DNA of 64,000 bases from Natrarchaeobaculum aegyptiacum (lineage in GTDB: Archaea > Halobacteriota > Halobacteria > Halobacteriales > Natrialbaceae). A program made the position numbers and the translations under genes. The DNA lies in contig NZ_CP019893.1 of assembly GCF_002156705.1 (NCBI RefSeq), forward strand, positions 3,596,001 to 3,660,000, given 5' to 3'. Shown here piece by piece: positions 1-64,000 of this stretch (the stretch's first letter is position 1; each line of letters begins with the position of its first letter). A model generated the notes under the pieces. That model made no database searches. It was not told the DNA's origin and worked only from the letters and a program-made list of their open reading frames with translations.

Positions 1-1
1 G

Positions 2-844
2 TACAAGAAGGGAGCCTGCTCGGCCTGTGCGTACGCCTGTAAGCTTCCAACGCGGGACGAGGAGACGGGCGTCGAGACGGAGGGGCCGGAGTTCGAGACT
101 ATCTACGCCTTCGGATCGATGCAGGGCGTCGGCGACCTCGTGGACGTCATGCGGGGCAACGAACTCTGTGATACCCTCGGGATGGACACCATTTCCGCGG
201 GGGTAACCGTCGCGGCTTACCTCGCCAGCGAAGACGAGTTCGGCAACGCCGAACTGGCTCAGGAAGTCACCGAGAAAATCGCACACAGAGAGGGCGTCGG
301 CGACCTGCTCGCGGAAGGGGTCGACCGCTGTCACGACGAACTCGGCGTCGAGAACCTGACCGTCAAAGGTCTCGAGTTTGCCGCCCACGACGGGCGCGTC
401 CTCCACGGACAGGGACTCTCCTACGCCGTGGCAAACCGGGGGGCTGACCACCTCTACGCCAGCATGCTTCGGCTCGAGTACAGCGGCGAGTTGAACCCGG
501 AAGGAACCCTCGGCAAGGCCGACCGACTCGTGGAAGCCGAGAACGCCGCCGCCTTCCTCGACACCGGCATCATCTGTGTCTTCGGCCGCGACTACGTCAC
601 GCCCGAACGGATGGAAGTGCTGTTCGACGCCGACTACGAGGAGCTGCTCGAGGTCGGGGCGAAGGCCGTCGAACTCGAGCGTCACTTCAACAACCAGCGC
701 GGCTTCGACCGCGAGGACGATCAGGTGCCCTACGAGTTGCCGGACCTCGAGGAAGCGATCGACGAGTACTACGCGGCTCGCGGCTGGACGGACGAGGGCG
801 TCGTTTCGGAGCTGTCGGCCGAGCCGGCAGTCGCGGACGACTGA
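2..844 (+). CDS. Aldehyde:ferredoxin oxidoreductase (tungsten), 3' part
   Basis: The frame is open from base 2, so the start lies before the window; 280 residues are visible. Seen: a CSACAYAC stretch (Cys 6, 9 and 13 of the visible part), a DTLGMDTISAG stretch near 57-67, and a further Cys in GIICVFGR near 192. In AOR-family enzymes the first three and the last Cys bind the [4Fe-4S] cluster and the DxxGM segment contacts the bis-pterin tungsten cofactor. The enzyme oxidises aldehydes to acids with ferredoxin as acceptor, in the cytoplasm. The substrate cannot be told. A MoaD/SAMP-like carrier lies about 660 bases downstream on the other strand, which fits a pterin-dependent enzyme. Truncation is only by the window edge. 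Confidence 0.9.
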   Translation, partial: YKKGACSACAYACKLPTRDEETGVETEGPEFETIYAFGSMQGVGDLVDVMRGNELCDTLGMDTISAGVTVAAYLASEDEFGNAELAQEVTEKIAHREGVGDLLAEGVDRCHDELGVENLTVKGLEFAAHDGRVLHGQGLSYAVANRGADHLYASMLRLEYSGELNPEGTLGKADRLVEAENAAAFLDTGIICVFGRDYVTPERMEVLFDADYEELLEVGAKAVELERHFNNQRGFDREDDQVPYELPDLEEAIDEYYAARGWTDEGVVSELSAEPAVADD

Positions 845-872
845 CGGTTGGTCGTCCGGGACCGGATCACGA

Positions 873-1442
873 TCACGGACCCGACGTGCTCACGACGAGA
901 TACCAGCGGAGCAGGAGGCCGATGGCCGGGAACGCTGCCAGAACGACCAAGAGCAGTGCGGTCCCGCCGTACGTGATCGCAACCCCGGCGATCGACGCCT
1001 CCGCGGCGGAGTCGCCACTCGAGGACGAGCAACTCGATCGCGGCGACGAGTGGACCGAAGGCGGTCCCGACGTTGCCCGCGACGCCGTGGTAGGCAGGAC
1101 GGTTCACTGTGAGTGAGAGCCGGGAGTGATCAACGAGAGGCCGGCGGAGTGAGACAGGCTCGCTGTGGCCCCCAGAGGACGAGCGCGAACCCGCCGCCCA
1201 TTCCCGCCATCGAGGCGTCGACGAGGCGTTTCGAACCGATCCGGTCGGCGAGAGCCTCGCTCGAGAGCGCCGACGCCGATCAGTGCGTAGTCGACCGCGA
1301 CGACCGTTCCCAGCACGGCCGCGGACACGTCGAACGCGTCGAGCCAGATCACCACGAACAGCGGGATCGTGAGTTCGTAGACGGAAAACGGTGCGTTCCC
1401 GAGCATCGTGAACCGGGCGATCGCCCGGTCGGTTCGATTCAG
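873..1442 (-). pseudogene. Decayed MFS transporter
   Basis: Transporter-like segments lie in order on the minus strand but in changing frames. An N-terminal piece reads NRTDRAIARFTMLG followed by a hydrophobic helix (1270-1440). A middle piece reads GNVGTAFGPLVAA (about 1070). A last helix before the stop at 873-875 includes ITYGGTALLLVVL and LLLRWYLVV. The first and last pieces share a frame and the middle is in another, so at least two frameshifts are needed. Only about 190 codons remain, against about 400 for an MFS protein. The codon where Met is expected (1440-1442) is CTG, so the start also looks lost. Reading it as a major facilitator relic is inference from motif style. Confidence 0.6.
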
Positions 1443-1504
1443 CGTCCGCCCACAGCCGCTCGAGGCCAGACACCGTGCGCTGGCTCGACGCTGGCAGGGG
1501 CGAG

Positions 1505-1786
1505 TCATCCGCCGTAGACCGACGGCACCAGCCGGATCACGTCGCCGTCCTCGAGGTCGGTCGCCAGTCCGTCGAGGTGGACGACGTGTCGCCCGTTCCT
1601 CGAGACGACCGTGTCACCTGCGAGTTCCGAGCCATCGTCCGCGAGGATCTCGCCCTCGAGAGCGGGGTACGCTTCCTCGAGTTCCGCGAGCAGGTCGCCG
1701 ACGGTCTCGCAGTCGGTCTCGCGGACGAGCGACTTCTCGCCGATGGCGTCCCGGAACGGCCCGTAGAAGCAACACTCGAGTTTCAC
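1505..1786 (-). CDS. MoaD/ThiS-family sulfur carrier (SAMP-like)
   Basis: A 93-residue beta-grasp protein ending in Gly-Gly (SVYGG), the terminus that an E1-like enzyme adenylates and thiolates. The GTG at 1786 is chosen because the family starts directly with the KLECCFYGPFRD strand; a longer reading adds residues with no family resemblance. The stretch NGRHVVHLDG and the end resemble haloarchaeal SAMP3/MoaD-type proteins, which both supply sulfur to molybdopterin and tag proteins (known for Haloferax). Lying near the AOR gene, it may serve tungstopterin synthesis; protein tagging is equally possible. Which role dominates cannot be read from the sequence. Confidence 0.75.
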   Translation of the reverse strand: MKLECCFYGPFRDAIGEKSLVRETDCETVGDLLAELEEAYPALEGEILADDGSELAGDTVVSRNGRHVVHLDGLATDLEDGDVIRLVPSVYGG

Positions 1787-1862
1787 GACCGATGATACGA
1801 GGAGCGGTGATTTGTAAGCGACGGTCCCGGTCAGCGGCGGCAATCAGGCACAGCAATCCGTC

Positions 1863-2603
1863 TCAGTACTCGAGGGTCCGGGGATCGATCCGCGTCGGTT
1901 CCGGTGCCGACGCCGTCGCGACGGCGAACGCACCGTGTTCGTCGGGCACCTCGTCGTCACCCGTTAGCACGATCACCCCGTCGACGAGCAGTGGGACGAG
2001 CACGCCAGCGACGACCGCTCCCGGTGCGGCGAGTGAGTCACGGACGACGACGCGGTCGCCAGCTTCGATCCCGTAGTCGTCGACGACCGATCGGGCCGCC
2101 TCGAGTGCCTCTCCGTGGGTGAGCGTCCGATCACCGTCGGTCAGGTACGCCGTGTCGGGGTCGACCTCGAGCGGCGGAAACGCCGGGTTCTCGGTCCAGA
2201 CGCCGGCGTCGAAGTGGTGGACGCCCGCTTCCTCGGGTTTCGCGCCGTACCCCACGCGCTGGGTTCCTCGCGGCAGCTCGTACGCGCCGGACTCGACGAC
2301 CGGGACCGGCGCGACGAACGCACGAACGTTCTCGACCTCACCGAGATCAGACGGCGGGTCGAACCGCGTGGTCGCCTCGAGCAACGTACTCCCGAGATGT
2401 GCGAGTAGCGCGAACGGACCCTCCCCCACGATTCCGACCGTTACCCCGTTTCGAACGCCGAGGTGGCGCAGGAAGTTCCCCGATTGCCAGGCCGTACTGC
2501 AGAGCCAGTGGTGATCGAACGCCCGCCCGGTGGCGTCGACGAGCGCCGTTCGATCGGGCTCGAGGTCGCCGGTCAGCAACTCGTCCACCGTTGTCGCAGT
2601 CAT
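1863..2603 (-). CDS. Acyl-CoA-synthetase N-terminal-like protein, function unknown
   Basis: A 246-residue cytoplasmic protein starting at ATG 2603 (MTATTVDELL). Residues 15-75 (DRTALVDATGRAFDHHWLC and the following NFLRHLGVR.GVTVGIV) look like the first subdomain of AMP-forming acyl-CoA synthetases. Near 140-190, TAYLTDGDRTLTHGEALEAA repeats that style, then GDRVVV. There is no TGGTTGxPKG adenylate loop and no C-terminal catalytic Lys domain, so it is unlikely to be an active ligase. It may be a reduced stand-alone family in haloarchaea. It could share a transcript with no clear partner: dnaJ lies upstream on the same strand, more than 330 bases away. Confidence 0.6.
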   Translation of the reverse strand: MTATTVDELLTGDLEPDRTALVDATGRAFDHHWLCSTAWQSGNFLRHLGVRNGVTVGIVGEGPFALLAHLGSTLLEATTRFDPPSDLGEVENVRAFVAPVPVVESGAYELPRGTQRVGYGAKPEEAGVHHFDAGVWTENPAFPPLEVDPDTAYLTDGDRTLTHGEALEAARSVVDDYGIEAGDRVVVRDSLAAPGAVVAGVLVPLLVDGVIVLTGDDEVPDEHGAFAVATASAPEPTRIDPRTLEY

Positions 2604-2755
2604 ACCCGGTACTCGGGCGGGAGACGAAAAAAGGCCGCCGACTCGAGTCGGCCTGCAGGAGGTTGCCACCACGACAGCGGAATCAGAACGCAGAGGATGA
2701 TCTCGTCGGTTCATCCCGGAGGAATCGGGCTTTCCTCGAGCGACAGACCAGACCG

Positions 2756-2938
2756 TCACTCGTCGCAGAACACCTCGAACGTGGCGCTTCCGCACCGACA
2801 TCCCGAGGGCTGCCCGATCGGACGGACTTCACCATCGGCTCGTTGCGTGCTCGCGTACGAGCGTCCACAGTCGGTGCACGTCGCCGCGACTTTCCGTGGT
2901 GTACCAGTCGTCGACTCGAGTGGCGTCGCGCAGACGCC
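2756..2938 (-). pseudogene. Small CxxC zinc-ribbon reading frame without a start codon
   Basis: Directly after the dnaJ stop (TAG, 2939-2941) and in the same frame lie about 60 sense codons ending at TGA 2756-2758. The last 40 include CTDCGRSYAS, then CRCGS and a final Cys near the end, the look of the small CxxC zinc-finger proteins common in haloarchaea. No ATG, GTG or TTG occurs in frame between the dnaJ stop and the first CxxC. The most likely former start is the GTC at 2888-2890, one base from GTG, giving a 44-residue protein. It may be a start-lost gene, a gene using an unusual start, or a readthrough tail of DnaJ. Confidence 0.45.
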
Positions 2939-4090
2939 CTAAAACGCCCGTTTGATCTTCTCGAAGAAGCCCTCGCTGACGTCGATTTCGTCGCCGCCCG
3001 CCTCGGCGAACGCCTCGAGTGCCTCGCGTTGTTCCTCGTTTAGCTGCTTGGGGGTAACGACCTGCACCTGCACGTAGAGGTCACCCTGACCGCGACCGCG
3101 CAGGCGGGGCATTCCCTTGCCCTCGAGGCGGAACGTCTCGCCGCTCTGGGTGGCCTTCGGGACGTCGAACTCGACGGTCCCGTCGAGGGTGGGAACCGAG
3201 ACGGTGTCGCCGAAGACTGCCTGCGGGAACGAGATCGGTAAGTGGTATCGGAGGTCGTCGCCTTCGCGTTCGAACTCGCCGTGTTCGCGGACCCTGACGT
3301 CGATCAGGAGGTCACCGTGGGGACCGCCCTCGGGACTTGGTGCTCCCTCGCCTTCCATCCGGAGGGTCTGGCCGTCGTCGATTCCCGGCGGGACGTCGAT
3401 CGTCAGGGTAGCTTCGTTGCGGACGTACCCCTCGCCGTGACACTCGCTGCAGGTCTCGCTGTAGAGGGTACCTTCGCCGCCACAGCGTCGACACGCAGTC
3501 GTCTGCTGGACTCGCCCGAGCGGCGTCTGCTGGACCTGTGTGACCTGCCCGCGACCCTGACACTCGGGGCAGGTCCGGGCGTCGGCGTCGGGCGGATGGC
3601 CGTCGCCGTCACAGGCGTCACAGGCCTCGGGACGCTCGAGCGTGAACTGTTTTTCCGCACCCTCGAAGGCTTCCTCGAGGTCGATCTCGAGTTCGGTGCG
3701 AAGATCACGGCCCTTGCGTGGACGACGGCGACCGCGGCCGCCGCCACCGCCGAAAACCTGTTCGAAGAGGTCGCCGAGGCCCCCACCGCCGCCCATGCCG
3801 CCCATGCCGCCGAACGGGTCCCCGCCCATGCCGCCGCCCTCGCCAGCGTCGAAACCGTGTTTCTCGGCCTGCTCGTAGCGCTCGTGACCCATCCGGTCGT
3901 AGGCCTCGCGCTTATCGTCGTCGGTGAGGACCTGTTTTGCCTTCTGGATCTTCTTGAACTTCTCCTCGGCGTCCGGGTCGTCGCTGACGTCCGGATGGTA
4001 CTCCGTCGCCTTCGACCGGTATGCCTGCTTGATCTCCTCGGCTGAGGCGTCCCGGCTCACGCCGAGGATCTCGTAGAAATCCTCACTCAT
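2939..4090 (-). CDS. dnaJ: Chaperone protein DnaJ (type I Hsp40)
   Basis: A 383-residue co-chaperone that stimulates the DnaK ATPase and delivers unfolded clients in the cytoplasm. J domain at 1-68 with HPD at 32-34; a Gly/Phe-rich linker at about 80-120 (GGMGGDPFGGMGG); four CxxCxGxG zinc repeats at about 157-221 (CDACDGDG, CPECQGRG, CRRCGGEG, CSECHGEG); and a C-terminal substrate-binding region ending in EGFFEKIKRAF. Length and domain order are complete for type I. dnaK and grpE, often next to it in haloarchaea, are not in this window. The next gene upstream on the same strand is the PhoU regulator, about 100 bases away. Confidence 0.97.
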   Translation of the reverse strand: MSEDFYEILGVSRDASAEEIKQAYRSKATEYHPDVSDDPDAEEKFKKIQKAKQVLTDDDKREAYDRMGHERYEQAEKHGFDAGEGGGMGGDPFGGMGGMGGGGGLGDLFEQVFGGGGGRGRRRPRKGRDLRTELEIDLEEAFEGAEKQFTLERPEACDACDGDGHPPDADARTCPECQGRGQVTQVQQTPLGRVQQTTACRRCGGEGTLYSETCSECHGEGYVRNEATLTIDVPPGIDDGQTLRMEGEGAPSPEGGPHGDLLIDVRVREHGEFEREGDDLRYHLPISFPQAVFGDTVSVPTLDGTVEFDVPKATQSGETFRLEGKGMPRLRGRGQGDLYVQVQVVTPKQLNEEQREALEAFAEAGGDEIDVSEGFFEKIKRAF

Positions 4091-4193
4091 TCGTTAGCCA
4101 CCGATACTGGATTGAACCACTTGAAACGAACGTTCTCGGGCGAATCTCCGCCCGCTCCGTTCGGCGCTCGGACGACCACCCCTCGCTACCCGA

Positions 4194-5189
4194 TCAGGGC
4201 CGTGGGGCCGCCTTCTGGAGGGCCGTCTCCGCGATGTTCCCGCCGTAGTCGGCGCTCCGTGAGAGCGAGTCGACGATCAACCCGAGCGACTGGGCCTGGA
4301 TCGGATCTAACTCGCGGAGCATGTCGTCGATCGTGCGCGTGTGTTCGTCGATCTCGAGGACGGCCTCGCGTGCGGCGTGTCCGAGCTGGTTCGCTTCGTC
4401 GGAATCTTCGGCGTAGAGGGCGTCCATCGCCTTCTCGAGGACGTCAGAGGCATCCGCGCGAAGGTCGGCGAGGGCGTCGGCGACGTCCGCTGGAATGTCG
4501 TCGAGTTTCAGCGCGAGATTCGAGATCTTGGCGGCGTGGTCGGCGACGCGCTCGAGCTGGCGCGCACTCGAGTGGTAGTCGAAACAGTCCTCGCGGGGGA
4601 CCCCCAGTTCCTCTGCGGCGCGAGGCGAGCGAAGCGTCGCCCGGAAGATCCGGGAGACCACGAGCCAGAGACGGTCGACGTCGTCGTCGCGTTCGATCAC
4701 GTCGAGTGCGACGTCGTCGTCGTTCTCGATCAGCGCGGTGACGGCGTCTGCGAGCATCGAAATGGCGATCAGGCGCATCCGCGAGACGGCGTTGACGATC
4801 GAGAGCTCCGAGGAGTCGAGCAAGTCCTGAATGACGACGCTGTCGGTGGTCTCCTCCAGGATCTCGACGCCGACCAGACTCTGGGTGGCGTCCCGGATCG
4901 CCCGCCGTTGCTCGGTCGTGATCCGGGTCGCCTGAAGTCGAATGATGTCGAAGCCGCTGACGTACATCGTCATCACGGCCCGGGTGAGTCGTTCGCCCTC
5001 GAGATCGGAGACGTCGAGCGTTCCTTCCTGACGTCTCGACTCCGACCGGGGCGTCAACAGGAGCGAATCACCTTCCGGGAAGAACTCGACGGTCGTCCCA
5101 GCCTCGACGCCGTTTTCGGTCGCCCACGTCTTCGGCAGCGATACCGTATACGTAGATCCGCCGGTCACCTGGACCTTCCGCGTCTCCAT
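4194..5189 (-). CDS. AbrB/SpoVT-PhoU phosphate regulator
   Basis: A 331-residue protein with an N-terminal swapped-hairpin AbrB domain (1-45; METRKVQVTGGSTYTVSLPK is typical) followed by two PhoU-like helical repeats (about 105-325). ATG 5189 is chosen because the AbrB motif begins there and a TATA-like ATTTATA lies about 24-30 bases upstream, as in leaderless haloarchaeal genes. It is divergent from the pst operon, which has no separate phoU in this window, so it very probably controls or couples to phosphate uptake. In this family the AbrB part is presumed to bind DNA and the PhoU part to sense Pst/PhoB-like signalling; the exact target is not visible. Confidence 0.88.
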   Translation of the reverse strand: METRKVQVTGGSTYTVSLPKTWATENGVEAGTTVEFFPEGDSLLLTPRSESRRQEGTLDVSDLEGERLTRAVMTMYVSGFDIIRLQATRITTEQRRAIRDATQSLVGVEILEETTDSVVIQDLLDSSELSIVNAVSRMRLIAISMLADAVTALIENDDDVALDVIERDDDVDRLWLVVSRIFRATLRSPRAAEELGVPREDCFDYHSSARQLERVADHAAKISNLALKLDDIPADVADALADLRADASDVLEKAMDALYAEDSDEANQLGHAAREAVLEIDEHTRTIDDMLRELDPIQAQSLGLIVDSLSRSADYGGNIAETALQKAAPRP

Positions 5190-5212
5190 ACGGGCCGTTC
5201 GAACGGCGACAC

Positions 5213-5219
5213 TATAAAT
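5213..5219 (-). promoter_or_regulatory. TATA box of the AbrB-PhoU gene
   Basis: Read on the minus strand, ATTTATA lies 24-30 bases before ATG 5189. That is the spacing expected for a transcript starting at or within a few bases of the start codon. Confidence 0.5.
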
Positions 5220-5342
5220 CACCACCCATCTATGTATCTCACGTTCGAGTCGGTCTGCCACCTGTTGAGAATCCTGTGTCCAGTCGACGATTGGGACAGG
5301 AAGGTCAATGCCGCGCCCATGGTGTGGTACTTGGAAACGAAC

Positions 5343-5377
5343 ATAGCACTATATAGAAATCATAGAAGGGTATTTAG
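5343..5377 (+). promoter_or_regulatory. pstS promoter with Pho-type element
   Basis: A 35-bp AT-rich block, ATAGCACTATATAG followed by CATAG and TATTTAG, ends 25 bases before ATG 5403. It matches the block before pstB at 28 of 35 positions with identical internal spacing. TATTTAG sits where the TATA box of a leaderless gene should be. The ATAGC...CATAG part upstream is the likely phosphate-responsive site; a similar cis element (P-box) is known for Halobacterium pst promoters. Confidence 0.65.
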
Positions 5378-5402
5378 ACGGGTCGAGCCGTAGCTGCTGG
5401 CA

Positions 5403-6386
5403 ATGGGAACGGAGCCGATTCCGGGACGTGGTGGCTACACGCGCCGTCGCGTTCTCCTCGGCGCTGCCGGGGCGTCGATGGCCGGGTTGGCGGGGTGTAT
5501 CGTCCACGGCGAAGACAGCGGTCTCGAGGGCGAGATCGTCGTCGACGGCTCGAACACGCTCCGGCCGACGACCGCCCTCGTCGCCGAACAGTTCATGTGG
5601 CAGAACAACCAGGTCGAAATCCCCATCAGACCGGCCGGGACGGGGGCCGGCTTTCAGCAATTTTGTCGCGGCGAAACCGACCTGCAGAACGCGAGCCGCG
5701 AGATCGCCGACGACGAGCGAGACCTCTGTGACGAGACCGGCGTCGACTGGTTCAGGCTCGACGTCGTGATGGACGGCATCGCGATCATGAAACACGAGGA
5801 CAACGATCGTGTGGAGTCCCTGACGACCGACCAGCTGCGCGAGCTGTGGCAGCGTGGCTCGGACGTCGAGACCTGGCAGGATCTGGACGACGACTGGCCC
5901 GACGAGGAGATCTCGCTGTACGGTCGCGACACGGCCTCTGGGACGTTCGACTACTTCACCGAAACGATCACCGGCAACGTCGGAAACATTCGCGCCGATT
6001 ACAGCGGCACGCCCGACACGAACGCGATCATTCGCGGCGTTCGCGGCGACCGGTACGCGGTCGGCTTCGGCGGCATGGGATATTACGAGGAGAACCAGGA
6101 GGGCCTCGACCTGATCGGCGTCGAGGACACGGATACCGACGCCGACGGCCCGGTGTTCCCCGACGCGGACACGATTCGGGAGGGAACGTACAGCCCGCTC
6201 TCGAGACCAATGTTTCTCTACGTCCGGGAGGCCGCCATCGAGCGGGAGCCGGTCCGACGTTTCCTCCGGTTTTACCTCGATAACGTTCAACAGGCTGCTC
6301 TCGATACAGGCTTTTTCGAGATCCCCGACGAGACGATCGACGAACAGCACGCGAAACTCGACGAAAAATACGAGGCCTACGAATGA
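5403..6386 (+). CDS. pstS: Phosphate ABC transporter substrate-binding lipoprotein
   Basis: A 327-residue extracellular phosphate-binding protein. N-terminal Tat signal with RRR at 14-16, a hydrophobic core, and lipobox LAGC with Cys32 as the lipidation site, so it is exported folded and anchored outside the membrane. The body has the PstS features GSNTLRPTTA (about 51), RPAGTGAGFQQF (about 80-91) and GRDTASGTF (about 177-185), the loops that hold phosphate. It is the first gene of pstS-pstC-pstA; its stop overlaps the pstC start by 4 bases. Expression is probably raised by phosphate starvation through the Pho-type promoter upstream. Confidence 0.96.
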   Translation: MGTEPIPGRGGYTRRRVLLGAAGASMAGLAGCIVHGEDSGLEGEIVVDGSNTLRPTTALVAEQFMWQNNQVEIPIRPAGTGAGFQQFCRGETDLQNASREIADDERDLCDETGVDWFRLDVVMDGIAIMKHEDNDRVESLTTDQLRELWQRGSDVETWQDLDDDWPDEEISLYGRDTASGTFDYFTETITGNVGNIRADYSGTPDTNAIIRGVRGDRYAVGFGGMGYYEENQEGLDLIGVEDTDTDADGPVFPDADTIREGTYSPLSRPMFLYVREAAIEREPVRRFLRFYLDNVQQAALDTGFFEIPDETIDEQHAKLDEKYEAYE

Positions 6387-7306
6387 GCTCGGAACCGATC
6401 GACCTGCGGAGAGAGCAAAACAACGTCGGCTCGATCGTCGACAGAGCCGCGAAGTGGATCTTCTTCTCCTGTGCGCTCGTCACCGTCCTGACGACGCTGG
6501 CGATCATCCTCGTCCTCGTCGACGGGGCGGTCGACTTCTTCTCGCACGTCTCGGTCGTGGAGTACCTTACGGGAACCGAATGGAACCCACGAGACGCGGC
6601 CGACCCGAGCTTCGGCGTGTTGCCGCTGGTCTGGGGAACGCTGGTGATCACCGTCGGGTCGGCGTTGATCGCGATTCCGGTCGGCACCCTGACGGCGATC
6701 TACCTCTCGGAGTACGCCGACGAACGCGTCCGAAACGTACTGAAACCGACGCTCGAGGTGCTCGCGGGGATCCCGACCATCGTCTACGGGTTCTTCGCGC
6801 TCTCGTTTATCACGCCGATCATCCAGCTCGTTTACCCGGGCGTGGGCGTGTTCAACGCGCTCTCGGGGATCATCGTCGTCGGGATCATGATCATCCCGAT
6901 GGTCTCGTCGATCTCGGAAGACGCGATGAGTTCGGTGCCGGACTCGCTCCGAAACGCGGCCTACGGACTGGGGGCGACGAAGTTCGAAGTGTCGACTCAG
7001 GTCGTCTTACCCGCCTCGCTGTCGGGGATTCTCGCGGCGTACATCCTCGCGATCTCGAGAGCGATCGGTGAGACGATGGCCGTCACACTGGCCGTCGGCA
7101 TGTTGCCCCAGATCACCGCCAGCCCGTTCGCGGAGATGCAGACGATGACCGCGTACATGGTCGAAATCGGGACGGGTGACGCGTCGGTCGGGTCGATCGG
7201 CTACATGAGCCTGTTCGCGCTCGGGCTGACACTGTTCCTGATGACGTTCACGATGAACATTGGAAGCATGTGGGTCCGGTCACGCTACCGGGAGGAGTAC
7301 GAATGA
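6383..7306 (+). CDS. pstC: Phosphate ABC transporter permease PstC
   Basis: A 307-residue integral membrane protein with six predicted helices. The first is at about 24-48, and the binding-protein-dependent transport core spans about 85-300. The cytoplasmic coupling loop is seen at about 215-230 ([16 protein letters not shown]). [20 protein letters not shown] is the typical EAA-loop region contacting the ATPase. It forms the transmembrane pore with PstA. The start ATG overlaps the pstS stop (ATGA), indicating translational coupling, and its own stop overlaps pstA in the same way. Confidence 0.95.
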
Positions 7307-8238
7307 GCACGGGCACCGAATCTGACGGCTTCGACCTCGAGGACGCCTCGATCGAGCGAATGCAGCTGTACGGCCGCATCTTCCTCGGCCTCTGTCTCGC
7401 GGCTGCACTCGTCGGGATCGTCGCCTTGCTCGCGCTGCTGTACGACGTCGTCAGCGAGGCCTGGGGCTGGCTCACCTGGGAGTTCCTGACGCACCCGCCG
7501 TCGATGCTCGTCGAACACTACAATCCCGGAAACTACGGCGACCTGCCGACCGGCCCCGGCGGCATCTACCCCGCGCTCGTCGGGTCGATCTACCTGATCT
7601 TCCTCACCGCGATCTTCACGCTCGTGCTCGGGGTCGGCGCGGCGATCTACCTCGAGGAGTACGCCGCCGACACCCGCCTGACCCAGCTGATCGAGGCGAA
7701 CATCGCCAACCTCGCGGGCGTTCCCTCAATCGTCTACGGGCTGCTCGGGCTGGCACTGTTCGTCCGGGCGATGGGCGCAGGCTCGAGTCTCATCGCCGGT
7801 GCGTTGACGCTGACGCTGCTGATCCTGCCCATCGTCATCGTCCAGACTCAGGAGGCGTTGCGAGCGGTTCCGGATTCGATGCGGAACGCGTCCTACGGTG
7901 CCGGTGCGACGAAGTGGCAGACGATCCGCAGCGTCGTCCTTCCCGAGGCGATTCCGGGAATCATGACGGGGATCATCCTCTCCCTGTCGCGGGCGATCGG
8001 CGAGACGGCACCGATCATCATGGTCGGGGCGGCGACGTCGATGTTCGGCCCGCCGACACTCACCGATCCGACGACCTCGTTCGCCGCGATGCCGATGCAG
8101 ATCTTCGAGTGGGCGAAGGCACCCGAACCGAACTTCCAGCACGTCGCCGCCGCGGGGATCATCGTTCTGCTCAGCGTCCTCTTGCTGATGAACGCGACAG
8201 CGATCTACATCCGGAACAAGTACGATCGGCGCGCCTGA
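7303..8238 (+). CDS. pstA: Phosphate ABC transporter permease PstA
   Basis: A 311-residue membrane protein with six helices, partner of PstC. ATG 7303 is chosen because it overlaps the pstC stop by 4 bases; a start at 7270 would sit inside pstC. EAA-loop signature [20 protein letters not shown] and [16 protein letters not shown] are visible. The ATPase gene pstB does not follow directly: 179 bases with a separate Pho-type promoter intervene, so pstSCA and pstB can be transcribed separately. Confidence 0.95.
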
Positions 8239-8361
8239 ACCGCGCCGGTATCGTTCGAATCGACACCTCACGACAGTTTTCCCGCACCTGCCGCTCGATG
8301 CCAATCTCCCTTTGCGACGTCTCCCTCGACGGCGACCCGTACCGTCACGATCGTCGTCACT

Positions 8362-8396
8362 ATAGCTCTATATAGGAGACATAGTACGATATTTAG
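8362..8396 (+). promoter_or_regulatory. pstB promoter with Pho-type element
   Basis: ATAGCTCTATATAG, CATAG and TATTTAG occur with the same spacing as upstream of pstS (28 of 35 bases identical). TATTTAG begins 28 and 31 bases before the two possible start codons at 8418 and 8421, favouring a leaderless pstB transcript starting there. Confidence 0.65.
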
Positions 8397-8417
8397 GTCG
8401 TGGCTGTTTCGTAGTCG

Positions 8418-9413
8418 ATGATGAGTAACGAGGCGAACGACCGACAGAACGCGTTGAAAGCAACGCTCGCCTCGGTCGTTTCCGGTGACGGCCGTTTCGC
8501 AACTGGTAACTTTCTCAGGCTCAATGCCGAGACAACTGGTATGAACCCCGAGTCTGAGGCGGCGACGGAATCGGAACAGACGGAGGTGGGGACCGCTCAG
8601 CGCTCGAGCGACGTCGACACGACCGCCGCCGACAGGCCGCTGGGGACGCCCCGGGTCGACGACGCGATCATCGAAGCGCGCGACCTCGACGTCTACTACG
8701 GCGATACGCAGGCGCTCCACGGCATCACCATGGACATCCCGGAAAAGCAGGTAACCGCGCTCATCGGTCCCTCGGGCTGTGGGAAATCGACGTTCCTGCG
8801 GTCGATCAACCGGATGAACGACCTCATCGACGTCGCTCGCGTCGACGGCGATCTCTACTTTCACGGCAAGAACGTCTACGACGAGGACGTCGACCCCGTC
8901 GCGCTTCGCCGGAAGATCGGCATGGTCTTCCAGAAACCCAACCCGTTCCCCAAGAGCATCTTCGACAACGTCGCCTACGGCCTGCGCGTCCAGGGCAAAG
9001 ACGACGGCGACGTCGAGGGGAAAGTCACGACCGCACTCGAGCGGGCGGCCCTGCTCGACGAGGTCGAGGGGAAACTCGACGAGAGCGGCCTCGACCTCTC
9101 CGGCGGCCAGCAACAGCGTCTCTGTATCGCCCGTGCGATCGCTACCGATCCGGAAGTGATCCTGATGGACGAGCCTGCGAGCGCGCTCGACCCCGTCGCG
9201 ACCTCGAAGATCGAGGATCTGGTCGAGGAACTCGCCGAGGAGTACACGGTCGTGATCGTCACCCACAACATGCAACAGGCCGCGCGCATCTCCGACAGGA
9301 CGGCCGTCTTCCTCACCGGCGGCCACCTCGTGGAGTTCGACGACACGGAGAAAATCTTCGAGAATCCACAGAGCCAGCGCGTCGAAGACTACATCACCGG
9401 CAAGTTCGGGTGA
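8418..9413 (+). CDS. pstB: Phosphate ABC transporter ATP-binding protein PstB
   Basis: The ATPase subunit that powers PstCA. Seen: Walker [11 protein letters not shown]-loop region [22 protein letters not shown] signature LSGGQQQR, Walker B VILMDEP and the H-loop THN. From 8418 the protein is 331 residues. ATG 8421 is the next codon and ATG 8541 would give 290 residues, closer to the family length. The Pho-type TATA box is positioned for 8418/8421, so I keep the long form, but the first 41 residues have lower third-position GC than the rest and could be a leader. The next 65 residues are an acidic, probably disordered tail before the ABC domain. Confidence 0.93.
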
Positions 9414-9479
9414 CGTCGGCCAGTGGCTGGTCTCCAGCCGGCGGCTCGAGTCGATTGGATCGCCCCGATCCACATCGAA

Positions 9480-9486
9480 TTTATCC
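9480..9486 (+). promoter_or_regulatory. TATA box before the amber-interrupted membrane gene
   Basis: TTTATCC lies 26-32 bases before ATG 9512, the position expected for a leaderless promoter. It is the reason to believe the short reading frame is, or was, an expressed gene. Confidence 0.4.
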
Positions 9487-9511
9487 GACTCAGTCTGAAC
9501 GTTCGCTCGAG

Positions 9512-9658
9512 ATGAGAGTCAGTTTCGGACAGTAGCTGCTGGTCTCCGTCGTCGGAATCGGCTTCGTGCTCTTCTTGCTGTTGTTCTTCCCGTGGTGGCT
9601 CGCGCTCGTCGGGCTGTTCACGATGGTGCCGTTCTTTCTCAAGGTGTTGACGGCGTGA
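9512..9658 (+). pseudogene. Tiny two-helix membrane protein interrupted by an amber codon
   Basis: From ATG 9512 the frame reads MRVSFGQ, then TAG at 9533-9535, then 40 more codons to TGA 9656-9658. These encode LLVSVVGIGFVLFLLLFF, PWW, and a second hydrophobic segment ending PFFLKVLTA: a hairpin of two membrane helices. Without the TAG it would be a 48-residue protein with a well-placed promoter. CAG (Gln) to TAG is one transition, so a recent nonsense mutation or a sequencing error is likely. TAG readthrough or an internal GTG start (FVLF) is less likely. The function of this family is not known to me. Confidence 0.55.
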
Positions 9659-9677
9659 GTCGTGCGACGCTCGGCGT

Positions 9678-10415
9678 TCACAGCGAGGTGAACAACAGTG
9701 TCGCGAGAACGTACAGCGTCGTGCCGGCGACGAGCCACCGAACTGGCCCTGTGAAGACGAATCGTAGCGGCGTATCGAAGAGTACCCGTTCTCGCAGTGT
9801 CCGTGGTTCGCGCCGGACCGCCACCTGCGGAGGGGCGAAGAGGCTCGGTCGAACACGGGCGTCGAGTCGCCGCGTCGAGAGTTCGTGGATCTGTAGCCGA
9901 CCCATTCCAGTGAGGTCCTCGTACTCACAGCGAGCGTCCGATTCGGCGAGGAAGCCGGCACAGGACTTACAGAGTGTGAAGTGCCCGGAGTCGGGCTCGT
10001 CGGGTCCCGAGGGTGGATCGATCCAGGCGACGAGGTCACCGGAGTCCGTTCGTTCGACGCCACAGCGGCTGCAACACTGATCGATCGGTTCGCGCAACCG
10101 GGCGACGGGGTCAGGAGCGTCGGGCTTCGGAAACAGCGGCGCCTCGTCACGGACGTCGTCGAACGAGGAGTTGGACTGATGGATCACGCCATGGCAGGGT
10201 CGACAGAGGGTTAGCAGGTTCTCGAGGGCGTCGGGACCGCCAGCGCCACGGGGAATCACGTGGTGGGCCTGCAGCGTCCGGTCGTCGGCCCCGCAACGCG
10301 TGCAGGCGTAGCCGTCTCGGCGCAGTGTCGCCTGGCGAAGTTCGTCCCATCCCTCGCCGTACCCACGCCGATCCGGGTGATCGGGACGATCAGAGTCGTC
10401 ACCCTCGCTGCCCAT
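9678..10415 (-). CDS. HNH nuclease-domain protein with second zinc ribbon and C-terminal membrane helix
   Basis: 245 residues. The HNH fold spans about 25-85: CTRCGADDRTLQAHHVIPRG, the Asn of DALENLLTLC, then CRPCHGVIH, giving the structural Cys4 zinc site plus catalytic His residues. A second pair of CxxC motifs follows at about 113-155 (CCSRCG, CKSC). The last 30 residues include a hydrophobic helix (WLVAGTTLYVLATLLFTSL) that would anchor it in the membrane, which is unusual for a nuclease. It stands alone between the tiny membrane gene and gcvPB, with no restriction or homing context. Function unknown; DNA or RNA cleavage is only implied by the domain. Confidence 0.75.
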   Translation of the reverse strand: MGSEGDDSDRPDHPDRRGYGEGWDELRQATLRRDGYACTRCGADDRTLQAHHVIPRGAGGPDALENLLTLCRPCHGVIHQSNSSFDDVRDEAPLFPKPDAPDPVARLREPIDQCCSRCGVERTDSGDLVAWIDPPSGPDEPDSGHFTLCKSCAGFLAESDARCEYEDLTGMGRLQIHELSTRRLDARVRPSLFAPPQVAVRREPRTLRERVLFDTPLRFVFTGPVRWLVAGTTLYVLATLLFTSL

Positions 10416-10470
10416 CGGTCACACGTGTGTGCCTCGGGGGCAAAGACCCATCGGCACCGTCGAAGCGAAA

Positions 10471-11982
10471 TTAGTCGTCCTCGAGTGCCTGCCAGGAGAG
10501 TCGCGGGTTCCGTGCGGCGCTGGTCTGGTCGATCCGTCGGGCAGTAGTTCGACCGGGGGCTGCCTCGAGCGTGTCGGCGTCCTCCGTTGCGACGGCGTCG
10601 AAGGCTGCGGCGAGCCGATCGAGGGTGGCCTTGCTCTCGACTTCGGTGGGCTCGGTCATCAGGGCCTCGGGGACGATTTCGGGCCACTTGGTCGTCGGCG
10701 GATGGACGCCGTAGTCGAGCATCCGTTTCGCGACCTCGGCGGCGTCCTGCTCGCCCGCGCTGGCGACGAACTCGTGGTGGAAGGGGCCGTAAGGGATCTC
10801 GTAGTCGATCTGGCTCGCGAGGTAGTTTGCGTTGAGGACGGCCATGGCGCTGGCGTCGGCCAGTCCGACGTCGCCGAGACGGGCGATGTAAGCGAAAGTC
10901 TTGACGAGCACGAGCCAGTTACCCTGGTAGCCGTGGACCTTGCCGATGGTGTGGTCGGGGTCGAACAGTTCGTAGGTCGGCTCACCGCGTTCACCGTCCG
11001 CATCGTCGCTCCCCCCGACCTCTCGCACGCGAGGTGCCGGGAGGAACGGCGCGAGTTCTTCGACGACGCCGACCGGACCGGCGCCGGGACCGCCGCCGCC
11101 GTGAGGCGTCGCAAACGTCTTGTGCACGTTGTAGTGCATCACGTCGAAGCCCATGTCACCCGGACGTGCACGGCCGAGCAGCGCGTTCAGGTTCGCTCCG
11201 TCGTAGTAGAGCAAGCCGCCGACGTCGTGGACCAGCTCGGCGATCTCTTCGATGTCGCGCTCGAACAGTCCGAGCGTGTTCGGGTTCGTCAGCATCAGCG
11301 CCGCCGTGTTCTCCGAGAGGGCCGCCTCGAGGGCCTCGAGGTCGACTCGTCCGTCCTCGTCGCTCGGGAGCGAGACGACGTCGTACCCCCCGAGGGCGGC
11401 GGTCGCGAAGTTCGTCCCGTGGGCGCTCTCGGGGATGATGACCTCGTCGCGGTGAGCCTCGCCGTTGTGTTCGTGGTAGGCCGCAGCGACGCGAATCCCG
11501 ACGAACTCGCCGGCTGCACCCGCCGGTGGCTGGAGTGTCACGGCGTCCATCCCGCCGATTCGGCCGAGGTAGTCCTGCAGCCGGTACAGGAGTTCGAGGG
11601 TGCCCTGGATGGTCCCGGGGGAGCGGTCGGGGTGGACCGCAGCCGTCGGGAGGGCAGCGACGTCCTCGGTGAACTTCGGGTTGTACTTCATCGTACACGA
11701 GCCCAGCGGGTAGGGGCCGCTGTCGATCCCGTAGGTCATCTGGGAGAGGCGCGTGTAGTGACGGGCGAGTTCGGGTTCCGAGAGTTCGGGCAACTCGAGG
11801 TCCTCTCGCGTGAGGTCGTCCGGGAGCGGAGACTCCTCGCCGACCTCGACCCGCGTCAGGTCCTTCTCCGAGAGCAGGGGTTCGTACTGACCGTCCTCGA
11901 CGTAGCGGGCCTGGTCGTAGCGGACGCGTGCGTCCTCGCCGTCGGCTCGAGTGTCGTCTGCGGGGGTGGGGTCGTCGCTCAT
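10471..11982 (-). CDS. gcvPB: Glycine dehydrogenase (decarboxylating) subunit 2
   Basis: 503 residues, the C-terminal half of the P-protein, which in archaea and many bacteria is split. With subunit 1 it decarboxylates glycine on pyridoxal phosphate and passes aminomethyl to lipoyl-GcvH. PLP Lys288 is seen in [19 protein letters not shown], and the substrate segment [10 protein letters not shown] lies at 94-103. The N-terminal 30 residues are an acidic, probably disordered extension. It overlaps gcvPA by 4 bases (ATGA), so the two are translated together. gcvT and gcvH are not in the window. Confidence 0.96.
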
Positions 11983-13316
11983 CGACCCACCTCCTCGAGT
12001 GACGCGACGAACGCGTCGAGTTCGTCGTCGGTCGTGCCTGCCGTACAGACCTGTATCTCGTGATCGCCGACGACGTGGACCGCGAAGCCGCTGGCCTCGA
12101 GGTCACGGGCGACTGCACCGGCGGGGCGTTCGAGACGGGCGACGAACTCCCGGAGGTGGTGGCGGTCGTGAACCGGCGCGGTCACACCGGGGAGGTCGTC
12201 GAGACGGCCCGCGAGGTCGGTCGCGCGGGTGACGCCGCGATTGGCGAGCTCGACCAGTCCCGACGGCCCGAGCATCGCCGCGTGCATCGCGGTCCGGAGG
12301 GCGACCCACGCCTGATTCGTGCAGATGTTGCTCGTCGCGCGTTCCCGCCGGATGTGCTGTTCGCGGGTCTGGAGCGTGAGGGTGTAGGCCCGCCGATCGG
12401 TCGCGTCCTCGCTCACGCCCACGAGTCGCCCGGGGACCTGCCGGAGGTGCTCCTCGCGGGTGGCGAACAGTCCGAGGCCCATCCCGTAGCTCGTTCCAAG
12501 ACCGAGGACGCTCGCGTCGCCGACGACGACGTCGGCACCCACGTCTGCCGGTCGCTCGAGCACCGAGAGCGCGACCGGGTCAGAGCCGAGGACGAACAGG
12601 GCCCCGACGTCGGCCGCGAGGTCGCCGATGTCCGGGAGACGCTCCTCGATCGTTCCCCGGACGGTCGGGTTCTCCGCGTAGATCATCACGGTTTCGTCGT
12701 CGACCAGTTCCGCGAGCGCCTCCCAGTCGACGGTGCCGTCGTCGCTTGGGTAGGCCTCGACGACGAGGTCGGTTCCGGCGACGTAGTTCTCGAGCGTACT
12801 CGACCGACCGTCCCGGAGCAGGTCGGGGACGAGGACGCGATGCCCGTCGACGCTTCGAACGCGATCGGCGAGCGTCGCGGCTTCGCCGAGGGCGGTCGCC
12901 GCGTCGTACATCGAGCAGTTCGCAACCTCGAGGCCGGTCAACTCGACCAGCAGCGACTGGTACTCGAACAGCGCCTGCAGGAAGCCCTGTGAGACCTCCG
13001 GCTGGTACTGCGTGTAGGAGGTGAGAAACTCCGAGCGATCCGCGAGGTGGTCGACCAGCGACGGCACGTAGTAGCCGTAGTGACCGCGCCCGAGTAGTTC
13101 GGTCAGGTCGTCGTTTCGCTCGAGAATCGAACGGACCAGTCGCCGCGTCTCTCGTTCCGTTCGAGCGTCGATTCCGAACTCGTCGTCGAACCGTACCGGT
13201 TCGGGGATGTCGAAGAGGTCTTCTACGGTTTCGACACCGACCGCCTCGAGCATCGCGTCCCGTTGTGCTGCCGTGTGGGGGGCGAAGGGGCTCCCCGTCG
13301 ATTGTGTACCCTGCAT
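11979..13316 (-). CDS. gcvPA: Glycine dehydrogenase (decarboxylating) subunit 1
   Basis: 445 residues, the N-terminal half of the P-protein. ATG 13316 ([15 protein letters not shown]) is chosen because it gives the usual length; 25 further upstream codons lack family character. Typical stretches are [14 protein letters not shown] (about 79-92), [26 protein letters not shown] and [19 protein letters not shown]. It lacks the PLP lysine, as expected for this subunit, and works only with GcvPB, whose start overlaps its stop. The pair is probably the whole operon here. The 189 bases upstream hold the promoter, with an AT-rich GATAATTAAC near 13430-13440, but I cannot fix its start site. Confidence 0.95.
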
Positions 13317-13505
13317 GGTTAGTCGGTCGATCGAGCGGGTGCCGTCTCGTCGACGGCACGTTCGGTCGCTTCCCACCCGCGTCCACCGCAAGCGTCGATC
13401 AGTGCCACGATATCAATGGTTACTGGCGTGGGATAATTAACGCATCCGGTCTCCCGGACGAGTGGTGGAGCGGGGCAACCGGGGATCACCGGAAGTACAG
13501 TCAGA

Positions 13506-14810
13506 TCAGCGAGCGTCGTCAGTCCCGTCGTCCGATTCGGGCGCGTCGCTGTCACGCTGTGAGTCCGGGTCTCCTTCCGGTTGGTCACCGGATTCCGGAT
13601 CCGCCTCTCTCTCGATTCTCGGCCGGAGTCCGCCTCGTCGAGCCCGCAGGTCCGAAAGCGACCAGCCAACGTCCCGGGTCGCCCGGACACCATTTGCGCC
13701 GACTCCCGAGCGGATGCCCGTCTCCGGGTCGGTGTCGACGGCGGGCTCTCTCGCTGGCGTGATCGTCCGCCGGTCGCCGTCCTCGGATCGCGCCCGTTCT
13801 CGAGCGAAGACGTCGAGGGTTACCTTGGCGCCGCCGAGGACGACCGGCCCGATGAACAGGCCGATCGCGCCGAAGACGACGATCCCGCCGAAGATTCCGA
13901 CGACGACGATCGCGGCGTTGAACGCCGTCGTGCGGCCGATCAGGGCCGGTCTGAGGTAGGTGTCGGAGGCGCTGACGAGCGATCCGTACAGGACGAGCAA
14001 CAGCGCCGCGACCGGTCGACCGATCGCGAGCAGGTAGACGGTCACCGGGATCCAGACGCCGAACGCGCCGACCAGCGGCAACAGCGCGAGGACGAACGTT
14101 GCGACCGTGAGGAAGACGACCGTCGGAACGTCGAGGATCGCGAGACCGACCCCGAGAGCGATCGCCTGGATCGCCGCGACGGCGACGTTTCCGACGACCG
14201 ATGCCCACATCAGTCGATCGAGTTCGGCGAACAGTTCCTCCTGGAGGTCGTCTGCGATCGGCAGGACGTGGCCGAACCAGGCGACGAGGGCGTCGCCGTC
14301 TCGCAACAGCGCGAAGAGGACGAACAGCGTGACGGTGAGCCCGATGGCGATGATCGGGAGCCCGCTCACGATTTCGATCGCGCTCGTCGCGATCCCCTGT
14401 AATCCGGAGGTGATCGGTCCCTCGTAAGTCTGATACATCTCGACGAGGTCGACCTCGTAGCCGGTGTCCTCGAAGCGATCTTCGAACGTCCGGACGTCGA
14501 GTGACCCCTCCTGGAGGGCAGTCAGCACCTCGAGTGCCTCGCGTAACGCGATCGCGAGCACGTACGCCAGCGGCAGGAGGATCATCGAGACCGCGACCAC
14601 GACGAGGACCCCGGCAGCCATCATCGAGCCCACGTAACGCTCGAGGCGGCGCTGGGCGGGCATGAGAACGTACGCGAGGACGACGCCGAGGAGGACGTAC
14701 TGCAGGTAGGGCAACACGACGAACAGGCCGAGGATTGCACTGACGATCGCGATCGCAGTCATCGCGGTGCGATCGGAGATCCACCCCGGTTCGTCGCCAC
14801 TGTCGGCCAT
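13506..14810 (-). CDS. AI-2E family (PerM-type) membrane transporter
   Basis: 434 residues; ATG 14810 starts MADSGDEPGW. About eight hydrophobic segments between 16 and 345, with the family-like stretches VLLGVVLAYVLMP and ALLPLVGAFGVWIPVTVYLL and a GPVVLGG end to the last helix. The last about 85 residues are charged and low in complexity (many Asp, Glu and Arg) and probably cytoplasmic. Members export small molecules or, in some haloarchaea and bacteria, Na+/H+; the substrate here is unknown. It is a single gene between gcvPA and the copper cluster, with no visible operon partner. Confidence 0.85.
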   Translation of the reverse strand: MADSGDEPGWISDRTAMTAIAIVSAILGLFVVLPYLQYVLLGVVLAYVLMPAQRRLERYVGSMMAAGVLVVVAVSMILLPLAYVLAIALREALEVLTALQEGSLDVRTFEDRFEDTGYEVDLVEMYQTYEGPITSGLQGIATSAIEIVSGLPIIAIGLTVTLFVLFALLRDGDALVAWFGHVLPIADDLQEELFAELDRLMWASVVGNVAVAAIQAIALGVGLAILDVPTVVFLTVATFVLALLPLVGAFGVWIPVTVYLLAIGRPVAALLLVLYGSLVSASDTYLRPALIGRTTAFNAAIVVVGIFGGIVVFGAIGLFIGPVVLGGAKVTLDVFARERARSEDGDRRTITPAREPAVDTDPETGIRSGVGANGVRATRDVGWSLSDLRARRGGLRPRIEREADPESGDQPEGDPDSQRDSDAPESDDGTDDAR

Positions 14811-14951
14811 GGCGGGTGTTTGGCGGGCCACACAAATTAGTGCACTGACGAATTGCAGCACGGTTTTCGACGGACCCTCCCGGTCCGTCTCCAGTCACTC
14901 GTCTGAACGGACGGCGTCGAGAGGAGCTCGCCCGCTCGTGCCGGTCGGCGG

Positions 14952-15848
14952 CTAGAAGGGATCGTAGTGGGGGAGCGGAACGTGCGGAAGTTCGATCCCG
15001 ACGGTCATCAGACCGTGCTGGAGCGGGATGTAGCCGAGGACGATGAACGCGATCCCCAGTACACGGTGGAGTCGGACGCGTGTTTCGACGCTGAGTGACT
15101 GGAACAGCGTCCCGTAGACGAACAGCGACGGGACGGTTCCAAGGCCCAGAACGCCGAGTGCGAGCGCCCCGCCAACGGGCGAACCCTGTACGAACGCGTA
15201 GAGGAACGCTGGATACAGCAACGGACAGGGAAGCAGGCCGTGTGCAGCACCCAGACCGACGATTCGGCTGTTGCCGACCCAGCCATCCACGTTCGCCAGC
15301 AATCGCCCCTGAAGGCTGGCGAGGACACCACCGACCACCGGGAGGTTGACCGAGCCGCCGAGAAGCCCCCGTCCGACCAGGTAGTGGAACCCCATTACGA
15401 CGATCAGGAGGCCGACCGTGATGCCGGCGATCGCGTGGACGTCGGTCGCGACGGCGGTGACGTCCTGCGTCGAGACGAAGACGAGCGATCCAGCCAGGCC
15501 GAACAGTCCACCGATGATCGCGTAGCTCACCGTTCGACCGAGGTTGAACAGCGCGTGCTGACGAACCATCCCGAGCGTCAGGCTGTTCCGGGCGGCCGGT
15601 CCGTCGGCCTGTTCTCTGAGTCGATCGGAGTAGACCGTCACGAGCGGTCCACACATCCCCAGACAGTGTGCTCCCCCGAGCAGTCCGATCAGGGCGAAGA
15701 CGACCAGCCCGACCGGCTCCATCGCCGTCGGATCGAGCGACGGATCGTAACAGGTGTGCTCGAGGAGCCAGCCCGACGGAATCTCCGTCGACGGCTCCGC
15801 GACCGGGGATGAGACCGCTTCCGCGAGACTCGAGCCGGGAACGGCCAT
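14952..15848 (-). CDS. DsbD_2/TauE-SafE-like membrane protein, likely copper or oxidase biogenesis
   Basis: 298 residues with six or seven membrane helices. ATG 15848 overlaps the SCO stop; a GTG one codon earlier is also possible. Two conserved Cys-containing motifs are visible: HCLGMCGPL (Cys62 and Cys66) and HGLLPCPLLYPAF (about 199), characteristic of the sulfite-exporter/cytochrome c biogenesis-like family (PF13386). That family often sits with copper P-type ATPases or oxidase assembly genes. It is translationally coupled to the SCO copper chaperone gene, so a role in copper or thiol handling across the membrane is the best inference. The transported substrate is not established. Confidence 0.8.
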   Translation of the reverse strand: MAVPGSSLAEAVSSPVAEPSTEIPSGWLLEHTCYDPSLDPTAMEPVGLVVFALIGLLGGAHCLGMCGPLVTVYSDRLREQADGPAARNSLTLGMVRQHALFNLGRTVSYAIIGGLFGLAGSLVFVSTQDVTAVATDVHAIAGITVGLLIVVMGFHYLVGRGLLGGSVNLPVVGGVLASLQGRLLANVDGWVGNSRIVGLGAAHGLLPCPLLYPAFLYAFVQGSPVGGALALGVLGLGTVPSLFVYGTLFQSLSVETRVRLHRVLGIAFIVLGYIPLQHGLMTVGIELPHVPLPHYDPF

Positions 15849-16528
15849 CACCAGTTATCCACGACGCTGACGACGTCTGCCGAGACGTCGTCGACGGGCA
15901 AATTCTCCCCCCGGTAGGCCCGTTCGACGATCCCCTCGGGATTGACCAGGAACGTGACGACGATGTGAGCGAAGTCGTAGTCGTCACCACCCAGTTCCTC
16001 TCGTTCGAACGGGATACCGAGGGTATCGTAGACGACGTCCTGGGCCTCGGATTCGTCCGCTGGGCGGAGATAGTGGTAGTTCCCAGCCTCGAGGTCGATC
16101 CGGACCATGTCGGCGTGATCCCTGAGTGCGTCGGCGGTGTCGCGCTCGGGGTCGAACGTGATCCCGAAGAATCGGGTTTCGTCGACGAGCCCGTCGTCGT
16201 TGACGTTCGACTGGACGGCGGCGATGTTACTCATCAGTGGGATGCACTCGGCGGGACAGTCGGCGAAGAACGCGGTGAGGAGGAACGTCTCGGAGATGGC
16301 GGAGACGTCGATCGGTTCCTCGGTCAGTGGATCTGGCAGTTCGAACGCCGGAAACGCCTCACCGTAGGTCGGATACATCGGGTCCCCGACGGCGTCCTCA
16401 CCCGTCGGTGGCTCGAGGGCGACCTCACCGTCGACCTCGGGGCCGGACTCGAGTGCACCGGTGACACAGCCAGCCACTGCCGCCAGACCTGTCGCAGCAC
16501 TGATACCGAGTACGCTCCGTCGATTCAT
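15848..16528 (-). CDS. SCO1/SenC-family copper chaperone lipoprotein
   Basis: 226 residues. Signal with RR at 3-4, a hydrophobic core and lipobox VAGC (Cys21), so it is membrane-anchored outside the cell. The thioredoxin-like core carries the copper motif DCPAEC (Cys91 and Cys95; CxxxC) and a His in DFAHIVVTFLV near 190, the three SCO ligands. SCO proteins deliver copper to the CuA site of cytochrome oxidase, and related ones serve N2O reductase. It overlaps the downstream DsbD_2-like gene and is divergent from nosL, placing it in the copper cluster. Confidence 0.92.
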   Translation of the reverse strand: MNRRSVLGISAATGLAAVAGCVTGALESGPEVDGEVALEPPTGEDAVGDPMYPTYGEAFPAFELPDPLTEEPIDVSAISETFLLTAFFADCPAECIPLMSNIAAVQSNVNDDGLVDETRFFGITFDPERDTADALRDHADMVRIDLEAGNYHYLRPADESEAQDVVYDTLGIPFEREELGGDDYDFAHIVVTFLVNPEGIVERAYRGENLPVDDVSADVVSVVDNW

Positions 16529-16706
16529 TACTCGAGAGTAGTGATCCGTCGGCCAAATAGCGTCTGGTGCACTTTTCTAAAGGCCGTTAACTGACCGTTT
16601 GTGGTTCGAATGTCGAATTGTAGATACTGCGTCGTCGAGGCCAGAACACAGTCCATTCAGCGCGTATACCAGACGGGTCTTATGGGTTCCCCCGCTAGCA
16701 TCACCT

Positions 16707-17303
16707 ATGACCGAGCGATCGATTCGGACGGTAACGGGAGATGGATGTGGATCGCGCCGGGCGTTTCTCGGGGCGATTGCGGCCACCGGTGCCGTCGCCA
16801 TCGCTGGCTGTGCCAGCGAGGACGAGCCAGCACCAGACCCGGTCACGATTCCCGACGAGCAGGTCTGTGACCACTGTTCGATGATAATCGGACAGCATCC
16901 CGGTCCGAACGGCCAGACACACTACGACGACGCCGAAGCGGTCTTCGACGAGGATCGGCCCGGTATGTTCTGCGCATCGACGTGTACCTACGCACATACG
17001 TTCGAAGAGGAAGATCAGGGCAACGAGCCATCGGTGATCTACCTCACCGATTACTCGAGCGTCGATCACGCCGTCAACGAGGGTCAGGGGATCGTCGAGA
17101 TCAGCAGTCACCTCGAGGCCGACTCGTTCGCACGGGCCGACGACCTGCACCTCGTCGTCGACAGCGAGGTCGAGGGTGCGATGGGGGCCTCGATGATCGG
17201 GTTTTCGGATGCTGACGACGCCGAGGCGTTTCAGGCCGAGTACGGCGGCGACATCTACGAACACGGCGACGTCTCGCGTGACCTCGTGATGTCGTTGATG
17301 TAA
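16707..17303 (+). CDS. nosL: NosL copper-binding lipoprotein
   Basis: 198 residues. ATG 16707 is chosen because it starts a Tat-like lipoprotein signal (RR at 17-18, lipobox IAGC with Cys35); a TATA-like TCTTATG sits about 27 bases upstream. CDHCSMIIG (Cys54, Cys57, Met59) is the NosL Cu(I) site, and FCASTCTY (about 92) is the second Cys region. The C-terminal IGFSDADDAEAF is typical of the family. NosL passes copper to NosD or apo-N2O reductase in denitrifiers. It is the only gene of this cluster on the plus strand, between SCO and NosYFD. Confidence 0.9.
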   Translation: MTERSIRTVTGDGCGSRRAFLGAIAATGAVAIAGCASEDEPAPDPVTIPDEQVCDHCSMIIGQHPGPNGQTHYDDAEAVFDEDRPGMFCASTCTYAHTFEEEDQGNEPSVIYLTDYSSVDHAVNEGQGIVEISSHLEADSFARADDLHLVVDSEVEGAMGASMIGFSDADDAEAFQAEYGGDIYEHGDVSRDLVMSLM

Positions 17304-17524
17304 TCGCAGGCACTGTTTCTTTCCCACGTTCGGACGGAACCCGCCGAAGACGACGAACCGGAATAGTCGGCCTCCGGCGCTCGACGGGTGCTGTGGAACC
17401 TCGATCGGTCGGGATTCTCTGTTGCGTCGTCGGTCGAAGAGCGGTCGACGCTGCTCACGCACGGTGAGAACTCGTCCCGACGACATCCGAAACGATTCGT
17501 TCGCAGAATTCAGGGCCGTTTCGA

Positions 17525-18418
17525 TCAGCGGCCGACGCCCCAGACCGCGACGGCCAGCGCGCCGACACCCCAGACGAGGAGCCCGACCACGCTCGCGAGC
17601 GGCGAGGCAACCTGTGGGCCCGTGCCCGCTGCGACGACGACGGTCGTCTCGAGGACGAGCCCCCGGAAGGCACTCAGTGGACTCACCGCGAGTGCGTGGA
17701 GTAACGCAGCGTCCCCGAGTAGCCCCTCCGCGAGGCCGTACACCAGCGCGAGGTCGAGGCCGACGAGTAAGACGACGAGCGCGACGACCGAGAGCGCGAG
17801 CGCGCCGCGGGTGGCGCTGACGACCGACGAGATAGCGATCGCAACTGCGAGGACGACGAGTGCGAACAGCACTGTCAACGCGACGAAGCGCCCGAACAGC
17901 ACCGGCGAGTCGGCACCCTCGTGGGTGGCGTAGACGCCGACGAGGTCGTCACCGGTGAGCGTGATCGCGGCGGCGACGATCGCGAGCGGGATCACGATCG
18001 TCACGGCGAGGCCGATCGCTCGCCCGACGTAGACGCCGAGGACGTACTCGACCGGCGAGACCGGGTACGTCTCGAGGACGTCCAGCTCGCCGCGGCGGTC
18101 GTCGTCGAGGATCGCCCGGTAGCCGAATGCCACGGCGACGATCGGAACGAGTAACTCGAGTGGCGTCAGGAGGTCGACGATCGTCGGCAGGTAGCCGGCG
18201 AGGTAGCCGCCACCGGTCCAGGTGATCCCGAGCAGCACGGCCGCGAGGGCGACTCCGAGCAGCAGTACCGTCCGGGTCCGGGTGAGCGTCCTGAGTTCGC
18301 GCCCGACGATGGTCCTGATCGTCCGCCACGATCCCGGCGCGGTCGTCGGCCGCGTGGTCGAACTCGAGGTGGGTCGATCCGGGTCGACGGACTCGCCCGG
18401 CGAGGCGTCACCTGCCAT
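17525..18418 (-). CDS. nosY: NosY-type ABC-2 permease
   Basis: 297 residues: an acidic 35-residue cytoplasmic N-terminus, then six membrane helices (about 48-70, 78-100, 125-155, 178-205, 210-235 and 265-297). DDRRGELDVLETYPVSP (about 103-120) is the conserved NosY loop. With NosF it forms the transporter that energises maturation of the copper centres of N2O reductase, working with NosD. It is the last gene of nosD-nosF-nosY, two bases after nosF, so one operon is clear. The high Ala/Val content is normal for the family. Confidence 0.88.
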   Translation of the reverse strand: MAGDASPGESVDPDRPTSSSTTRPTTAPGSWRTIRTIVGRELRTLTRTRTVLLLGVALAAVLLGITWTGGGYLAGYLPTIVDLLTPLELLVPIVAVAFGYRAILDDDRRGELDVLETYPVSPVEYVLGVYVGRAIGLAVTIVIPLAIVAAAITLTGDDLVGVYATHEGADSPVLFGRFVALTVLFALVVLAVAIAISSVVSATRGALALSVVALVVLLVGLDLALVYGLAEGLLGDAALLHALAVSPLSAFRGLVLETTVVVAAGTGPQVASPLASVVGLLVWGVGALAVAVWGVGR

Positions 18419-18420
18419 GA

Positions 18421-19170
18421 TCAGGAACTCACCCCCTGGACGCGGACGGTGCCTGCCTCACCGGCGGTCCCCTCGTCGTAGACGTCCCGGAGTGAGCCGA
18501 CGCCGAGTCGATCGCACAACCGGTCCGGCGAGCCGGTCTCGCGGATCTGTCCGTCTTCGATGAGCACGACGTCGTCGACCGTCCGTTCGACCAGCGCGAG
18601 GTCGTGGGAACTCAACAGGACGGCCGTCCCGTCGGCGGCGAGTTCGCCGGCGATCTCGAAGACGTGCTGGCGCATTCCCGGATCGAGCCCGCTGCCCGGC
18701 TCGTCGAGCACCACGACCGGGGGGTCACCGATCGTTGCCTGTGCGATCCCTACCAGTCGGGTCATTCCGCCCGACAGTGCGTCGACCTGCCTGTCAGCTG
18801 CGTCCTCGAGACCGACCAGCCGGAGGCGATCGCGGGCGGCGGATTCGTCGGCACCCACGAGCGCGGCGTAGAACCCGAGGGTCTCGAGGACGGTGAATCC
18901 GGGCCTGAACGCCGGCTGCTGTGGCAGGTAGCCGATCTGTCTGACCGTCTCGGGACCGTGATAGGACACGGTGCCGCCGGTGGGCTCGAGCAGGCCGGCG
19001 AGGACGCGCAGGAGCGTCGTCTTCCCCGAACCGTTCGGGCCGATGAGCGCGGTGACGGCACCGCCGTCGATGCCGACCGTGACGTCTTCGAGGACAGAGA
19101 CTGTCCCGAAGTCGCGGTCGACTGACGTTACTTCGAGGATCGATCCGCCGGGGTGTGTGCGTTCACTCAT
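18421..19170 (-). CDS. nosF: NosF-type ABC transporter ATPase
   Basis: 249 residues. Walker A GPNGSGKTT (44-52), signature LSGGM with a following RLVGIAQA, Walker B VVVLDEPGSGLDP and an H-loop SSHD. It lies between nosD and nosY with 3- and 2-base gaps, so assignment to NosF rests on context; the ATPase alone resembles many ABC-2 ATPases. It supplies energy to the NosY permease. Length and motifs are complete. Confidence 0.88.
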   Translation of the reverse strand: MSERTHPGGSILEVTSVDRDFGTVSVLEDVTVGIDGGAVTALIGPNGSGKTTLLRVLAGLLEPTGGTVSYHGPETVRQIGYLPQQPAFRPGFTVLETLGFYAALVGADESAARDRLRLVGLEDAADRQVDALSGGMTRLVGIAQATIGDPPVVVLDEPGSGLDPGMRQHVFEIAGELAADGTAVLLSSHDLALVERTVDDVVLIEDGQIRETGSPDRLCDRLGVGSLRDVYDEGTAGEAGTVRVQGVSS

Positions 19171-19173
19171 AGA

Positions 19174-21153
19174 TCACGAATCACGAATCTGGTGGGCCGC
19201 AGCCGTCGCCTCGCGTTCCGACTCCGGGTCCACGCTGGAGCCGGTCAGGTCGCAAGACCAGGCCGCCTCGAGGGCGTCGGCGCGCTCGAGGAGGTCCGGG
19301 TTGTTCGGTTCACAGGTCGGTGAGAGGTCGGCGATGCTTCGCTCGCGCATTCCGGGGACCGAGCCCTGGAAGCCGTCCATCGCGTCGAGGGCGGGTGCAC
19401 GGGAGAGCGTCAGCGCGCCGTCGGTCCGGTGGAGTCGCTGATCGACGGCGGCGGTCGCGGTGTACGACCGATCGACCGTCGAACCGGGCGTCAGGCTCCC
19501 GGCTCCCTGCCAGTAGTTGCCGACGCCGTCGTGAGTCCAGATGCGCAGCGGGCCGGACCCGGCCGTCGCGTGCACGTCGTTGTCGACGAAGTCGTTCCTG
19601 ACGACCTGGTTCGTCGGTAACATCTCACGTTCGCTCGCGCCCACGCCGTTGCCCACGAGGACGTTGTGCTCGATCAGTGAGTTCTGTGAGTCGATCTGTA
19701 GTCCAACGTCGCCGCCGACGATCACGTTGTTTGCGACGTACGCCTCGTCTCCAGCGGGAATGATGCCGATCGAGGCGTCGCGGACGTCGTTGTCGACGAT
19801 CGCGATGTTCTCGGGACCGGTCATGACGAAGGTTCCCGCCGTCTCCTGGTTTCGGAACTCGTTGTCGGCGATGAGCGTATCAGAGGTGTGCATCAGGTGG
19901 ACGCCAAGCCGGTTTCCGTCGAAGTGGTTGTCCCGGACCGTGAGTCCGTGAGAGCGGTGGGAGTAGATAGCGTCTCGCCCGTCTTCGACCGTCGAATTCT
20001 CGACGACGCCGGGTGCGTGAAACAGCAGGAGTCCGGCCTGTCCCTCGTTTGGATTCTCCGGGCTGAAAACCGTCACGTCGCGGATGACCGGCGCGTCACC
20101 CCGCCGGACGATGACCCCGCTCGCCGACGAGTGGACCGTCACGTCTTCGATCAGAACCTCGTCGGCCGTGTGCGCACCGATGCCAGCGTCGCCGCCCGCG
20201 TAGTTCACCTCGAACACGTCGTCCCAGTCGTTAGCCTGCTCACCGGGAAGCGGCTCTTCACCCTGGCGTTCCGACCCCGAACCGGTGACCTCGAGTCCGA
20301 TCAGGGCCGTCCGATCGGCGGTCGTCGTGATGACGGTTCCGTTACCGTCGCCGCGAATCGTCACGTCGCCGTCGCCGAGCAGAGTGATCGGCTCGTCGAT
20401 TTCGAGCGTTTCGTCGTACTCGCCGGCGGGAATCTCGACGGTCGTGTTCGCCGGCGCGTCGTCGATCGCCTCCTGGATCGTGTCGGCGTCCTCGCCGACG
20501 ACGGTCGACACCGGCCGCTCACGGAGTGCAGAACGGTTCTCGACGATCGCGTCAGCGCCAGCGTGGTGGTCGTCCACACTGTCGCGGACTACAGTCGGGT
20601 CGCCGGGTTCGAACGGCTGCACGAGCAGGTCGGTCCACGATCGCACCGTGCCGTCGTGAGCGTCTGCGAACGACTCCGCGTCGTCCCGGTCGGAGAACGC
20701 GAGGATCGCGTCTCCCTGTGGCGTCTCGGCCTCACTGTCGGTGACGTACCAGGCGGTCTCGGCGTCGATCCAGCCCGATTCGCCACCTGCACGCGGATAG
20801 CCGTCCTCGCCGATCGTGACGTCGGTGCCGGCGTAGTCGGTCACGAGCACCGACAGCGGGTAGCCAAACTGCTCGTCGTGGCCCGGCGAATCCTCCGTCG
20901 CGAGGAACGTGTCGACGCCGTAATAACCGACGACGTACGGGAACTGCGAGTAGAAGACCTGCGCCCGCGGCAGGTCGACGTCGTCATCGAGTCCCCGATC
21001 AGCCTCGAGCGTGAGCCCCATTGAGACCGTGTCGCCGAACGGTGCAGGCTCGGCCGACGTGTCAACGTCGACGACGAACAGCCAGCCGACCAGGACGACG
21101 AGCACGATGGCGAGCGCGAGAACGAGAACGTCCCCGCGGCGTAACTCGGACAC
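19174..21153 (-). CDS. nosD: NosD-like beta-helix protein fused to a NosL-like domain
   Basis: 659 residues, GTG start at 21153. One membrane anchor (8-28) is followed by a NosL-like domain at about 45-180, recognised by LSVLVTDYAG and ILAFSDRDDAESFADAH, which match the end of the NosL protein at 16707. The NosL copper residues (CxxCxM) are replaced by Phe/Tyr residues (VFYSQFPYVVGYY). Residues 215-560 are a right-handed parallel beta-helix of CASH/NosD repeats (NTTVEIPAGEYDETLEI onward, HLMHTSDTLI, QIDSQNSLIEHN). NosD is an extracytoplasmic partner in copper loading. It is the first gene of nosDFY. Its C-terminal about 70 residues contain two Cys, possibly a disulfide. Confidence 0.88.
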   Translation of the reverse strand: MSELRRGDVLVLALAIVLVVLVGWLFVVDVDTSAEPAPFGDTVSMGLTLEADRGLDDDVDLPRAQVFYSQFPYVVGYYGVDTFLATEDSPGHDEQFGYPLSVLVTDYAGTDVTIGEDGYPRAGGESGWIDAETAWYVTDSEAETPQGDAILAFSDRDDAESFADAHDGTVRSWTDLLVQPFEPGDPTVVRDSVDDHHAGADAIVENRSALRERPVSTVVGEDADTIQEAIDDAPANTTVEIPAGEYDETLEIDEPITLLGDGDVTIRGDGNGTVITTTADRTALIGLEVTGSGSERQGEEPLPGEQANDWDDVFEVNYAGGDAGIGAHTADEVLIEDVTVHSSASGVIVRRGDAPVIRDVTVFSPENPNEGQAGLLLFHAPGVVENSTVEDGRDAIYSHRSHGLTVRDNHFDGNRLGVHLMHTSDTLIADNEFRNQETAGTFVMTGPENIAIVDNDVRDASIGIIPAGDEAYVANNVIVGGDVGLQIDSQNSLIEHNVLVGNGVGASEREMLPTNQVVRNDFVDNDVHATAGSGPLRIWTHDGVGNYWQGAGSLTPGSTVDRSYTATAAVDQRLHRTDGALTLSRAPALDAMDGFQGSVPGMRERSIADLSPTCEPNNPDLLERADALEAAWSCDLTGSSVDPESEREATAAAHQIRDS

Positions 21154-21233
21154 GGTCGAGCCTAGGGACAGACGCTACCTATAGCGTTTGGTACGACGCT
21201 CGAACGAGTCACGAGACACGCAGTGCTACACGG

Positions 21234-21716
21234 TCACCGCTCGAGTTCACGTCGGGTGCGACGATGGCGTTCGCGAAACATAAGCTCGAATCCGACCCGT
21301 GAAAACGGCGTTCCGAGGCGACCGATCGGTCCGAACGGGAGCGCGTAGGCGACGTGATCGCGGACCGTCGTCCGGCCGCCGTCTGCGAAGAATGCGTGCG
21401 TGTGGACCCACTCGTCGAACGGGCCGTAGACCATCCGGTCGCGAAAGTACGCTACCCCGTCCTCGCGCTCTCGCTCGACGATCTCGGAGGTCCAGTACTG
21501 GCGCGGCCCGACGCCGAACGGTCTGATCGACGCCGTCACCTCCGACCCGGCCTCGAGGACCTCCGGGTCGGGGCTACCGTCTGAACCGATCGTCGCCTCG
21601 ACGCGCAGGTTCATCCATCCGGGCGTCAACGCCTCGAGACCGGCGGGCGTCGAGTGAAACTCCCAGACCTCTTCGAGCGGCGCCCGGACCGTACACTGGC
21701 GGTGATATGCGTCCAT
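21234..21716 (-). CDS. SRPBCC-family ligand-binding protein
   Basis: 160 residues, ATG 21716. Starts MDAYHRQCTVRAPLEEVWEF, the usual opening strand and helix of START/SRPBCC (polyketide cyclase-like) proteins. It keeps the helix-grip pattern: alternating strands (VTASIRPFG, WTSEIVERERE) and a C-terminal amphipathic helix ending in a run of Arg. No catalytic residue can be assigned; members bind hydrophobic ligands or act as cell division or ribosome association factors. It ends beside the nosD promoter, convergent with nothing. Ligand unknown. Confidence 0.75.
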   Translation of the reverse strand: MDAYHRQCTVRAPLEEVWEFHSTPAGLEALTPGWMNLRVEATIGSDGSPDPEVLEAGSEVTASIRPFGVGPRQYWTSEIVEREREDGVAYFRDRMVYGPFDEWVHTHAFFADGGRTTVRDHVAYALPFGPIGRLGTPFSRVGFELMFRERHRRTRRELER

Positions 21717-21822
21717 GGTACCGATAATGCGCCCGATCGTGAAAGAGTCGTGGCCGCGAGTACCGACCGAGACGGTGACACGAGCGACGGAAGCGATCGC
21801 AGACGAGACGCCTGCGACCGGC

Positions 21823-22251
21823 TTACTTCAGGCGTTCCTGCAAGAACGACGGATGGGCCGCCGTCACGCCATCGATCTCGAGCAGTTCGTCGGCGATGAT
21901 CTCGCCGAGTGCGTCCCCGTCTTCGGCACGAACCTCAGCCATCAGCATGTGGTCGCCGCTCGAACTGTACAGTGCCTCGACCTCCGCTAAATCCTTGATC
22001 GCCTGGGTCGCCTCGACGTAGCGTTCGCTCGCGACGTCGATCCCGACCAGCGCGATCGTCTGGCTCGAGAGCTTCTTCGGGTCGACGTCCGCAGAGTAGC
22101 CGACGATAACCCCCTCGTCCTCTAGCTTGCGGATGTACTTCCTGACGGTCGGTTTGGAGACGTTCGCCCGGTCTGCAATCTCCGCGTAGGAGGCCTGCGC
22201 GTCGGCTTCGAGAACCTCGAGGATGCGATCTTCCGTCGCTTGCGTGCTCAT
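21823..22251 (-). CDS. Lrp/AsnC-family transcriptional regulator
   Basis: 142 residues: winged HTH at about 5-55 (ADAQASYAEIADRANVSKPT then VRKYIRKLEDEG), then an alpha/beta RAM effector domain at about 65-142 with GIDV and SSSGDHMLMAEV. Family members bind amino acids and act as octamers. ATG 22251 sits about 27 bases after an AT-rich box (AGATATTTT on the minus strand). A TTTTGTATACGAAAA site just upstream may be an autoregulatory operator. The regulated targets cannot be read, and the gene has no operon partner. Confidence 0.92.
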   Translation of the reverse strand: MSTQATEDRILEVLEADAQASYAEIADRANVSKPTVRKYIRKLEDEGVIVGYSADVDPKKLSSQTIALVGIDVASERYVEATQAIKDLAEVEALYSSSGDHMLMAEVRAEDGDALGEIIADELLEIDGVTAAHPSFLQERLK

Positions 22252-22282
22252 AGGAGAGTGTTTTGCTCCGACGGGAAAATAT

Positions 22283-22299
22283 CTTTTGTATACGAAAAG
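22283..22299. promoter_or_regulatory. Possible Lrp operator (imperfect palindrome)
   Basis: CTTTTGTATACGAAAAG, an inverted repeat around GTATAC, lies next to the likely TATA box of the Lrp gene and about 100 bases before the plus-strand membrane protein gene. Lrp proteins often autoregulate. Role inferred from position only. Confidence 0.35.
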
Positions 22300-22397
22300 G
22301 TCGGATTCCCGGAACGTCAGCCCCGGCGACGGTGGCGAGAACGGTCGGCAGGGACCGATCGGCGGACTTATTCGGTCGCCGACCAGACGTTCCGTCG

Positions 22398-22709
22398 ATG
22401 GTCGACGCCAGCGTGCTCCTCGGTGGCCTCTTCGTCGTCCTCGGGGTCGTCATTCTGATCCCGGCGTTCCTGATCGCTTTTCGGGGGCGAGCGGACCTCC
22501 ACGTTCACTACGACGAGGACGTCGACCCGGCGTACGTCTCCCGACGCGCTGGCACGACGGCACTCCTGATGGGGATTCTGGTCACCGCCTACGGGGTCCA
22601 TCAGATGGTGTACGGCTTCTATCCGACCGCGTTCTGGGGACTGATGGGGGCGTTACTCGTCTTGAGCCAGCTGACGAAGCGGTTCGCACAGGGCTGGGGT
22701 GCCAGTTAG
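22398..22709 (+). CDS. Small two- or three-helix membrane protein
   Basis: 103 residues from ATG 22398, which lies about 27 bases after TTATTCG, a plausible TATA box for a leaderless gene; longer readings enter the promoter of the divergent Lrp gene. Hydrophobic helices at about 6-28, 52-72 and 75-95. The middle loop HVHYDEDVDPAYVSRRAG followed by a helix resembles DUF3784-type proteins, from memory and with modest confidence. No function is known. It is monocistronic. Confidence 0.65.
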   Translation: MVDASVLLGGLFVVLGVVILIPAFLIAFRGRADLHVHYDEDVDPAYVSRRAGTTALLMGILVTAYGVHQMVYGFYPTAFWGLMGALLVLSQLTKRFAQGWGAS

Positions 22710-22918
22710 AAGCAGCCTTCAGGCTCCCCCGAGTGCCGTCGCCGGTTCGCTCCCCCAGTGGTGGAACGAGACGAACGAGGATGGCCGAGAACGAGCCGAG
22801 TGAGGCCGGTACTGCACCTGCCCGCTCGAGCGACTGCGCTACCAGAACCCCGTCACATGACGGTTCACCCTGCATCCGTGGCCCCAAAATGTTATGCGAC
22901 GTACGACGTCGGGATCGT

Positions 22919-23617
22919 ATGCGCCGGCGAGCTATTCTGGTGGCAACTGGGGGATTGATCGCGGGAGCGGGCTGTGCTACCAACGAGGAGGCCACCGACG
23001 AGAACGGTCAGAGGCTCGACGAGGACCAGGAAGGTTCGGCGGAGATCGTCGGAACCGACGTGATCGAGGCACCTGCACAGGGAACCAGCGGCGATGACGT
23101 CCCCTGGCTCCGGGTCGACGTCGAGAACCCGACTGACGCGCCACACGGTGGGATCAGACTGGATTCGACGTTCTACGACGATGGGAACGAACTCTCGACG
23201 GAGACGTTCCGCAGCAGCTACCTGCCGGCAGAGACCACGCTCCGATTCTACCACCGTGGGGAGTCCGACCCTGAGGAACTCGAGGAAGTCGAGGTCGAGA
23301 TCGTCGAGGCCCACCCACAGGTTCGGGGCACCGAACTCGAGGGTATCTCGGTCGGGACCACCGACCTGTCGGTCGGTGGTGACCTGATCAACGTTCAGGG
23401 CGAGGCGGAACTGGGCACGGACGACGAGTTCGAGCGGGTCACCGTGGTCGCACTGATCTACGACGAGGCCGGCTACCTCCGTGGCACGGGAACGGCAACC
23501 GAATACGGCCCGACGGAGACCTTCGAGTTCGGTGCCGATTCGTCCGGCTTTCGGGCACCACACGTCGCCGACCCGATCGACGACTACGACGTCCTCTTCT
23601 TCGACGACCTCCCCTGA
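22919..23617 (+). CDS. Secreted lipoprotein, FxLYD-like
   Basis: 232 residues from ATG 22919: MRRRAILVATGGLIAGAGC is a signal with lipobox Cys19. A TTATG-type TATA box lies about 27 bases upstream, so the longer upstream reading is rejected. The mature part is acidic with two Ig-like modules: WLRVDVENPTDAPHGGIRLD and the RFYHRGES region (about 60-125), then INVQGEAELGTDDEFERVTV and DEAGYLRGTG (about 160-200). This resembles FxLYD-type beta domains of archaeal surface lipoproteins. Function unknown; no operon. Confidence 0.75.
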   Translation: MRRRAILVATGGLIAGAGCATNEEATDENGQRLDEDQEGSAEIVGTDVIEAPAQGTSGDDVPWLRVDVENPTDAPHGGIRLDSTFYDDGNELSTETFRSSYLPAETTLRFYHRGESDPEELEEVEVEIVEAHPQVRGTELEGISVGTTDLSVGGDLINVQGEAELGTDDEFERVTVVALIYDEAGYLRGTGTATEYGPTETFEFGADSSGFRAPHVADPIDDYDVLFFDDLP

Positions 23618-23765
23618 GCGGTTCGGCAGTGCTGGACGACCAGCGGTCGAGCGACGAGGTCCGGACGACCCGCTGGAGTACCGGTGGCGTGACAGCGTCA
23701 GCCGTCACGGCTGAGTGATCGCCGCCGAGTTCGGGTTGTCACACCAGAACGTCTGCGACGGACCG

Positions 23766-24005
23766 TCAGACCCGCTCGAGACGGATCTCGTCGTCCGAAA
23801 TCGATTCGACGTTCTGTTCGTCGAGTTTGTACGTCTCCTCGTCTGCGTCGCCCCAGCCGAGTTTCGATTTGATCGTGTCGGCCATACCAGGGTCGGGATC
23901 GACGTGAGGCGTCCCCGACTCGACCGACTCGACGATCCCGATCTGTTCGCCGTCTGCGTCGACGACTCGTTTGCCCTCGTCGTCTTTCGTGAATTCAGCG
24001 CACAT
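23766..24005 (-). CDS. Small PRC-barrel-like protein
   Basis: 79 residues from ATG 24005: MCAEFTKDDEGKRVVDADG then EQIGIVESVESGTPHVDPDPG, the opening of haloarchaeal PRC-barrel proteins, then a conserved tail IKSKLGWGDADEETYKLDEQNV. PRC barrels bind RNA or proteins in ribosome maturation and photosynthesis; this small single-barrel form has no assigned role. Upstream in-frame residues are not family-like, so ATG 24005 is chosen. Confidence 0.7.
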   Translation of the reverse strand: MCAEFTKDDEGKRVVDADGEQIGIVESVESGTPHVDPDPGMADTIKSKLGWGDADEETYKLDEQNVESISDDEIRLERV

Positions 24006-24181
24006 ACGGGGACCCTCGCCAGTCAGCCGGGTAGTCGTGTCACCTACATGTGCCAGCGTCGGCTGCTCACCTCGAGTGAGGGTGCAATCCGAACGAGCGG
24101 AGCGAACGTCGATGGTCGCGGTACTCGCACCGACGCGTCGAAAACCAGAGAAACTGCGAAAGTGCGAAACCGCCGGTCGAT

Positions 24182-25117
24182 TCAGGTGTGACGCTCGAGC
24201 AGGTCGTAGCTGCGTTCCCACTCGGCGTCGTCGTCGAAGTAGCGCTCGGCGAGTGGCTGGTCGGGCATCTCACCGACGGCCTGTTTCTCTTCGGTGTAGG
24301 AGGGGCGGTCTTCGTCGACGTAGAACCGACCCGTCAGGACCGTTCCCTCGTTCAAGACGTCTTCTGCCTCGTGCATCATCTCGGCGGCCTCACGTCGGTC
24401 CGAAATGTCGAAGTCGTAGTCCTCGGAATCCTGGACGTCGACGTACGGGACGTACTGGCGGGCGTCCTTGTTCCACGTCGGACACTGGGTGAGAAAGTCG
24501 ATGTGGGCGAAGCCGTCGTGTTCGATGGCTTCCTTGATGATCTCCTTGGCCTGGTTCGGGTTCACTGCCGCAGTACGGGCGATGTAGCTCGCACCGGCGT
24601 TCAGCGACGTCGACAGCGGTCGCAGTGGCGATTTCGCACTTCCCGAGGGCTGGGTCTTGGACTTGTGACCCTTCGGACTGGTTGGCGACGTCTGGCCCTT
24701 CGTCAGCCCGAAGATCTCGTTGTTGAACACGATGTAGGTCATATCGTGGTTCTCCCGGGCCGTGTGGATGAAGTGGTTTCCACCGATGCCGTAGCCGTCG
24801 CCGTCGCCACCAGCGGCGATGACCTCGAGCTCCGGATTTGCGAGCTTGGCGGCACGGGCGACCGGCAGTGAGCGGCCGTGGATGGTGTGGAAGCCGTAGG
24901 TGTCGAGATAGCTGTTCAGCTTGCCCGAACAGCCGATCCCGGTGACCGTCAGGACCTCCTCGGGAGTCTTGCCGACCTCCGGGAGGGCCTGTTTCAGCGC
25001 CTTCAGGACGCCGAAGTCACCACAGCCCGGACACCAGGTCGGCTGCGGTTCGACACCGGGGGTGAACTCGTCCCGGTCGATCTCTCGCTGCTCTCCGATG
25101 GCGTTGAATGCACTCAT
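24182..25117 (-). CDS. porB: Pyruvate:ferredoxin oxidoreductase beta subunit
   Basis: 311 residues carrying thiamine diphosphate. WCPGCGDFG (Cys29 and Cys32), GIGCSGKLNSY and GGDGDGYGIGGNHFIH (about 103-118) are the TPP/metal and cluster-related motifs of 2-oxoacid:ferredoxin oxidoreductases. TKGQTSPTSPKGHKSKTQPSG is a signature of the haloarchaeal enzyme. Sizes of both subunits (311 and 633) fit the pyruvate enzyme better than the 2-oxoglutarate enzyme, from memory, so porB rather than korB is an inference. It starts 2 bases after the alpha-subunit stop, forming a two-gene operon. Confidence 0.85.
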   Translation of the reverse strand: MSAFNAIGEQREIDRDEFTPGVEPQPTWCPGCGDFGVLKALKQALPEVGKTPEEVLTVTGIGCSGKLNSYLDTYGFHTIHGRSLPVARAAKLANPELEVIAAGGDGDGYGIGGNHFIHTARENHDMTYIVFNNEIFGLTKGQTSPTSPKGHKSKTQPSGSAKSPLRPLSTSLNAGASYIARTAAVNPNQAKEIIKEAIEHDGFAHIDFLTQCPTWNKDARQYVPYVDVQDSEDYDFDISDRREAAEMMHEAEDVLNEGTVLTGRFYVDEDRPSYTEEKQAVGEMPDQPLAERYFDDDAEWERSYDLLERHT

Positions 25118-25119
25118 GG

Positions 25120-27021
25120 TCAGTCACCTGCTGCGGGCTCGATTCGAACCTGTGCGGTCGGTTCGCGCGCTTCCTCCGCGACGTTTACCTCGTAGCCTTC
25201 GACGATCTCTGCCGGCTCGAACGGGTTCCCGTTGAACTTGAGCAGGCTCGTCAGTTTCTCGCCGTAACGGCCGAGTTCCTTCTGCAGGAGGCCGCGGAAC
25301 TGGCCCGTCGCGTTCATCTCGACGACCATCGCCTCGTCGACGCTCTCGACGAATTCCTCGAGTTCGTCGGACGGGAACGGCATCATGTCCGAGACGCTGA
25401 TCCCGCGGACGCTGTGGCCATCGTCGTTCAGGCGGTCGATGGCCTCGGCGACGGCACCCTGGGAGGAGCCCCAGGTGATGATGCCGTACTCGGCCTTCTG
25501 GGGGCCGTAGTAGGTCTGGTTCGACTCGCGGTCGTCTAGGTCCGCGCGGATCGCCTCGAGCTTCTCGAGGCGGCGTTCCATCTGGAACGTACGGTTGTCG
25601 GGGTCCTCGCTGATGTGGCCGACTGGCGAGTGTTCGTTCCCGGTCGCGAGGTAGCGACCGCCCTTCTGACCGGGGAGCGAACGCGGCGCGACGCCGTCCT
25701 CGGCGGCCTCGTAGTTGAAGCGCTTGAACTTTCCGCTGGCGTCGTGGGCTGCCTCCTTCAGTTCCTCTTCGGTCAGCGTCGAGCCCAGGTCCGGAGCCGG
25801 TTCACGGTCGAAGAATTCGACGTCGACGTTCTTGTTCTCGCCGGAGAGCTTCTGGTCGTAGATGATGATCGCCGGAATCTGGTAGTCCCAGGCGATCTCG
25901 AAAGCCAGTCGCGTCTGCTCGTAGGCCTCCTCGATGTTCCCGGGCGCGAAGACGACGCGCTGGGAGTCGGCCTGGCTCGTGTAGAGGACGAACTCGAGGT
26001 CGGACTGTTCGGGCTTGGTCGGCATCCCGGTCGACGGGCCGGCGCGCATCGACTCGACGAGCACCAGCGGCGTCTCGGTCATCTCGGCGAGGCCCAGTGG
26101 TTCGCTCATCAGCGCGAAGCCACCGCCGGAAGAACCGGACATGGCCTTCACGCCGGCGTGGCTCGCGCCGACCGCGAGCGCCGCCGCGGCGATCTCGTCT
26201 TCGACCTGTTCGGAGATGCCGCCCATGTCGGGGAAGTTCTGGCTGAGGATGGTGAAGACGTCCGTCCACGGGGTCATCGGGTAGCCCGCGATGAACCGAC
26301 AGCCGGCGTCGATCGCACCGTAGGCGATCGCGTTCGAGCCAGAGAGCAGCGCCTGCTCTGTCTCGTGTTCGCCCTCCGGAATCCGGAGGTCGTGTCCGAG
26401 GTCGAACTCCTCCTCGACCATCTCGTGGGCCTCGTGGAGGATCTCGAGGTTCGTCTCGAAGATCTCGCCGCTCATCGCGTCTTCCATCAGATCCTCGATG
26501 TGACCGAGGTCCATCCCGAGGAGCGCAGCCGTGACACCGACGCCGGCAGTGTTTCGCATGACCTCGCGACCGTGTTCCTTGGCGATCGAGCGGAGGTCGA
26601 CCGGGTAGACGTGCCAGTCGTTCTCTTCGGCCCGTTCCTCGAGGCCGATCTCCTCGAGGTCCTCGTCGTCGAACAGCCCCTCGTCGTAGACGATGACCCC
26701 ACCCTCGCGGAGTTCGTCCAGGTTCTCCGAGAGCGGCTTCAGCTCTTCGTTCCCGTAGTAGGCCTCTTCCTGTGGGTTCCGGGCGAATGAGTCACCCAGT
26801 GCGAGCAGGAAGTTGTAGCCGTCACCCCGTGACTGTACCTCGTGGGCTGCGGCCCGAATCTCGACGTACGTGTGGCCGCCGCGAATCCGCGACGGATAGT
26901 GTCGGTGAGTAAATACGTCGAGCCCCGAGCGCATCAGCGCTTTTGCGAAGTTCTGGCTCGTCGAGTCGATTCCGTCTCCGGAACCGCCTGCGATTCGCCA
27001 GATGAGTTCGTCGTCGCTCAT
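25120..27021 (-). CDS. porA: Pyruvate:ferredoxin oxidoreductase alpha subunit (gamma-alpha fusion)
   Basis: 633 residues, ATG 27021. The N-terminal gamma domain (1-200; IWRIAGGSGDGIDSTSQNFA and HRHYPSRIRGGHTYVEIR) is fused to the alpha domain (about 210-633; GSNAIAYGAIDAGCRFIAGYPMTP, then MSGSSGGGFALMSE). With PorB it converts pyruvate and CoA to acetyl-CoA, CO2 and reduced ferredoxin, the archaeal replacement for pyruvate dehydrogenase. The distinction from the 2-oxoglutarate enzyme rests on subunit length only. The 359-base region upstream holds the promoter and a hairpin-like inverted repeat. Confidence 0.85.
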   Translation of the reverse strand: MSDDELIWRIAGGSGDGIDSTSQNFAKALMRSGLDVFTHRHYPSRIRGGHTYVEIRAAAHEVQSRGDGYNFLLALGDSFARNPQEEAYYGNEELKPLSENLDELREGGVIVYDEGLFDDEDLEEIGLEERAEENDWHVYPVDLRSIAKEHGREVMRNTAGVGVTAALLGMDLGHIEDLMEDAMSGEIFETNLEILHEAHEMVEEEFDLGHDLRIPEGEHETEQALLSGSNAIAYGAIDAGCRFIAGYPMTPWTDVFTILSQNFPDMGGISEQVEDEIAAAALAVGASHAGVKAMSGSSGGGFALMSEPLGLAEMTETPLVLVESMRAGPSTGMPTKPEQSDLEFVLYTSQADSQRVVFAPGNIEEAYEQTRLAFEIAWDYQIPAIIIYDQKLSGENKNVDVEFFDREPAPDLGSTLTEEELKEAAHDASGKFKRFNYEAAEDGVAPRSLPGQKGGRYLATGNEHSPVGHISEDPDNRTFQMERRLEKLEAIRADLDDRESNQTYYGPQKAEYGIITWGSSQGAVAEAIDRLNDDGHSVRGISVSDMMPFPSDELEEFVESVDEAMVVEMNATGQFRGLLQKELGRYGEKLTSLLKFNGNPFEPAEIVEGYEVNVAEEAREPTAQVRIEPAAGD

Positions 27022-27380
27022 AGTAAATCAGTGGCCGGTGGCCAACCGTACCCCGATTTTGGCCTACGTGACCTAAAGCCTTTGCTATACATTACCAAGG
27101 ATCTTTCGTGAAGATTCTACGTTCATTTCCGTTTCTATATAGACAATCATTACTGAAGGCCGCCATTCGTTGATGATTGTCCATCCAGGAATGACAGGAA
27201 ACCGATCGGTCCCGGGTGAATAATCGTTCAAAATGGTCGTCGGTGAAACAGTTTACTCACCGCTCGCACACGTCCCGCCAGCACTGGTCCTGCTGGCCGC
27301 CGATTCGCGAACTGGAGTGCACCGACGTTCGAGGACTTCGATACCTGCCGAGAACGAACCGACGTCGGCTCCGGGGTGGC
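27022..27380. other. Intergenic region: porA promoter and 3' of the PHP gene
   Basis: No gene is supported in these 359 bases. The right part (27230-27380) has no coding signal. The left part (27060-27200) is AT-rich and carries the likely porA TATA region (GGCTTTAGG on the minus strand near 27075) and the inverted repeat at 27142-27181. Confidence 0.5.
27142..27181. repeat. Inverted repeat, 9-bp arms
   Basis: GACAATCAT at 27142-27150 and ATGATTGTC at 27173-27181 are perfectly complementary and separated by 22 bases. It lies about 120 bases upstream of porA and could be a hairpin or a regulator site; nothing in the sequence decides this. Confidence 0.5.
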
Positions 27381-28160
27381 CTACGATTCGAGCGCCGGTG
27401 GAACGACCGGCTCGAGACCCCACCGGTCGAGAAAGTCCTCGAGAAACGACGCCCGGGGGCCAACCTCGTCTGGTCGGTGTGAGTCGGTTCCGAGCGTGAC
27501 CGGAACCTCGCGCTCGCGGATGACCTCGAGAAACGGACCAGCCGGGTGGACGATCCCGGCGTCGGTCGTCGCCCGGCCGGCGTTGATCTCGGGAATCGTC
27601 TGTGAGTCGGCGAACGCATCCGCGACGCGGCGATAGTGACCCTCGCGTGCCCGCCCGCGCAACGGTTCCGTCCGCTCGAGCAGATCGACGTGGGCGGCGA
27701 CGTCGAACAGCCCCGAGTCGATCAGGGCCACGAGATGGTCGAAGTAGCTGTCGACGACGGCGTCCAGTTCGGCGTCGGAACACTCGACAAACGCCGAGGC
27801 TACCTGGACGTTTCGACCGTCGACCTCGTGAACGCTCCCGACGGCGTACTCGAAGTCCGCCCGCTCGAGGAACGATCGGATCCGCGCTTCGTCCCGCGGA
27901 TCGTAATCCATCTCGACGGCGTCGTAGACGTCGATCGACGTGCGTTCGCGGAGTCTCTCGATGGCCTCCCGGCGGCGTTCGTACGTCAGGTCGAGGTTGA
28001 AACCGTAGAGGTCCCGCATCGAGGCCGTGGGTTCGCGCTGTGTCAGCGCACAGTGATCTGCGAACCCGATACCCTCGAGACCGGCCGACTCAGCCGCCTG
28101 CACCATCCGCTCGAGGAAACTCCCGTCAGAGTAGTTCGAGTGGACGTGGAAATCCTGCAT
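27381..28160 (-). CDS. PHP-domain phosphoesterase
   Basis: 259 residues, ATG 28160. The PHP metal motifs are in order: HVHSNYSDG (5-13), FADHC (about 33-37), Glu in VEMDYDP, HEVDG, HVDLLERTE and GTDSHRP (about 224-230), enough for a trinuclear metal centre. The layout matches histidinol-phosphatase (HisK-type) and related PHP hydrolases of about 260 residues. Histidinol-phosphate is the best-known substrate but the gene has no his neighbours here, so I give no symbol. Confidence 0.8.
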   Translation of the reverse strand: MQDFHVHSNYSDGSFLERMVQAAESAGLEGIGFADHCALTQREPTASMRDLYGFNLDLTYERRREAIERLRERTSIDVYDAVEMDYDPRDEARIRSFLERADFEYAVGSVHEVDGRNVQVASAFVECSDAELDAVVDSYFDHLVALIDSGLFDVAAHVDLLERTEPLRGRAREGHYRRVADAFADSQTIPEINAGRATTDAGIVHPAGPFLEVIREREVPVTLGTDSHRPDEVGPRASFLEDFLDRWGLEPVVPPALES

Positions 28161-28248
28161 ACGTCACGAACCAGCGGCGACGAGTTAGATGTTCGCCTGA
28201 CTTCGTCTCGCGCCAAAGCGGTGGCTCGAGTGTGAGGGTGACGATAAG

Positions 28249-28275
28249 AAATTGTAATTTTGGAAATCGTAATTT
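28249..28275. promoter_or_regulatory. Two AT-rich palindromic repeats before the ATPase gene
   Basis: AAATTGTAATTT (28249-28260) and AAATCGTAATTT (28264-28275) are near-palindromes repeated 15 bases apart. The spacing suggests a dimeric regulator bound twice on one face of the DNA. They lie 58-85 bases before ATG 28334 in a conspicuously AT-rich stretch of this GC-rich chromosome. Operator role is inferred. Confidence 0.4.
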
Positions 28276-28333
28276 CCGAACTGGTGATTTCTATATTCGA
28301 AACACAGATGTGTGGGGAGAACAGTTGAGAGGT

Positions 28334-29707
28334 ATGGAACAGTTCGTCGACCGCACCGAAGAGGTAGAGCGACTGACCAGCTGCTACGAATCTGACCGGG
28401 CGGAGTTCGTCGTGATCTACGGTCGCCGCCGACTGGGAAAGAGCGAACTGGTTCGACAGTCCATCGTCGACCGCGACGACGCGGTGTACTACCAGGCGAT
28501 CGAGTCGACGGCACAGAATCAGCTCGAGCAGTTCGTCGACGTCGTCACGGACACGTATCCGGAACTGCGCGACGTTCGGCGAGACTGGGAGCCACTGCTG
28601 GGAGCACTTGGCGATCGTGATGCCGTCGTGGTGATCGACGAGTTTCCGTTCCTCCTGCAGGAAGACGACTCGGTACCATCTCGCGTCCAACGAGTCTGGG
28701 ACACGCGAATACAGGAGACGAGCGCGACGCTCGTTCTGGTCGGCTCGGCGATTAGCGTCATGGAAGACGAGGTTCTCTCGGGTGGAAGTCCGCTCTACGG
28801 TCGGCGAACGGCGACGATCGATCTCGGCCCGCTCTCGGCTGCAGACGTACGGGAGTTTGCGCCGAGCTACGACGACGAAACGTCGATCACGACGTGGGCC
28901 ATCTACGGCGGGACGCCGTACTACCTCCAGACGATCGATCCCGACCGGTCACTGGCGGAGAACGTCGATCGATCTATCCTCTCGGAGCGAGGGTTGCTCT
29001 ACTCGGAACCGGAGTTTCTCCTGCGGACCGAACTGCGAGACCCGAACACGTACTTCAGCATTCTCCGGGCACTTGCTCACGGTCGACGCACCCCGAACGA
29101 GATAGCCGAGATGGCAGGCGTCGACTCCGGGTCACTGAGTTCGTACCTCCAGAAACTGCGTCGACTGCGACTCGTCGAGCGACACATCCCAGTCACCGAG
29201 TCGGCGAGGTCGTCGAAACGAGGCCGGTACCGAATCGCCGCGCCACTCTTCAGGTTCTGGTTCCGGTTCGTCTACGGAAATCAGGACCAGCTTCGATTGC
29301 TCGACAGGGATGCCTTCGAGACGATCGTGGAGCCAGAACTCGCCGATTACGTCAGCCCATTGTTCGAACGGCTCTGTCAACGAGCGACGCCGAAACTGCT
29401 CGATCGGCAGTTCCACGATATCGGCCAGTGGTGGTTCAGAGAACACGAACTGGACGTCGTCGGACTGACCAGTGCCGGCCTCGTGGCGGGCGAGTGCAAG
29501 TTCACCTCAGCCCCCGTGAGCGAGGGCGTCCTCGCCGACCTCGAGCGAACGGCCGACGAGGTGCGCTGGTCGACTGGGCCGGCCGACGGATCGACCCACT
29601 ACGTCCTGTTCAGCCGATCGGGGTACACCGACGACTGCAAACGCAGTGCCGACCGCCGTGAGGACGTGTCGCTGTTCGACTGTGGGGACGTCCTCGAGGC
29701 CCTCTAG
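28334..29707 (+). CDS. Archaeal AAA+ ATPase with winged helix and PD-(D/E)XK-like C-terminus (DUF234 type)
   Basis: 457 residues from ATG 28334. STAND/MNS-type ATPase module at 1-215 with Walker A GRRRLGKS (30-37), Walker B VVVIDEFPF (about 98-106) and sensor-like VLVGSA. A winged helix spans about 245-300 (RTPNEIAEMAGVDSGSLSSYLQKL). The C-terminal DUF234 region contains ELDVVGL, then GECKF about ten residues later, the D...ExK pattern of restriction-endonuclease-like folds. Such ATPases are widespread in archaea, with unproven roles suggested in mobile elements or defence. It is monocistronic with an AT-rich promoter carrying repeated palindromes, hinting at later arrival or tight control. 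Confidence 0.85.
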   Translation: MEQFVDRTEEVERLTSCYESDRAEFVVIYGRRRLGKSELVRQSIVDRDDAVYYQAIESTAQNQLEQFVDVVTDTYPELRDVRRDWEPLLGALGDRDAVVVIDEFPFLLQEDDSVPSRVQRVWDTRIQETSATLVLVGSAISVMEDEVLSGGSPLYGRRTATIDLGPLSAADVREFAPSYDDETSITTWAIYGGTPYYLQTIDPDRSLAENVDRSILSERGLLYSEPEFLLRTELRDPNTYFSILRALAHGRRTPNEIAEMAGVDSGSLSSYLQKLRRLRLVERHIPVTESARSSKRGRYRIAAPLFRFWFRFVYGNQDQLRLLDRDAFETIVEPELADYVSPLFERLCQRATPKLLDRQFHDIGQWWFREHELDVVGLTSAGLVAGECKFTSAPVSEGVLADLERTADEVRWSTGPADGSTHYVLFSRSGYTDDCKRSADRREDVSLFDCGDVLEAL

Positions 29708-29747
29708 AGAGCGATTCGAAAACAGTCCGTCCGGACCGACCGGACGC

Positions 29748-30902
29748 TCACTGGTTTCGCGGGTTGCTCGGGTGGTAGTCCGTATCGTACTCGCCCGGTT
29801 TCCCGTCGACGCGGTCCGGGTTGATCCGGCCCGAGAGTAGCATGAAGTCGACGAGCGTGAGCGCGAGCATCGCCTCGACGACCGGCACGCCGCGAGGCGG
29901 CAAGACGGGGTCGTGGCGGCCGATGACCTGCGCGTCGTCGACGACCTCCTCGGTCTCCCAGTCGACCGTCTGCTGTTCCGTCGGGATCGAGGTCGGGGCG
30001 TGAAGCGTCACCTCACCGTAGATTGGTTCGCCGCTCGAGATCCCACCCTGAATGCCACCGTGATCGTTCTCGACCGGTACCGGGTTCCCGTCCTCGTCGA
30101 ACTCCCAGTCGTCGTTGCGGTCTTTGCCCGACCACTCCGCTGCCTCCGTGCCGAGACCGAACTCGAAGGCCGTCGTCGCCGGGACGGCCATCATCGCCTG
30201 GCCGAGTCGGGCCGAGAGCGAGTCGAAGCGTGGCGCACCGAGACCGACGGGGACGCCGCGAGCCTCGAAGTAGATACTGCCACCGATGGAGTCACCCTCG
30301 TCCTGATAGTCGGCGATCAGGTCCTGCATCTCGTCGGCCGTCTCGGGATGGGCACAGCGAACGTCGTTTTCCTCGCTGTGCTCGAGCAGTTCCTCGAAAC
30401 TGACCTCGGGTGCCACGACGTCGCCGATCTGGTTGACGTGGGCTTTGAGTTCGACGCCCTCGAGTGCGAGCAGTTTCTTCGCGATCGCGCCGGCGGCGAC
30501 CCAGTTGACCGTCTCGCGTGCAGAGGATCGACCGCCCCCACCCCAGTTGCGGGTGCCGAACTTCGCGGAGTAGGTGAAGTCGCCGTGACTCGGTCGCGGC
30601 GCGGTGATGAAGGGTTCGTACTTGCCCGAGCGGGCGTCCTTGTTCTCGATGACCATTCCGATCGGCGTGCCGGTGGTGTAGCCGTCCTGCACGCCGGAGT
30701 TGATCGTCACCGCGTCGGGTTCGCCGCGGCTCGTGGTGATCATCGACTGGCCGGGTTTACGCCGATCGAGATCTTCCTGAATGTCGTCTGCAGAGAGCTC
30801 GAGGCCAGCGGGACACCCCGAGACGGTACAGCCCATCGCCTCCCCGTGGCTCTCGCCGAACGTGGTCACCTGGAAGAGGCGACCGAAGCGGTTGCCGTTC
30901 AT
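29748..30902 (-). CDS. aroC: Chorismate synthase
   Basis: 384 residues from ATG 30902 (MNGNRFGRLFQVTTFGESHG). Converts EPSP to chorismate with reduced FMN, the last step of the shikimate pathway. GESHGEAMGCTVSGCPAGL, the RKPGQS region and GGGRSSARETVNWVAAGAIA, SGEPIYGEVTLHAPTS and RHDPVLPPRGVPVVEAM are the family signatures. Upstream in-frame codons are not conserved. aroA lies 4 kb away, so the genes are near but not in one operon. The tail is rich in acidic residues, as usual for halophiles. Confidence 0.97.
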   Translation of the reverse strand: MNGNRFGRLFQVTTFGESHGEAMGCTVSGCPAGLELSADDIQEDLDRRKPGQSMITTSRGEPDAVTINSGVQDGYTTGTPIGMVIENKDARSGKYEPFITAPRPSHGDFTYSAKFGTRNWGGGGRSSARETVNWVAAGAIAKKLLALEGVELKAHVNQIGDVVAPEVSFEELLEHSEENDVRCAHPETADEMQDLIADYQDEGDSIGGSIYFEARGVPVGLGAPRFDSLSARLGQAMMAVPATTAFEFGLGTEAAEWSGKDRNDDWEFDEDGNPVPVENDHGGIQGGISSGEPIYGEVTLHAPTSIPTEQQTVDWETEEVVDDAQVIGRHDPVLPPRGVPVVEAMLALTLVDFMLLSGRINPDRVDGKPGEYDTDYHPSNPRNQ

Positions 30903-31014
30903 TACGCCCCTCTCTGGGACGCGGCCACTTATCACTGCAGGGTTCGCACCCGATCCGCGACGAAACCGGCGTCTCGCTCGACCCCGGTTCCGTCCTTCGA
31001 GCAGGCTTCCGACG

Positions 31015-32250
31015 TCAGACCAGTTGCTCGAGTTCTGCCGCCGCGAACGGAACGAGCATTTCGTCGGGATGGAGACCACCGTGCATCCCGACGAACTCGA
31101 GTTTCGTCCGATCGCTCCCGTACCAGACGAGCGAGTCGCGGTGGACCACGACGAGGTCACCCAGTCGGCGAGAGAACGGCTCGCTTTTCGGCTCCGGACC
31201 GAACAACTCACACTCGAGGGCCGCCTCGCGGGTGAAGATCTGGGCGTCGAGTTCCCGCTCGAGCAACGTTCGAACCCGGTCTACGGTTCCCGGCCGCAGG
31301 TAGAGGTGCAGGTTGCGCGGACTGCCAGCGTATCGAACTGGGTCGCCCGTTTCGTGGCGTTGTAGCGACTCCATCACCGTATCGAACCGCTCGAGATCGA
31401 CGTTCCGTTCAGCCCGGGTGTCGACGTGGCCGTGATCGGCGGTCAGGAGGACGAGCGTGTCGCCGGCCTCGTCCGAATCGAGAGCCGAGAGCGCCTCCTC
31501 GATCGTCTGGAAGACCCGATCGACGACCTCGCCGTACTCGTCCGAGGTCGACCCGTGTTCGTGGGCGACGGAATCGATCTGCGGGAGGTAGGCGTACAGG
31601 TACGCGGGATCGTCGGCGGCGGCAAACGCCTCGCGAAGGACCGGAACGAAGCCCTCGAGGGTCGGCTCTGGTCCGTAGGTGTGACACGTCGCGCCCGTAT
31701 ACGTTTCGGGGAACGGGACGACGTGCCGGCAGTCGATCCCCGCCCGCTCGAGCGCGGGATAGATGGGGTCACCTTCGAAGACGTCCTCGAGGTCGCGGTC
31801 GACCGTCTCGTCGCCAGCGGTCACCTCGGTCGTGAACGCCTCGCAGGTGGCGTCCGCTGCCGGATCGTACACGTCCCATCCCAGAACCCCGTGGGAGACG
31901 GGGAGCCGCGCCGTGTGAAACGTCGTGAGCGCCGCGGCCGTCTCGGAGGGGTACAGCGACGTTAGCGGCGTCACGCGCGCCCGCTCCTCGAGGCGCTCGA
32001 CCACCGGATGTGAGCGGTGACGTTTCCAGTGGGCGAGCCCGAATCCGTCGACCAGGACGAGGAGCACGCGGTCGTACGACGCGCTGGGGTCGGGGAAGAC
32101 GTCCGGCGGGAGCGAGCGCTCACCGCCGACGCCGAGTACCGACTGGACGGTATCGGCGACGTTCGCGAAGCAGTACTCGCCGTAGTCGGGGAAGAGATAG
32201 CCGTCGTCGGTCAGGCGGTTACGCAGCCGCGACTCGAGGTCGGTGCGCAT
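31015..32250 (-). CDS. Type I phosphodiesterase/nucleotide pyrophosphatase-like hydrolase
   Basis: 411 residues from ATG 32250. Alkaline-phosphatase-like core: LLVLVDGFGLAHW (about 61-73; first metal Asp), SLYPSETAAALTTFHT (about 99-114; the Thr or Ser nucleophile candidate), AYLPQIDSVAHEHG (second metal Asp/His) and LLTADHGHVDTR (about 274-285; DHG metal motif). These fit nucleotide pyrophosphatase/phosphodiesterase or phosphonoacetate-hydrolase-type enzymes. No signal peptide is present, so it is cytoplasmic. Substrate unknown. It neighbours aroC and ccdA without an obvious operon link. Confidence 0.8.
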   Translation of the reverse strand: MRTDLESRLRNRLTDDGYLFPDYGEYCFANVADTVQSVLGVGGERSLPPDVFPDPSASYDRVLLVLVDGFGLAHWKRHRSHPVVERLEERARVTPLTSLYPSETAAALTTFHTARLPVSHGVLGWDVYDPAADATCEAFTTEVTAGDETVDRDLEDVFEGDPIYPALERAGIDCRHVVPFPETYTGATCHTYGPEPTLEGFVPVLREAFAAADDPAYLYAYLPQIDSVAHEHGSTSDEYGEVVDRVFQTIEEALSALDSDEAGDTLVLLTADHGHVDTRAERNVDLERFDTVMESLQRHETGDPVRYAGSPRNLHLYLRPGTVDRVRTLLERELDAQIFTREAALECELFGPEPKSEPFSRRLGDLVVVHRDSLVWYGSDRTKLEFVGMHGGLHPDEMLVPFAAAELEQLV

Positions 32251-32333
32251 CGGGTGCACTGCGACGGTGAGCGAAAAAAGTGTCGCCGCCTCGTCGATGC
32301 GGAGTGGTCCCCGGCCGTGCGACCGTCCCCATT

Positions 32334-33032
32334 TCACCCGAGTCCGAGCTGTGCCAGCCCGCCGTAGGGGAACAGGAAGAGGTACAGCTGAACGACGCCG
32401 GCGGCGATCAACAGGGCCCCGGCGGCACGCTCGAGCAGCGGGCCGCGTGGCACTGCTCGTCGGAGCAGGCTGTCACGGCCGAGTGCGATGACGGCCGTGA
32501 CGGCGACGAGCATGGTCGCCATCCCCGCGGCGTAGGCTCCGACCGTGAGGAGGGCGATCGTCGCGCCGCCGGTGAGGCTCGCGAGGACGACCGCGACGAA
32601 CACCGGTGCGGTACAGCCGGCGGCCGCGACGGCGTAGGCGACACCGAACGCGAAGTAGCCCCGGTAGGATCGCTGTCGTTCGGGAAGCTGGATCGTCAGT
32701 TGCGACAGGTGGGCGAAGCCACCGAGGGTGACGACGCCGAGGCCGATCAGTGCGAGGCCGACGACGGCACCGAGCAGGACGAGCCGTTCTAAGTACTGTG
32801 AGCCGATCGAGGTCGCGACGCCGACCAGACCGAGGTAGACGACGAACATTCCGAGACTGGCAACGAGGCTGACCCGGACGGCCTGAGCGAGCGTTCGTCG
32901 TGGATTGCTGGCGCTATCGGCCCCAAGGTAGTAGGCCACGTACCCGGGGAGCATCGGGAAGGCACACGGGGCGAAGAACGTGACCATCCCGGAGCTAAAG
33001 GCGAACCAGAGGCGCAGATCAGAGAGCGGCAT
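32334..33032 (-). CDS. CcdA-type thiol-disulfide membrane transporter
   Basis: 232 residues with six membrane helices. The Cys pair typical of CcdA/DsbD is visible as FFAPCAFPMLPGY (Cys23) and AAGCTAPVF (about Cys141), one in each half. It carries reducing equivalents from cytoplasmic thioredoxin to outside proteins. It follows the TlpA-like thioredoxin gene by 3 bases, so the two are co-transcribed, and the TlpA-like protein is the likely electron acceptor. Possible use is in cytochrome c or copper protein maturation. The start ATG 33032 is the only one giving the first helix in full. Confidence 0.9.
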   Translation of the reverse strand: MPLSDLRLWFAFSSGMVTFFAPCAFPMLPGYVAYYLGADSASNPRRTLAQAVRVSLVASLGMFVVYLGLVGVATSIGSQYLERLVLLGAVVGLALIGLGVVTLGGFAHLSQLTIQLPERQRSYRGYFAFGVAYAVAAAGCTAPVFVAVVLASLTGGATIALLTVGAYAAGMATMLVAVTAVIALGRDSLLRRAVPRGPLLERAAGALLIAAGVVQLYLFLFPYGGLAQLGLG

Positions 33033-33035
33033 CGG

Positions 33036-33752
33036 TCACTCGGAGGGGGTCTCGCCGTCGGTGTCGTCTGCGTCGCCGACGTCCGCGTCGGCTCCCGATT
33101 CTCCATCGCTGTCGTCGTCCGTTTCACTCTCAGCCGCCGACCCAGCGTCGCCGCTCCCGGTCGAATCGTTCTCGAGTTCGGCGTCGATGGCCTCGACAAT
33201 CGTCTCCGCGTCGGCCGTCCCGCTCGTGTGCCAGCGGACGTTCCCCTCGGGATCGACGAGGACGATCGAGGGATAGACGCTCACGCCGTACTCCTCGTGG
33301 AGGTCGGCCCCGGGATCGATAGCGGCGGGCCAGTCGGCTTCGTTCTCCGCCCAGTAGTCGGTGACGAGTTCGCGGTCGTCCTCGGGAGAGACCGACCGCA
33401 TCGCAAGGGTCTCCTCGTCGTACGCGTCGCGAACGTCGTGGAGAGACTCGAGTTGCGGTTCGCAGGGCCCACACCACGTCGCGAAGAAGTAGACGAGCGT
33501 GAGTTCGGCGTCGGCGATCACGTCGATTTCGTCGTCGGCGACGACGCCGAGTGCCTCGATGCGTCGATCCGGCGCGACGCTCGCGGGGACGTTGTTCCCG
33601 GTGACATTCGAGATGCTCGAGAAGACGGTCATACACCCCGAAAAGGGGACGACGGCGGCGAGTCCAACGAGTCCGCGTCTCGTGAGATGCGGGGATCGCG
33701 AGGGAGGTGAATCGGCGCTCGATTCGTCGCGTTCGGATGCGGCGGGGACCAT
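33036..33752 (-). CDS. TlpA-like thioredoxin lipoprotein
   Basis: 238 residues from ATG 33752. Tat-type signal with RR at 25-26 and lipobox FSGC (Cys40), so it is extracytoplasmic and anchored. The thioredoxin fold has the active site FFATWCGPCEPQ (Cys94 and Cys97) and the cis-Pro loop VSVYPSIVLVD. The C-terminus is a low-complexity Asp/Ser/Glu tail of about 45 residues, probably disordered and external. It probably receives electrons from the CcdA protein encoded 3 bases downstream, forming a thiol reduction system for secreted proteins. Confidence 0.9.
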   Translation of the reverse strand: MVPAASERDESSADSPPSRSPHLTRRGLVGLAAVVPFSGCMTVFSSISNVTGNNVPASVAPDRRIEALGVVADDEIDVIADAELTLVYFFATWCGPCEPQLESLHDVRDAYDEETLAMRSVSPEDDRELVTDYWAENEADWPAAIDPGADLHEEYGVSVYPSIVLVDPEGNVRWHTSGTADAETIVEAIDAELENDSTGSGDAGSAAESETDDDSDGESGADADVGDADDTDGETPSE

Positions 33753-33890
33753 ATAGTTACTTCGTTAACACTACTACATGGATCTTTCCATCGATTTGAT
33801 GGGTTTTCGGTGTAGATGAGTTCGATCGTCGCGGGACCGTCTCGTGAGCGAACAGGTTTCCATGTCCTGTGCTATCCAGGAGCAAGAGCT

Positions 33891-34649
33891 ATGCGCGTCC
33901 CAGTCGACACGCTCAGTATGCGCGCTCCCGAGCGACCGACGTTCGACGACGAGGCGAGCAAGGAGATCTACCAGTACGTCGAGCGCCACGGAACGGCCGA
34001 ACGCCATCGGGTCCGGGACGCGGCGTCGATCCCCGCGAACCAGTTTCAGGAATCACTCGAGAAGCTGAAAACGAAGGGGTATCTCGAGGAAGAGGGCGGG
34101 ACGATCCGGGTGTCACTCGACGTCGGATCGATCGAGGAGTTCGAGACCGACGACGGGAGCTATACGATTCGACCGGCCCGTCACTCCGATTTCGAGGGCG
34201 TCGTCGACACGATCCGGGCAGTGACGGCGACGGAAACGTACGTCGTCGCAGAAACGGTCGCCGAACAGTTGCTCTACGACGACGCGGTCTCGAGACACAC
34301 GACCGTCGAGTCACGCGTTTTCTTCGTCGCGACAGTCGATGGCGAGGTGATCGGCTGGACCCACCTCGACCTCCCACACGTCGAAAAACTGCGGGACACT
34401 GCCCAGCTCACCGTCGGCGTCCGGCCCGAGTACCGCGGGCAGGGAATCGGGAGCCAGCTGCTGACTCGTGGGCTCGACTGGGCCGAGGCGAACGGCTACC
34501 GGAAGGTGTACAACAGCGTTCCCGCGACGAACGATACAGCCCTCGCGTTCCTCGAGGCCCACGGCTGGAACACCGAAGGAATCCGGAAGGACCACTACAC
34601 GATCGACGATGGGTTCGTCGACGAACTCCTCATGGCCTACGAATTTTGA
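33891..34649 (+). CDS. HTH plus GNAT acetyltransferase
   Basis: 252 residues from ATG 33891. N-terminal 1-80 resembles a winged helix (YQYVERHGTAERHRVRDAA and LKTKGYLEEEGG), followed by a GNAT domain at about 95-250. Acetyl-CoA motif A is clear as LTVGVRPEYRGQGIGSQLL, and the later NDTALAFLEAHGW is motif B. The combination of a DNA-binding-like head with an acetyltransferase suggests regulation by, or acetylation of, an unknown target. Another ATG at 33918 is possible. No promoter site can be fixed. Confidence 0.8.
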   Translation: MRVPVDTLSMRAPERPTFDDEASKEIYQYVERHGTAERHRVRDAASIPANQFQESLEKLKTKGYLEEEGGTIRVSLDVGSIEEFETDDGSYTIRPARHSDFEGVVDTIRAVTATETYVVAETVAEQLLYDDAVSRHTTVESRVFFVATVDGEVIGWTHLDLPHVEKLRDTAQLTVGVRPEYRGQGIGSQLLTRGLDWAEANGYRKVYNSVPATNDTALAFLEAHGWNTEGIRKDHYTIDDGFVDELLMAYEF

Positions 34650-34794
34650 CGAAAGACAGCCCCGGGTCACCCTGTTGTGGCCCGCGTCGACCGCTGGAAC
34701 GAAATCAGACGCAGAGGCAGCTGTTGTCCCTGCTGGCGCCACCTCGACGCAGACGGCGTTCGACCGACAGGTCACCCTCGAGCGAGAGTGGCGG

Positions 34795-36093
34795 TCACTC
34801 CGCTCGCTCGAGTTCGACGCCCAGTCCCTCGAGCGCCTCGAAGAAGCCCGGGAACGAGACGTCGACGTGATCAGCGCCCTCGATCGTCGTCTCACCGTTA
34901 GCGACGAGGCCGGCAAGAGCGAGCGACATGATGATCCGGTGGTCGCCACGGCCGGCGACGGTCGCGCCCTCGAGGTCGGACTCGCCGCCGTGGATCGTCA
35001 GCGAGTCACGTTTCTCGGTCGTCTCGACGCCCATCTTCCCGAGTTCGTCGGCCATCGCACTCACCCGGTCGGTCTCCTTGTAGCGGACGTGCTCGGCGTT
35101 CACGATCTGGGTGTCGCCGTCGGCGATCGCACCGAGCGTTGCGATGGTCGGCAGCAGGTCGGGCGTGTCCTCGACCGATACCTCGATCCCCGACAGGGGA
35201 GCGCTCGAGACCTCGATCACGCCCGCATCGCGGTTCCAGTCGACGTCGGCTCCCATCCGGTCGACGATGTCGACGATGGCGGTGTCACCCTGCGCACTGG
35301 GGTTTGCGCCCTCGATTCGGACGCCGTCTGCCCCCGCGAGTGCACCCGCAGCGAGTGGATAGGAGATCGACGAGAAGTCGCCCGGGACGGCGTAGGAACC
35401 GCCCTCGGGGCTGTACGATTGGCCTCCGTCGACGGCGAACCCCTCGTCGGTAGCGCGGGCGTCGACGCCGAAATCGGCGAGCACCTCGAGCGTGACGTCG
35501 ACGTAGGGTGCGGACTTGAGTTCCGTCTCGAGGACGACGTCGATTCCCTCGTCGGTGACGACACCGGCCATCAGCAGCGCGGTGATGTACTGCGAGGAGA
35601 CGTCGCCGGGGATCGCCACCTCGCCGCCGTCGATCGGCCCCGAAACCACCAGCGGAGCCTGCCCGTTGCCCCGGGTACTTTCGGCGCCACCGCCGAGGTC
35701 GGCGATGGCCTCGAGTAGCGGGCCCTGCGGACGGGAGCGCAGCGAGGAGTCGCCGGTGAGCACCGTCGTGCCGTCGGCGAGCGCCGCCGTCGCCGTCACC
35801 AGCCGCATCGTCGTCCCACTGTTGTCACAGTCGATCACGTCCGCTGGAACGCCCGGTCGACCGTCGAAGCCCTCGACCGTGAGCGTCCCGTCGTCCTCGC
35901 GGGAAACCGAGCCGCCGAACAGGTCGACGGCGCGGGCGGTCGCCTGCGTATCGGCACTCCAGAGGGCGTCGCGCACCGTCGCGCCGTCGGCGTATCCCGC
36001 GGCGAGGATCGCCCGGTGGGTGTAGCTCTTCGACGGCGGTGCCTGGATCGTTCCCTCGACGCTCGAGGGGGTGATCGTCACGTTCGTGGTCAT
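34795..36093 (-). CDS. aroA: 3-phosphoshikimate 1-carboxyvinyltransferase (EPSP synthase)
   Basis: 432 residues from ATG 36093 ([20 protein letters not shown]). Transfers enolpyruvyl from PEP to shikimate-3-phosphate. Recognised by [15 protein letters not shown] (18-32), [11 protein letters not shown] (the N-terminal substrate loop), [10 protein letters not shown], and the C-terminal [18 protein letters not shown] then [13 protein letters not shown]. It works just before chorismate synthase AroC, 4 kb away. The two-domain symmetry and length are complete. Upstream in-frame extension is not family-like. Confidence 0.97.
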
Positions 36094-36225
36094 GCCCGAC
36101 ACCTCGCGTGGCCGCCCTAAACCGATACCGGTGTCCTGCGGGGTCGCCGGTGACTGGCCGGTGCCGTGCAGACCCAGCGACGACCGCGGCCGAGTGGCGA
36201 AGACAGGCGAGCAGCCGCCCACCAC

Positions 36226-37440
36226 TTAGAAACAGGCTACGAGAGGCAGCGCTACCCCTTCCAGCCGCTGCTGGACCGGCCTGTCCTCGGGACAGCCGAT
36301 CGAACGGGCGACCTCCCGGACCAGGTCAGGGTCGTGTGCACTCGAGACCTCGTAGTGCAGCCCATCGCAGCTCCAGAAGAGACTCTGGATGCGGCCGTCG
36401 CGACGGTAACCGTCGACGTCGTCGAACGGTTCGGCCTCGAGGGCGTCGGCGTCGTATCGCCGTTCGTCGCGTACGGTGACGAAGACCTCGCGGTCGGGCC
36501 GATCACGATCTGCGTACCAGAAGGTCGTGCTCGTCCCCAGTTCCTCGCGTTTCTCGAGGACGACGATCCTGTCGAGCGCGTACGGCACTGGGACGTCGGG
36601 GTCGGGGAGGTCGTACGCTACGGCCTCGGCGGCAACCGCGCGCTCGTCGTAGATTCCCGTCGGCTCCCGGCCGACGGTCTCGACGGTCGCACCCGCGGGA
36701 GGCTCGAGCGTAAACGTTTCGTCGTCGACGCCCTCGTCGACGGCGAAGTCCTCGGCCGTGACCTCGAGGTGACCGACGCGCGTCTCGCCGTCTCGAACGT
36801 CGGTTCGTTCGCGGACTGGATACCGCGTGGCGTCGTCGATCCAGACTCGCCGTTCGACGATCGGTTCCTCGAGGTCGGCCACCTGCGTCGGATCGAGCGG
36901 AATCCGGTAGACGGTTTCGCCGACCAGCAAGTCGACCGAGAGATCGGACTCGTCGCTCGATCGGGCCCGGACGACGTGCGCTTCGCGACCGTCGACCGAC
37001 TCGGTACCGGCGTACTCGAGGACCGGGTGATCGAAGAGCGCCTCGAGGCCCAGCCGATGGTAGTCGACGAGCAACCGGTTGGGGTGGTGTCGTTCGACCA
37101 CCTGATCCTCGAGTGGATCGTACTCCGTCGTGACCGTTTGCGTGCGAACGGAGATGGCTCCAGCTGGCGCGACGTCGTCGGTCGATTCGAGTACCTCGAG
37201 GCGGCGGTCGATCGGCGGCCGACGGACGACGCGGCTCACCCGTTCGACCGACGACGAGTCCGTCTCGACGGTCACCGTCTGCCTGAGGCTAACGTCGTCG
37301 ACCGATTCGATCGTCTCGAGTGCCGATTCGACGAGCGAGCGGGCTGACGGCTCGTCGGCCTCAGTGGGGACCGCGACGCAGCCGGCCAGCCCCGCGAGTG
37401 ATCCGCATGCGACACCCCGGAGCCATCGTCGTCTGTTCAT
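36226..37440 (-). CDS. Secreted lipoprotein, LolA/RseB-like fold
   Basis: 404 residues from ATG 37440. RRR at 3-5 and lipobox LAGC (Cys21) mark a Tat lipoprotein. The mature part has the long alternating strands of haloarchaeal lipoproteins similar to LolA/RseB-type proteins: SLRQTVTVETDSSSVERVSRV, YAGTESVDGREAHVVRAR and ERRVWIDDATRYPVRERT. Membrane-lipid or sensor roles are suggested for relatives, but none is shown here. No operon partner. The C-terminal ACF gives one further Cys. Confidence 0.65.
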   Translation of the reverse strand: MNRRRWLRGVACGSLAGLAGCVAVPTEADEPSARSLVESALETIESVDDVSLRQTVTVETDSSSVERVSRVVRRPPIDRRLEVLESTDDVAPAGAISVRTQTVTTEYDPLEDQVVERHHPNRLLVDYHRLGLEALFDHPVLEYAGTESVDGREAHVVRARSSDESDLSVDLLVGETVYRIPLDPTQVADLEEPIVERRVWIDDATRYPVRERTDVRDGETRVGHLEVTAEDFAVDEGVDDETFTLEPPAGATVETVGREPTGIYDERAVAAEAVAYDLPDPDVPVPYALDRIVVLEKREELGTSTTFWYADRDRPDREVFVTVRDERRYDADALEAEPFDDVDGYRRDGRIQSLFWSCDGLHYEVSSAHDPDLVREVARSIGCPEDRPVQQRLEGVALPLVACF

Positions 37441-37695
37441 CGTTCGGCGAGTCTCCCCCCCGTAGCCCCCGGGCCCGGCTTCGTTCGGAACCGTACCGGC
37501 GAATCCGCAACGAACGACAGGCGCATTCTGTTGCGAACTATTCGTGACAGCATATAATTGTTTCAACTCGAGTCGACGACCGGGGTGGACGTCTCGGAGA
37601 GATGGAGGCACCGGCTGCCGACGGACCGCTCCCGGCTACCGCTGATCGGGCAATCAATTTATCACGATAAAGTGTCCTATAGACAAGTGGTACCA

Positions 37696-39462
37696 ATGAG
37701 CACTAAGGAAACGGTCCTGAAGACCGTCGCTCGAGGGGCGACGCGAGTCGGATTCGGCGCACTGAGTCGATACCGGCAATACACGAGTTCACTCCCGGAC
37801 GACCCCGACAGGCCGTGGTTCCACGAGTACGCGGTCTTCGACGTTCCCGAGACGCTCGAGCCGTATCCGGAGGTTCCGCTTCACCAGTTCCTCGTCGAGA
37901 CCGCTGACGAACACTCCGAAGAGGGGCTGATCCAGCGCGGTCGGACGGTCACCTATCCCGAGGTGCTGGCCGACGCCGAGCGACTCGCGACCGCATTCGC
38001 CGACATGGGAATCGAGAAGGGCGACCGCGTGGCGACGATCCTTCCCACGTCGGTCCAGTTCGTCGTCGTGGATTCGGCCATCTCGATGGCCGGCGGGATT
38101 CACGTCCCGAACGACTTCCTCGACGCGACCGAAGACCTCGAGTACCGCCTCGAGAAGAGCGACTCCGAAATTCTGGTCGGGCACGACAGACACGAGGACC
38201 TGCTGTTCGAACTCGCCGACCGGGTCGGGTTCGACGAGGTGGTGTTGACGAACATCGACGATTACTCGGCGGACCCGCCGAGCCACGACGACCGCGAGCG
38301 CGTCACCTGGCTCACGGACCTGATCGACGAGTACGAGCGTGATCCACCGTCGATCTCGTTCGATCCCGAGACGGACGTTCACACCCTGTTGTTCACCGGT
38401 GGGACGACGGGCCAGCCCAAGGGCTGTCAGCTCACCCACCGGAATCTCGTCGCGAACGTCCTCCAGAGCAACAGTCTCGCCGGCTCGAGCGGGCTCACCT
38501 CGACGACCCTGCTCGCCCAGCCGATGTACCACGCCTACGGCTACACGGCGACTCATAGCCGAATCGAGTCCGGAAACTCGGTCGCGCTCGTCGACGATCC
38601 CCGTGACGTCGACCGGATGCGCGCGCTGATCGACGAGCACGGGATCAGGCTGGTTTCGGGCGTCCCGACCCAGATCATGGAATTACTCGACGAGGACGTG
38701 GGTCGGAACCTGATCGCGCTGTCGGGCTCTGCACCGCTTGCAAACGAGGTTCGCGACGAGTTCGAGAGCGACCACCTCGGCATCAGTCAGGGCTACGGTC
38801 TCTCGGAGATGTCGCCGGTCACCCACGCCGACCTCCGGGGGTTGATCGATTCGATCAGCGGTACCCAGACGACCGACGACCGGTTCGACCACCCGTCGAT
38901 CGGAATCCCCGTCCCGGACACTGAGATCAAGCTGATCGACGTCGACTCCGGCGACGAGATTCCCATTCACGAAGCCGTCGAGGAAGGACTCGAGGGCGAG
39001 ATGTACCTCGACGGTCCCCAGCGGATGCTCGGCTACCTCGACCGACCCGATCCCTTCGACGAGGATGGGTTCATCGCCACCGGTGACGTGGTCAAGATCG
39101 ACGCCACCGGTCGATTCTACGTCGTCGATCGCGTCAAGAACATGGTGAACGTCTCCGGGCTCAAGGTCTACACCGAGGAAGTCGACGAAGTGCTCTACGA
39201 ACTCGAGGCGGTGCGCCGGCCGGCGACGATCGGTGTCCCCGATCCCGAGCGACCCGGCAGCGAGCGAGTCAAGATCTACGTCGAACCGGAACCCGACGCG
39301 TCGCTCGAACCCGAGGACGTCCGTGAGCACCTCGAGGGGCGGGTTCCAAAGCAGGCGATGCCGAAGGAAGTCGAGGTCGTCGACGAGATCCCGCTGACCG
39401 CCGTCGGCAAGATCAACAAGCAGGAACTCAAGGAGCGAGCGGAGCAAGAGATCGAGCAGTGA
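37696..39462 (+). CDS. AMP-forming acyl-CoA synthetase
   Basis: 588 residues from ATG 37696, which has an AT-rich stretch (AATTTATCACGATAAAG) 25-45 bases upstream. ANL-family motifs: LLFTGGTTGQPKG (adenylate loop), GYGLSEMSP, TGDVVKID and the C-terminal GKINKQELKE with the catalytic Lys. It activates a carboxylic acid to its CoA thioester via acyl-adenylate; fatty acids are most likely, but the chain length cannot be read. It has a 30-residue N-terminal extension before the family start. Not to be confused with the fragment at 1863. Confidence 0.92.
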   Translation: MSTKETVLKTVARGATRVGFGALSRYRQYTSSLPDDPDRPWFHEYAVFDVPETLEPYPEVPLHQFLVETADEHSEEGLIQRGRTVTYPEVLADAERLATAFADMGIEKGDRVATILPTSVQFVVVDSAISMAGGIHVPNDFLDATEDLEYRLEKSDSEILVGHDRHEDLLFELADRVGFDEVVLTNIDDYSADPPSHDDRERVTWLTDLIDEYERDPPSISFDPETDVHTLLFTGGTTGQPKGCQLTHRNLVANVLQSNSLAGSSGLTSTTLLAQPMYHAYGYTATHSRIESGNSVALVDDPRDVDRMRALIDEHGIRLVSGVPTQIMELLDEDVGRNLIALSGSAPLANEVRDEFESDHLGISQGYGLSEMSPVTHADLRGLIDSISGTQTTDDRFDHPSIGIPVPDTEIKLIDVDSGDEIPIHEAVEEGLEGEMYLDGPQRMLGYLDRPDPFDEDGFIATGDVVKIDATGRFYVVDRVKNMVNVSGLKVYTEEVDEVLYELEAVRRPATIGVPDPERPGSERVKIYVEPEPDASLEPEDVREHLEGRVPKQAMPKEVEVVDEIPLTAVGKINKQELKERAEQEIEQ

Positions 39463-39485
39463 GCGCGGTCAGCGGTCCGGGGCGC

Positions 39486-39818
39486 TCACTCCTCTGGTTC
39501 TGCTTCGTCGTCTGCGTCTCCGTCTGATTCGCCGTCGGCAGACTCGTGCGGAACCACCCACTCGAGTTCGATCTCGAGTTCGATCTCGTCGCCGTCGTTT
39601 CCCGGTTCGCGCTCGAGTTCGACCTCGTACTCGAGGTCACCCGTGGGCGGGTCGACGGTCGCCGATTCGTCGGAGACTTCGATCGTTATCTGGTTGCCCT
39701 CCTCGAGGTCGTCGGCGATCGCCCGGAGCGCGGCGGCGACGTCGTCCGGTGAGCGAGACAGTTCGACCTCGATGAGTTCCTCCTCTCTCTCCGCTTGCTC
39801 GTTCTCCTCGTCGGTCAT
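39486..39818 (-). CDS. Amphi-Trp domain protein
   Basis: 110 residues from ATG 39818, extremely acidic. The pattern EELIEVELSRSPDDVAAALRA then ITIEVSDESATVDPPTGDLE and a single Trp in EIELEWVVP match the small amphi-Trp family found in haloarchaea. The last 20 residues are an acidic tail. Role unknown; such proteins are soluble and may bind partners through the Trp strand. It converges on the acyl-CoA synthetase gene and is divergent from the M24 peptidase. Confidence 0.7.
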   Translation of the reverse strand: MTDEENEQAEREEELIEVELSRSPDDVAAALRAIADDLEEGNQITIEVSDESATVDPPTGDLEYEVELEREPGNDGDEIELEIELEWVVPHESADGESDGDADDEAEPEE

Positions 39819-39941
39819 ACGTCGCCCCTTCAACCATCGAAAGGAAAAAGACGGGGCCTGCGTCTCACCCCGTGTCGTCCGAGTCGCCGATTTCGGTCCC
39901 AGCGCCGAACAGTTATGTCCCGAACGCGACCACTGTGGTGC

Positions 39942-41132
39942 ATGGACATCGACCCCGATACCGCGCCCCTCGAGCGCCGACTCGAGGCGCTCGGCGTCGA
40001 CGGCTACCTGATCGACGACGACGCGTCGGACCCGGACCAGCGCTACCTCTCCGGCTTTTCCGCCCCGGACCCCTATCAGACGCTCATTACCGCCGGCGAG
40101 ACCGTCTTGCTGGTCTCCGGCCTCGAGTACGGCCGCGCTCGATCGGAGGCCACAGCGGACACGGTCGCCCGCCTGTCGGAATACGATTACCAGGACCACG
40201 TCGCCGAACACGGCCCCTTCGAGGGCAAGATTCGAACGATCGCGGCGTTTCTCGCAGATCACGGCGTCGGCTCGGTCGCGGTCCCGCGCCGGTTCCCGAC
40301 CGGGACGGCAGACGGCCTGCGCGACCACGGGCTGTCGGTGACCGTCGAAACCGAGGGCGTCGTCGCGGGCATTCGAGCGACGAAGACCGCGTGGGAGATC
40401 GACCAGATCCGTGCGACCCAGCGGGCCAACCAGGCCGCCATGGGCCGTGCAGAGTCCCTGATCGCGAGCGCCGACGTTGCCGCGGACGGGACGCTCATCC
40501 ACGACGACGAGCCGCTGACGAGCGAACGCGTGAAGACGGAGATCGAGCAAACGCTGCTCGAGTACGGCTGCGGACTCGACGAGACGATCGTCGCCTGTGG
40601 GGCCGACGGCGCAGACCCACACGACCGTGGCAGCGGGCCGCTCGAGGCCCACGAGCCGATCGTGATCGACATCTTCCCGCGGGACAAGGAGACCGGTTAC
40701 TTCGGGGATATGACCCGGACCGTCTCCCACGGCGACCCCGGCGAGGAGGTCCGTCGACGATACGAGGTGACCCGCGAGGCCTACGAGGCGGGGCTCGAGG
40801 CCGTCGAACCGGGCGTAACCGGCGCGGCCGTCCACGACGTCGTCTGCGACGTGATCGAAGACGCCGGTTACGAGACGCTCCGGAGCGATCCGACCACAGA
40901 AACGGGGTTCATCCACAGCACGGGTCACGGCGTCGGCCTCGACATCCACGAGGAGCCCCGACTCTCGCCGGCCGGGGAGGAACTCGAGCCCGGCCACGTC
41001 GTCACCGTCGAGCCCGGAATCTACGACCCGGCGGTGGGCGGCATCCGCATCGAGGACCTCGTGGTCATCACCGAAGACGGCACGGAGAACCTCACCGACT
41101 ACCCCGTCGCCCTCGAGGCGACCCTGCGGTAG
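39942..41132 (+). CDS. M24-family Xaa-Pro dipeptidase
   Basis: 396 residues from ATG 39942; a TTATG box 27 bases before it supports a leaderless start here rather than the in-frame ATG 39915. The N-terminal creatinase-like domain spans 1-150. The pita-bread metallopeptidase (about 160-396) shows the metal ligands IDIFPRDKETGYFGDMTRT (Asp, Asp), STGHGVGLDIHEEP (His), VEPGIYDP (Glu) and GIRIEDLV (Glu), a complete dinuclear set. It cleaves dipeptides with C-terminal Pro in the cytoplasm. It is monocistronic. Confidence 0.93.
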   Translation: MDIDPDTAPLERRLEALGVDGYLIDDDASDPDQRYLSGFSAPDPYQTLITAGETVLLVSGLEYGRARSEATADTVARLSEYDYQDHVAEHGPFEGKIRTIAAFLADHGVGSVAVPRRFPTGTADGLRDHGLSVTVETEGVVAGIRATKTAWEIDQIRATQRANQAAMGRAESLIASADVAADGTLIHDDEPLTSERVKTEIEQTLLEYGCGLDETIVACGADGADPHDRGSGPLEAHEPIVIDIFPRDKETGYFGDMTRTVSHGDPGEEVRRRYEVTREAYEAGLEAVEPGVTGAAVHDVVCDVIEDAGYETLRSDPTTETGFIHSTGHGVGLDIHEEPRLSPAGEELEPGHVVTVEPGIYDPAVGGIRIEDLVVITEDGTENLTDYPVALEATLR

Positions 41133-41228
41133 CCACCGGTCACACGCCGCAAATCGACCGTCGCCGAAATCGGCGCGATTTGTGAGGACTTGCGGTTTTA
41201 CGTTCCTACGCTATCAAGGTCCGGCCGT

Positions 41229-42515
41229 ATGACCGACGACGGAGCAGATCGACAGTTCGCGACAGACAGCATTCACGCCGGACAGGAACCCGATCCGACC
41301 ACGGGCGCGCGGGCACCACCGCTCTACCAGACTACCTCCTATCAGTTCGACGATACCGAACACGCCGCCGCGCTGTTCGGCCTCGAGGAGGCCGGCAACA
41401 TCTATTCGCGGATCATGAACCCGACGAACGCGATGGTAGAGGAACGCATCGCCGCGCTCGAGGGTGGCGTCGGGGCGCTGGCCACCTCGTCGGGAATGGC
41501 TGCCTTCGACCTCGCGACGTTCATCCTCGCGGACGTCGGCGACAACATCGTCTCGGCGTCGTCGCTGTACGGGGGAACCTACACCTACCTCACTCATACC
41601 GTCGCCAAGCGCGGTATCGAGACGAAGTTCGTCGACACGCTCGACTACGAGGCCTACGAGGAGGCTATCGACGACGATACCGCCTTCGTCCACCTCGAGA
41701 CGATCGGTAACCCCGCGCTCGTCACGCCGGACATCGAACGGATTGCCGATATCGCGCACGAAAACGACGTGCCGCTGTTCGTCGACAACACCTTCGCGAC
41801 ACCGTTCCTGTGCCGACCACTCGACCACGGCGCAGACCTCGTCTGGAACTCGACGACGAAGTGGATCCACGGCGCGGGCTCGACCGTCGGCGGGGTCCTC
41901 GTCGACGGCGGCTCGTTCCCCTGGGACCAGGGAGACTATCCCGAGGTTGCGGAGCCGAACCCCGCGTATCACGGCGTCAACTTCTACGAGACCTTCGGCG
42001 AGGCCGCTTTCGCGACCGTCGCCCGGACTCGCGGGCTGCGCGACCTCGGCAACCAGCAGTCGCCGTTCGACGCCTGGGTTACCCTCCAGAAACTCGAGTC
42101 GCTTCCCCTGCGCATGGAAAAACACTCCGAGAACGCGCTGGCCGTCGCCGAGTACCTCGAGGACCACTCGAAGGTCGACTGGGTCACCTATCCCGGCCTC
42201 GAGAGTCACGAGACCCACGAGAACGCGACGAAGTATCTCGAGGGCGGCTACGGCGGCATGATCACCTTCGGCCTCGAAGGTGGCTACGATGCCGCCGAGA
42301 CAGTCTGCAACGAGGTCGAACTGTTCAGTCTGCTCGCGAACGTCGGCGACGCGAAGTCGCTGATCATCCACCCGGCGAGTACGACCCACCAGCAGCTCAC
42401 CGAAGAGGAGAAGCTCTCGAGTGGCGTCACCGACGACCTCGTGCGGATCTCGGTCGGTATCGAGGACGTCGACGACATCATCGCGGATCTGGACCAGGCG
42501 ATCGATCAGGCCTGA
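41229..42515 (+). CDS. O-acetylhomoserine aminocarboxypropyltransferase/sulfhydrylase type
   Basis: 428 residues from ATG 41229, with a TTTTACG box about 30 bases before it. PLP-dependent Cys/Met-metabolism fold: YSRIMNPTNAMVEERIAALEGG, SGMAAFDL, Lys in STTKWIHGAGSTVGGVL, and HPASTTHQQL near the end. The length above 420 and the FETFGEAA-type insert favour O-acetylhomoserine sulfhydrylase (MetY) over cystathionine gamma-synthase. It makes homocysteine from O-acetylhomoserine and sulfide. metX is not seen nearby, so I give no firm symbol. Confidence 0.88.
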   Translation: MTDDGADRQFATDSIHAGQEPDPTTGARAPPLYQTTSYQFDDTEHAAALFGLEEAGNIYSRIMNPTNAMVEERIAALEGGVGALATSSGMAAFDLATFILADVGDNIVSASSLYGGTYTYLTHTVAKRGIETKFVDTLDYEAYEEAIDDDTAFVHLETIGNPALVTPDIERIADIAHENDVPLFVDNTFATPFLCRPLDHGADLVWNSTTKWIHGAGSTVGGVLVDGGSFPWDQGDYPEVAEPNPAYHGVNFYETFGEAAFATVARTRGLRDLGNQQSPFDAWVTLQKLESLPLRMEKHSENALAVAEYLEDHSKVDWVTYPGLESHETHENATKYLEGGYGGMITFGLEGGYDAAETVCNEVELFSLLANVGDAKSLIIHPASTTHQQLTEEEKLSSGVTDDLVRISVGIEDVDDIIADLDQAIDQA

Positions 42516-42582
42516 CCGGTGCCGTTCTCGAGAACGGCAGGCCGCCCCCGCGGTTAAGTCCCCCGGGACCCCATCATCACGT

Positions 42583-42972
42583 ATGGGAACCGGGTTACTC
42601 ACGTCCGAGGCGGCCGATCGAATCGTCACCACCTGTCGGACAGCAATCGGCGACAGTCTCCGATCGGTGACCTACTTCACGCGCGACGACTACGAGCAGG
42701 TGTACCTGCGGAGCGACCTCGAGCGCGACGCCGACCTCTCGACGTTCATCGGCCACGAGTGGCGCGGGTTCAAAACAGCACAGACTGCCTACGAGGGCTC
42801 GGAACTGGGCGATTACAACTACACGATCCGCGTCTTCGACAACGGCTTTCTCCTTCGCGTCACGAGCCAGAGCGAAGGGGTCTTCGTCACGACTGACGGC
42901 CTCACGATGAACGACTTCGACGCGGTCGCGACGGCGATCAACGCGTTTCTCGAAGAACGAGACGTGAACTGA
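42583..42972 (+). CDS. Conserved small haloarchaeal protein (DUF7522-like)
   Basis: 129 residues from ATG 42583; TTAAGTC about 27 bases upstream fits a leaderless promoter. The protein is acidic and soluble with stretches VTTCRTAIGDSLRSVTYFTRDDYEQVYLRSDL and GVFVTTDGLTMNDFDAVA. From memory this resembles the DUF7522 family of haloarchaea. No function or partner can be given. Its end overlaps by 35 bases the doubtful minus-strand frame at 42938. Confidence 0.65.
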   Translation: MGTGLLTSEAADRIVTTCRTAIGDSLRSVTYFTRDDYEQVYLRSDLERDADLSTFIGHEWRGFKTAQTAYEGSELGDYNYTIRVFDNGFLLRVTSQSEGVFVTTDGLTMNDFDAVATAINAFLEERDVN

Positions 42973-43297
42973 TCGACCGGGTACCCTCCCGGTCCTGATC
43001 GCGGTCGTCGTCGTGGCCGTGGTCGTGGTCGCTGTCGGCTTCGCCGTCGGGATCCGGAATGGGATCGCTCGGCCGGTCACCGTCGATTTTCCCACCGGCC
43101 GTCGATCGCGGCGGTTCGTCGCGATGTCGGGCCGCGCCGGCACCGTTCGCATCGCCGATACTCGAACCGCCGCCCGAGCCGGTCGCTGCCGACCGGCGCC
43201 TGCGTGCCCGCACGGGGAGTCCCGACCCTTGCGCACCGTCCACGCCGAGAAGGCGCGCGAATCGTCGCCGGTCCACGGCGTTTCTGTCGAGTGTCAT
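42938..43297 (-). CDS. Doubtful secreted acidic/His-rich protein
   Basis: 119 residues from ATG 43297. The N-terminus has an RRRFARLLG stretch like a Tat signal but lacks a hydrophobic core afterwards (DGAQGSGLPVRARRRR). The tail is low-complexity Asp/His (DSDHDHGHDDDRDQ), as in metal-binding haloarchaeal surface proteins. A TATTAC box lies about 30 bases before the ATG. It may be the frame-damaged relic of a lipoprotein gene, or chance. It overlaps the end of the previous gene, which lowers confidence. Confidence 0.2.
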   Translation of the reverse strand: MTLDRNAVDRRRFARLLGVDGAQGSGLPVRARRRRSAATGSGGGSSIGDANGAGAARHRDEPPRSTAGGKIDGDRPSDPIPDPDGEADSDHDHGHDDDRDQDREGTRSISSRLVLRETR

Positions 43298-43486
43298 GCC
43301 GGCGAGCAACACCGAGGCGCGACGTAGTAATAGACGACGTTTTCGTTGGAAACCACCAGCTACCCGTTCGAAACGATAGCCGACTGCGGTTTCCGGGTTC
43401 GAGCGGTTTCGGGTGGCCGACGGTAACCACCGAACTGCGAGATATCGAGCGTAACGCCCTTCTCCGTCACGGACCTACCGCGAGTA
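42973..43486. other. Mostly gene-free 514-base gap
   Basis: The plus strand holds one hydrophobic run (VLIAVVVVAVVVVAVGFAVG, 42990-43050) without a start or a sensible continuation. The minus strand has the doubtful frame listed separately. AT-rich bases at 43325-43360 and 43430-43450 may be promoters for the flanking genes. No RNA gene is seen. Confidence 0.45.
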
Positions 43487-44014
43487 ATGAGTGATTCTGA
43501 CCTCCCCCACGCCGTCGAGCGCGAACTCGAAACCCACGACGCGTTCGAGCGGACCGACGACGAGTTCGGCCTCGAGACGACCGTCTTCGAGGCGACAGTT
43601 GGAGCGAGCGAGGCCGAAGGGAAGCGCGACGGCGTCTTCACGGTCACCGTGACGATGCCGAGCCTCGGTGGGGCGACGGTCGACGAGGTCGCCCCCATCG
43701 TCGAAACCGACTGGGTCGAGACGTTCGAGCGCCGCCTCGAGGACGTCTTCACCGTCGCCCACACGAGCAGTCACGAGGAGCCGCGACTCGAGCACGAAGA
43801 CGATGCGGTGACCGTCACCCTCGAGTACGTCGCCTGGGATGCACGGGAGGGCGTCGAGGACGCCAAGGCCCTGATCGAGTTCGTCGAAGGGACCTATGCA
43901 CAGGGGATCATCCCCGGCTACGAGTATCGAGGCGAGGCCGCCGCGTTGCTCGAGAGCGCCCAGCGTCGCGGACAGGACGCAGCCGATGGTGAGCGTGGCG
44001 GGATGCCGATGTGA
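43487..44014 (+). CDS. Conserved haloarchaeal protein (DUF5813-like)
   Basis: 175 residues, ATG 43487, soluble and acidic. Regular alternation of short helices and strands (GVFTVTVTMPSLGGATV, TDWVETFERRLEDV, VTVTLEYVAWDAREG) and a C-terminal region FVEGTYAQGIIPGYEYRG. From memory this fits the DUF5813 family, present across haloarchaea, with no known function. It is monocistronic and convergent with the RAM-domain gene. Confidence 0.65.
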   Translation: MSDSDLPHAVERELETHDAFERTDDEFGLETTVFEATVGASEAEGKRDGVFTVTVTMPSLGGATVDEVAPIVETDWVETFERRLEDVFTVAHTSSHEEPRLEHEDDAVTVTLEYVAWDAREGVEDAKALIEFVEGTYAQGIIPGYEYRGEAAALLESAQRRGQDAADGERGGMPM

Positions 44015-44074
44015 CGAACTGGATCAGCCACGAAGACGGTTTCGTGATGGACGGAGTTCTCCGGGAAGGACACG

Positions 44075-44305
44075 CTAGTCCATCGCGATGTAGGTCTGGG
44101 TGTCCTCGATCCCCTCGACCTCCTGAATTCGCGTGGCGGCGATCTCTTTGACCGCCGCCGGCGTATCGACGCGCGCTTTGGCGATGAGGTCGACGTCGCC
44201 AGCGACGATGTACGCGGATTCGACGCCCTCGATGTCCTCGATATCGGTTCGCAAGCGGTCCGCCTCTCCCGTGTTCGCTTTGATCATGACGAATGCCGTA
44301 ACCAT
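44075..44305 (-). CDS. Stand-alone RAM (Lrp effector) domain protein
   Basis: 76 residues, ATG 44305: only the alpha/beta RAM domain of Lrp/AsnC proteins (AFVMIKANTGEADRL, AYIVAGDVDLIAKA), without a DNA-binding HTH. Its start overlaps the stop of the RCK gene by one base (TGATG), so they are co-translated. RAM domains assemble as dimers to octamers and bind amino acids or nucleotides. Here it is probably a ligand-binding partner of the RCK protein. A paralogue of equal length (45144) lies on the other side. Confidence 0.85.
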   Translation of the reverse strand: MVTAFVMIKANTGEADRLRTDIEDIEGVESAYIVAGDVDLIAKARVDTPAAVKEIAATRIQEVEGIEDTQTYIAMD

Positions 44306-45021
44306 CAGTTGACACCTCCCGTTCCGGTTCCTGCCTTCCCCGCGTTCGCGATCGCTTCCGTCGGCGACTCGCCGACGAGTAACTGCCGGACGTTGCTCAA
44401 CTCCTCGAACGCCGCGAGGACGACCAGTCGATCACCCTTCTCGAGTGATTCGTCCTCGGTGGGTATCTCGAGGGGCTGATCCCGTTTGCCGAACGCGAGA
44501 ATCCGCGCGTTGGCGGGGAGTTCGAGTTCGCCCATCGTGTAGCCGTTGACCGGGGCCTCGTTCCTGATCGTCAGTTCGACGATCTGGAGGTTCGGTGCGA
44601 CGTCGGCGATGGCACGAATGGTCCCGCCGAGGAGCGCGTTCTTGGCACCGATCGCGCCGAGACGCTCGGGATAGATCACCTCGTCGACCTCGTCTGCGTA
44701 CTTGCGATAGATCTCCTCCCGGTAGGCCTCGTCGATGCGCATGACCGTTCGACAGCCATGGTGGTTGGCGATCATGCTGGCGGTGAAGTTGACGTTGATG
44801 TCACTTGTCAGCGCCCCGACTGCGTCAGCCGACTCGACGCCAGCCGCCTCGAGTACTTCCTCCCGGGAGCCGTCCCCGTCGATGACGGTGAACGATTCGT
44901 TCCGGGCCCGCCTGACTCGTCTCTCCGCACACTCGACGAGCGTCACGTCGTGTCCTTCCTCACGGAGGACGCGTCCAGCGCGCAGCCCGACCCGTCCGGC
45001 CCCGATGATCACGAACCGCAT
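44305..45021 (-). CDS. TrkA-type RCK potassium-channel regulator
   Basis: 238 residues from ATG 45021. RCK-N Rossmann fold with GAGRVGLRAGRVL (8-20), the acidic end of strand 2 (VTLVECAE) and DGDGSREEVLEAAGVE, then an RCK-C domain at about 140-215 (NLQIVELTIRNEAPVNG, ILAFGKRDQ, GDRLVVLA). It gates K+ uptake (Trk) or efflux by NAD(H) or nucleotide binding; the channel itself is not in the window. It is cotranscribed with a RAM protein and divergent from a second RAM protein. Confidence 0.88.
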   Translation of the reverse strand: MRFVIIGAGRVGLRAGRVLREEGHDVTLVECAERRVRRARNESFTVIDGDGSREEVLEAAGVESADAVGALTSDINVNFTASMIANHHGCRTVMRIDEAYREEIYRKYADEVDEVIYPERLGAIGAKNALLGGTIRAIADVAPNLQIVELTIRNEAPVNGYTMGELELPANARILAFGKRDQPLEIPTEDESLEKGDRLVVLAAFEELSNVRQLLVGESPTEAIANAGKAGTGTGGVN

Positions 45022-45143
45022 GGGACCGAGTACGTCGGCACCCGTCAATAAGGTTGTGCCACTTTGACACGGCACCGATCGGCACAGTCTCGCGTGGTGG
45101 GCAAAGGCTTTAGTCGTGTCAGAGAGTACCACACCAGTGATCG

Positions 45144-45374
45144 ATGGTTCACGCGTTCGTCATGGTGAAGACGGCAGCCGGGAAATCCGAGGGTCTGCTC
45201 GAGTCGATCCGCGACCTCGAGGCGGTCGGCGACGCCCACATCGTCGCGGGAAATTACGACATTATCGCCGAGGTAGACGCGCCCGAGATCTACGACGTCT
45301 TGCAGGCTGCCTCGACGAGTATCCAGGGACTCGAGGGCGTGACGGACACGAAAACGTACATCGCGATGGATTGA
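45144..45374 (+). CDS. Stand-alone RAM domain protein, paralogue
   Basis: 76 residues, ATG 45144; very similar to the protein at 44075 (AFVMVKTAAGKSE, AHIVAGNYDIIAEV, TKTYIAMD, same length and same end). No HTH. A CTTTAGT box about 35 bases before the start may serve as promoter. It is divergent from the RCK gene, so two sensor-like paralogues flank one channel-regulator gene, probably the products of a local duplication with inversion. Confidence 0.85.
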   Translation: MVHAFVMVKTAAGKSEGLLESIRDLEAVGDAHIVAGNYDIIAEVDAPEIYDVLQAASTSIQGLEGVTDTKTYIAMD

Positions 45375-45420
45375 CGTCGGTCCTCGTCAGTCGCGCAGGT
45401 TCCCGTCGATTCCCCGGCGT

Positions 45421-46029
45421 TCAGTCAGCCCCGTTCTCGCGGTGCTCGGCGAGCGCGTCCACTACGTCGGCGAGCACGGTATCGGTTTCCTGACCCGCGT
45501 CGATCCGGACGAATCGGTCCGGTTCAGCCGCGAGCAACCGCTCGTAGTTCCGGTGGACCGACTCGAGGTACTCGGCCCGTTCGAACTTGTTGGTTGCGCC
45601 CGCGCGCTCGGCCGCGACGGCGGGATCGACGTCGAGGTAGATCGTCAGATCGGGATCGATCGTAAACGGCGCGTGGAGCTCACGAACGTACGCGAGCGGG
45701 TCGTCGACGTCCAGACGGTCGAATCCCTCGAGAGTGGCGCCCTGATAGGCGTACCGGGAGTCTGCGTACCGGTCGGAAATTACGAGGTCGCCGCGCTCGA
45801 GTGCGGGTTCGATTACGCGCGAGAGGTGGTCGGCGTGGTCGGCGGTGTAGAGGAAGAGTTCCGCCAGCGGATCGGCCTCGTCGTCACCGATCGACCGGTA
45901 GACGGCATCCCCGTACCAGGAGTCGTCGGTCGGTTCGCGCGTGAACGTCGCCTCGGGATACCGCTCCCGGAGTGCCTCCCGGACCGTCGTCTTGCCGCTG
46001 CCGTCCAGCCCCTCGAGCGTGACCAGCAT
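45421..46029 (-). CDS. tmk: Thymidylate kinase
   Basis: 202 residues, ATG 46029. P-loop GLDGSGKTT (7-15), DR(Y) motif in [15 protein letters not shown] (catalytic and base-recognition residues) and LID-like [17 protein letters not shown]. Phosphorylates dTMP to dTDP with ATP in the cytoplasm. The length is normal. It converges with the RAM gene and is divergent from the NAD(P)-binding protein. Confidence 0.95.
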
Positions 46030-46132
46030 GGTCGCCTCTCGTGGCGAGAACTACTTAGATGGACCTATCGACGGGAGGACCCTCCTCACGGAGGCAACTA
46101 CCTATTTGTCGATCGAACTGTACGTTCCACGT

Positions 46133-47032
46133 ATGAAGGTCCTCGTCGCTGGCGGTACCGGCTTCATCGGGACGAACCTGTGTGCGGAACTGGCCGAACG
46201 CGGCCACGACGTTACGGCGCTCTCACGCAACCCTGGCCAGAGCGGACTCCCTGCAGGTGTCGACACGGCCGTGGGCGACGTCAACGCCTACGACTCGATC
46301 ACCGACACCGTCGCCGCACACGACGCAGTCGTCAATCTCGTTTCCCTCTCGCCGCTGTTCCAGCCACCGAGTGGGCTCGATCACGAGACGGTTCACCTCG
46401 GGGGAACGGAGAACCTCGTCCGTGCCGCCGAAGCCGGCGATACGGATCGATTCGTCCAGATGAGTGGCCTCGACGCAGATCCCAACGCCCCCACCGCGTT
46501 CCTTCGCGCGAAGGGGCGCGCCGAGGAGGAAGTCCAGGCGTCGAGCCTCGAGTGGACGATCTTCCGGCCGTCGGTCGTCTTCGGCGACGGTGCGGAGTTC
46601 GTCGAGTTCACGAAGACGTTGACGACGCCGTACCTGACCGGCCTCCCGGGCGGCGGTGACACCCGATTCCAGCCGATCTGGGTGGGTGATCTCGCACCGA
46701 TGCTCGCGGATGCACTCGAGGACGACGGCCACGTCGGCGAAATCTACGAGGTCGCCGGTCCCGAGGTGCTGACGCTCGCAGACGTGACGGAACTCGCCTA
46801 CGAAGCAGAGGGCCGATCGGTCACGGTCCTTCCGATTCCGATGGCGCTGGCGAAGGTCGGCCTGACGGTGGTCGATCCCGTTCCGATCGTCCCGTTCGGT
46901 GCGGACCAGGGCCGCTCGCTGCAGGTTGACAACACCGTCGCGACAAACGACGTGACGGCCTTCGACCGTACGGAGTCAGAACTGCTGACACTCCCGGAAT
47001 ACCTCGGTCTCACCGGTCGACGGCCAAAATAG
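46133..47032 (+). CDS. NAD(P)-binding protein, atypical SDR (NmrA/NDUFA9-like)
   Basis: 299 residues from ATG 46133; TATTTGTC about 28 bases before it fits a leaderless start. The N-terminal Rossmann fold has GGTGFIGTNLCAELAERGH (8-26). The Tyr/Lys catalytic pair of classical SDRs is replaced by the NDUFA9/complex-I-like pattern (LRAKGRAEEEV, TIFRPSVVFGDG). Haloarchaeal members are often called NADH-ubiquinone-oxidoreductase-like or sugar epimerase-like. Whether it binds or converts a substrate is unknown. Confidence 0.8.
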   Translation: MKVLVAGGTGFIGTNLCAELAERGHDVTALSRNPGQSGLPAGVDTAVGDVNAYDSITDTVAAHDAVVNLVSLSPLFQPPSGLDHETVHLGGTENLVRAAEAGDTDRFVQMSGLDADPNAPTAFLRAKGRAEEEVQASSLEWTIFRPSVVFGDGAEFVEFTKTLTTPYLTGLPGGGDTRFQPIWVGDLAPMLADALEDDGHVGEIYEVAGPEVLTLADVTELAYEAEGRSVTVLPIPMALAKVGLTVVDPVPIVPFGADQGRSLQVDNTVATNDVTAFDRTESELLTLPEYLGLTGRRPK

Positions 47033-47195
47033 CCCTCGAGATCGGTCCGTCAGGGTCGAAATGCAATTTTATAAACGTTGCGCATCAGAGTAATGATACA
47101 GTAGTTATAGGTAACGCCTGAACGAGTATCAAGCAACGCTGTCTGTCGATTTCTTCTGACTTCTTGCTGTGAGAGAAATTCACATAATCAAAAGA

Positions 47196-47202
47196 CTTAT
47201 AC
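47196..47202 (+). promoter_or_regulatory. cetZ TATA box
   Basis: CTTATAC lies 45-51 bases before ATG 47247. With the usual 25-base spacing, transcription would start near 47222, giving a leader of about 25 bases. Most other genes here look leaderless, so this one is different. Confidence 0.4.
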
Positions 47203-47246
47203 TCCTGATTGCACTGGTGCAAGCCAACGGAGCCCCCTGACAAACA

Positions 47247-48425
47247 ATGAAGCTGGCGATGATCGGATTTGGACAGGCCGGTGGGAAGATCGTCGATCGA
47301 TTCCTCGATTACGACGATCGAACGAACAGCGGAATCGTCCGCGCGGCAATCGCGGTCAACTCCGCGAAAGCAGACCTCATGGGTCTCGATCGCATCCCAC
47401 AGGAGAATCGCGTACTCATCGGCCAGGCCCGGGTAAAGGGCCATGGCGTGGGTGCAGACAACGAACTCGGCGCGGAAATCGCCGAAGAGGACATCGACGA
47501 GGTACAGAACGCGATCGATCAGATCCCGACCCACGAGGTCGACGCGTTCCTGATCGTCGCCGGTATGGGTGGCGGCACCGGTTCCGGTGGCGCACCCGTC
47601 CTCGCAAAACACCTCAAACGGATCTACACGATCCCCGTCTACGGGCTGGGCGTCCTGCCCGGAACGGACGAGGGTGGCATCTACACCCTCAACGCGGCCC
47701 GCTCGTTCCAGACGTTCGTCCGTGAGGTCGACAACCTGCTCGTCTTCGACAACGACTCCTGGCGACAGACCGGCGAGTCCGTCGAGGGCGGCTACGACCA
47801 GATCAACGAAGAGATCGTCCGACGCTTCGGGATTCTCTTCGGTGCCGGTGAGGTAAGCGGTAATCAGGACGTCGCAGAGAGCGTCGTCGACTCCTCGGAG
47901 ATCATCAACACGCTCTCGGGCGGCGGCGTCTCGACCGTCGGCTTCGCGAGCGAGGGCGTCGAACTCAACAGCGGCGGCGGCCTCCTCTCCCGCTTCACGG
48001 GCGACGACAGTGGCGGCGACGGTCTCGACGCTGCGAACACGACCAACCGCATCACGAGCCTCGTCCGCAAGGCCGCCCTCGGCCGGCTCACGCTCCCCTG
48101 TGAGATCGAGGGAACCGAACGCGCGTTGCTCGTAGTCGCCGGCCCCTCGGAGTACCTCAACCGGAAGGGCATCGAACGCGGCCGCAAGTGGCTCGAAGAG
48201 GAGACCGGCAGCATGGAAGTCCGCGGCGGCGACTACCCGCGACAGGAACCGGAAGTCGCCGCGACAATCCTGCTCTCGGGCGTTACCAACGTCCCGCGCA
48301 TCAAGCGTCTCCAGCAGGTCGCCATCGAGGCACAGGACAACATGGAGGACATCAAAGCCGAGAGCGAGGAGAACCTCGAGTCGCTGGTCGACGACGGCGA
48401 AGACGAACTCGAGCCGCTGTTCTAG
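47247..48425 (+). CDS. cetZ1: CetZ-family tubulin (CetZ1-like)
   Basis: 392 residues. Tubulin/FtsZ GTPase fold: IGFGQAGGKIVDRF (start), AVNSAKADL, GHGVGADNELGAEIAEEDID, and the T4 loop GGGTGSGGAPVLAKHL. T7-region and C-terminal residues follow. The sequence matches Haloferax CetZ1 very closely in remembered stretches (GIYTLNAARSFQTFVREVDNLLVFDND). CetZ1 controls cell shape and motility in Haloferax, not division. The C-terminal tail is acidic (EDELEPLF). It stops with TAG. Its 214-base upstream region is AT-rich. Confidence 0.95.
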   Translation: MKLAMIGFGQAGGKIVDRFLDYDDRTNSGIVRAAIAVNSAKADLMGLDRIPQENRVLIGQARVKGHGVGADNELGAEIAEEDIDEVQNAIDQIPTHEVDAFLIVAGMGGGTGSGGAPVLAKHLKRIYTIPVYGLGVLPGTDEGGIYTLNAARSFQTFVREVDNLLVFDNDSWRQTGESVEGGYDQINEEIVRRFGILFGAGEVSGNQDVAESVVDSSEIINTLSGGGVSTVGFASEGVELNSGGGLLSRFTGDDSGGDGLDAANTTNRITSLVRKAALGRLTLPCEIEGTERALLVVAGPSEYLNRKGIERGRKWLEEETGSMEVRGGDYPRQEPEVAATILLSGVTNVPRIKRLQQVAIEAQDNMEDIKAESEENLESLVDDGEDELEPLF

Positions 48426-48575
48426 ACGCTCACAGCACCGAACCGACGGACGGCGACGACAACCGTCGTGTCGGGGGGCACGAATCGGTTGTTCTCTGTG
48501 GTGGACGCGACCGTACGGTCGAGTAGCCCAACCAAGTCGACGTTCTTTTGCCACGTCGGTCGATACTCCGGACAG

Positions 48576-49301
48576 ATGGAGGTTCTCGTCCCGTTCGCCG
48601 CCGAGAGGCCGAAAACCCGCCTCGAGCCGGTGCTCTCGGCCGAGGAACGAGCGGCGTTCGCGCGGGTGATGCTCGCCGACGTCCTCGAAACCGTCACCGA
48701 GACTGGACACGACCCGGTGGTGCTCTCGACGGCACCGCTCGAGGATCGAGCGGTCGAGTCGGAGAGGCTGTCGCGAGAACCGGAGGTCGATCCGCGCGGA
48801 ACCATCGAGGGCATCGACCCGCAAATCGTGATCGACGATCGATCGCTCTCGGCGGCCGTCGGCGGCCGTCTTCCCGGACCGGGTGACGATCCCGTCGCCG
48901 TGGTGATGGCCGATCTCGCGCTGGTGACACCTGTGTCACTCGAGACACTGTTCGAACCGCTCGTGGGTGACGGACCTCGAGGCGAGTCCGTCCCGGACGT
49001 CGTCATCGCGCCGGGCCGTGGCGGCGGGACGAACGCACTCGTCGTCGACCACCCCCAGTTTTCGGTCGACTATCACGGCGCGTCCTACCGTGACCACGTT
49101 CGGATCGCCCGCGAAGCCGGCGCGACTGTCGAATCCGTCGACTCCTACCGGCTGGGGACGGACGTCGACGAGCCAGCGGACCTGGTCGAAGTGGTACTCC
49201 ACGGCGAGGGGCAAGCCGCTGCCTTTCTGGATGCACTCGGCTTCGACCTCGAAACGGGCAGTGGCCGGGTTACCGTCGCTCGAGACAGTGGTCCGATTTA
49301 G
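48576..49301 (+). CDS. cofC: 2-phospho-L-lactate guanylyltransferase
   Basis: 241 residues from ATG 48576. The start VLVPFAAERPKTRLEPVLS is typical of CofC, with VVMADLALVTP and IAPGRGGGTNALVV further on. CofC activates phospholactate (or phosphoenolpyruvate) with GTP for coenzyme F420 biosynthesis. A start at 48468 would add 36 unrelated residues. No other F420 gene is nearby. Only two bases after the stop the transposon-like relic begins. Confidence 0.92.
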   Translation: MEVLVPFAAERPKTRLEPVLSAEERAAFARVMLADVLETVTETGHDPVVLSTAPLEDRAVESERLSREPEVDPRGTIEGIDPQIVIDDRSLSAAVGGRLPGPGDDPVAVVMADLALVTPVSLETLFEPLVGDGPRGESVPDVVIAPGRGGGTNALVVDHPQFSVDYHGASYRDHVRIAREAGATVESVDSYRLGTDVDEPADLVEVVLHGEGQAAAFLDALGFDLETGSGRVTVARDSGPI

Positions 49302-49303
49302 CT

Positions 49304-49374
49304 GAAAGGGAGGGCGCTAAGCCCCCGTCCTCAAGGAACCTGTGGTAGCAGGCGAGTAGGGCGGAGTAGTTCAC
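49304..49374 (+). mobile_element. Orphan IS200/IS605 right-end relic (omega-RNA-like)
   Basis: A 71-base block without a gene contains two hairpins: GGGCGCTAAGCCC (stem GGGC/GCCC) set inside GAGG...CCTC, then CCTGTGGTAGCAGG (stem CCTG/CAGG). It ends in GGCGAGTAGGGCGGAGTAGTTCAC. This is the layout, from memory, of the right ends of haloarchaeal IS1341/IS605 TnpB elements, which encode the guide RNA scaffold and end in TTCAC. No tnpB or tnpA remains. It is squeezed between cofC and dgcA, three bases inside the dgcA stop. Confidence 0.55.
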
Positions 49375-50405
49375 CGAACGCCGGTCCCCGGCCGATCGAG
49401 TCCAGTGAGATCGATCTCGCCGTCAGGCATCGGGACGCCCTCGAACGGATCGTCGGCGAGCAACAGCGCACCGTCGAGATCCGCGTAATCGAGCAACGGC
49501 GAGAGGTGGCAGGCCGCAGCGATCGAGGCGTTCGACTCGAGCATACAGCCGCCCATCACCTCGAGGCCGTGGGCGCGGGCAGCGTGGACGAGACGGATCG
49601 CCTCGCGGATGCCACCGCACTTCATGAGTTTGCAGTTGACGACGTCACAGCGGTCGGCGATCCGGGGGACGTCTGCTGCTGTGAGACAGGATTCGTCGGC
49701 GACGATCGGGAGTGACGAACGCTCGAAGACCTCGCGCATGCCCGTCGGGTTCTCGGCTGGCACGGGCTGTTCGACGAGCGTTACGTCGAAGTCGGCGAGC
49801 CAGTCGATCCGGGTGATCGCGTCGGTCGGCGTCCACGCCTCGTTCGCGTCGACGAACAGCCGGACGTCGGGCGCGACCGACCGAATCGTCTCGATGATCT
49901 CACGGTCGCGGTCGGTTCCGAGTTTGACCTTGAGCGTCCCGAAGCCGCGGTCGACGGCTCGCTCGGTCTTCTCTCGCATCGTCTCGAGGTCGTCGATGGC
50001 GATCGTGTACGACGTCTCGAGGGCCTCGGCTGGATCGAGCCCCAGATAGCGATAGAGCGGTACCCCGAGCTGTCGGGCAACGAGATCGTGACAGGCGATG
50101 CTCACCGCCGTACGGGCCGCGGGGTTGGCCCGAACGGTTTCGCGCATCCGACGCTCGATCCGCTGGAGGTTGTGGCGATCGTCGACCTCCTCCACGGCTG
50201 CGAGAAGATCCGGGAGGACCGCCTCGACGGTCGCCGGCGTCTCCCCGTAGTGGGCCGCTGGTCCTGCCCCGCCGATACCCACGTTCCCGTCGTCGTCTTC
50301 GAGCCTGACGGTCACGACCTCCGCCGTCTTCTGGGTCCCGCGGGCGATCGTAAACTGGTCTTCGAGCGGAAGCGAGCGCCGTTCGAACGAGTGGCTGAGT
50401 GTCAT
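49371..50405 (-). CDS. dgcA: DgcA-type enolase-superfamily racemase
   Basis: 344 residues from ATG 50405. Mandelate racemase/muconate-lactonising fold: capping region 1-130, then the barrel with KVKLG (catalytic Lys pair), FVDANEAWTP (Asp, metal), VEQPVPAENP (Glu), VADESC (Asp, Glu) and KLMKCGG (Lys). The family includes L-Ala-D/L-Glu epimerases, but pairing with the DUF1611 protein 10 bases upstream matches DgcA, the N-acetyl-D-glutamate racemase of D-glutamate use. So it is either that or a dipeptide epimerase; the context decides my call. Its stop overlaps the relic end. Confidence 0.8.
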   Translation of the reverse strand: MTLSHSFERRSLPLEDQFTIARGTQKTAEVVTVRLEDDDGNVGIGGAGPAAHYGETPATVEAVLPDLLAAVEEVDDRHNLQRIERRMRETVRANPAARTAVSIACHDLVARQLGVPLYRYLGLDPAEALETSYTIAIDDLETMREKTERAVDRGFGTLKVKLGTDRDREIIETIRSVAPDVRLFVDANEAWTPTDAITRIDWLADFDVTLVEQPVPAENPTGMREVFERSSLPIVADESCLTAADVPRIADRCDVVNCKLMKCGGIREAIRLVHAARAHGLEVMGGCMLESNASIAAACHLSPLLDYADLDGALLLADDPFEGVPMPDGEIDLTGLDRPGTGVR

Positions 50406-50415
50406 CGTGGTCACC

Positions 50416-51432
50416 TCAGCAGACGGCCTCGAGGACGGTTTCGGGATCGAACCGGACCACGTCGGTCGCCGGCGCGCCGAGTTCGTCGGCGTAGTCGTCG
50501 ATTGCGGCTCGAGCGGCGTCGCCCTCGAGCCCGGCGGTGTTCAGCGCACCGGCGACGACCTCGGCCTCGCTGACGGGATCGGCGAGCGACTCGTACTGCT
50601 CGACGTAGTACTCGATCGGGGGGAGCTCGAAGGAGTCGTAGCCGTGGATCACCTCCCGGGTCGGGTCGTGACAGATGACGAGCCGATCCGGCATCGAGCC
50701 GTGGAGGATCGCACAGGTCACGCCCGAGTACGCCGGGTGAAAGATGCTGCCCTGGCCCTCCACGAAGAGGTAGTCGTGCTCGTCGCCCGCCTCGAGGATC
50801 ATTTCCTCGACGGCACCGGCCGCGAAGTCGCTGATCACCCGGTCGACGGGAGTGCCCCAGCCCTCGATCATGATCCCCGTCTGGCCAGTCGGGACGACGG
50901 CCGCATCGTAGCCGGCATCGCGTGCAGCCCGCGCGAGTTCCATCGTCGTCGTCATCTTCCCGACCGAACAGTCGGTGCCGACGGTGCAGATCACCTCTGC
51001 GTCGACCCTGTCCGCAACGCCCTCGGCGACGGTAAGGTCTTCGGGTGGTTTTCTGACGTCCCTGAGTTCACAACCGTTCTCGTCGGCCAACCGAACGAAC
51101 TCCTCGTCCGCCGAGAGAAACGTGTGGAGGCCCGCGATCACGTCACAGCCGTACTCGAGGGCCGTCCGGACGTCGTCGCGCCAGCTGTCGTCGAACCCGC
51201 CGCCGATGGGCGCGATGCCGATCACGAGGGCGTCGACCGCGTCGGACTCGAGGTCGTCCATGCCAGCGACGATCGGGGCGTCCTGGACGTCCGGGAGGTA
51301 CTCGGCTACGCGACTCCCCGCGTTCGCCCGGTCGAGGACCGCGATGACCTCGTCGTCTCCGTACCGGAGGATTCCCTGTGCCGTCTTCGCACGCTCTGGA
51401 AACTGTTCGTGAGCGAGAAGTGCAACGCGCAT
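50416..51432 (-). CDS. dgcN: DUF1611-family protein, DgcN-type N-acetyltransferase
   Basis: 338 residues from ATG 51432. N-terminal Rossmann-like part (1-130; MRVALLAHEQFPERAKTAQG) and a P-loop part with CTVGTDCSVGKMTTTMELA (about 149-167), typical of DUF1611. Members paired with DgcA are reported to acetylate D-glutamate, yielding N-acetyl-D-glutamate that DgcA racemises. The gene lies 10 bases before dgcA on the same strand, one operon. The acetyltransferase role is taken from the family; the sequence itself shows only the nucleotide-binding loop. Confidence 0.78.
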   Translation of the reverse strand: MRVALLAHEQFPERAKTAQGILRYGDDEVIAVLDRANAGSRVAEYLPDVQDAPIVAGMDDLESDAVDALVIGIAPIGGGFDDSWRDDVRTALEYGCDVIAGLHTFLSADEEFVRLADENGCELRDVRKPPEDLTVAEGVADRVDAEVICTVGTDCSVGKMTTTMELARAARDAGYDAAVVPTGQTGIMIEGWGTPVDRVISDFAAGAVEEMILEAGDEHDYLFVEGQGSIFHPAYSGVTCAILHGSMPDRLVICHDPTREVIHGYDSFELPPIEYYVEQYESLADPVSEAEVVAGALNTAGLEGDAARAAIDDYADELGAPATDVVRFDPETVLEAVC

Positions 51433-51494
51433 ACGAACACGTCGGTCGGGAGGGACGTAAACGCTACCGACAGTCACCGTGGCTGGAACACAGC

Positions 51495-52427
51495 CTAGAG
51501 GACGTAACAATCGGTGGTCCAGAACGACCGTTCGGCGGCCTCGAGCGCCGACGTCGGGTCGCCGGTCGCGTCGACGGCCGCAGTCGCTGCCGGCTCGAAT
51601 CCGGCCTCCTCGACGAGGGTTTCGACGACACCGCGCTGGCCCGTGAGGTACAGCGGGACGTCACCCACGTCGCCCCGGACCGCCGCGATGGCTTCTGCCG
51701 CACGCTCGAGGTGGGCGTCGATCTGTTCGTCGCGAATGCGTTCGAACCGCGCCTGCGAGAAACCGCCCTTGGAGTGGGATCCCTTTACGTCGCTCTCGAA
51801 TCCACGGGAGTCGAGCCGTTCGTCGTCCTCGTAGACCCCGACAGCGAACAGGTCGGCCCGGACCACCGCGAGAAGGTGCTCGTCCGTCGGCAGGAACCAC
51901 TCACGCTCGAGAACGAATCGGTCGTCCCAGGTCGGCTCGAGTACGGGTCGTACTGGCGGATCGAGCGCGACCGCGAGCAACCCTGCGTCGTCGACGTAGC
52001 ACAGGCAGGGCGCGGCGTCCTCGAGCAGGACGAGACGGTCGTCAAGCAGGTCTTGAAGCGAGTGGTCGAGGTCGCTCACCCGCTCGTCGTCCTCGAGAAC
52101 TGCCGTGAACGATCCCTCGGGGCCGGTCCGGACCGACGCCAGCCGATCGACGACGGCCTCGAGTTCGCGCCCCCGGAGGCGGTCCCGGCGACGGTACTCG
52201 AGTCCGCGGTCGTCGTCACGCTCGCGCTCGAGTTCGCCCTCGAGCTGGGCGATGCGATCCTCGAGCCGGTTGATTCGACGATCGGCCTCCTGCTTGGCCG
52301 TCGTCGCCTCGGCGCGGCGCTCTTTCTCGGCCTCGTAGCGCGACTGGAGCCGGTCGGTTTCCTCCTCGAGTTCGGCGATGCGGTCTTTGAGTGACGCGCG
52401 GCCGAGCAACTCGTCGACGTCGAACAT
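51495..52427 (-). CDS. Vms1/ANKZF1-family peptidyl-tRNA hydrolase
   Basis: 310 residues from ATG 52427. An N-terminal coiled coil (about 13-75; IAELEEETDRLQSRYEAEKE) precedes a release-factor-like VLRF1 core. The loop KGSHSKGGFSQARFERIRDE (about 220-240) has the Gly-Gly-x-Ser-Gln pattern around the catalytic Gln that cleaves peptidyl-tRNA in eukaryotic Vms1. In eukaryotes this frees stalled chains in ribosome quality control; the archaeal role is expected but not proven here. Ends FWTTDCYVL. Monocistronic. Confidence 0.85.
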   Translation of the reverse strand: MFDVDELLGRASLKDRIAELEEETDRLQSRYEAEKERRAEATTAKQEADRRINRLEDRIAQLEGELERERDDDRGLEYRRRDRLRGRELEAVVDRLASVRTGPEGSFTAVLEDDERVSDLDHSLQDLLDDRLVLLEDAAPCLCYVDDAGLLAVALDPPVRPVLEPTWDDRFVLEREWFLPTDEHLLAVVRADLFAVGVYEDDERLDSRGFESDVKGSHSKGGFSQARFERIRDEQIDAHLERAAEAIAAVRGDVGDVPLYLTGQRGVVETLVEEAGFEPAATAAVDATGDPTSALEAAERSFWTTDCYVL

Positions 52428-52519
52428 CCGATCGAAACGGTGCGGGGAATCCACTTCTAGGTTCCGGCGAACTGTCACGCAGTGACGACAGGGGAGGAAT
52501 TTCGATCGCGCTGGTCGGT

Positions 52520-52939
52520 CTACCCGGCCCGATACCCCGGGCCCCAGCCGTCGTCGTCTTCGTCGTCTTCGTCGGCTGGGCGACCTAACGCGTCGGCAGT
52601 GACGCCGCCGGCGTACTCGAGCAACTGTCTGGCCCGTTCCCGCCGCGCCAGAAACACTTCCTGCAGCGACGGCGGGTTGCGAACGTCGGTTCCCTCGAGA
52701 AGCGAGGTCGGAACCGCGAGGGTGTTCGCCGGCACCGATTCGTCGCCGTGGACGGGGAAGTGGTGGGACTCGAGTTTCATCACGAGTGGCGTATCGAGTC
52801 GCTCGAGTCCCTCGCCGGTGGCGTACACTTCCTCGTTGATCAGTTCGTGCTGGTCGCTGTGCATCAGTGCACGGTCACCGTCGGTGGGGGTGACGTAGAG
52901 ACGCCCGAGGTAGTAGCTTCGGGAGAACACCTCGAACAT
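52520..52939 (-). CDS. Conserved haloarchaeal protein (DUF5802-like)
   Basis: 139 residues from ATG 52939. The opening FEVFSRSYYLGRLYVTPTDG followed by LVMKLESHHFPVHGDESVP is the conserved pattern of DUF5802-type haloarchaeal proteins (recalled). It is soluble with a central KL-HHFPVHG motif. The last 25 residues are acidic and Gly-rich (DEDDEDDDGWGPG). No function can be given. A start at 52954 would add only five residues. Confidence 0.7.
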   Translation of the reverse strand: MFEVFSRSYYLGRLYVTPTDGDRALMHSDQHELINEEVYATGEGLERLDTPLVMKLESHHFPVHGDESVPANTLAVPTSLLEGTDVRNPPSLQEVFLARRERARQLLEYAGGVTADALGRPADEDDEDDDGWGPGYRAG

Positions 52940-53220
52940 GGTATCACATATCACGGGCTGGAACGGGATAACTATTTGCAGACACAGTTATGCCGTCGTC
53001 CTTTCAGCGTTCTTTTCTGACTGTCTCGTGAGTCGACGACACGTGTGGGGTGACTGTCCCAGCACGTTGTAGCCGGGATGGCCAGTTCGGACGACCCCGG
53101 TCAAAACGGCTCGAGAGCCGCCCGTGAACCGTCTCGACCCGTCTCGTCGCTCGATCCGGTTCGGTAAACGGTCCAAACGAATATTCGACTTTTTAGGGAC
53201 GACGCGATACGTTCGAGTCG

Positions 53221-54420
53221 ATGACACCGACCCGGACGATCGTCGTCCTCGTGATGGTCGTCGTCGCCGGGATCGCGCTCGCACCGGCCGTTGCGAGCGC
53301 TTTCACGTCCGGAGACGCGACCGAGGGGGGAAGTGAGGGGCTCGTCGCCGACGTAGGTAGCGACGGTAGCGAGAGTGACAGTGAGCCAGCCGAAAACGCG
53401 AGCCAGGACGATACCTCCACGGACGAACAGGGGCCGACGAACGCGTCCGGGCCGAGTCTCGCAGCGTTCATGCAGGCGAGCTCGGCGGACGTCGAACGGT
53501 CGGTCGAATCCGGGATGCGCGACGCGGCATACGAATCCGCAAGCGACGAGGAACGGGCGTCCCTCGTCACCGAGCGAATCGACTCCCTCGAAGAACGGCT
53601 CGACGAACTCGAGGAACGAAGCGAGGAACTCGAAGCCGAAGAGGACTCCCACGCCCGACGGCAGGGACAGCTCGCGCGACTGTCCGCCGAAATCGCATCG
53701 CTCGAGCGCGAGATCGAACGGGTCGATCAGCAGGCCGACACCGCCGGGGCCGACGACGAGCGGCTGGAAACGCTTCGGTCGAACGCGTCCTCGCTGTCGG
53801 GCTCCGAGGTTGCCGAGGAGGCACGATCCGTCGCCGGGTTCGACGAGCATCCGGGTGGTGGTCAGGCGAACGCGTCCGGTGGGCCACCGGGACAACCCGG
53901 AGCGCCCGGACACGACCGGGGAGAGGGCCCACACTCGAGTGACGACCATCCCGGACAGGGCCAGCAGTCAGGTGACGACCATCCCGGACAGAGCCAGCAG
54001 TCAGGTGACGACCAAAATGTCGCTGTCGGCACCGGTTCCAGTTCTGACGTCGGAGATCGTCCCGGACAGGATCGCCAGGAACGCCAGACCGGGGCGGAAT
54101 CGGACGAACCACCGGGACAGGCGACCGATCGCGGTCACTCCAACGAGAACGAAGCACGGAACGACCGACGGGGTGGCGCGTCGGACGATCGGGGTTCTGG
54201 GTCCGACTCCGAGCGGGGAACGGATGCGAGTGACGATGCAGACGCCGATGACGACGACAGTGTCAGCGATGACGAAGGTCGTGATGACGCCAGCGACGAC
54301 TCGACAGACGGTGAACGGAGTGACGCCTCCGACGAGAGTACCGACGAGGGTGGCGAAACCGATACCACCGGTCCGAACGACCGGGCTGGCGGACCGCACG
54401 AAGCGCCTCCCGGTCGATGA
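53221..54420 (+). CDS. Secreted, largely disordered protein with coiled coil
   Basis: 399 residues from ATG 53221; TTTTTAGG about 30 bases upstream fits a leaderless promoter. Sec-type signal (hydrophobic 8-25, cleavage likely after VASA). Residues 115-180 are a charged coiled coil (RIDSLEERLDELEERSEELEA), and the C-terminal 190 residues are low-complexity Asp/Ser/Gly/Gln with repeated DDHPGQ units. No enzyme motif. It is an exported surface or matrix-like protein of unknown role. The HTH regulator follows after 84 bases on the same strand. Confidence 0.75.
   Translation: MTPTRTIVVLVMVVVAGIALAPAVASAFTSGDATEGGSEGLVADVGSDGSESDSEPAENASQDDTSTDEQGPTNASGPSLAAFMQASSADVERSVESGMRDAAYESASDEERASLVTERIDSLEERLDELEERSEELEAEEDSHARRQGQLARLSAEIASLEREIERVDQQADTAGADDERLETLRSNASSLSGSEVAEEARSVAGFDEHPGGGQANASGGPPGQPGAPGHDRGEGPHSSDDHPGQGQQSGDDHPGQSQQSGDDQNVAVGTGSSSDVGDRPGQDRQERQTGAESDEPPGQATDRGHSNENEARNDRRGGASDDRGSGSDSERGTDASDDADADDDDSVSDDEGRDDASDDSTDGERSDASDESTDEGGETDTTGPNDRAGGPHEAPPGR
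53941..54006 (+). repeat. 33-bp tandem duplication inside the secreted protein gene
   Basis: Two copies of a 33-base unit (53941-53973 and 53974-54006) differing by one base encode DDHPGQGQQSG and DDHPGQSQQSG. A third partial unit begins at 54007. This is a recent duplication within the disordered tail. Confidence 0.85.
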
Positions 54421-54504
54421 CGGATCAGGCGGCTTGCGTTATGATGGGGCAGATACACCGGCGAGCAGACACGCTTTTGAGCGCTGACGCCATATCGTCG
54501 CTCG

Positions 54505-55164
54505 ATGGACTCCGCCGCGTTACTCGATCTCCTCGGCAACGAGAATAGGCGGCGCATCCTTCGCCTGCTCGCACGGAAACCCTGTTACGTCACCGAAATT
54601 TCCGAATACCTCGGCGTGAGTCCCAAGGCCGTCATCGAACACCTGCGAAAACTCGAGGAAGCGGGCCTCATCGAGAGCCGGGTCGACGACCAGCGCCGAA
54701 AGTACTTCCACATCGCGCGGAACGTCCGTCTCGAGGTGAACGTCTCGCCGTACGGCTTCGCGAGCAAGAGTGCCTACCCGTCGAACAACAGCTTCGACAT
54801 TACGACCTGTCGGCACCTCTCGCTCGACGTGACGTGTGACGACCTCGACGACCTCGACGAACTGCTCTCGACACTCGAGGACCTGGAGCAACTCGAGAAC
54901 GAGCTTTCTCTCGCCCAGCGCTGGGTTCAGGGGCGACTCTGTGACGTCCTCGATCAGTTCTCTGAGACCGTTGGCGGCGGTCCAGAGAGCCGGATTTACG
55001 CGGACGTGCTCTCGAGTGTGCGCACGGAGCCGAAGTCGATCGGCGACCTGAGTCAGGACGTCGAGGTTCCACGCGAGATCGTCGCCGACGTGCTCGAGTC
55101 GATGGCCGACCGGGGAATCGTCAGGCGAACCGAGCGCGGCTGGGAGCTGACGACCAGTTCCTGA
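54505..55164 (+). CDS. ArsR-type winged-helix regulator with C-terminal winged-helix-like repeat
   Basis: 219 residues. ArsR-like HTH at 1-70 (LLGNENRRRILRLLARKPC, VTEISEYLGVSPKAVIEHLRKL, then the wing), a middle region rich in Asp/Leu (DDLDDLDELLSTLEDLEQL, a short coiled segment), and a C-terminal second HTH-like stretch (SIGDLSQDVEVPREIVADVLESM). It is a DNA-binding cytoplasmic regulator. Target unknown; the secreted protein gene 84 bases before it may be a neighbour in one unit. Confidence 0.85.
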   Translation: MDSAALLDLLGNENRRRILRLLARKPCYVTEISEYLGVSPKAVIEHLRKLEEAGLIESRVDDQRRKYFHIARNVRLEVNVSPYGFASKSAYPSNNSFDITTCRHLSLDVTCDDLDDLDELLSTLEDLEQLENELSLAQRWVQGRLCDVLDQFSETVGGGPESRIYADVLSSVRTEPKSIGDLSQDVEVPREIVADVLESMADRGIVRRTERGWELTTSS

Positions 55165-55355
55165 CGGCGCTGGGCTCCGGGACAGAGATCTGGGCGAATC
55201 TCGAGCGCCGATACAGTCACGCTCACGAAGACTCGAGTGGAGAGCGATGTGACTCGAGCGAGACGCGGTCTCAGGAAGGTGAAAGACGTAGGGGGTGTCT
55301 TTGGTTCGGGGTGTGTCGAAAGGCAACAGACGCGCGTCTGTGCCTCGTCACAGCC

Positions 55356-55556
55356 TCACGCGTTGTTCATTCGCTGGCTCGATCGGTTCCCACAGCGCTG
55401 GCACTCGCACACCCGGTAAGGTTCACGGGAGAACTGGGCGTTCTCCTCTTTGGTGCTCTCGGTTCGAATCTGGACGGACACTTCGTGGAGCGTCTCGAGG
55501 TCGCAGTCTTCACAGTATTCAGTTAACCCATTGAATGAGTCATCTGTCGTTGCCAT
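55356..55556 (-). CDS. Small zinc-ribbon protein (DUF7835-like)
   Basis: 66 residues, ATG 55556. Two CxxC pairs, EYCEDCDLE (Cys15 and Cys18) and CECQRCGNR (about 50-55), form one zinc site. It belongs to the many small zinc-ribbon proteins of haloarchaea; the name DUF7835 is recalled. Minus-strand ATTTAAGAT about 33 bases upstream fits a promoter. Role unknown. Confidence 0.75.
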   Translation of the reverse strand: MATTDDSFNGLTEYCEDCDLETLHEVSVQIRTESTKEENAQFSREPYRVCECQRCGNRSSQRMNNA

Positions 55557-55775
55557 TACCCGGTTACTTTCGATAGGGGTATCTTAAATGCACTCGTTAT
55601 ATCGAACATTGAGTCGAGAACTCGGCTGGAAGAGAGAGTCCATCAGACCCAACGAGACAGTTTATCGGCCCCTCTCAGATCGTTTCAGCCGCGAGTATCG
55701 AACGTAACCACTGGTTACCTCTCTGGTAGACATGACATCTCAACGCTTTTCATGCCGCGGAGCGACCCATCGGGC

Positions 55776-56513
55776 ATGAAATACGCACGATTCCGAGACC
55801 CGGCCGGAGCCGTTCGCCGAGGTAGCGTCGAGGACGGTCAGGTCCAGTTCGCGAACGACACGTACGATCTGTCCGACGACGCTATCGACGTCCTTCCACC
55901 ATGTGAGCCCTCCAAAATCGTCTGCATCGGCCGAAACTATGCAGACCACGCCGCCGAGATGGGCTCGGACCTGCCGGACCGACCGATGCTCTTCCTCAAG
56001 CCGCCAAACACCGTTGCGAGCCACGGCGACACGATCACCGTCCCCGCGGGTAAAGAACGGATCGATCACGAAGCCGAAATCGGCGTCGTCATCGGCGAAC
56101 AGTGTCGACACGTCTCCGAAGCCGAAGCGATGGACGTCGTCGCCGGGTTTACCTGCGTCGACGACGTCTCGAACCGCGACGACCAACAAGAGGAGCGAAA
56201 CTGGGTCCGGGGAAAGGCCTTCGACGGCGCCGCACCGCTCGGCCCCGTCCTCGCGACGCCCGACGAAGTTCCCGCCGACGCGACCGTACAGACGCGAGTC
56301 AACGGCGACCTCCGACAGGACGGCTCGAGAGAGCAACTCATCTTCTCGGTCCCCGAACTGATCGCCGAGATCACCACCTTCCTCACCCTGGAACCCGGCG
56401 ACGTGATCGCCACGGGAACGCCCGAGGGCGTCGGTCCGCTCGAGGACGGTGACGACGTCGAAATCGAGGTCGAAGGCGTCGGCACGCTCGAGCACAGCGT
56501 TCGAAAACCCTGA
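55776..56513 (+). CDS. Fumarylacetoacetate hydrolase family protein
   Basis: 245 residues from ATG 55776 (MKYARFRDPAGAVRRGSV). Core motifs: IGRNYADHAAEMG, FLKPPNTVASHGDTI, IDHEAEIGVVIG (metal-binding Glu pair) and CVDDVSNRDDQQEERNWVRGKAFDG, then GDVIATGTPEGVG. This matches FAH-type hydrolases and decarboxylases acting on 2-oxo acids. Substrate unknown. A longer reading from 55752 adds 8 residues. Confidence 0.92.
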   Translation: MKYARFRDPAGAVRRGSVEDGQVQFANDTYDLSDDAIDVLPPCEPSKIVCIGRNYADHAAEMGSDLPDRPMLFLKPPNTVASHGDTITVPAGKERIDHEAEIGVVIGEQCRHVSEAEAMDVVAGFTCVDDVSNRDDQQEERNWVRGKAFDGAAPLGPVLATPDEVPADATVQTRVNGDLRQDGSREQLIFSVPELIAEITTFLTLEPGDVIATGTPEGVGPLEDGDDVEIEVEGVGTLEHSVRKP

Positions 56514-56532
56514 GTCTGACTCGCCTTCTCGC

Positions 56533-56820
56533 TCACTCGACGGTAAACAGGTGCCCGTCTGTCGGGACGTCGAAGAGGCCGATTCGCGCCCCCGCATCGA
56601 GCCAGGCGTGACCGTAAGAGAACGACGCCAGCGCGTTCACGAGATCGCCGTTCTGTTGGAAGTGACGCCCGTCCTCGAGGTACGAGTCGGCCATCTCGTA
56701 ACAGTCGGCTGCGGCCTCGGCCATCGGGGTCCCCTCACGCGGCGCGATCGTCGCCGCCTCGAGCGCCTCTGTGAGTAACGATCCGTAGCGATCCGTCTTC
56801 TCCTCGAGATCGGCAGCCAT
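56533..56820 (-). CDS. DUF357-family protein
   Basis: 95 residues, ATG 56820; an all-helical small protein with AADCYEMADSYLEDGRHFQQNGDLVNALASFSYGHAWLDAG, the core of the DUF357 family that is widespread in archaea. No enzymatic residues. It is convergent with the FAH gene (19 bases apart) and divergent from the glutaredoxin-TrxR gene. Function unknown. Confidence 0.85.
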   Translation of the reverse strand: MAADLEEKTDRYGSLLTEALEAATIAPREGTPMAEAAADCYEMADSYLEDGRHFQQNGDLVNALASFSYGHAWLDAGARIGLFDVPTDGHLFTVE

Positions 56821-56982
56821 ATCGTATCGTCGGCGGGTTCGATCCTAAATCCGTCGGAGCCAGTTCCGGTGTCAGGCCACGTATCAGCCTCACAGCGAGG
56901 GTGATCAGCGTTCAGATACGAGACAGCGTACGTTACTGCAGGGAACGCAAGTCGTATACCGTTTCTTCCCCAACGCAGGTGT

Positions 56983-58302
56983 ATGAGTGAGGAGCCACGC
57001 GTGGAAATATATACGAAGGAGAACTGCTCGTACTGTGACGAGGCGAAGGCCCTCTTCGACGAGAAGGGCATCGAGTACGCCGAATACAACGTCACCGGTG
57101 ACGAGGAACGGTTCGAGGAGATGGTCGAACGTACAGGCGGGCGCAAGCGGGCCCCGGAAGTGTTCGTCGACGACGAGCTGATCGGCGGCTGGGACGACAC
57201 CAGCGCACTCGAGGAGACGGGCGAACTCGACGAGAAACTGGGCCTGGTCACCGACGGCGGCGAGGACGTCGTCGAACACCGGAAACTGATCATCGCGGGA
57301 ACGGGCATCGCGGGACTCACCGCAGCGATCTACGCCGGACGTGGTGACAACGATCCGCTGGTTATCGAGGGCGACGAACCCGGTGGCCAGCTCACCCTGA
57401 CGACAGACGTAGCGAACTACCCCGGCTTCCCGGAGGGAATCAGCGGCCCCGAGCTGGTAAACAACATGAAAGAACAGGCCCGCAAGTTCGGTGCCGACCT
57501 GAAAAACGGCATCGTCGAGTCGGTCGATGCTGATCAGCGACCGTTCCGCGTCGAGTTGACCAACGGCGACGTCTACACGGCCGACGCGATCATCGCCGCC
57601 TCGGGGGCCAGCGCCCGCACCCTCGGTATCCCCGGCGAAGACGAACTGATGGGCTACGGCCTCTCGACGTGTGCGACCTGTGACGGCGCGTTCTTCCGCG
57701 ACGAGGACATGCTCGTCGTCGGCGGCGGCGACGCCGCGATGGAGGAAGCTACGTTCCTCACCAAGTTCGCCGACACCGTCTACATCGCCCACCGGCGCGA
57801 GGAGTTCCGCGCCGAACAGTACTGGATCGACCGCGTCCACGAAAAAGTCGAAGCGGGCGAGATCGAGATCATGAAGAACACCGAACTGATCGAGATCCAC
57901 GGTTCCAAGGAAGAGGGCGTCGACCACGTCACCCTCGTTCGCAACGACAAGGGTCACCCGACCGACCGCCTCGACGACCCCGAGACCGAAGAGTTCGACT
58001 TCGACGTCGGCGCCGTCTTCTTCGCGATCGGCCACACGCCCAACACGGAGTACCTCGAGGGCACGGGCGTCGAGATGGACGACGAGGGCTACCTCCGAAC
58101 CCAGGGTGGGTCCGGCGGCGGCCAGACCGAAACCGACGTGCCCGGCATCTTCGGCGCCGGCGACGTCGTCGACTTCCACTACCAGCAGGCCGTCACCGCT
58201 GCGGGCATGGGATCGAAGGCCGCTCTCGACGTCGACGAATATCTGGAGGATCTCGAGCGAGCGTCGACGAGCGAGGCCGAGGCAGCGGCGGCCGACGACT
58301 GA
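56983..58302 (+). CDS. Glutaredoxin-thioredoxin reductase fusion
   Basis: 439 residues. The glutaredoxin domain at 1-88 has active site ENCSYCDE (Cys15 and Cys18) and RAPEVFVDDELIGG. The FAD/NAD(P)H disulfide reductase domain at about 100-425 has GTGIAGLTAAIYAGRGD (FAD-binding), STCATCDGAFF (redox CxxC), GGGDAAMEEA (NAD(P)-binding) and FGAGDVVD at the end. The glutaredoxin may receive electrons directly from the reductase. The acidic Ala/Glu tail is short. It stands alone. Confidence 0.92.
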   Translation: MSEEPRVEIYTKENCSYCDEAKALFDEKGIEYAEYNVTGDEERFEEMVERTGGRKRAPEVFVDDELIGGWDDTSALEETGELDEKLGLVTDGGEDVVEHRKLIIAGTGIAGLTAAIYAGRGDNDPLVIEGDEPGGQLTLTTDVANYPGFPEGISGPELVNNMKEQARKFGADLKNGIVESVDADQRPFRVELTNGDVYTADAIIAASGASARTLGIPGEDELMGYGLSTCATCDGAFFRDEDMLVVGGGDAAMEEATFLTKFADTVYIAHRREEFRAEQYWIDRVHEKVEAGEIEIMKNTELIEIHGSKEEGVDHVTLVRNDKGHPTDRLDDPETEEFDFDVGAVFFAIGHTPNTEYLEGTGVEMDDEGYLRTQGGSGGGQTETDVPGIFGAGDVVDFHYQQAVTAAGMGSKAALDVDEYLEDLERASTSEAEAAAADD

Positions 58303-58332
58303 TCGTCTCTCCGTCCGAAATCTTCAGCGTTC

Positions 58333-59073
58333 TCAGACGGTTTCGGGGAGCCACCCGCCGTCGATCTCGAGATTCTGTCCGCTGACGTAGTCGCTGTCTG
58401 CCTCGAGGAAAAACAGGAGCGCCTGAACGAGGTCGTCGCAGGACGCCGGTCGGTCCCGTGGTAGTTCGTCCGGGAACTCCGCCGAGTTCTCGACGACGTA
58501 CGGGGAAATGACGTTGACCGTGATGCCGTCGTCCTGTGTGTCTGCAGCGAGCATCCGGGTAAACTGGATAACACCGCTCTTGGCGACGAAGTACGGGAAG
58601 TTCTTCGGACTCGTCAGTCCCTTCTCCGAGGAGGCGTAGCCGACGTTGACGATCCGGCCGTATCCCGCCTCGCGCATTGCGGGTAGGGCCCGCTTCGAGC
58701 AGAGGTAGGTCCCATTGAGGTTGGTCTCGAGCACCCGGTTCCAGGTCTCGAAGTCGATGTCTTCCCAGTGGCGGGGAGCGAAGTCGCCGACGTTGTTCAC
58801 GAGGACGTCGACGGTTCCGAGTTCGGCCTCGACCGCAGAGAAGATGCCGTCGACGCTCTCTGGGTCGGTCACGTCGCCCTGGACGGTCATCACTTCCGGT
58901 GCACCGCGGTCACGTGCTTCGTCGGCTACCTCACGTGCTTCGTCGGCGCTCGTGTGGTAGTGTACCGCCGCGTTCGCGCCACATTCGGCGAGCGCGAGCA
59001 CGAACGCGCGACCGACGCCACGTGCGCTGCCCGTGACGAGCACCGTCTGCTCAGAGAGGTCTGGGTCGTCCAT
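58333..59073 (-). CDS. Short-chain dehydrogenase/reductase
   Basis: 246 residues from ATG 59073. Classical SDR: cofactor loop TGSARGVGRAFVLALAE (14-30), NNVGDF after strand 4, and the active site with YFVAKSG (Tyr and Lys, spacing YxxxK). It ends in GQNLEIDGGWLPET, the usual FabG-like end. It reduces a keto group with NAD(P)H; the length fits 3-oxoacyl-ACP reductase-like or sugar dehydrogenases. Substrate unknown. Confidence 0.9.
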   Translation of the reverse strand: MDDPDLSEQTVLVTGSARGVGRAFVLALAECGANAAVHYHTSADEAREVADEARDRGAPEVMTVQGDVTDPESVDGIFSAVEAELGTVDVLVNNVGDFAPRHWEDIDFETWNRVLETNLNGTYLCSKRALPAMREAGYGRIVNVGYASSEKGLTSPKNFPYFVAKSGVIQFTRMLAADTQDDGITVNVISPYVVENSAEFPDELPRDRPASCDDLVQALLFFLEADSDYVSGQNLEIDGGWLPETV

Positions 59074-59233
59074 ACGGGACGTATTGGCGCGAGCGGAATA
59101 TATGCTGTCGCTGAGTGTTCTCGCTGTCGACGAACGACGAGATGTGTCACCGTCAGCCGCGACGAACGGGACCAGCACACAGTCACTGCCGTGGAGCGTG
59201 GATTTACAATAGTAGGGAATCGTAGTAGTCCCT

Positions 59234-59692
59234 ATGCAACTCGACTCCGTACTGCTGGCAGTAGGTCCAGGCGACGCCGACCGACGCGACGATCTCGCCG
59301 CAGCCGTCCTCGAGGTCGCGACGCCCGCAGATGCGACCGTGACGCTCGCACACGTCTTCACGCAAGAGGAGTACGAAGAGGTCATCGACCGACTGGAGTT
59401 CGACGACGACGCCGAGATCGAACCCGACAGCGTCGCCGAGCGCCACGCGACGATTCGGGACATTCAGTCCGAGTTCGACGAGTACGGCCTCGAGTACGAT
59501 ATCCGCGGCGCAGTCGGCGATCACGGAGACACGATCGTCTCGCTCGCAGAAGAGGTCGACGCCGACCGCGTCGTCGTCGGTGGACGCCGCCGCTCACCGA
59601 CCGGAAAGGCCGTCTTCGGCTCGACCGCCCAGGAAGTGCTGCTGTCGGCTCCCTGCCCGGTGACGTTCGTCCGGAGCGACGACAGCTTCTGA
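59234..59692 (+). CDS. Universal stress protein family, first of two
   Basis: 152 residues, ATG 59234, with ATTTACAAT about 30 bases upstream. The UspA alpha/beta fold with VLLAVGPGDADRR at the start and the ATP-binding-like end VVVGGRRRSPTGKAVFGSTAQEVLLSAPCPV. It binds nucleotide and acts in stress responses in unknown ways. The next paralogue lies 63 bases downstream but has its own promoter. Confidence 0.9.
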   Translation: MQLDSVLLAVGPGDADRRDDLAAAVLEVATPADATVTLAHVFTQEEYEEVIDRLEFDDDAEIEPDSVAERHATIRDIQSEFDEYGLEYDIRGAVGDHGDTIVSLAEEVDADRVVVGGRRRSPTGKAVFGSTAQEVLLSAPCPVTFVRSDDSF

Positions 59693-59755
59693 TTCGTTCC
59701 TGTAATTCTGCACCGACGAGAATACTTAAGCGGGTAGCGAGGCCACGTTGAGAGT

Positions 59756-60220
59756 ATGGCTATCGATACGGTACTACTCGCTGTCGGGCCGATGGATACG
59801 GTACGCGCCGAGGGACTCGCCGAGACGGTCCTCGAAATCGCCGAACCCCTCGAAGCGGACGTCGTGATTGGCCACGCGTTCACAGAAGACGAGTACGAGG
59901 ACTTCCGGGAGGGCCTCGGGTTCGACGAACGCGTCGAGAACGTCGACCCCACGGAAGTGGCCAAACGACGGCCTCCAGTTGGTGACCTCGAGGAAATCTT
60001 CGAGGAAGCAGGTGTCGAGTACGAAGTTCGCGGTGCGCTGGGTGAAGTGTCCTCGAAGGTAGTCGACATGGCCATCGACGTCGACGCCGACCGCATGGTC
60101 CTCGGCGGACGTCGCCGGTCGCCCGCCGAAAAGGCCGTCCTCGGGTCAGTCTCTCAGGAGATTATCCTGCAGGCACCGTGTCCGGTTACCTACTTCCGGG
60201 ACCTCGACGTCATGGAGTAA
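59756..60220 (+). CDS. Universal stress protein family, second of two
   Basis: 154 residues, ATG 59756; ATACTTAAGC about 27 to 35 bases upstream. Matches the first paralogue closely in its start (VLLAVGPMD) and end (VLGGRRRSPAEKAVLGSVSQEIILQAPCPV). The middle differs, so the duplication is old. Same fold and unknown ligand. Confidence 0.9.
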   Translation: MAIDTVLLAVGPMDTVRAEGLAETVLEIAEPLEADVVIGHAFTEDEYEDFREGLGFDERVENVDPTEVAKRRPPVGDLEEIFEEAGVEYEVRGALGEVSSKVVDMAIDVDADRMVLGGRRRSPAEKAVLGSVSQEIILQAPCPVTYFRDLDVME

Positions 60221-60324
60221 GGCAGGGTAGCCTGCAGTCGCCCCTTCTACATGCACCTGCGACGACCAGTCTCGAGTCTCGAGTAAGCGACTCGAGGAGC
60301 CCGCCCGGGAACCATCCGCTGGCC

Positions 60325-62025
60325 TCAGGCCAGCCCAATGGGCTCGCTGTAGGCACCGTACTGGTCCTCGAAGATCGCCATGATCTCGCCCATCGTGACG
60401 TACGCTTTCACTGCGTCGACGACGTACGGTAGCACGTTTTCACCCTCCTCGCTCGCCTCGGCCAGTGCGTCGAGCGTCTCCGCCACTGCGTCGTCGTCGC
60501 GCCTCGCTTTGACCTCCTCGAGTCGAGCGAGCTGTCGTTCCTGGGTGGTTTCGTCGACCTGCAGGACGTCCGGGCTGGTGTCTTCCTCGAGGGTGTACTC
60601 GTTGACACCAACGACGACTTCCTCGCCGCGCTCGACGCGGGTCTGGTACTCGTAGGACGCGTCCTGGATCTCCCGGTGGAAGTAGCCGTCGTCGATTCCC
60701 TGCAGGATGCCGTCCCTGACCGAGCCGTTACCCATGTCGCGAATCTCCTCGAGGTAGGCCATCGCCCGCTCTTCGAACTGGGTGGTCAGGGACTCGATCG
60801 CGTAGCTTCCCCCGAGCGGGTCGACGACGTCTGCGACGCCGGACTCCTCGGCGATGATCTGCTGGGTTCGCAGGGCGACGCGGACGGCCTCCTCGGAGGG
60901 AAGCGCGAGTGCCTCGTCGAAGCTGTTCGTGTGCAGCGACTGGGTGCCACCGAAGACGCCGGCCAGCGCCTGGATCGTCACCCTGACGACGTTGTTCAGC
61001 GGCTGTTGGGCGGTCAGCGACTGGCCCGCGGTCTGGGTGTGGAACTTCAGGCGCCTGGACTCGTCGGCCTCGGCGTCGTACCACTCGTCCATCACGCGGG
61101 CGTAGAGTCGCCGGGCAGCCCGGAACTTCGCGACCTCCTCGAGCAGCGAGTTGTGACAGTTGAAGAAAAAAGAGAGTCTGGGGGCGAACTCGTCGACCTC
61201 GAGCCCGCGGTCGACGGCGTCTTCGACGTACCCGAAGCCGTCTGCGAGCGTAAAGGCGAGTTCCTGGACGGCAGTGGAGCCAGCTTCACGGATGTGATAG
61301 CCCGAGACGGAGATTGGATGGAACTTCGGGGTCTCCTCGGTCGAGAACTCGAGGACGTCGGTGACCAGCTCGAGCGACGGCTCCGGCGGGACGACCCACT
61401 CCTTCTGGGCGATGAACTCCTTGAACATGTCGTTCTGAAGGGTGCCACGGAGCTTTTCGCGAGGGACGCCCTGCTGGTCGGCCAGCGCGACGTACATCGC
61501 GTAGATGACGGGCGCGGAGGGGTTGATGGTGAACGACGTCGAGATCTCCTCGAGGTCGATGTCGTCGAAGAGGATTTCCATGTCCCGAAGCGTGTCGACT
61601 GCGACGCCCTCTTTGCCCACCTCGCCGTCGCTCATCGGATCGTCCGAGTCGATTCCCATCAGCGTCGGCATGTCGAAGGCGACCGAGAGCCCCGTCTGAC
61701 CCTCGTCGATCAGGTAGTGGAACCGCTCGTTGGTCTCCTCGGCCGTTCCGAAGCCGGCGAACTGGCGCATCGTCCACGTCCGCCCGCGGTACATCGTCGG
61801 ATAGGCCCCGCGCGTGTAGGGTTCTTGCCCGGGGAAGCCGAGGTCCTCGAGGTAGTCGAGGTCGGCGACGTCGGCGGGCGTGTAGAGCCGGTCGACCTCG
61901 AGGTTCGAGACCGTGGCGAACCGGTCCCGGCGTTCGTCCCTGCGCTCGAGGGTCGCCTCGAGGGTTTCCGTCACCCACTCCTCCCGGGCGTCGCGGATCG
62001 CCTCGAGCTCGTCGTCGTCGAACAT
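60325..62025 (-). CDS. Methylmalonyl-CoA mutase, large (catalytic) subunit
   Basis: 566 residues from ATG 62025. TIM-barrel catalytic subunit of acyl-CoA mutases with GTAEETNERFHYL, SVAFDMPTLMG, FHPISVSGYHIREAGSTAVQE and QQPLNNVVRVTIQALAGVFGGTQSLHTNSFDEAL. Its length matches the separate alpha subunit; the B12-binding domain is encoded elsewhere, not in the window. It interconverts methylmalonyl- and succinyl-CoA in propionate or 3-hydroxypropionate metabolism. Substrate specificity against isobutyryl-CoA type cannot be decided firmly. Confidence 0.92.
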   Translation of the reverse strand: MFDDDELEAIRDAREEWVTETLEATLERRDERRDRFATVSNLEVDRLYTPADVADLDYLEDLGFPGQEPYTRGAYPTMYRGRTWTMRQFAGFGTAEETNERFHYLIDEGQTGLSVAFDMPTLMGIDSDDPMSDGEVGKEGVAVDTLRDMEILFDDIDLEEISTSFTINPSAPVIYAMYVALADQQGVPREKLRGTLQNDMFKEFIAQKEWVVPPEPSLELVTDVLEFSTEETPKFHPISVSGYHIREAGSTAVQELAFTLADGFGYVEDAVDRGLEVDEFAPRLSFFFNCHNSLLEEVAKFRAARRLYARVMDEWYDAEADESRRLKFHTQTAGQSLTAQQPLNNVVRVTIQALAGVFGGTQSLHTNSFDEALALPSEEAVRVALRTQQIIAEESGVADVVDPLGGSYAIESLTTQFEERAMAYLEEIRDMGNGSVRDGILQGIDDGYFHREIQDASYEYQTRVERGEEVVVGVNEYTLEEDTSPDVLQVDETTQERQLARLEEVKARRDDDAVAETLDALAEASEEGENVLPYVVDAVKAYVTMGEIMAIFEDQYGAYSEPIGLA

Positions 62026-62092
62026 GGACGCAATATTTGCCAGCCACGGTGGTAAGGATTCCGGCGAACGGTAGCACGTTTCACGACGGTCG

Positions 62093-62644
62093 TTACCAGG
62101 GAATCGCACCGGCGACGTCGACCAGTCCCTTCGCGATAGCCGTCAGCACGAGGAGATAACAGGCGTTGCCGACGCTCGAGAACAGGAGAAATCGGCGACG
62201 TGGATAGTTACTCAATCCGGCAGGGATGCTCATCAGCGACCGAATGCCGGGGATGGCGTTGGTGATGCCGAGGGCCCAGCCGCCGAACCGATCGAACAGC
62301 CGGCTGACCAGCCGCATTCGTCGTTCGCCGACGCGGGCGCGGACGATCAGCGGGAGGCGGTCGACGTACGGGAGTGTCCGCCTGAGTCCGAAGACGTCCG
62401 GGCTCTCCTCGTTGAACCCACGGTAGAGGGCGTACTGTCCGAGTGTCCCGGCGATCGTCGAGAGTGCAGCGAGCGAGACCAGCATCGCAGCCGACGGACT
62501 CGCGAGTGCGACGTAGGCGACGTAGAGGGCAGCAGGCGGCGTGAGTTTCCCGAGGACCATCCCGTCGAGGAAAAACAGCAGGACGATCAGGGGAATCGCG
62601 AGCGCCTGCAAGAAGAGCACGACCGCTTCGGCGCTTGGGATCAC
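62093..62644 (-). CDS. DedA/VTT-domain membrane protein
   Basis: 183 residues from GTG 62644, chosen because a TATA-like ATTATCC lies about 27 bases upstream on the minus strand; the longer frame has no membrane character. Four or five helices: PLIVLLFFLDGMVLG, a re-entrant loop, and FGGWALGITNAIPGIRSLMSIPAGL, the characteristic DedA/VTT stretch with conserved Pro and Arg. DedA proteins transport undecaprenyl or polyprenyl phosphate and support membrane homeostasis. Monocistronic. Confidence 0.8.
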   Translation of the reverse strand: MIPSAEAVVLFLQALAIPLIVLLFFLDGMVLGKLTPPAALYVAYVALASPSAAMLVSLAALSTIAGTLGQYALYRGFNEESPDVFGLRRTLPYVDRLPLIVRARVGERRMRLVSRLFDRFGGWALGITNAIPGIRSLMSIPAGLSNYPRRRFLLFSSVGNACYLLVLTAIAKGLVDVAGAIPW

Positions 62645-62708
62645 AGCGAACGATCGGCTGCCCGATGGATAATTCCATCGGCCGGTCGGCGAAACCGACT
62701 CATCGAGG

Positions 62709-63512
62709 TCACTCCGACTGCAGTCGCTTCGTCGTCTGGACCAGCGGATGGCGCGCGTAGTCGACGACCTCGATATCCTCGATTCCCTCGAGGCCCTCAT
62801 CGGCGGCGGTCTTGGCCATCCCGAGGTCGATTTCACGCTCGACGACGATCACGTAGGCGTCCATGTCGTCGACGCCCATCCGGTCGGCAGCGAGCACGCG
62901 ATGATGGCCGTCGGCCAGCAGCGTCGTTCCGTCGTTGTCGATGACGACGAGCGGTTCAGCCAGTCCACGCTCGAGTTCGTAGCGCCGCCCCTCGAGTTCG
63001 TCGGCGTACACCCGCCCTTGGGTCGGGATCAGGTCCCCGATCGGAACCGTCCGGCGTTCTTGCTCGAGTTCGACGTCGTGGATCTGCTCGAGCGTTCGCA
63101 TCAGTTTACCCACTTTTTCGGGCGTGGCCCGTTCGATCTGGCTGCGGATGACGTCCGAGTTCGAGATGATGCCGACGAGGTTGCCGGCGTCGTCGACGAC
63201 GGGGAGTTTCTTGTTCCCCGACCGGAGGATCACGCGTGCGGCGTCGGTGACTTTCATCTCCGGGTGAGCGACGAGGATGTCGGTGGTCATCACCTTGAAG
63301 ATGGGTTCGTCCTCGTCGGCGAGCAGGAGGTCCCGCGCGCCGACGAAACCCTCGACGCGGCGACGTTCACAGACCGGATAGCCGCTGTGGTCGTTGCTCT
63401 CGGCGATGCGTTTCGCGACCGCGCCGACGGTGGCGTCGGGCGAAACCGTGGCCACGTCGCGCGTCATGTAATCTGCTACCTGTGGTTTTCGTCCGTCCGA
63501 CGTGACCGCCAT
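62709..63512 (-). CDS. CBS-pair protein with ParB-like C-terminal domain
   Basis: 267 residues. Two CBS motifs at 13-135 (YMTRDVATVSPDATVGAVAKR; NKKLPVVDDAGNLVGIISNSD) likely bind adenosyl ligands. They are joined to a ParB/Srx-like domain at about 150-235 with ADGHHRVLAADRMG, the conserved nuclease/CTPase-like loop. There is no HTH or centromere-binding motif. The pairing suggests a ligand-controlled nucleotide-using enzyme, not plasmid partition. Function unknown. Confidence 0.85.
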   Translation of the reverse strand: MAVTSDGRKPQVADYMTRDVATVSPDATVGAVAKRIAESNDHSGYPVCERRRVEGFVGARDLLLADEDEPIFKVMTTDILVAHPEMKVTDAARVILRSGNKKLPVVDDAGNLVGIISNSDVIRSQIERATPEKVGKLMRTLEQIHDVELEQERRTVPIGDLIPTQGRVYADELEGRRYELERGLAEPLVVIDNDGTTLLADGHHRVLAADRMGVDDMDAYVIVVEREIDLGMAKTAADEGLEGIEDIEVVDYARHPLVQTTKRLQSE

Positions 63513-63566
63513 GCTCGAGCGTACGCGGTCGCGGGGAAAAAAGGGCTCGGACCGGGCGTCCCGGGG

Positions 63567-64000
63567 TCAGTCGTCGCCGTCGGTGAACAGCCGCTGACTC
63601 GTCCCGCTGTAGGCCCCGACCGACGCCCCGGGACGTGAGCGGATCGCCTCGAAGAAGCGATTCGTGATCACCTCCTCGACGACGCTCAGGATCGAGTCGA
63701 CCTCCTCGTCGTCGTCGACCTCACCGAGGATCCCCACCTCGAGTTGCGCGCCGGCCATGTCGGCGTGGCCGCCTGCGCTACCGATTCGATCGAACGCGTC
63801 ACGGAGCGTCTCCCCGAGGTCGACGTCGTCGGCCCGCGACCGCGCCGAGAGGTAGGCCATCTCGTCACGAAACCCGAAGACGAGCGTCGTGTCGACGCCC
63901 TCCATCGCGAGCAACTGGTCTGCAGCCTGCGGGAGGGCGTCTCGGCTCCCGATACGGCCGACGCTCACAGCGGCGACCGATCCGCGCTGCTCGCGGTTCT
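63567..64000 (-). CDS. DHH-family phosphoesterase, 3' part
   Basis: The frame is open to the window edge; about 143 residues of the C-terminus are visible (REQRGSVAAVSVGRIGSRDAL onward). Motifs AGGHADMAGAQLEVG, the GGH of the DHHA1 domain, and VFGFRDEMAYLSARSR fit NrnA/RecJ-like or cyclic-di-AMP-type phosphoesterases. The DHH motif itself lies beyond the window. Upstream start and length are therefore unknown. Neighbour on the left is the CBS-ParB protein. Confidence 0.8.
   Translation of the reverse strand, partial: NREQRGSVAAVSVGRIGSRDALPQAADQLLAMEGVDTTLVFGFRDEMAYLSARSRADDVDLGETLRDAFDRIGSAGGHADMAGAQLEVGILGEVDDDEEVDSILSVVEEVITNRFFEAIRSRPGASVGAYSGTSQRLFTDGDD

Follow-up and report, generated by a model that had tools for sequence, protein, structure and literature searches.

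What occupies the 69-base gap between two convergent genes of Natrarchaeobaculum aegyptiacum, in the 64,000-nucleotide stretch of DNA that was analysed (the window), and how did it come to lie there? The preliminary description had read positions 49304-49374 as the orphan right end of a TnpB element from which tnpB has been lost. The 71-base block, its terminal GAGTAGGGCGGAGTAGTTCAC and the 69-base gap, which separates the cofC stop (49299-49301) from the epimerase stop on the minus strand (49371-49373), are all present there. Folding predicts the two hairpins that had been noticed (GGGC/GCCC and CCGTCCT/..GGGCGG, the latter with an inner stem), tnpB is absent from the space between the ends of the block, and the proposed check against IS605/IS1341-type right ends of haloarchaeal TnpB elements revealed a strong similarity of the 3' end. 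The idea of an orphan right end, on the other hand, had to be abandoned: the feature spans 49302-49374 and includes a left end, and its two halves match the left and right ends of such elements. We are confident that the block is a terminal-only palindrome-associated transposable element (PATE), a non-autonomous miniature of a haloarchaeal tnpB-only (IS1341-type) element of the IS200/IS605 family. The features of the locus and of its full-length relative are the following.

48576-49301, plus strand: cofC-like gene (2-phospho-L-lactate guanylyltransferase; TIGR03552 above the cut-off, 146.9 bits; PF01983)
49298-49301, plus strand: TTAG target and left cleavage site, outside the element; TTAG precedes 16 of the 17 terminal-only copies examined for the target
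49302-49374, plus strand: very probably a complete terminal-only PATE of 73 bp, from the own-genome copies, the matches in other genomes and the 30 terminal-only copies of 70-81 bp
49302-49322, plus strand: left-end segment CTGAAAGGGAGGGCGCTAAGC, matching the left ends of full-length tnpB elements
last four bases of 49302-49322, plus strand: AAGC, immediately preceding the palindrome and presumed to be the left guide by analogy to the IS608 scheme (PMC5934647)
49323-49366, plus strand: subterminal palindrome with outer arms, an inner stem CCTG/CAGG and covariation in the alignment
49323-49330 and 49359-49366, plus strand: palindrome outer arms CCCCGTCC and GGGCGGAG, with one C.A mismatch and one G.T wobble
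49354-49374, plus strand: right-end segment GAGTAGGGCGGAGTAGTTCAC with the right cleavage site TCAC, from genome repeats of the terminal 21-mer and the family-genome count
49371-50414, minus strand: enolase-superfamily gene (dipeptide epimerase / MenC-like; MR_MLE_N and MR_MLE_C domains)
genome 2928096-2929289, minus strand (L030 597-1790): tnpB pseudogene of the only full-length relative found in the genome, an element whose ends match those of the window element

The terminal 21-mer occurs four times, with up to three mismatches, in the 3.93-Mb genome (reversed control, 0), and a BLAST search of the own genome located the whole block twice more in the chromosome, at 3471190-3471263 and 3080753-3080825, which show 88% and 83% identity, respectively, to the window block. 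A match to the left end only, at 2929397-2929437, belongs to a 1473-bp element (~2.93 Mb) as its left end; the right end of this element is GAGTAGGCAGGGGTAGTTCAC, and it carries the tnpB pseudogene, with two in-frame stops at residues 21 and 98. No other TnpB of the same type was found in this genome. A family search gave two tnpA matches in the genome, one intact (508191) and one with a single stop (2464171). The former (L034, 508191-508550) is the only intact Y1 transposase gene found; a tnpB-like reading frame is present on the same locus, and the nearby hairpin, CCTCGGGGCTTGACCCCGAGG, is unlike the ends of the window element. A left-end-like TTAG|CTGAATTGAGGCGCTAAGCCC was also seen at genome positions 3253221-3253254 on the minus strand (L033/L009), and no right end of the window type lies within the 701-base stretch L033.

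The block has matches in 48 of the 100 genomes searched, the own genome included, and GAGTAGGNNGGRGTAGTTCAC is held by 71 of 125 family genomes (reversed control, 0). Thirty of 106 sampled right ends, nearly all of which come from Natrialbaceae, belong to terminal-only elements, whose length is uniform (70-81 bp) across many species. The full element measures ~1.42-1.49 kb, and its left and right ends share a palindrome, CCYCNNCCTCAAGGA...GAGTAGGNNGG. In the eight full-length elements compared, one from the own genome and seven from relatives, left ends resembling CTGAAAGAGAGGGCGCTAAGCCCCCGTCCTCAAGGAGCGA...GAGTAGGGCGGGGATACAGCGCCC are combined with right ends resembling GGAAGCCCCTGCCTCAAGGAAGC...GAGTAGGCAGGGGTAGTTCAC. 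Judged by sequence comparison, the 73-bp element is such a left end joined to such a right end through their near-identical palindromes. The left-end match reaches 94% over query positions 1-36 in three genomes (G000, G008, and G035); left-end matches typically span positions 1-36 or 1-63, and right-end matches start at about 18-24 and run to 73, as expected of an end fusion. Three full-length tnpB-only (IS1341-type) elements of ~1.43-1.48 kb (L037, L045, and L059) have the same left and right ends, the same TTAG target and the same TTCAC terminus as the window element, but they carry tnpB and the omega-RNA scaffold region 5' of the right end, neither of which is found in the window element. 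A short element of the window type (L130, 1501-1603) has as its neighbour, at a distance of ~20 bases and on the opposite strand, the right end of a different IS605-type element (CCTCGGGGCTTGTCCCCGAGGTACTTCAC). Two right ends in separate genomes (L176 in G121 and L195 in G119) have downstream flanks that are 95% identical over 500 bp, this insertion site being common to two species.

Terminal-only PATEs were described as a class in Haloquadratum in 2011 (PMC3119063), and the 73-bp element is a further example of this known class. There is no gene inside the 73 bp, so it is not an autonomous IS200/IS605 element, which would code for TnpA and/or TnpB; instead, both ends are directly fused without a transposase gene. 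A near-terminal palindrome is present without terminal inverted repeats (the termini CTGAA/TTCAC pair over only four bases), and the dispersed copies follow a short targeting sequence that is not duplicated, TTAG standing on the left only and not being repeated on the right. The closest counterparts are the ISHwa23 and HqIRS46 terminal-only PATEs of Haloquadratum walsbyi (52 bp each; PMC3119063), in which IS605-type ends are likewise fused, the near-terminal palindromes are the direct repeats between which the core has been lost, the target is not duplicated, and a targeting sequence of 4-5 bp is kept at the 5' side. The window element differs from them in its greater length, its parent element and its TTAG target, and copies of its type have been seen as differences between species only, not between strains. 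With IS608 and ISDra2 it shares subterminal palindromes and insertion 3' of a short target, and the tetranucleotide directly 5' of the palindrome would fit a guide role. This tetranucleotide is AAGC in the window element and GAAG in the full right ends; by analogy, the guide/cleavage pairs AAGC/TTAG and GAAG/TCAC, respectively, would fit the IS608 scheme, in which GL AAAG is paired with CL TTAC and GR GAAT with CR TCAA (PMC5934647). IS608, which uses TTAC/TCAA, and ISDra2, which uses TTGAT, differ from the window element in encoding both TnpA and TnpB and in retaining two palindromes.

The palindrome is real on comparative grounds. In 30 aligned copies, 83% of the cells pair, compared to 40-47% when the arms are slid, the covariation score is 0.210 against at most 0.075 in the slid control, and five of the six inner pairs are altered on both sides. 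The folding energy of the window copy alone is no better than that of shuffled sequence (z = -0.77 as DNA and -0.09 as RNA); as it was not significant, it was dropped as evidence of structure. The 5' arm of the palindrome is of the left-end type and the 3' arm of the right-end type. Fully Watson-Crick stems are found in 6 of 35 terminal-only elements compared to 28 of 57 full right ends, as expected if each end contributed one arm. The C.A mismatch was rejected as a hallmark peculiar to fusion, because a mismatch is also found in at least one full right end (L189), and the argument that the stems provide for fusion is thus one of statistical contrast.

A sister copy (L032) is an insertion with clear empty sites in three relatives. 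Its flanks, joined at TTAG, align unbroken over ~330-405 bp to G002, G003, and G007, the neighbouring FlaJ-like protein stops at one and the same residue in carrier and relatives, and the joined flanks give an in-frame stop. For the window copy, no relative with cofC adjoining the epimerase gene and without the element was found, the examined relatives having other genes downstream of cofC; the reading frames and the ends of orthologues nevertheless point to the probable empty site. The joined flanks read ...GATTTAG|CGAACG..., which gives cofC a terminal TAG and would give the epimerase gene the ending GTT CGC TAA. Before the insertion, the epimerase gene would accordingly have had its TAA within TTAG, overlapping the TAG of cofC, and its orthologues in G002 and G003, of the same genus, end CGG TAA. 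With the element, the cofC stop inside the TTAG target is kept, and the TGA of the epimerase gene is supplied by GTGA, the reverse complement of TCAC, giving the end GTT CGG TGA. The insertion would therefore have left cofC untouched, and in the epimerase gene one Arg codon would have been exchanged for a synonym and the stop for a new one; it appears near-silent, as the forward stop survives in TTAG and TCAC reads GTGA in the register of the lost CTAA. On the reverse strand, the target and the element end thus both provide in-frame stops (CTAA to GTGA). Among 101 sampled right ends, 23 have a reverse-strand gene ending exactly at the element GTGA, and the other convergent coding stops are scattered across the next 150 positions. 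A targeting preference for reverse stop codons was considered and rejected (23/101 versus 5/33 TTAG sites in the window); the distribution of TTAG in a GC-rich genome accounts for these insertions, and we claim no special targeting. Upstream of cofC, at 47247-48425 on the plus strand, lies an FtsZ/tubulin-like gene identified as CetZ (PF21011, 269.8 bits), and a scan of viral contigs with this CetZ-like neighbour found nothing.

The preliminary description had also raised the possibility of a domesticated small RNA acting with a TnpB in trans; as an omega-RNA, the block would have the flank CGAACGCCGG... as its guide. The right-end stem and the 3' GUUCAC motif next to the guide position are indeed kept, the genome has more than ten other TnpB matches, and the motif takes part in the pseudoknot of ISDra2 (PMC10097598). 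Omega-RNAs are expressed in haloarchaea, and the IS1341-associated sotRNAs/omega-RNAs of Halobacterium salinarum have the same right-end hairpin and terminal motif (PMC12558985), but the second hairpin, which pairs with the terminal motif in these RNAs, is missing from the window element. The active scaffold of ISDra2 is 116 nt even in its minimal form, with the terminal motif pairing with bases -105 to -103 (PMC10097598), whereas the window element has only 73 nt and lacks an upstream stem whose loop could pair with the terminal motif. A GUGRA capable of pairing with UUCAC is mostly located at -116/-117 in full elements; 52 of the 57 contain one between -170 and -90, compared to 2 of 35 short copies with a GUGRA, a contrast to which the overlap of this stretch with the tnpB coding end may add, since its conservation is partly protein-driven. 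In addition, the only TnpB found in the genome with ends of this kind is the pseudogene broken by two stops, the copies differ in locus and in flanking sequence, and the suggested covariance search matched no Rfam omega-RNA family with either the block or the full elements. From these sequence features, it is unlikely that the short element makes a working omega-RNA or serves a TnpB in trans, and we regard the specific proposal of a domesticated guide RNA as highly improbable. A convergent-gene terminator or another host RNA element that merely resembles an IS end would agree with the position of the block between two convergent 3' ends and with its folding into hairpins. The same block, however, is found at unrelated sites and in other orientations, nearly always after TTAG, it matches true IS ends flanking tnpB, and the sister locus has empty sites, which together leave this explanation with a negligible probability. 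Nor is the block a conserved part of the cofC mRNA, as none of the cofC 3' flanks examined in 12 relatives carries it.

The terminal-only PATE is thus the reading that we retain, and its short form may have arisen in place or moved as such. Recombination or replication slippage between the palindrome repeats may have removed tnpB and fused the ends, and the element, either long or already short, would have inserted 3' of the TTAG holding the overlapping stops of cofC and the epimerase gene. We lean towards insertion of the long form followed by deletion of the core on the spot. A TnpA (Y1/HUH) transposase supplied in trans would presumably have moved the element by way of its single-stranded DNA ends, this action being established for IS608. 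Core deletion between palindromes has a precedent in Haloquadratum, where the 1500-bp ISHwa23 was shortened to a 52-bp PATE, and the 52-bp product is also a precedent for a short form that may be mobile (PMC3119063). In its inner loop (CCTG....CAGG), the window copy is similar to right ends such as L050 and L058, and the other two own-genome copies share a left-end-like inner loop resembling that of L037, which suggests that the window copy and the other two are separate fusion events. The fossil or passively mobile end that had been proposed was close to the mark, except that the block is not a right end alone. The window copy is most likely inert today, because it is non-coding, lacks most of the omega-RNA scaffold and has one palindrome, compared to the two used in IS608-type transposition.

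A competing account, to which we give less than even but appreciable weight, is that the short form is itself mobile, one palindrome acting as both ends and the 73-bp unit having been inserted as such. The uniform length and the many copies per genome in one relative (G121) are in its favour, as are the same 20-nt inner loop shared by two own-genome copies at unlinked sites and the six strain-specific insertions of Haloquadratum that were seen only as the 52-bp form (PMC3119063). Against it, the TnpA of IS608 binds one palindrome per end (PMC5934647), only a left-type guide is left 5' of the palindrome, and the window copy, whose inner loop is different and right-end-like, is no sibling of the other two copies, which points to a separate fusion. 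The more specific proposal that a 70-80 bp single-palindrome element is mobile in Natrialbaceae, with one guide block (TAAGC) whose C-run can slip serving both ends, is rather unlikely; if true, it would be a single-palindrome mobile element simpler than any characterised IS200/IS605 transposon, which has two palindromes and two guides. The genome G121, with 29 right ends of the window type, several of them in short copies, would be a good system for asking whether one-palindrome elements move.

The assignment eliminates an orphan guide RNA as a false lead and provides a clean, annotated example of haloarchaeal tnpB elements decaying to 73-bp scars. The reverse frame shared by the TTAG and TCAC stops is a small design point that we have not met in the cited papers, and it means that elements of this kind can land on the overlapping stops of convergent genes at almost no cost.
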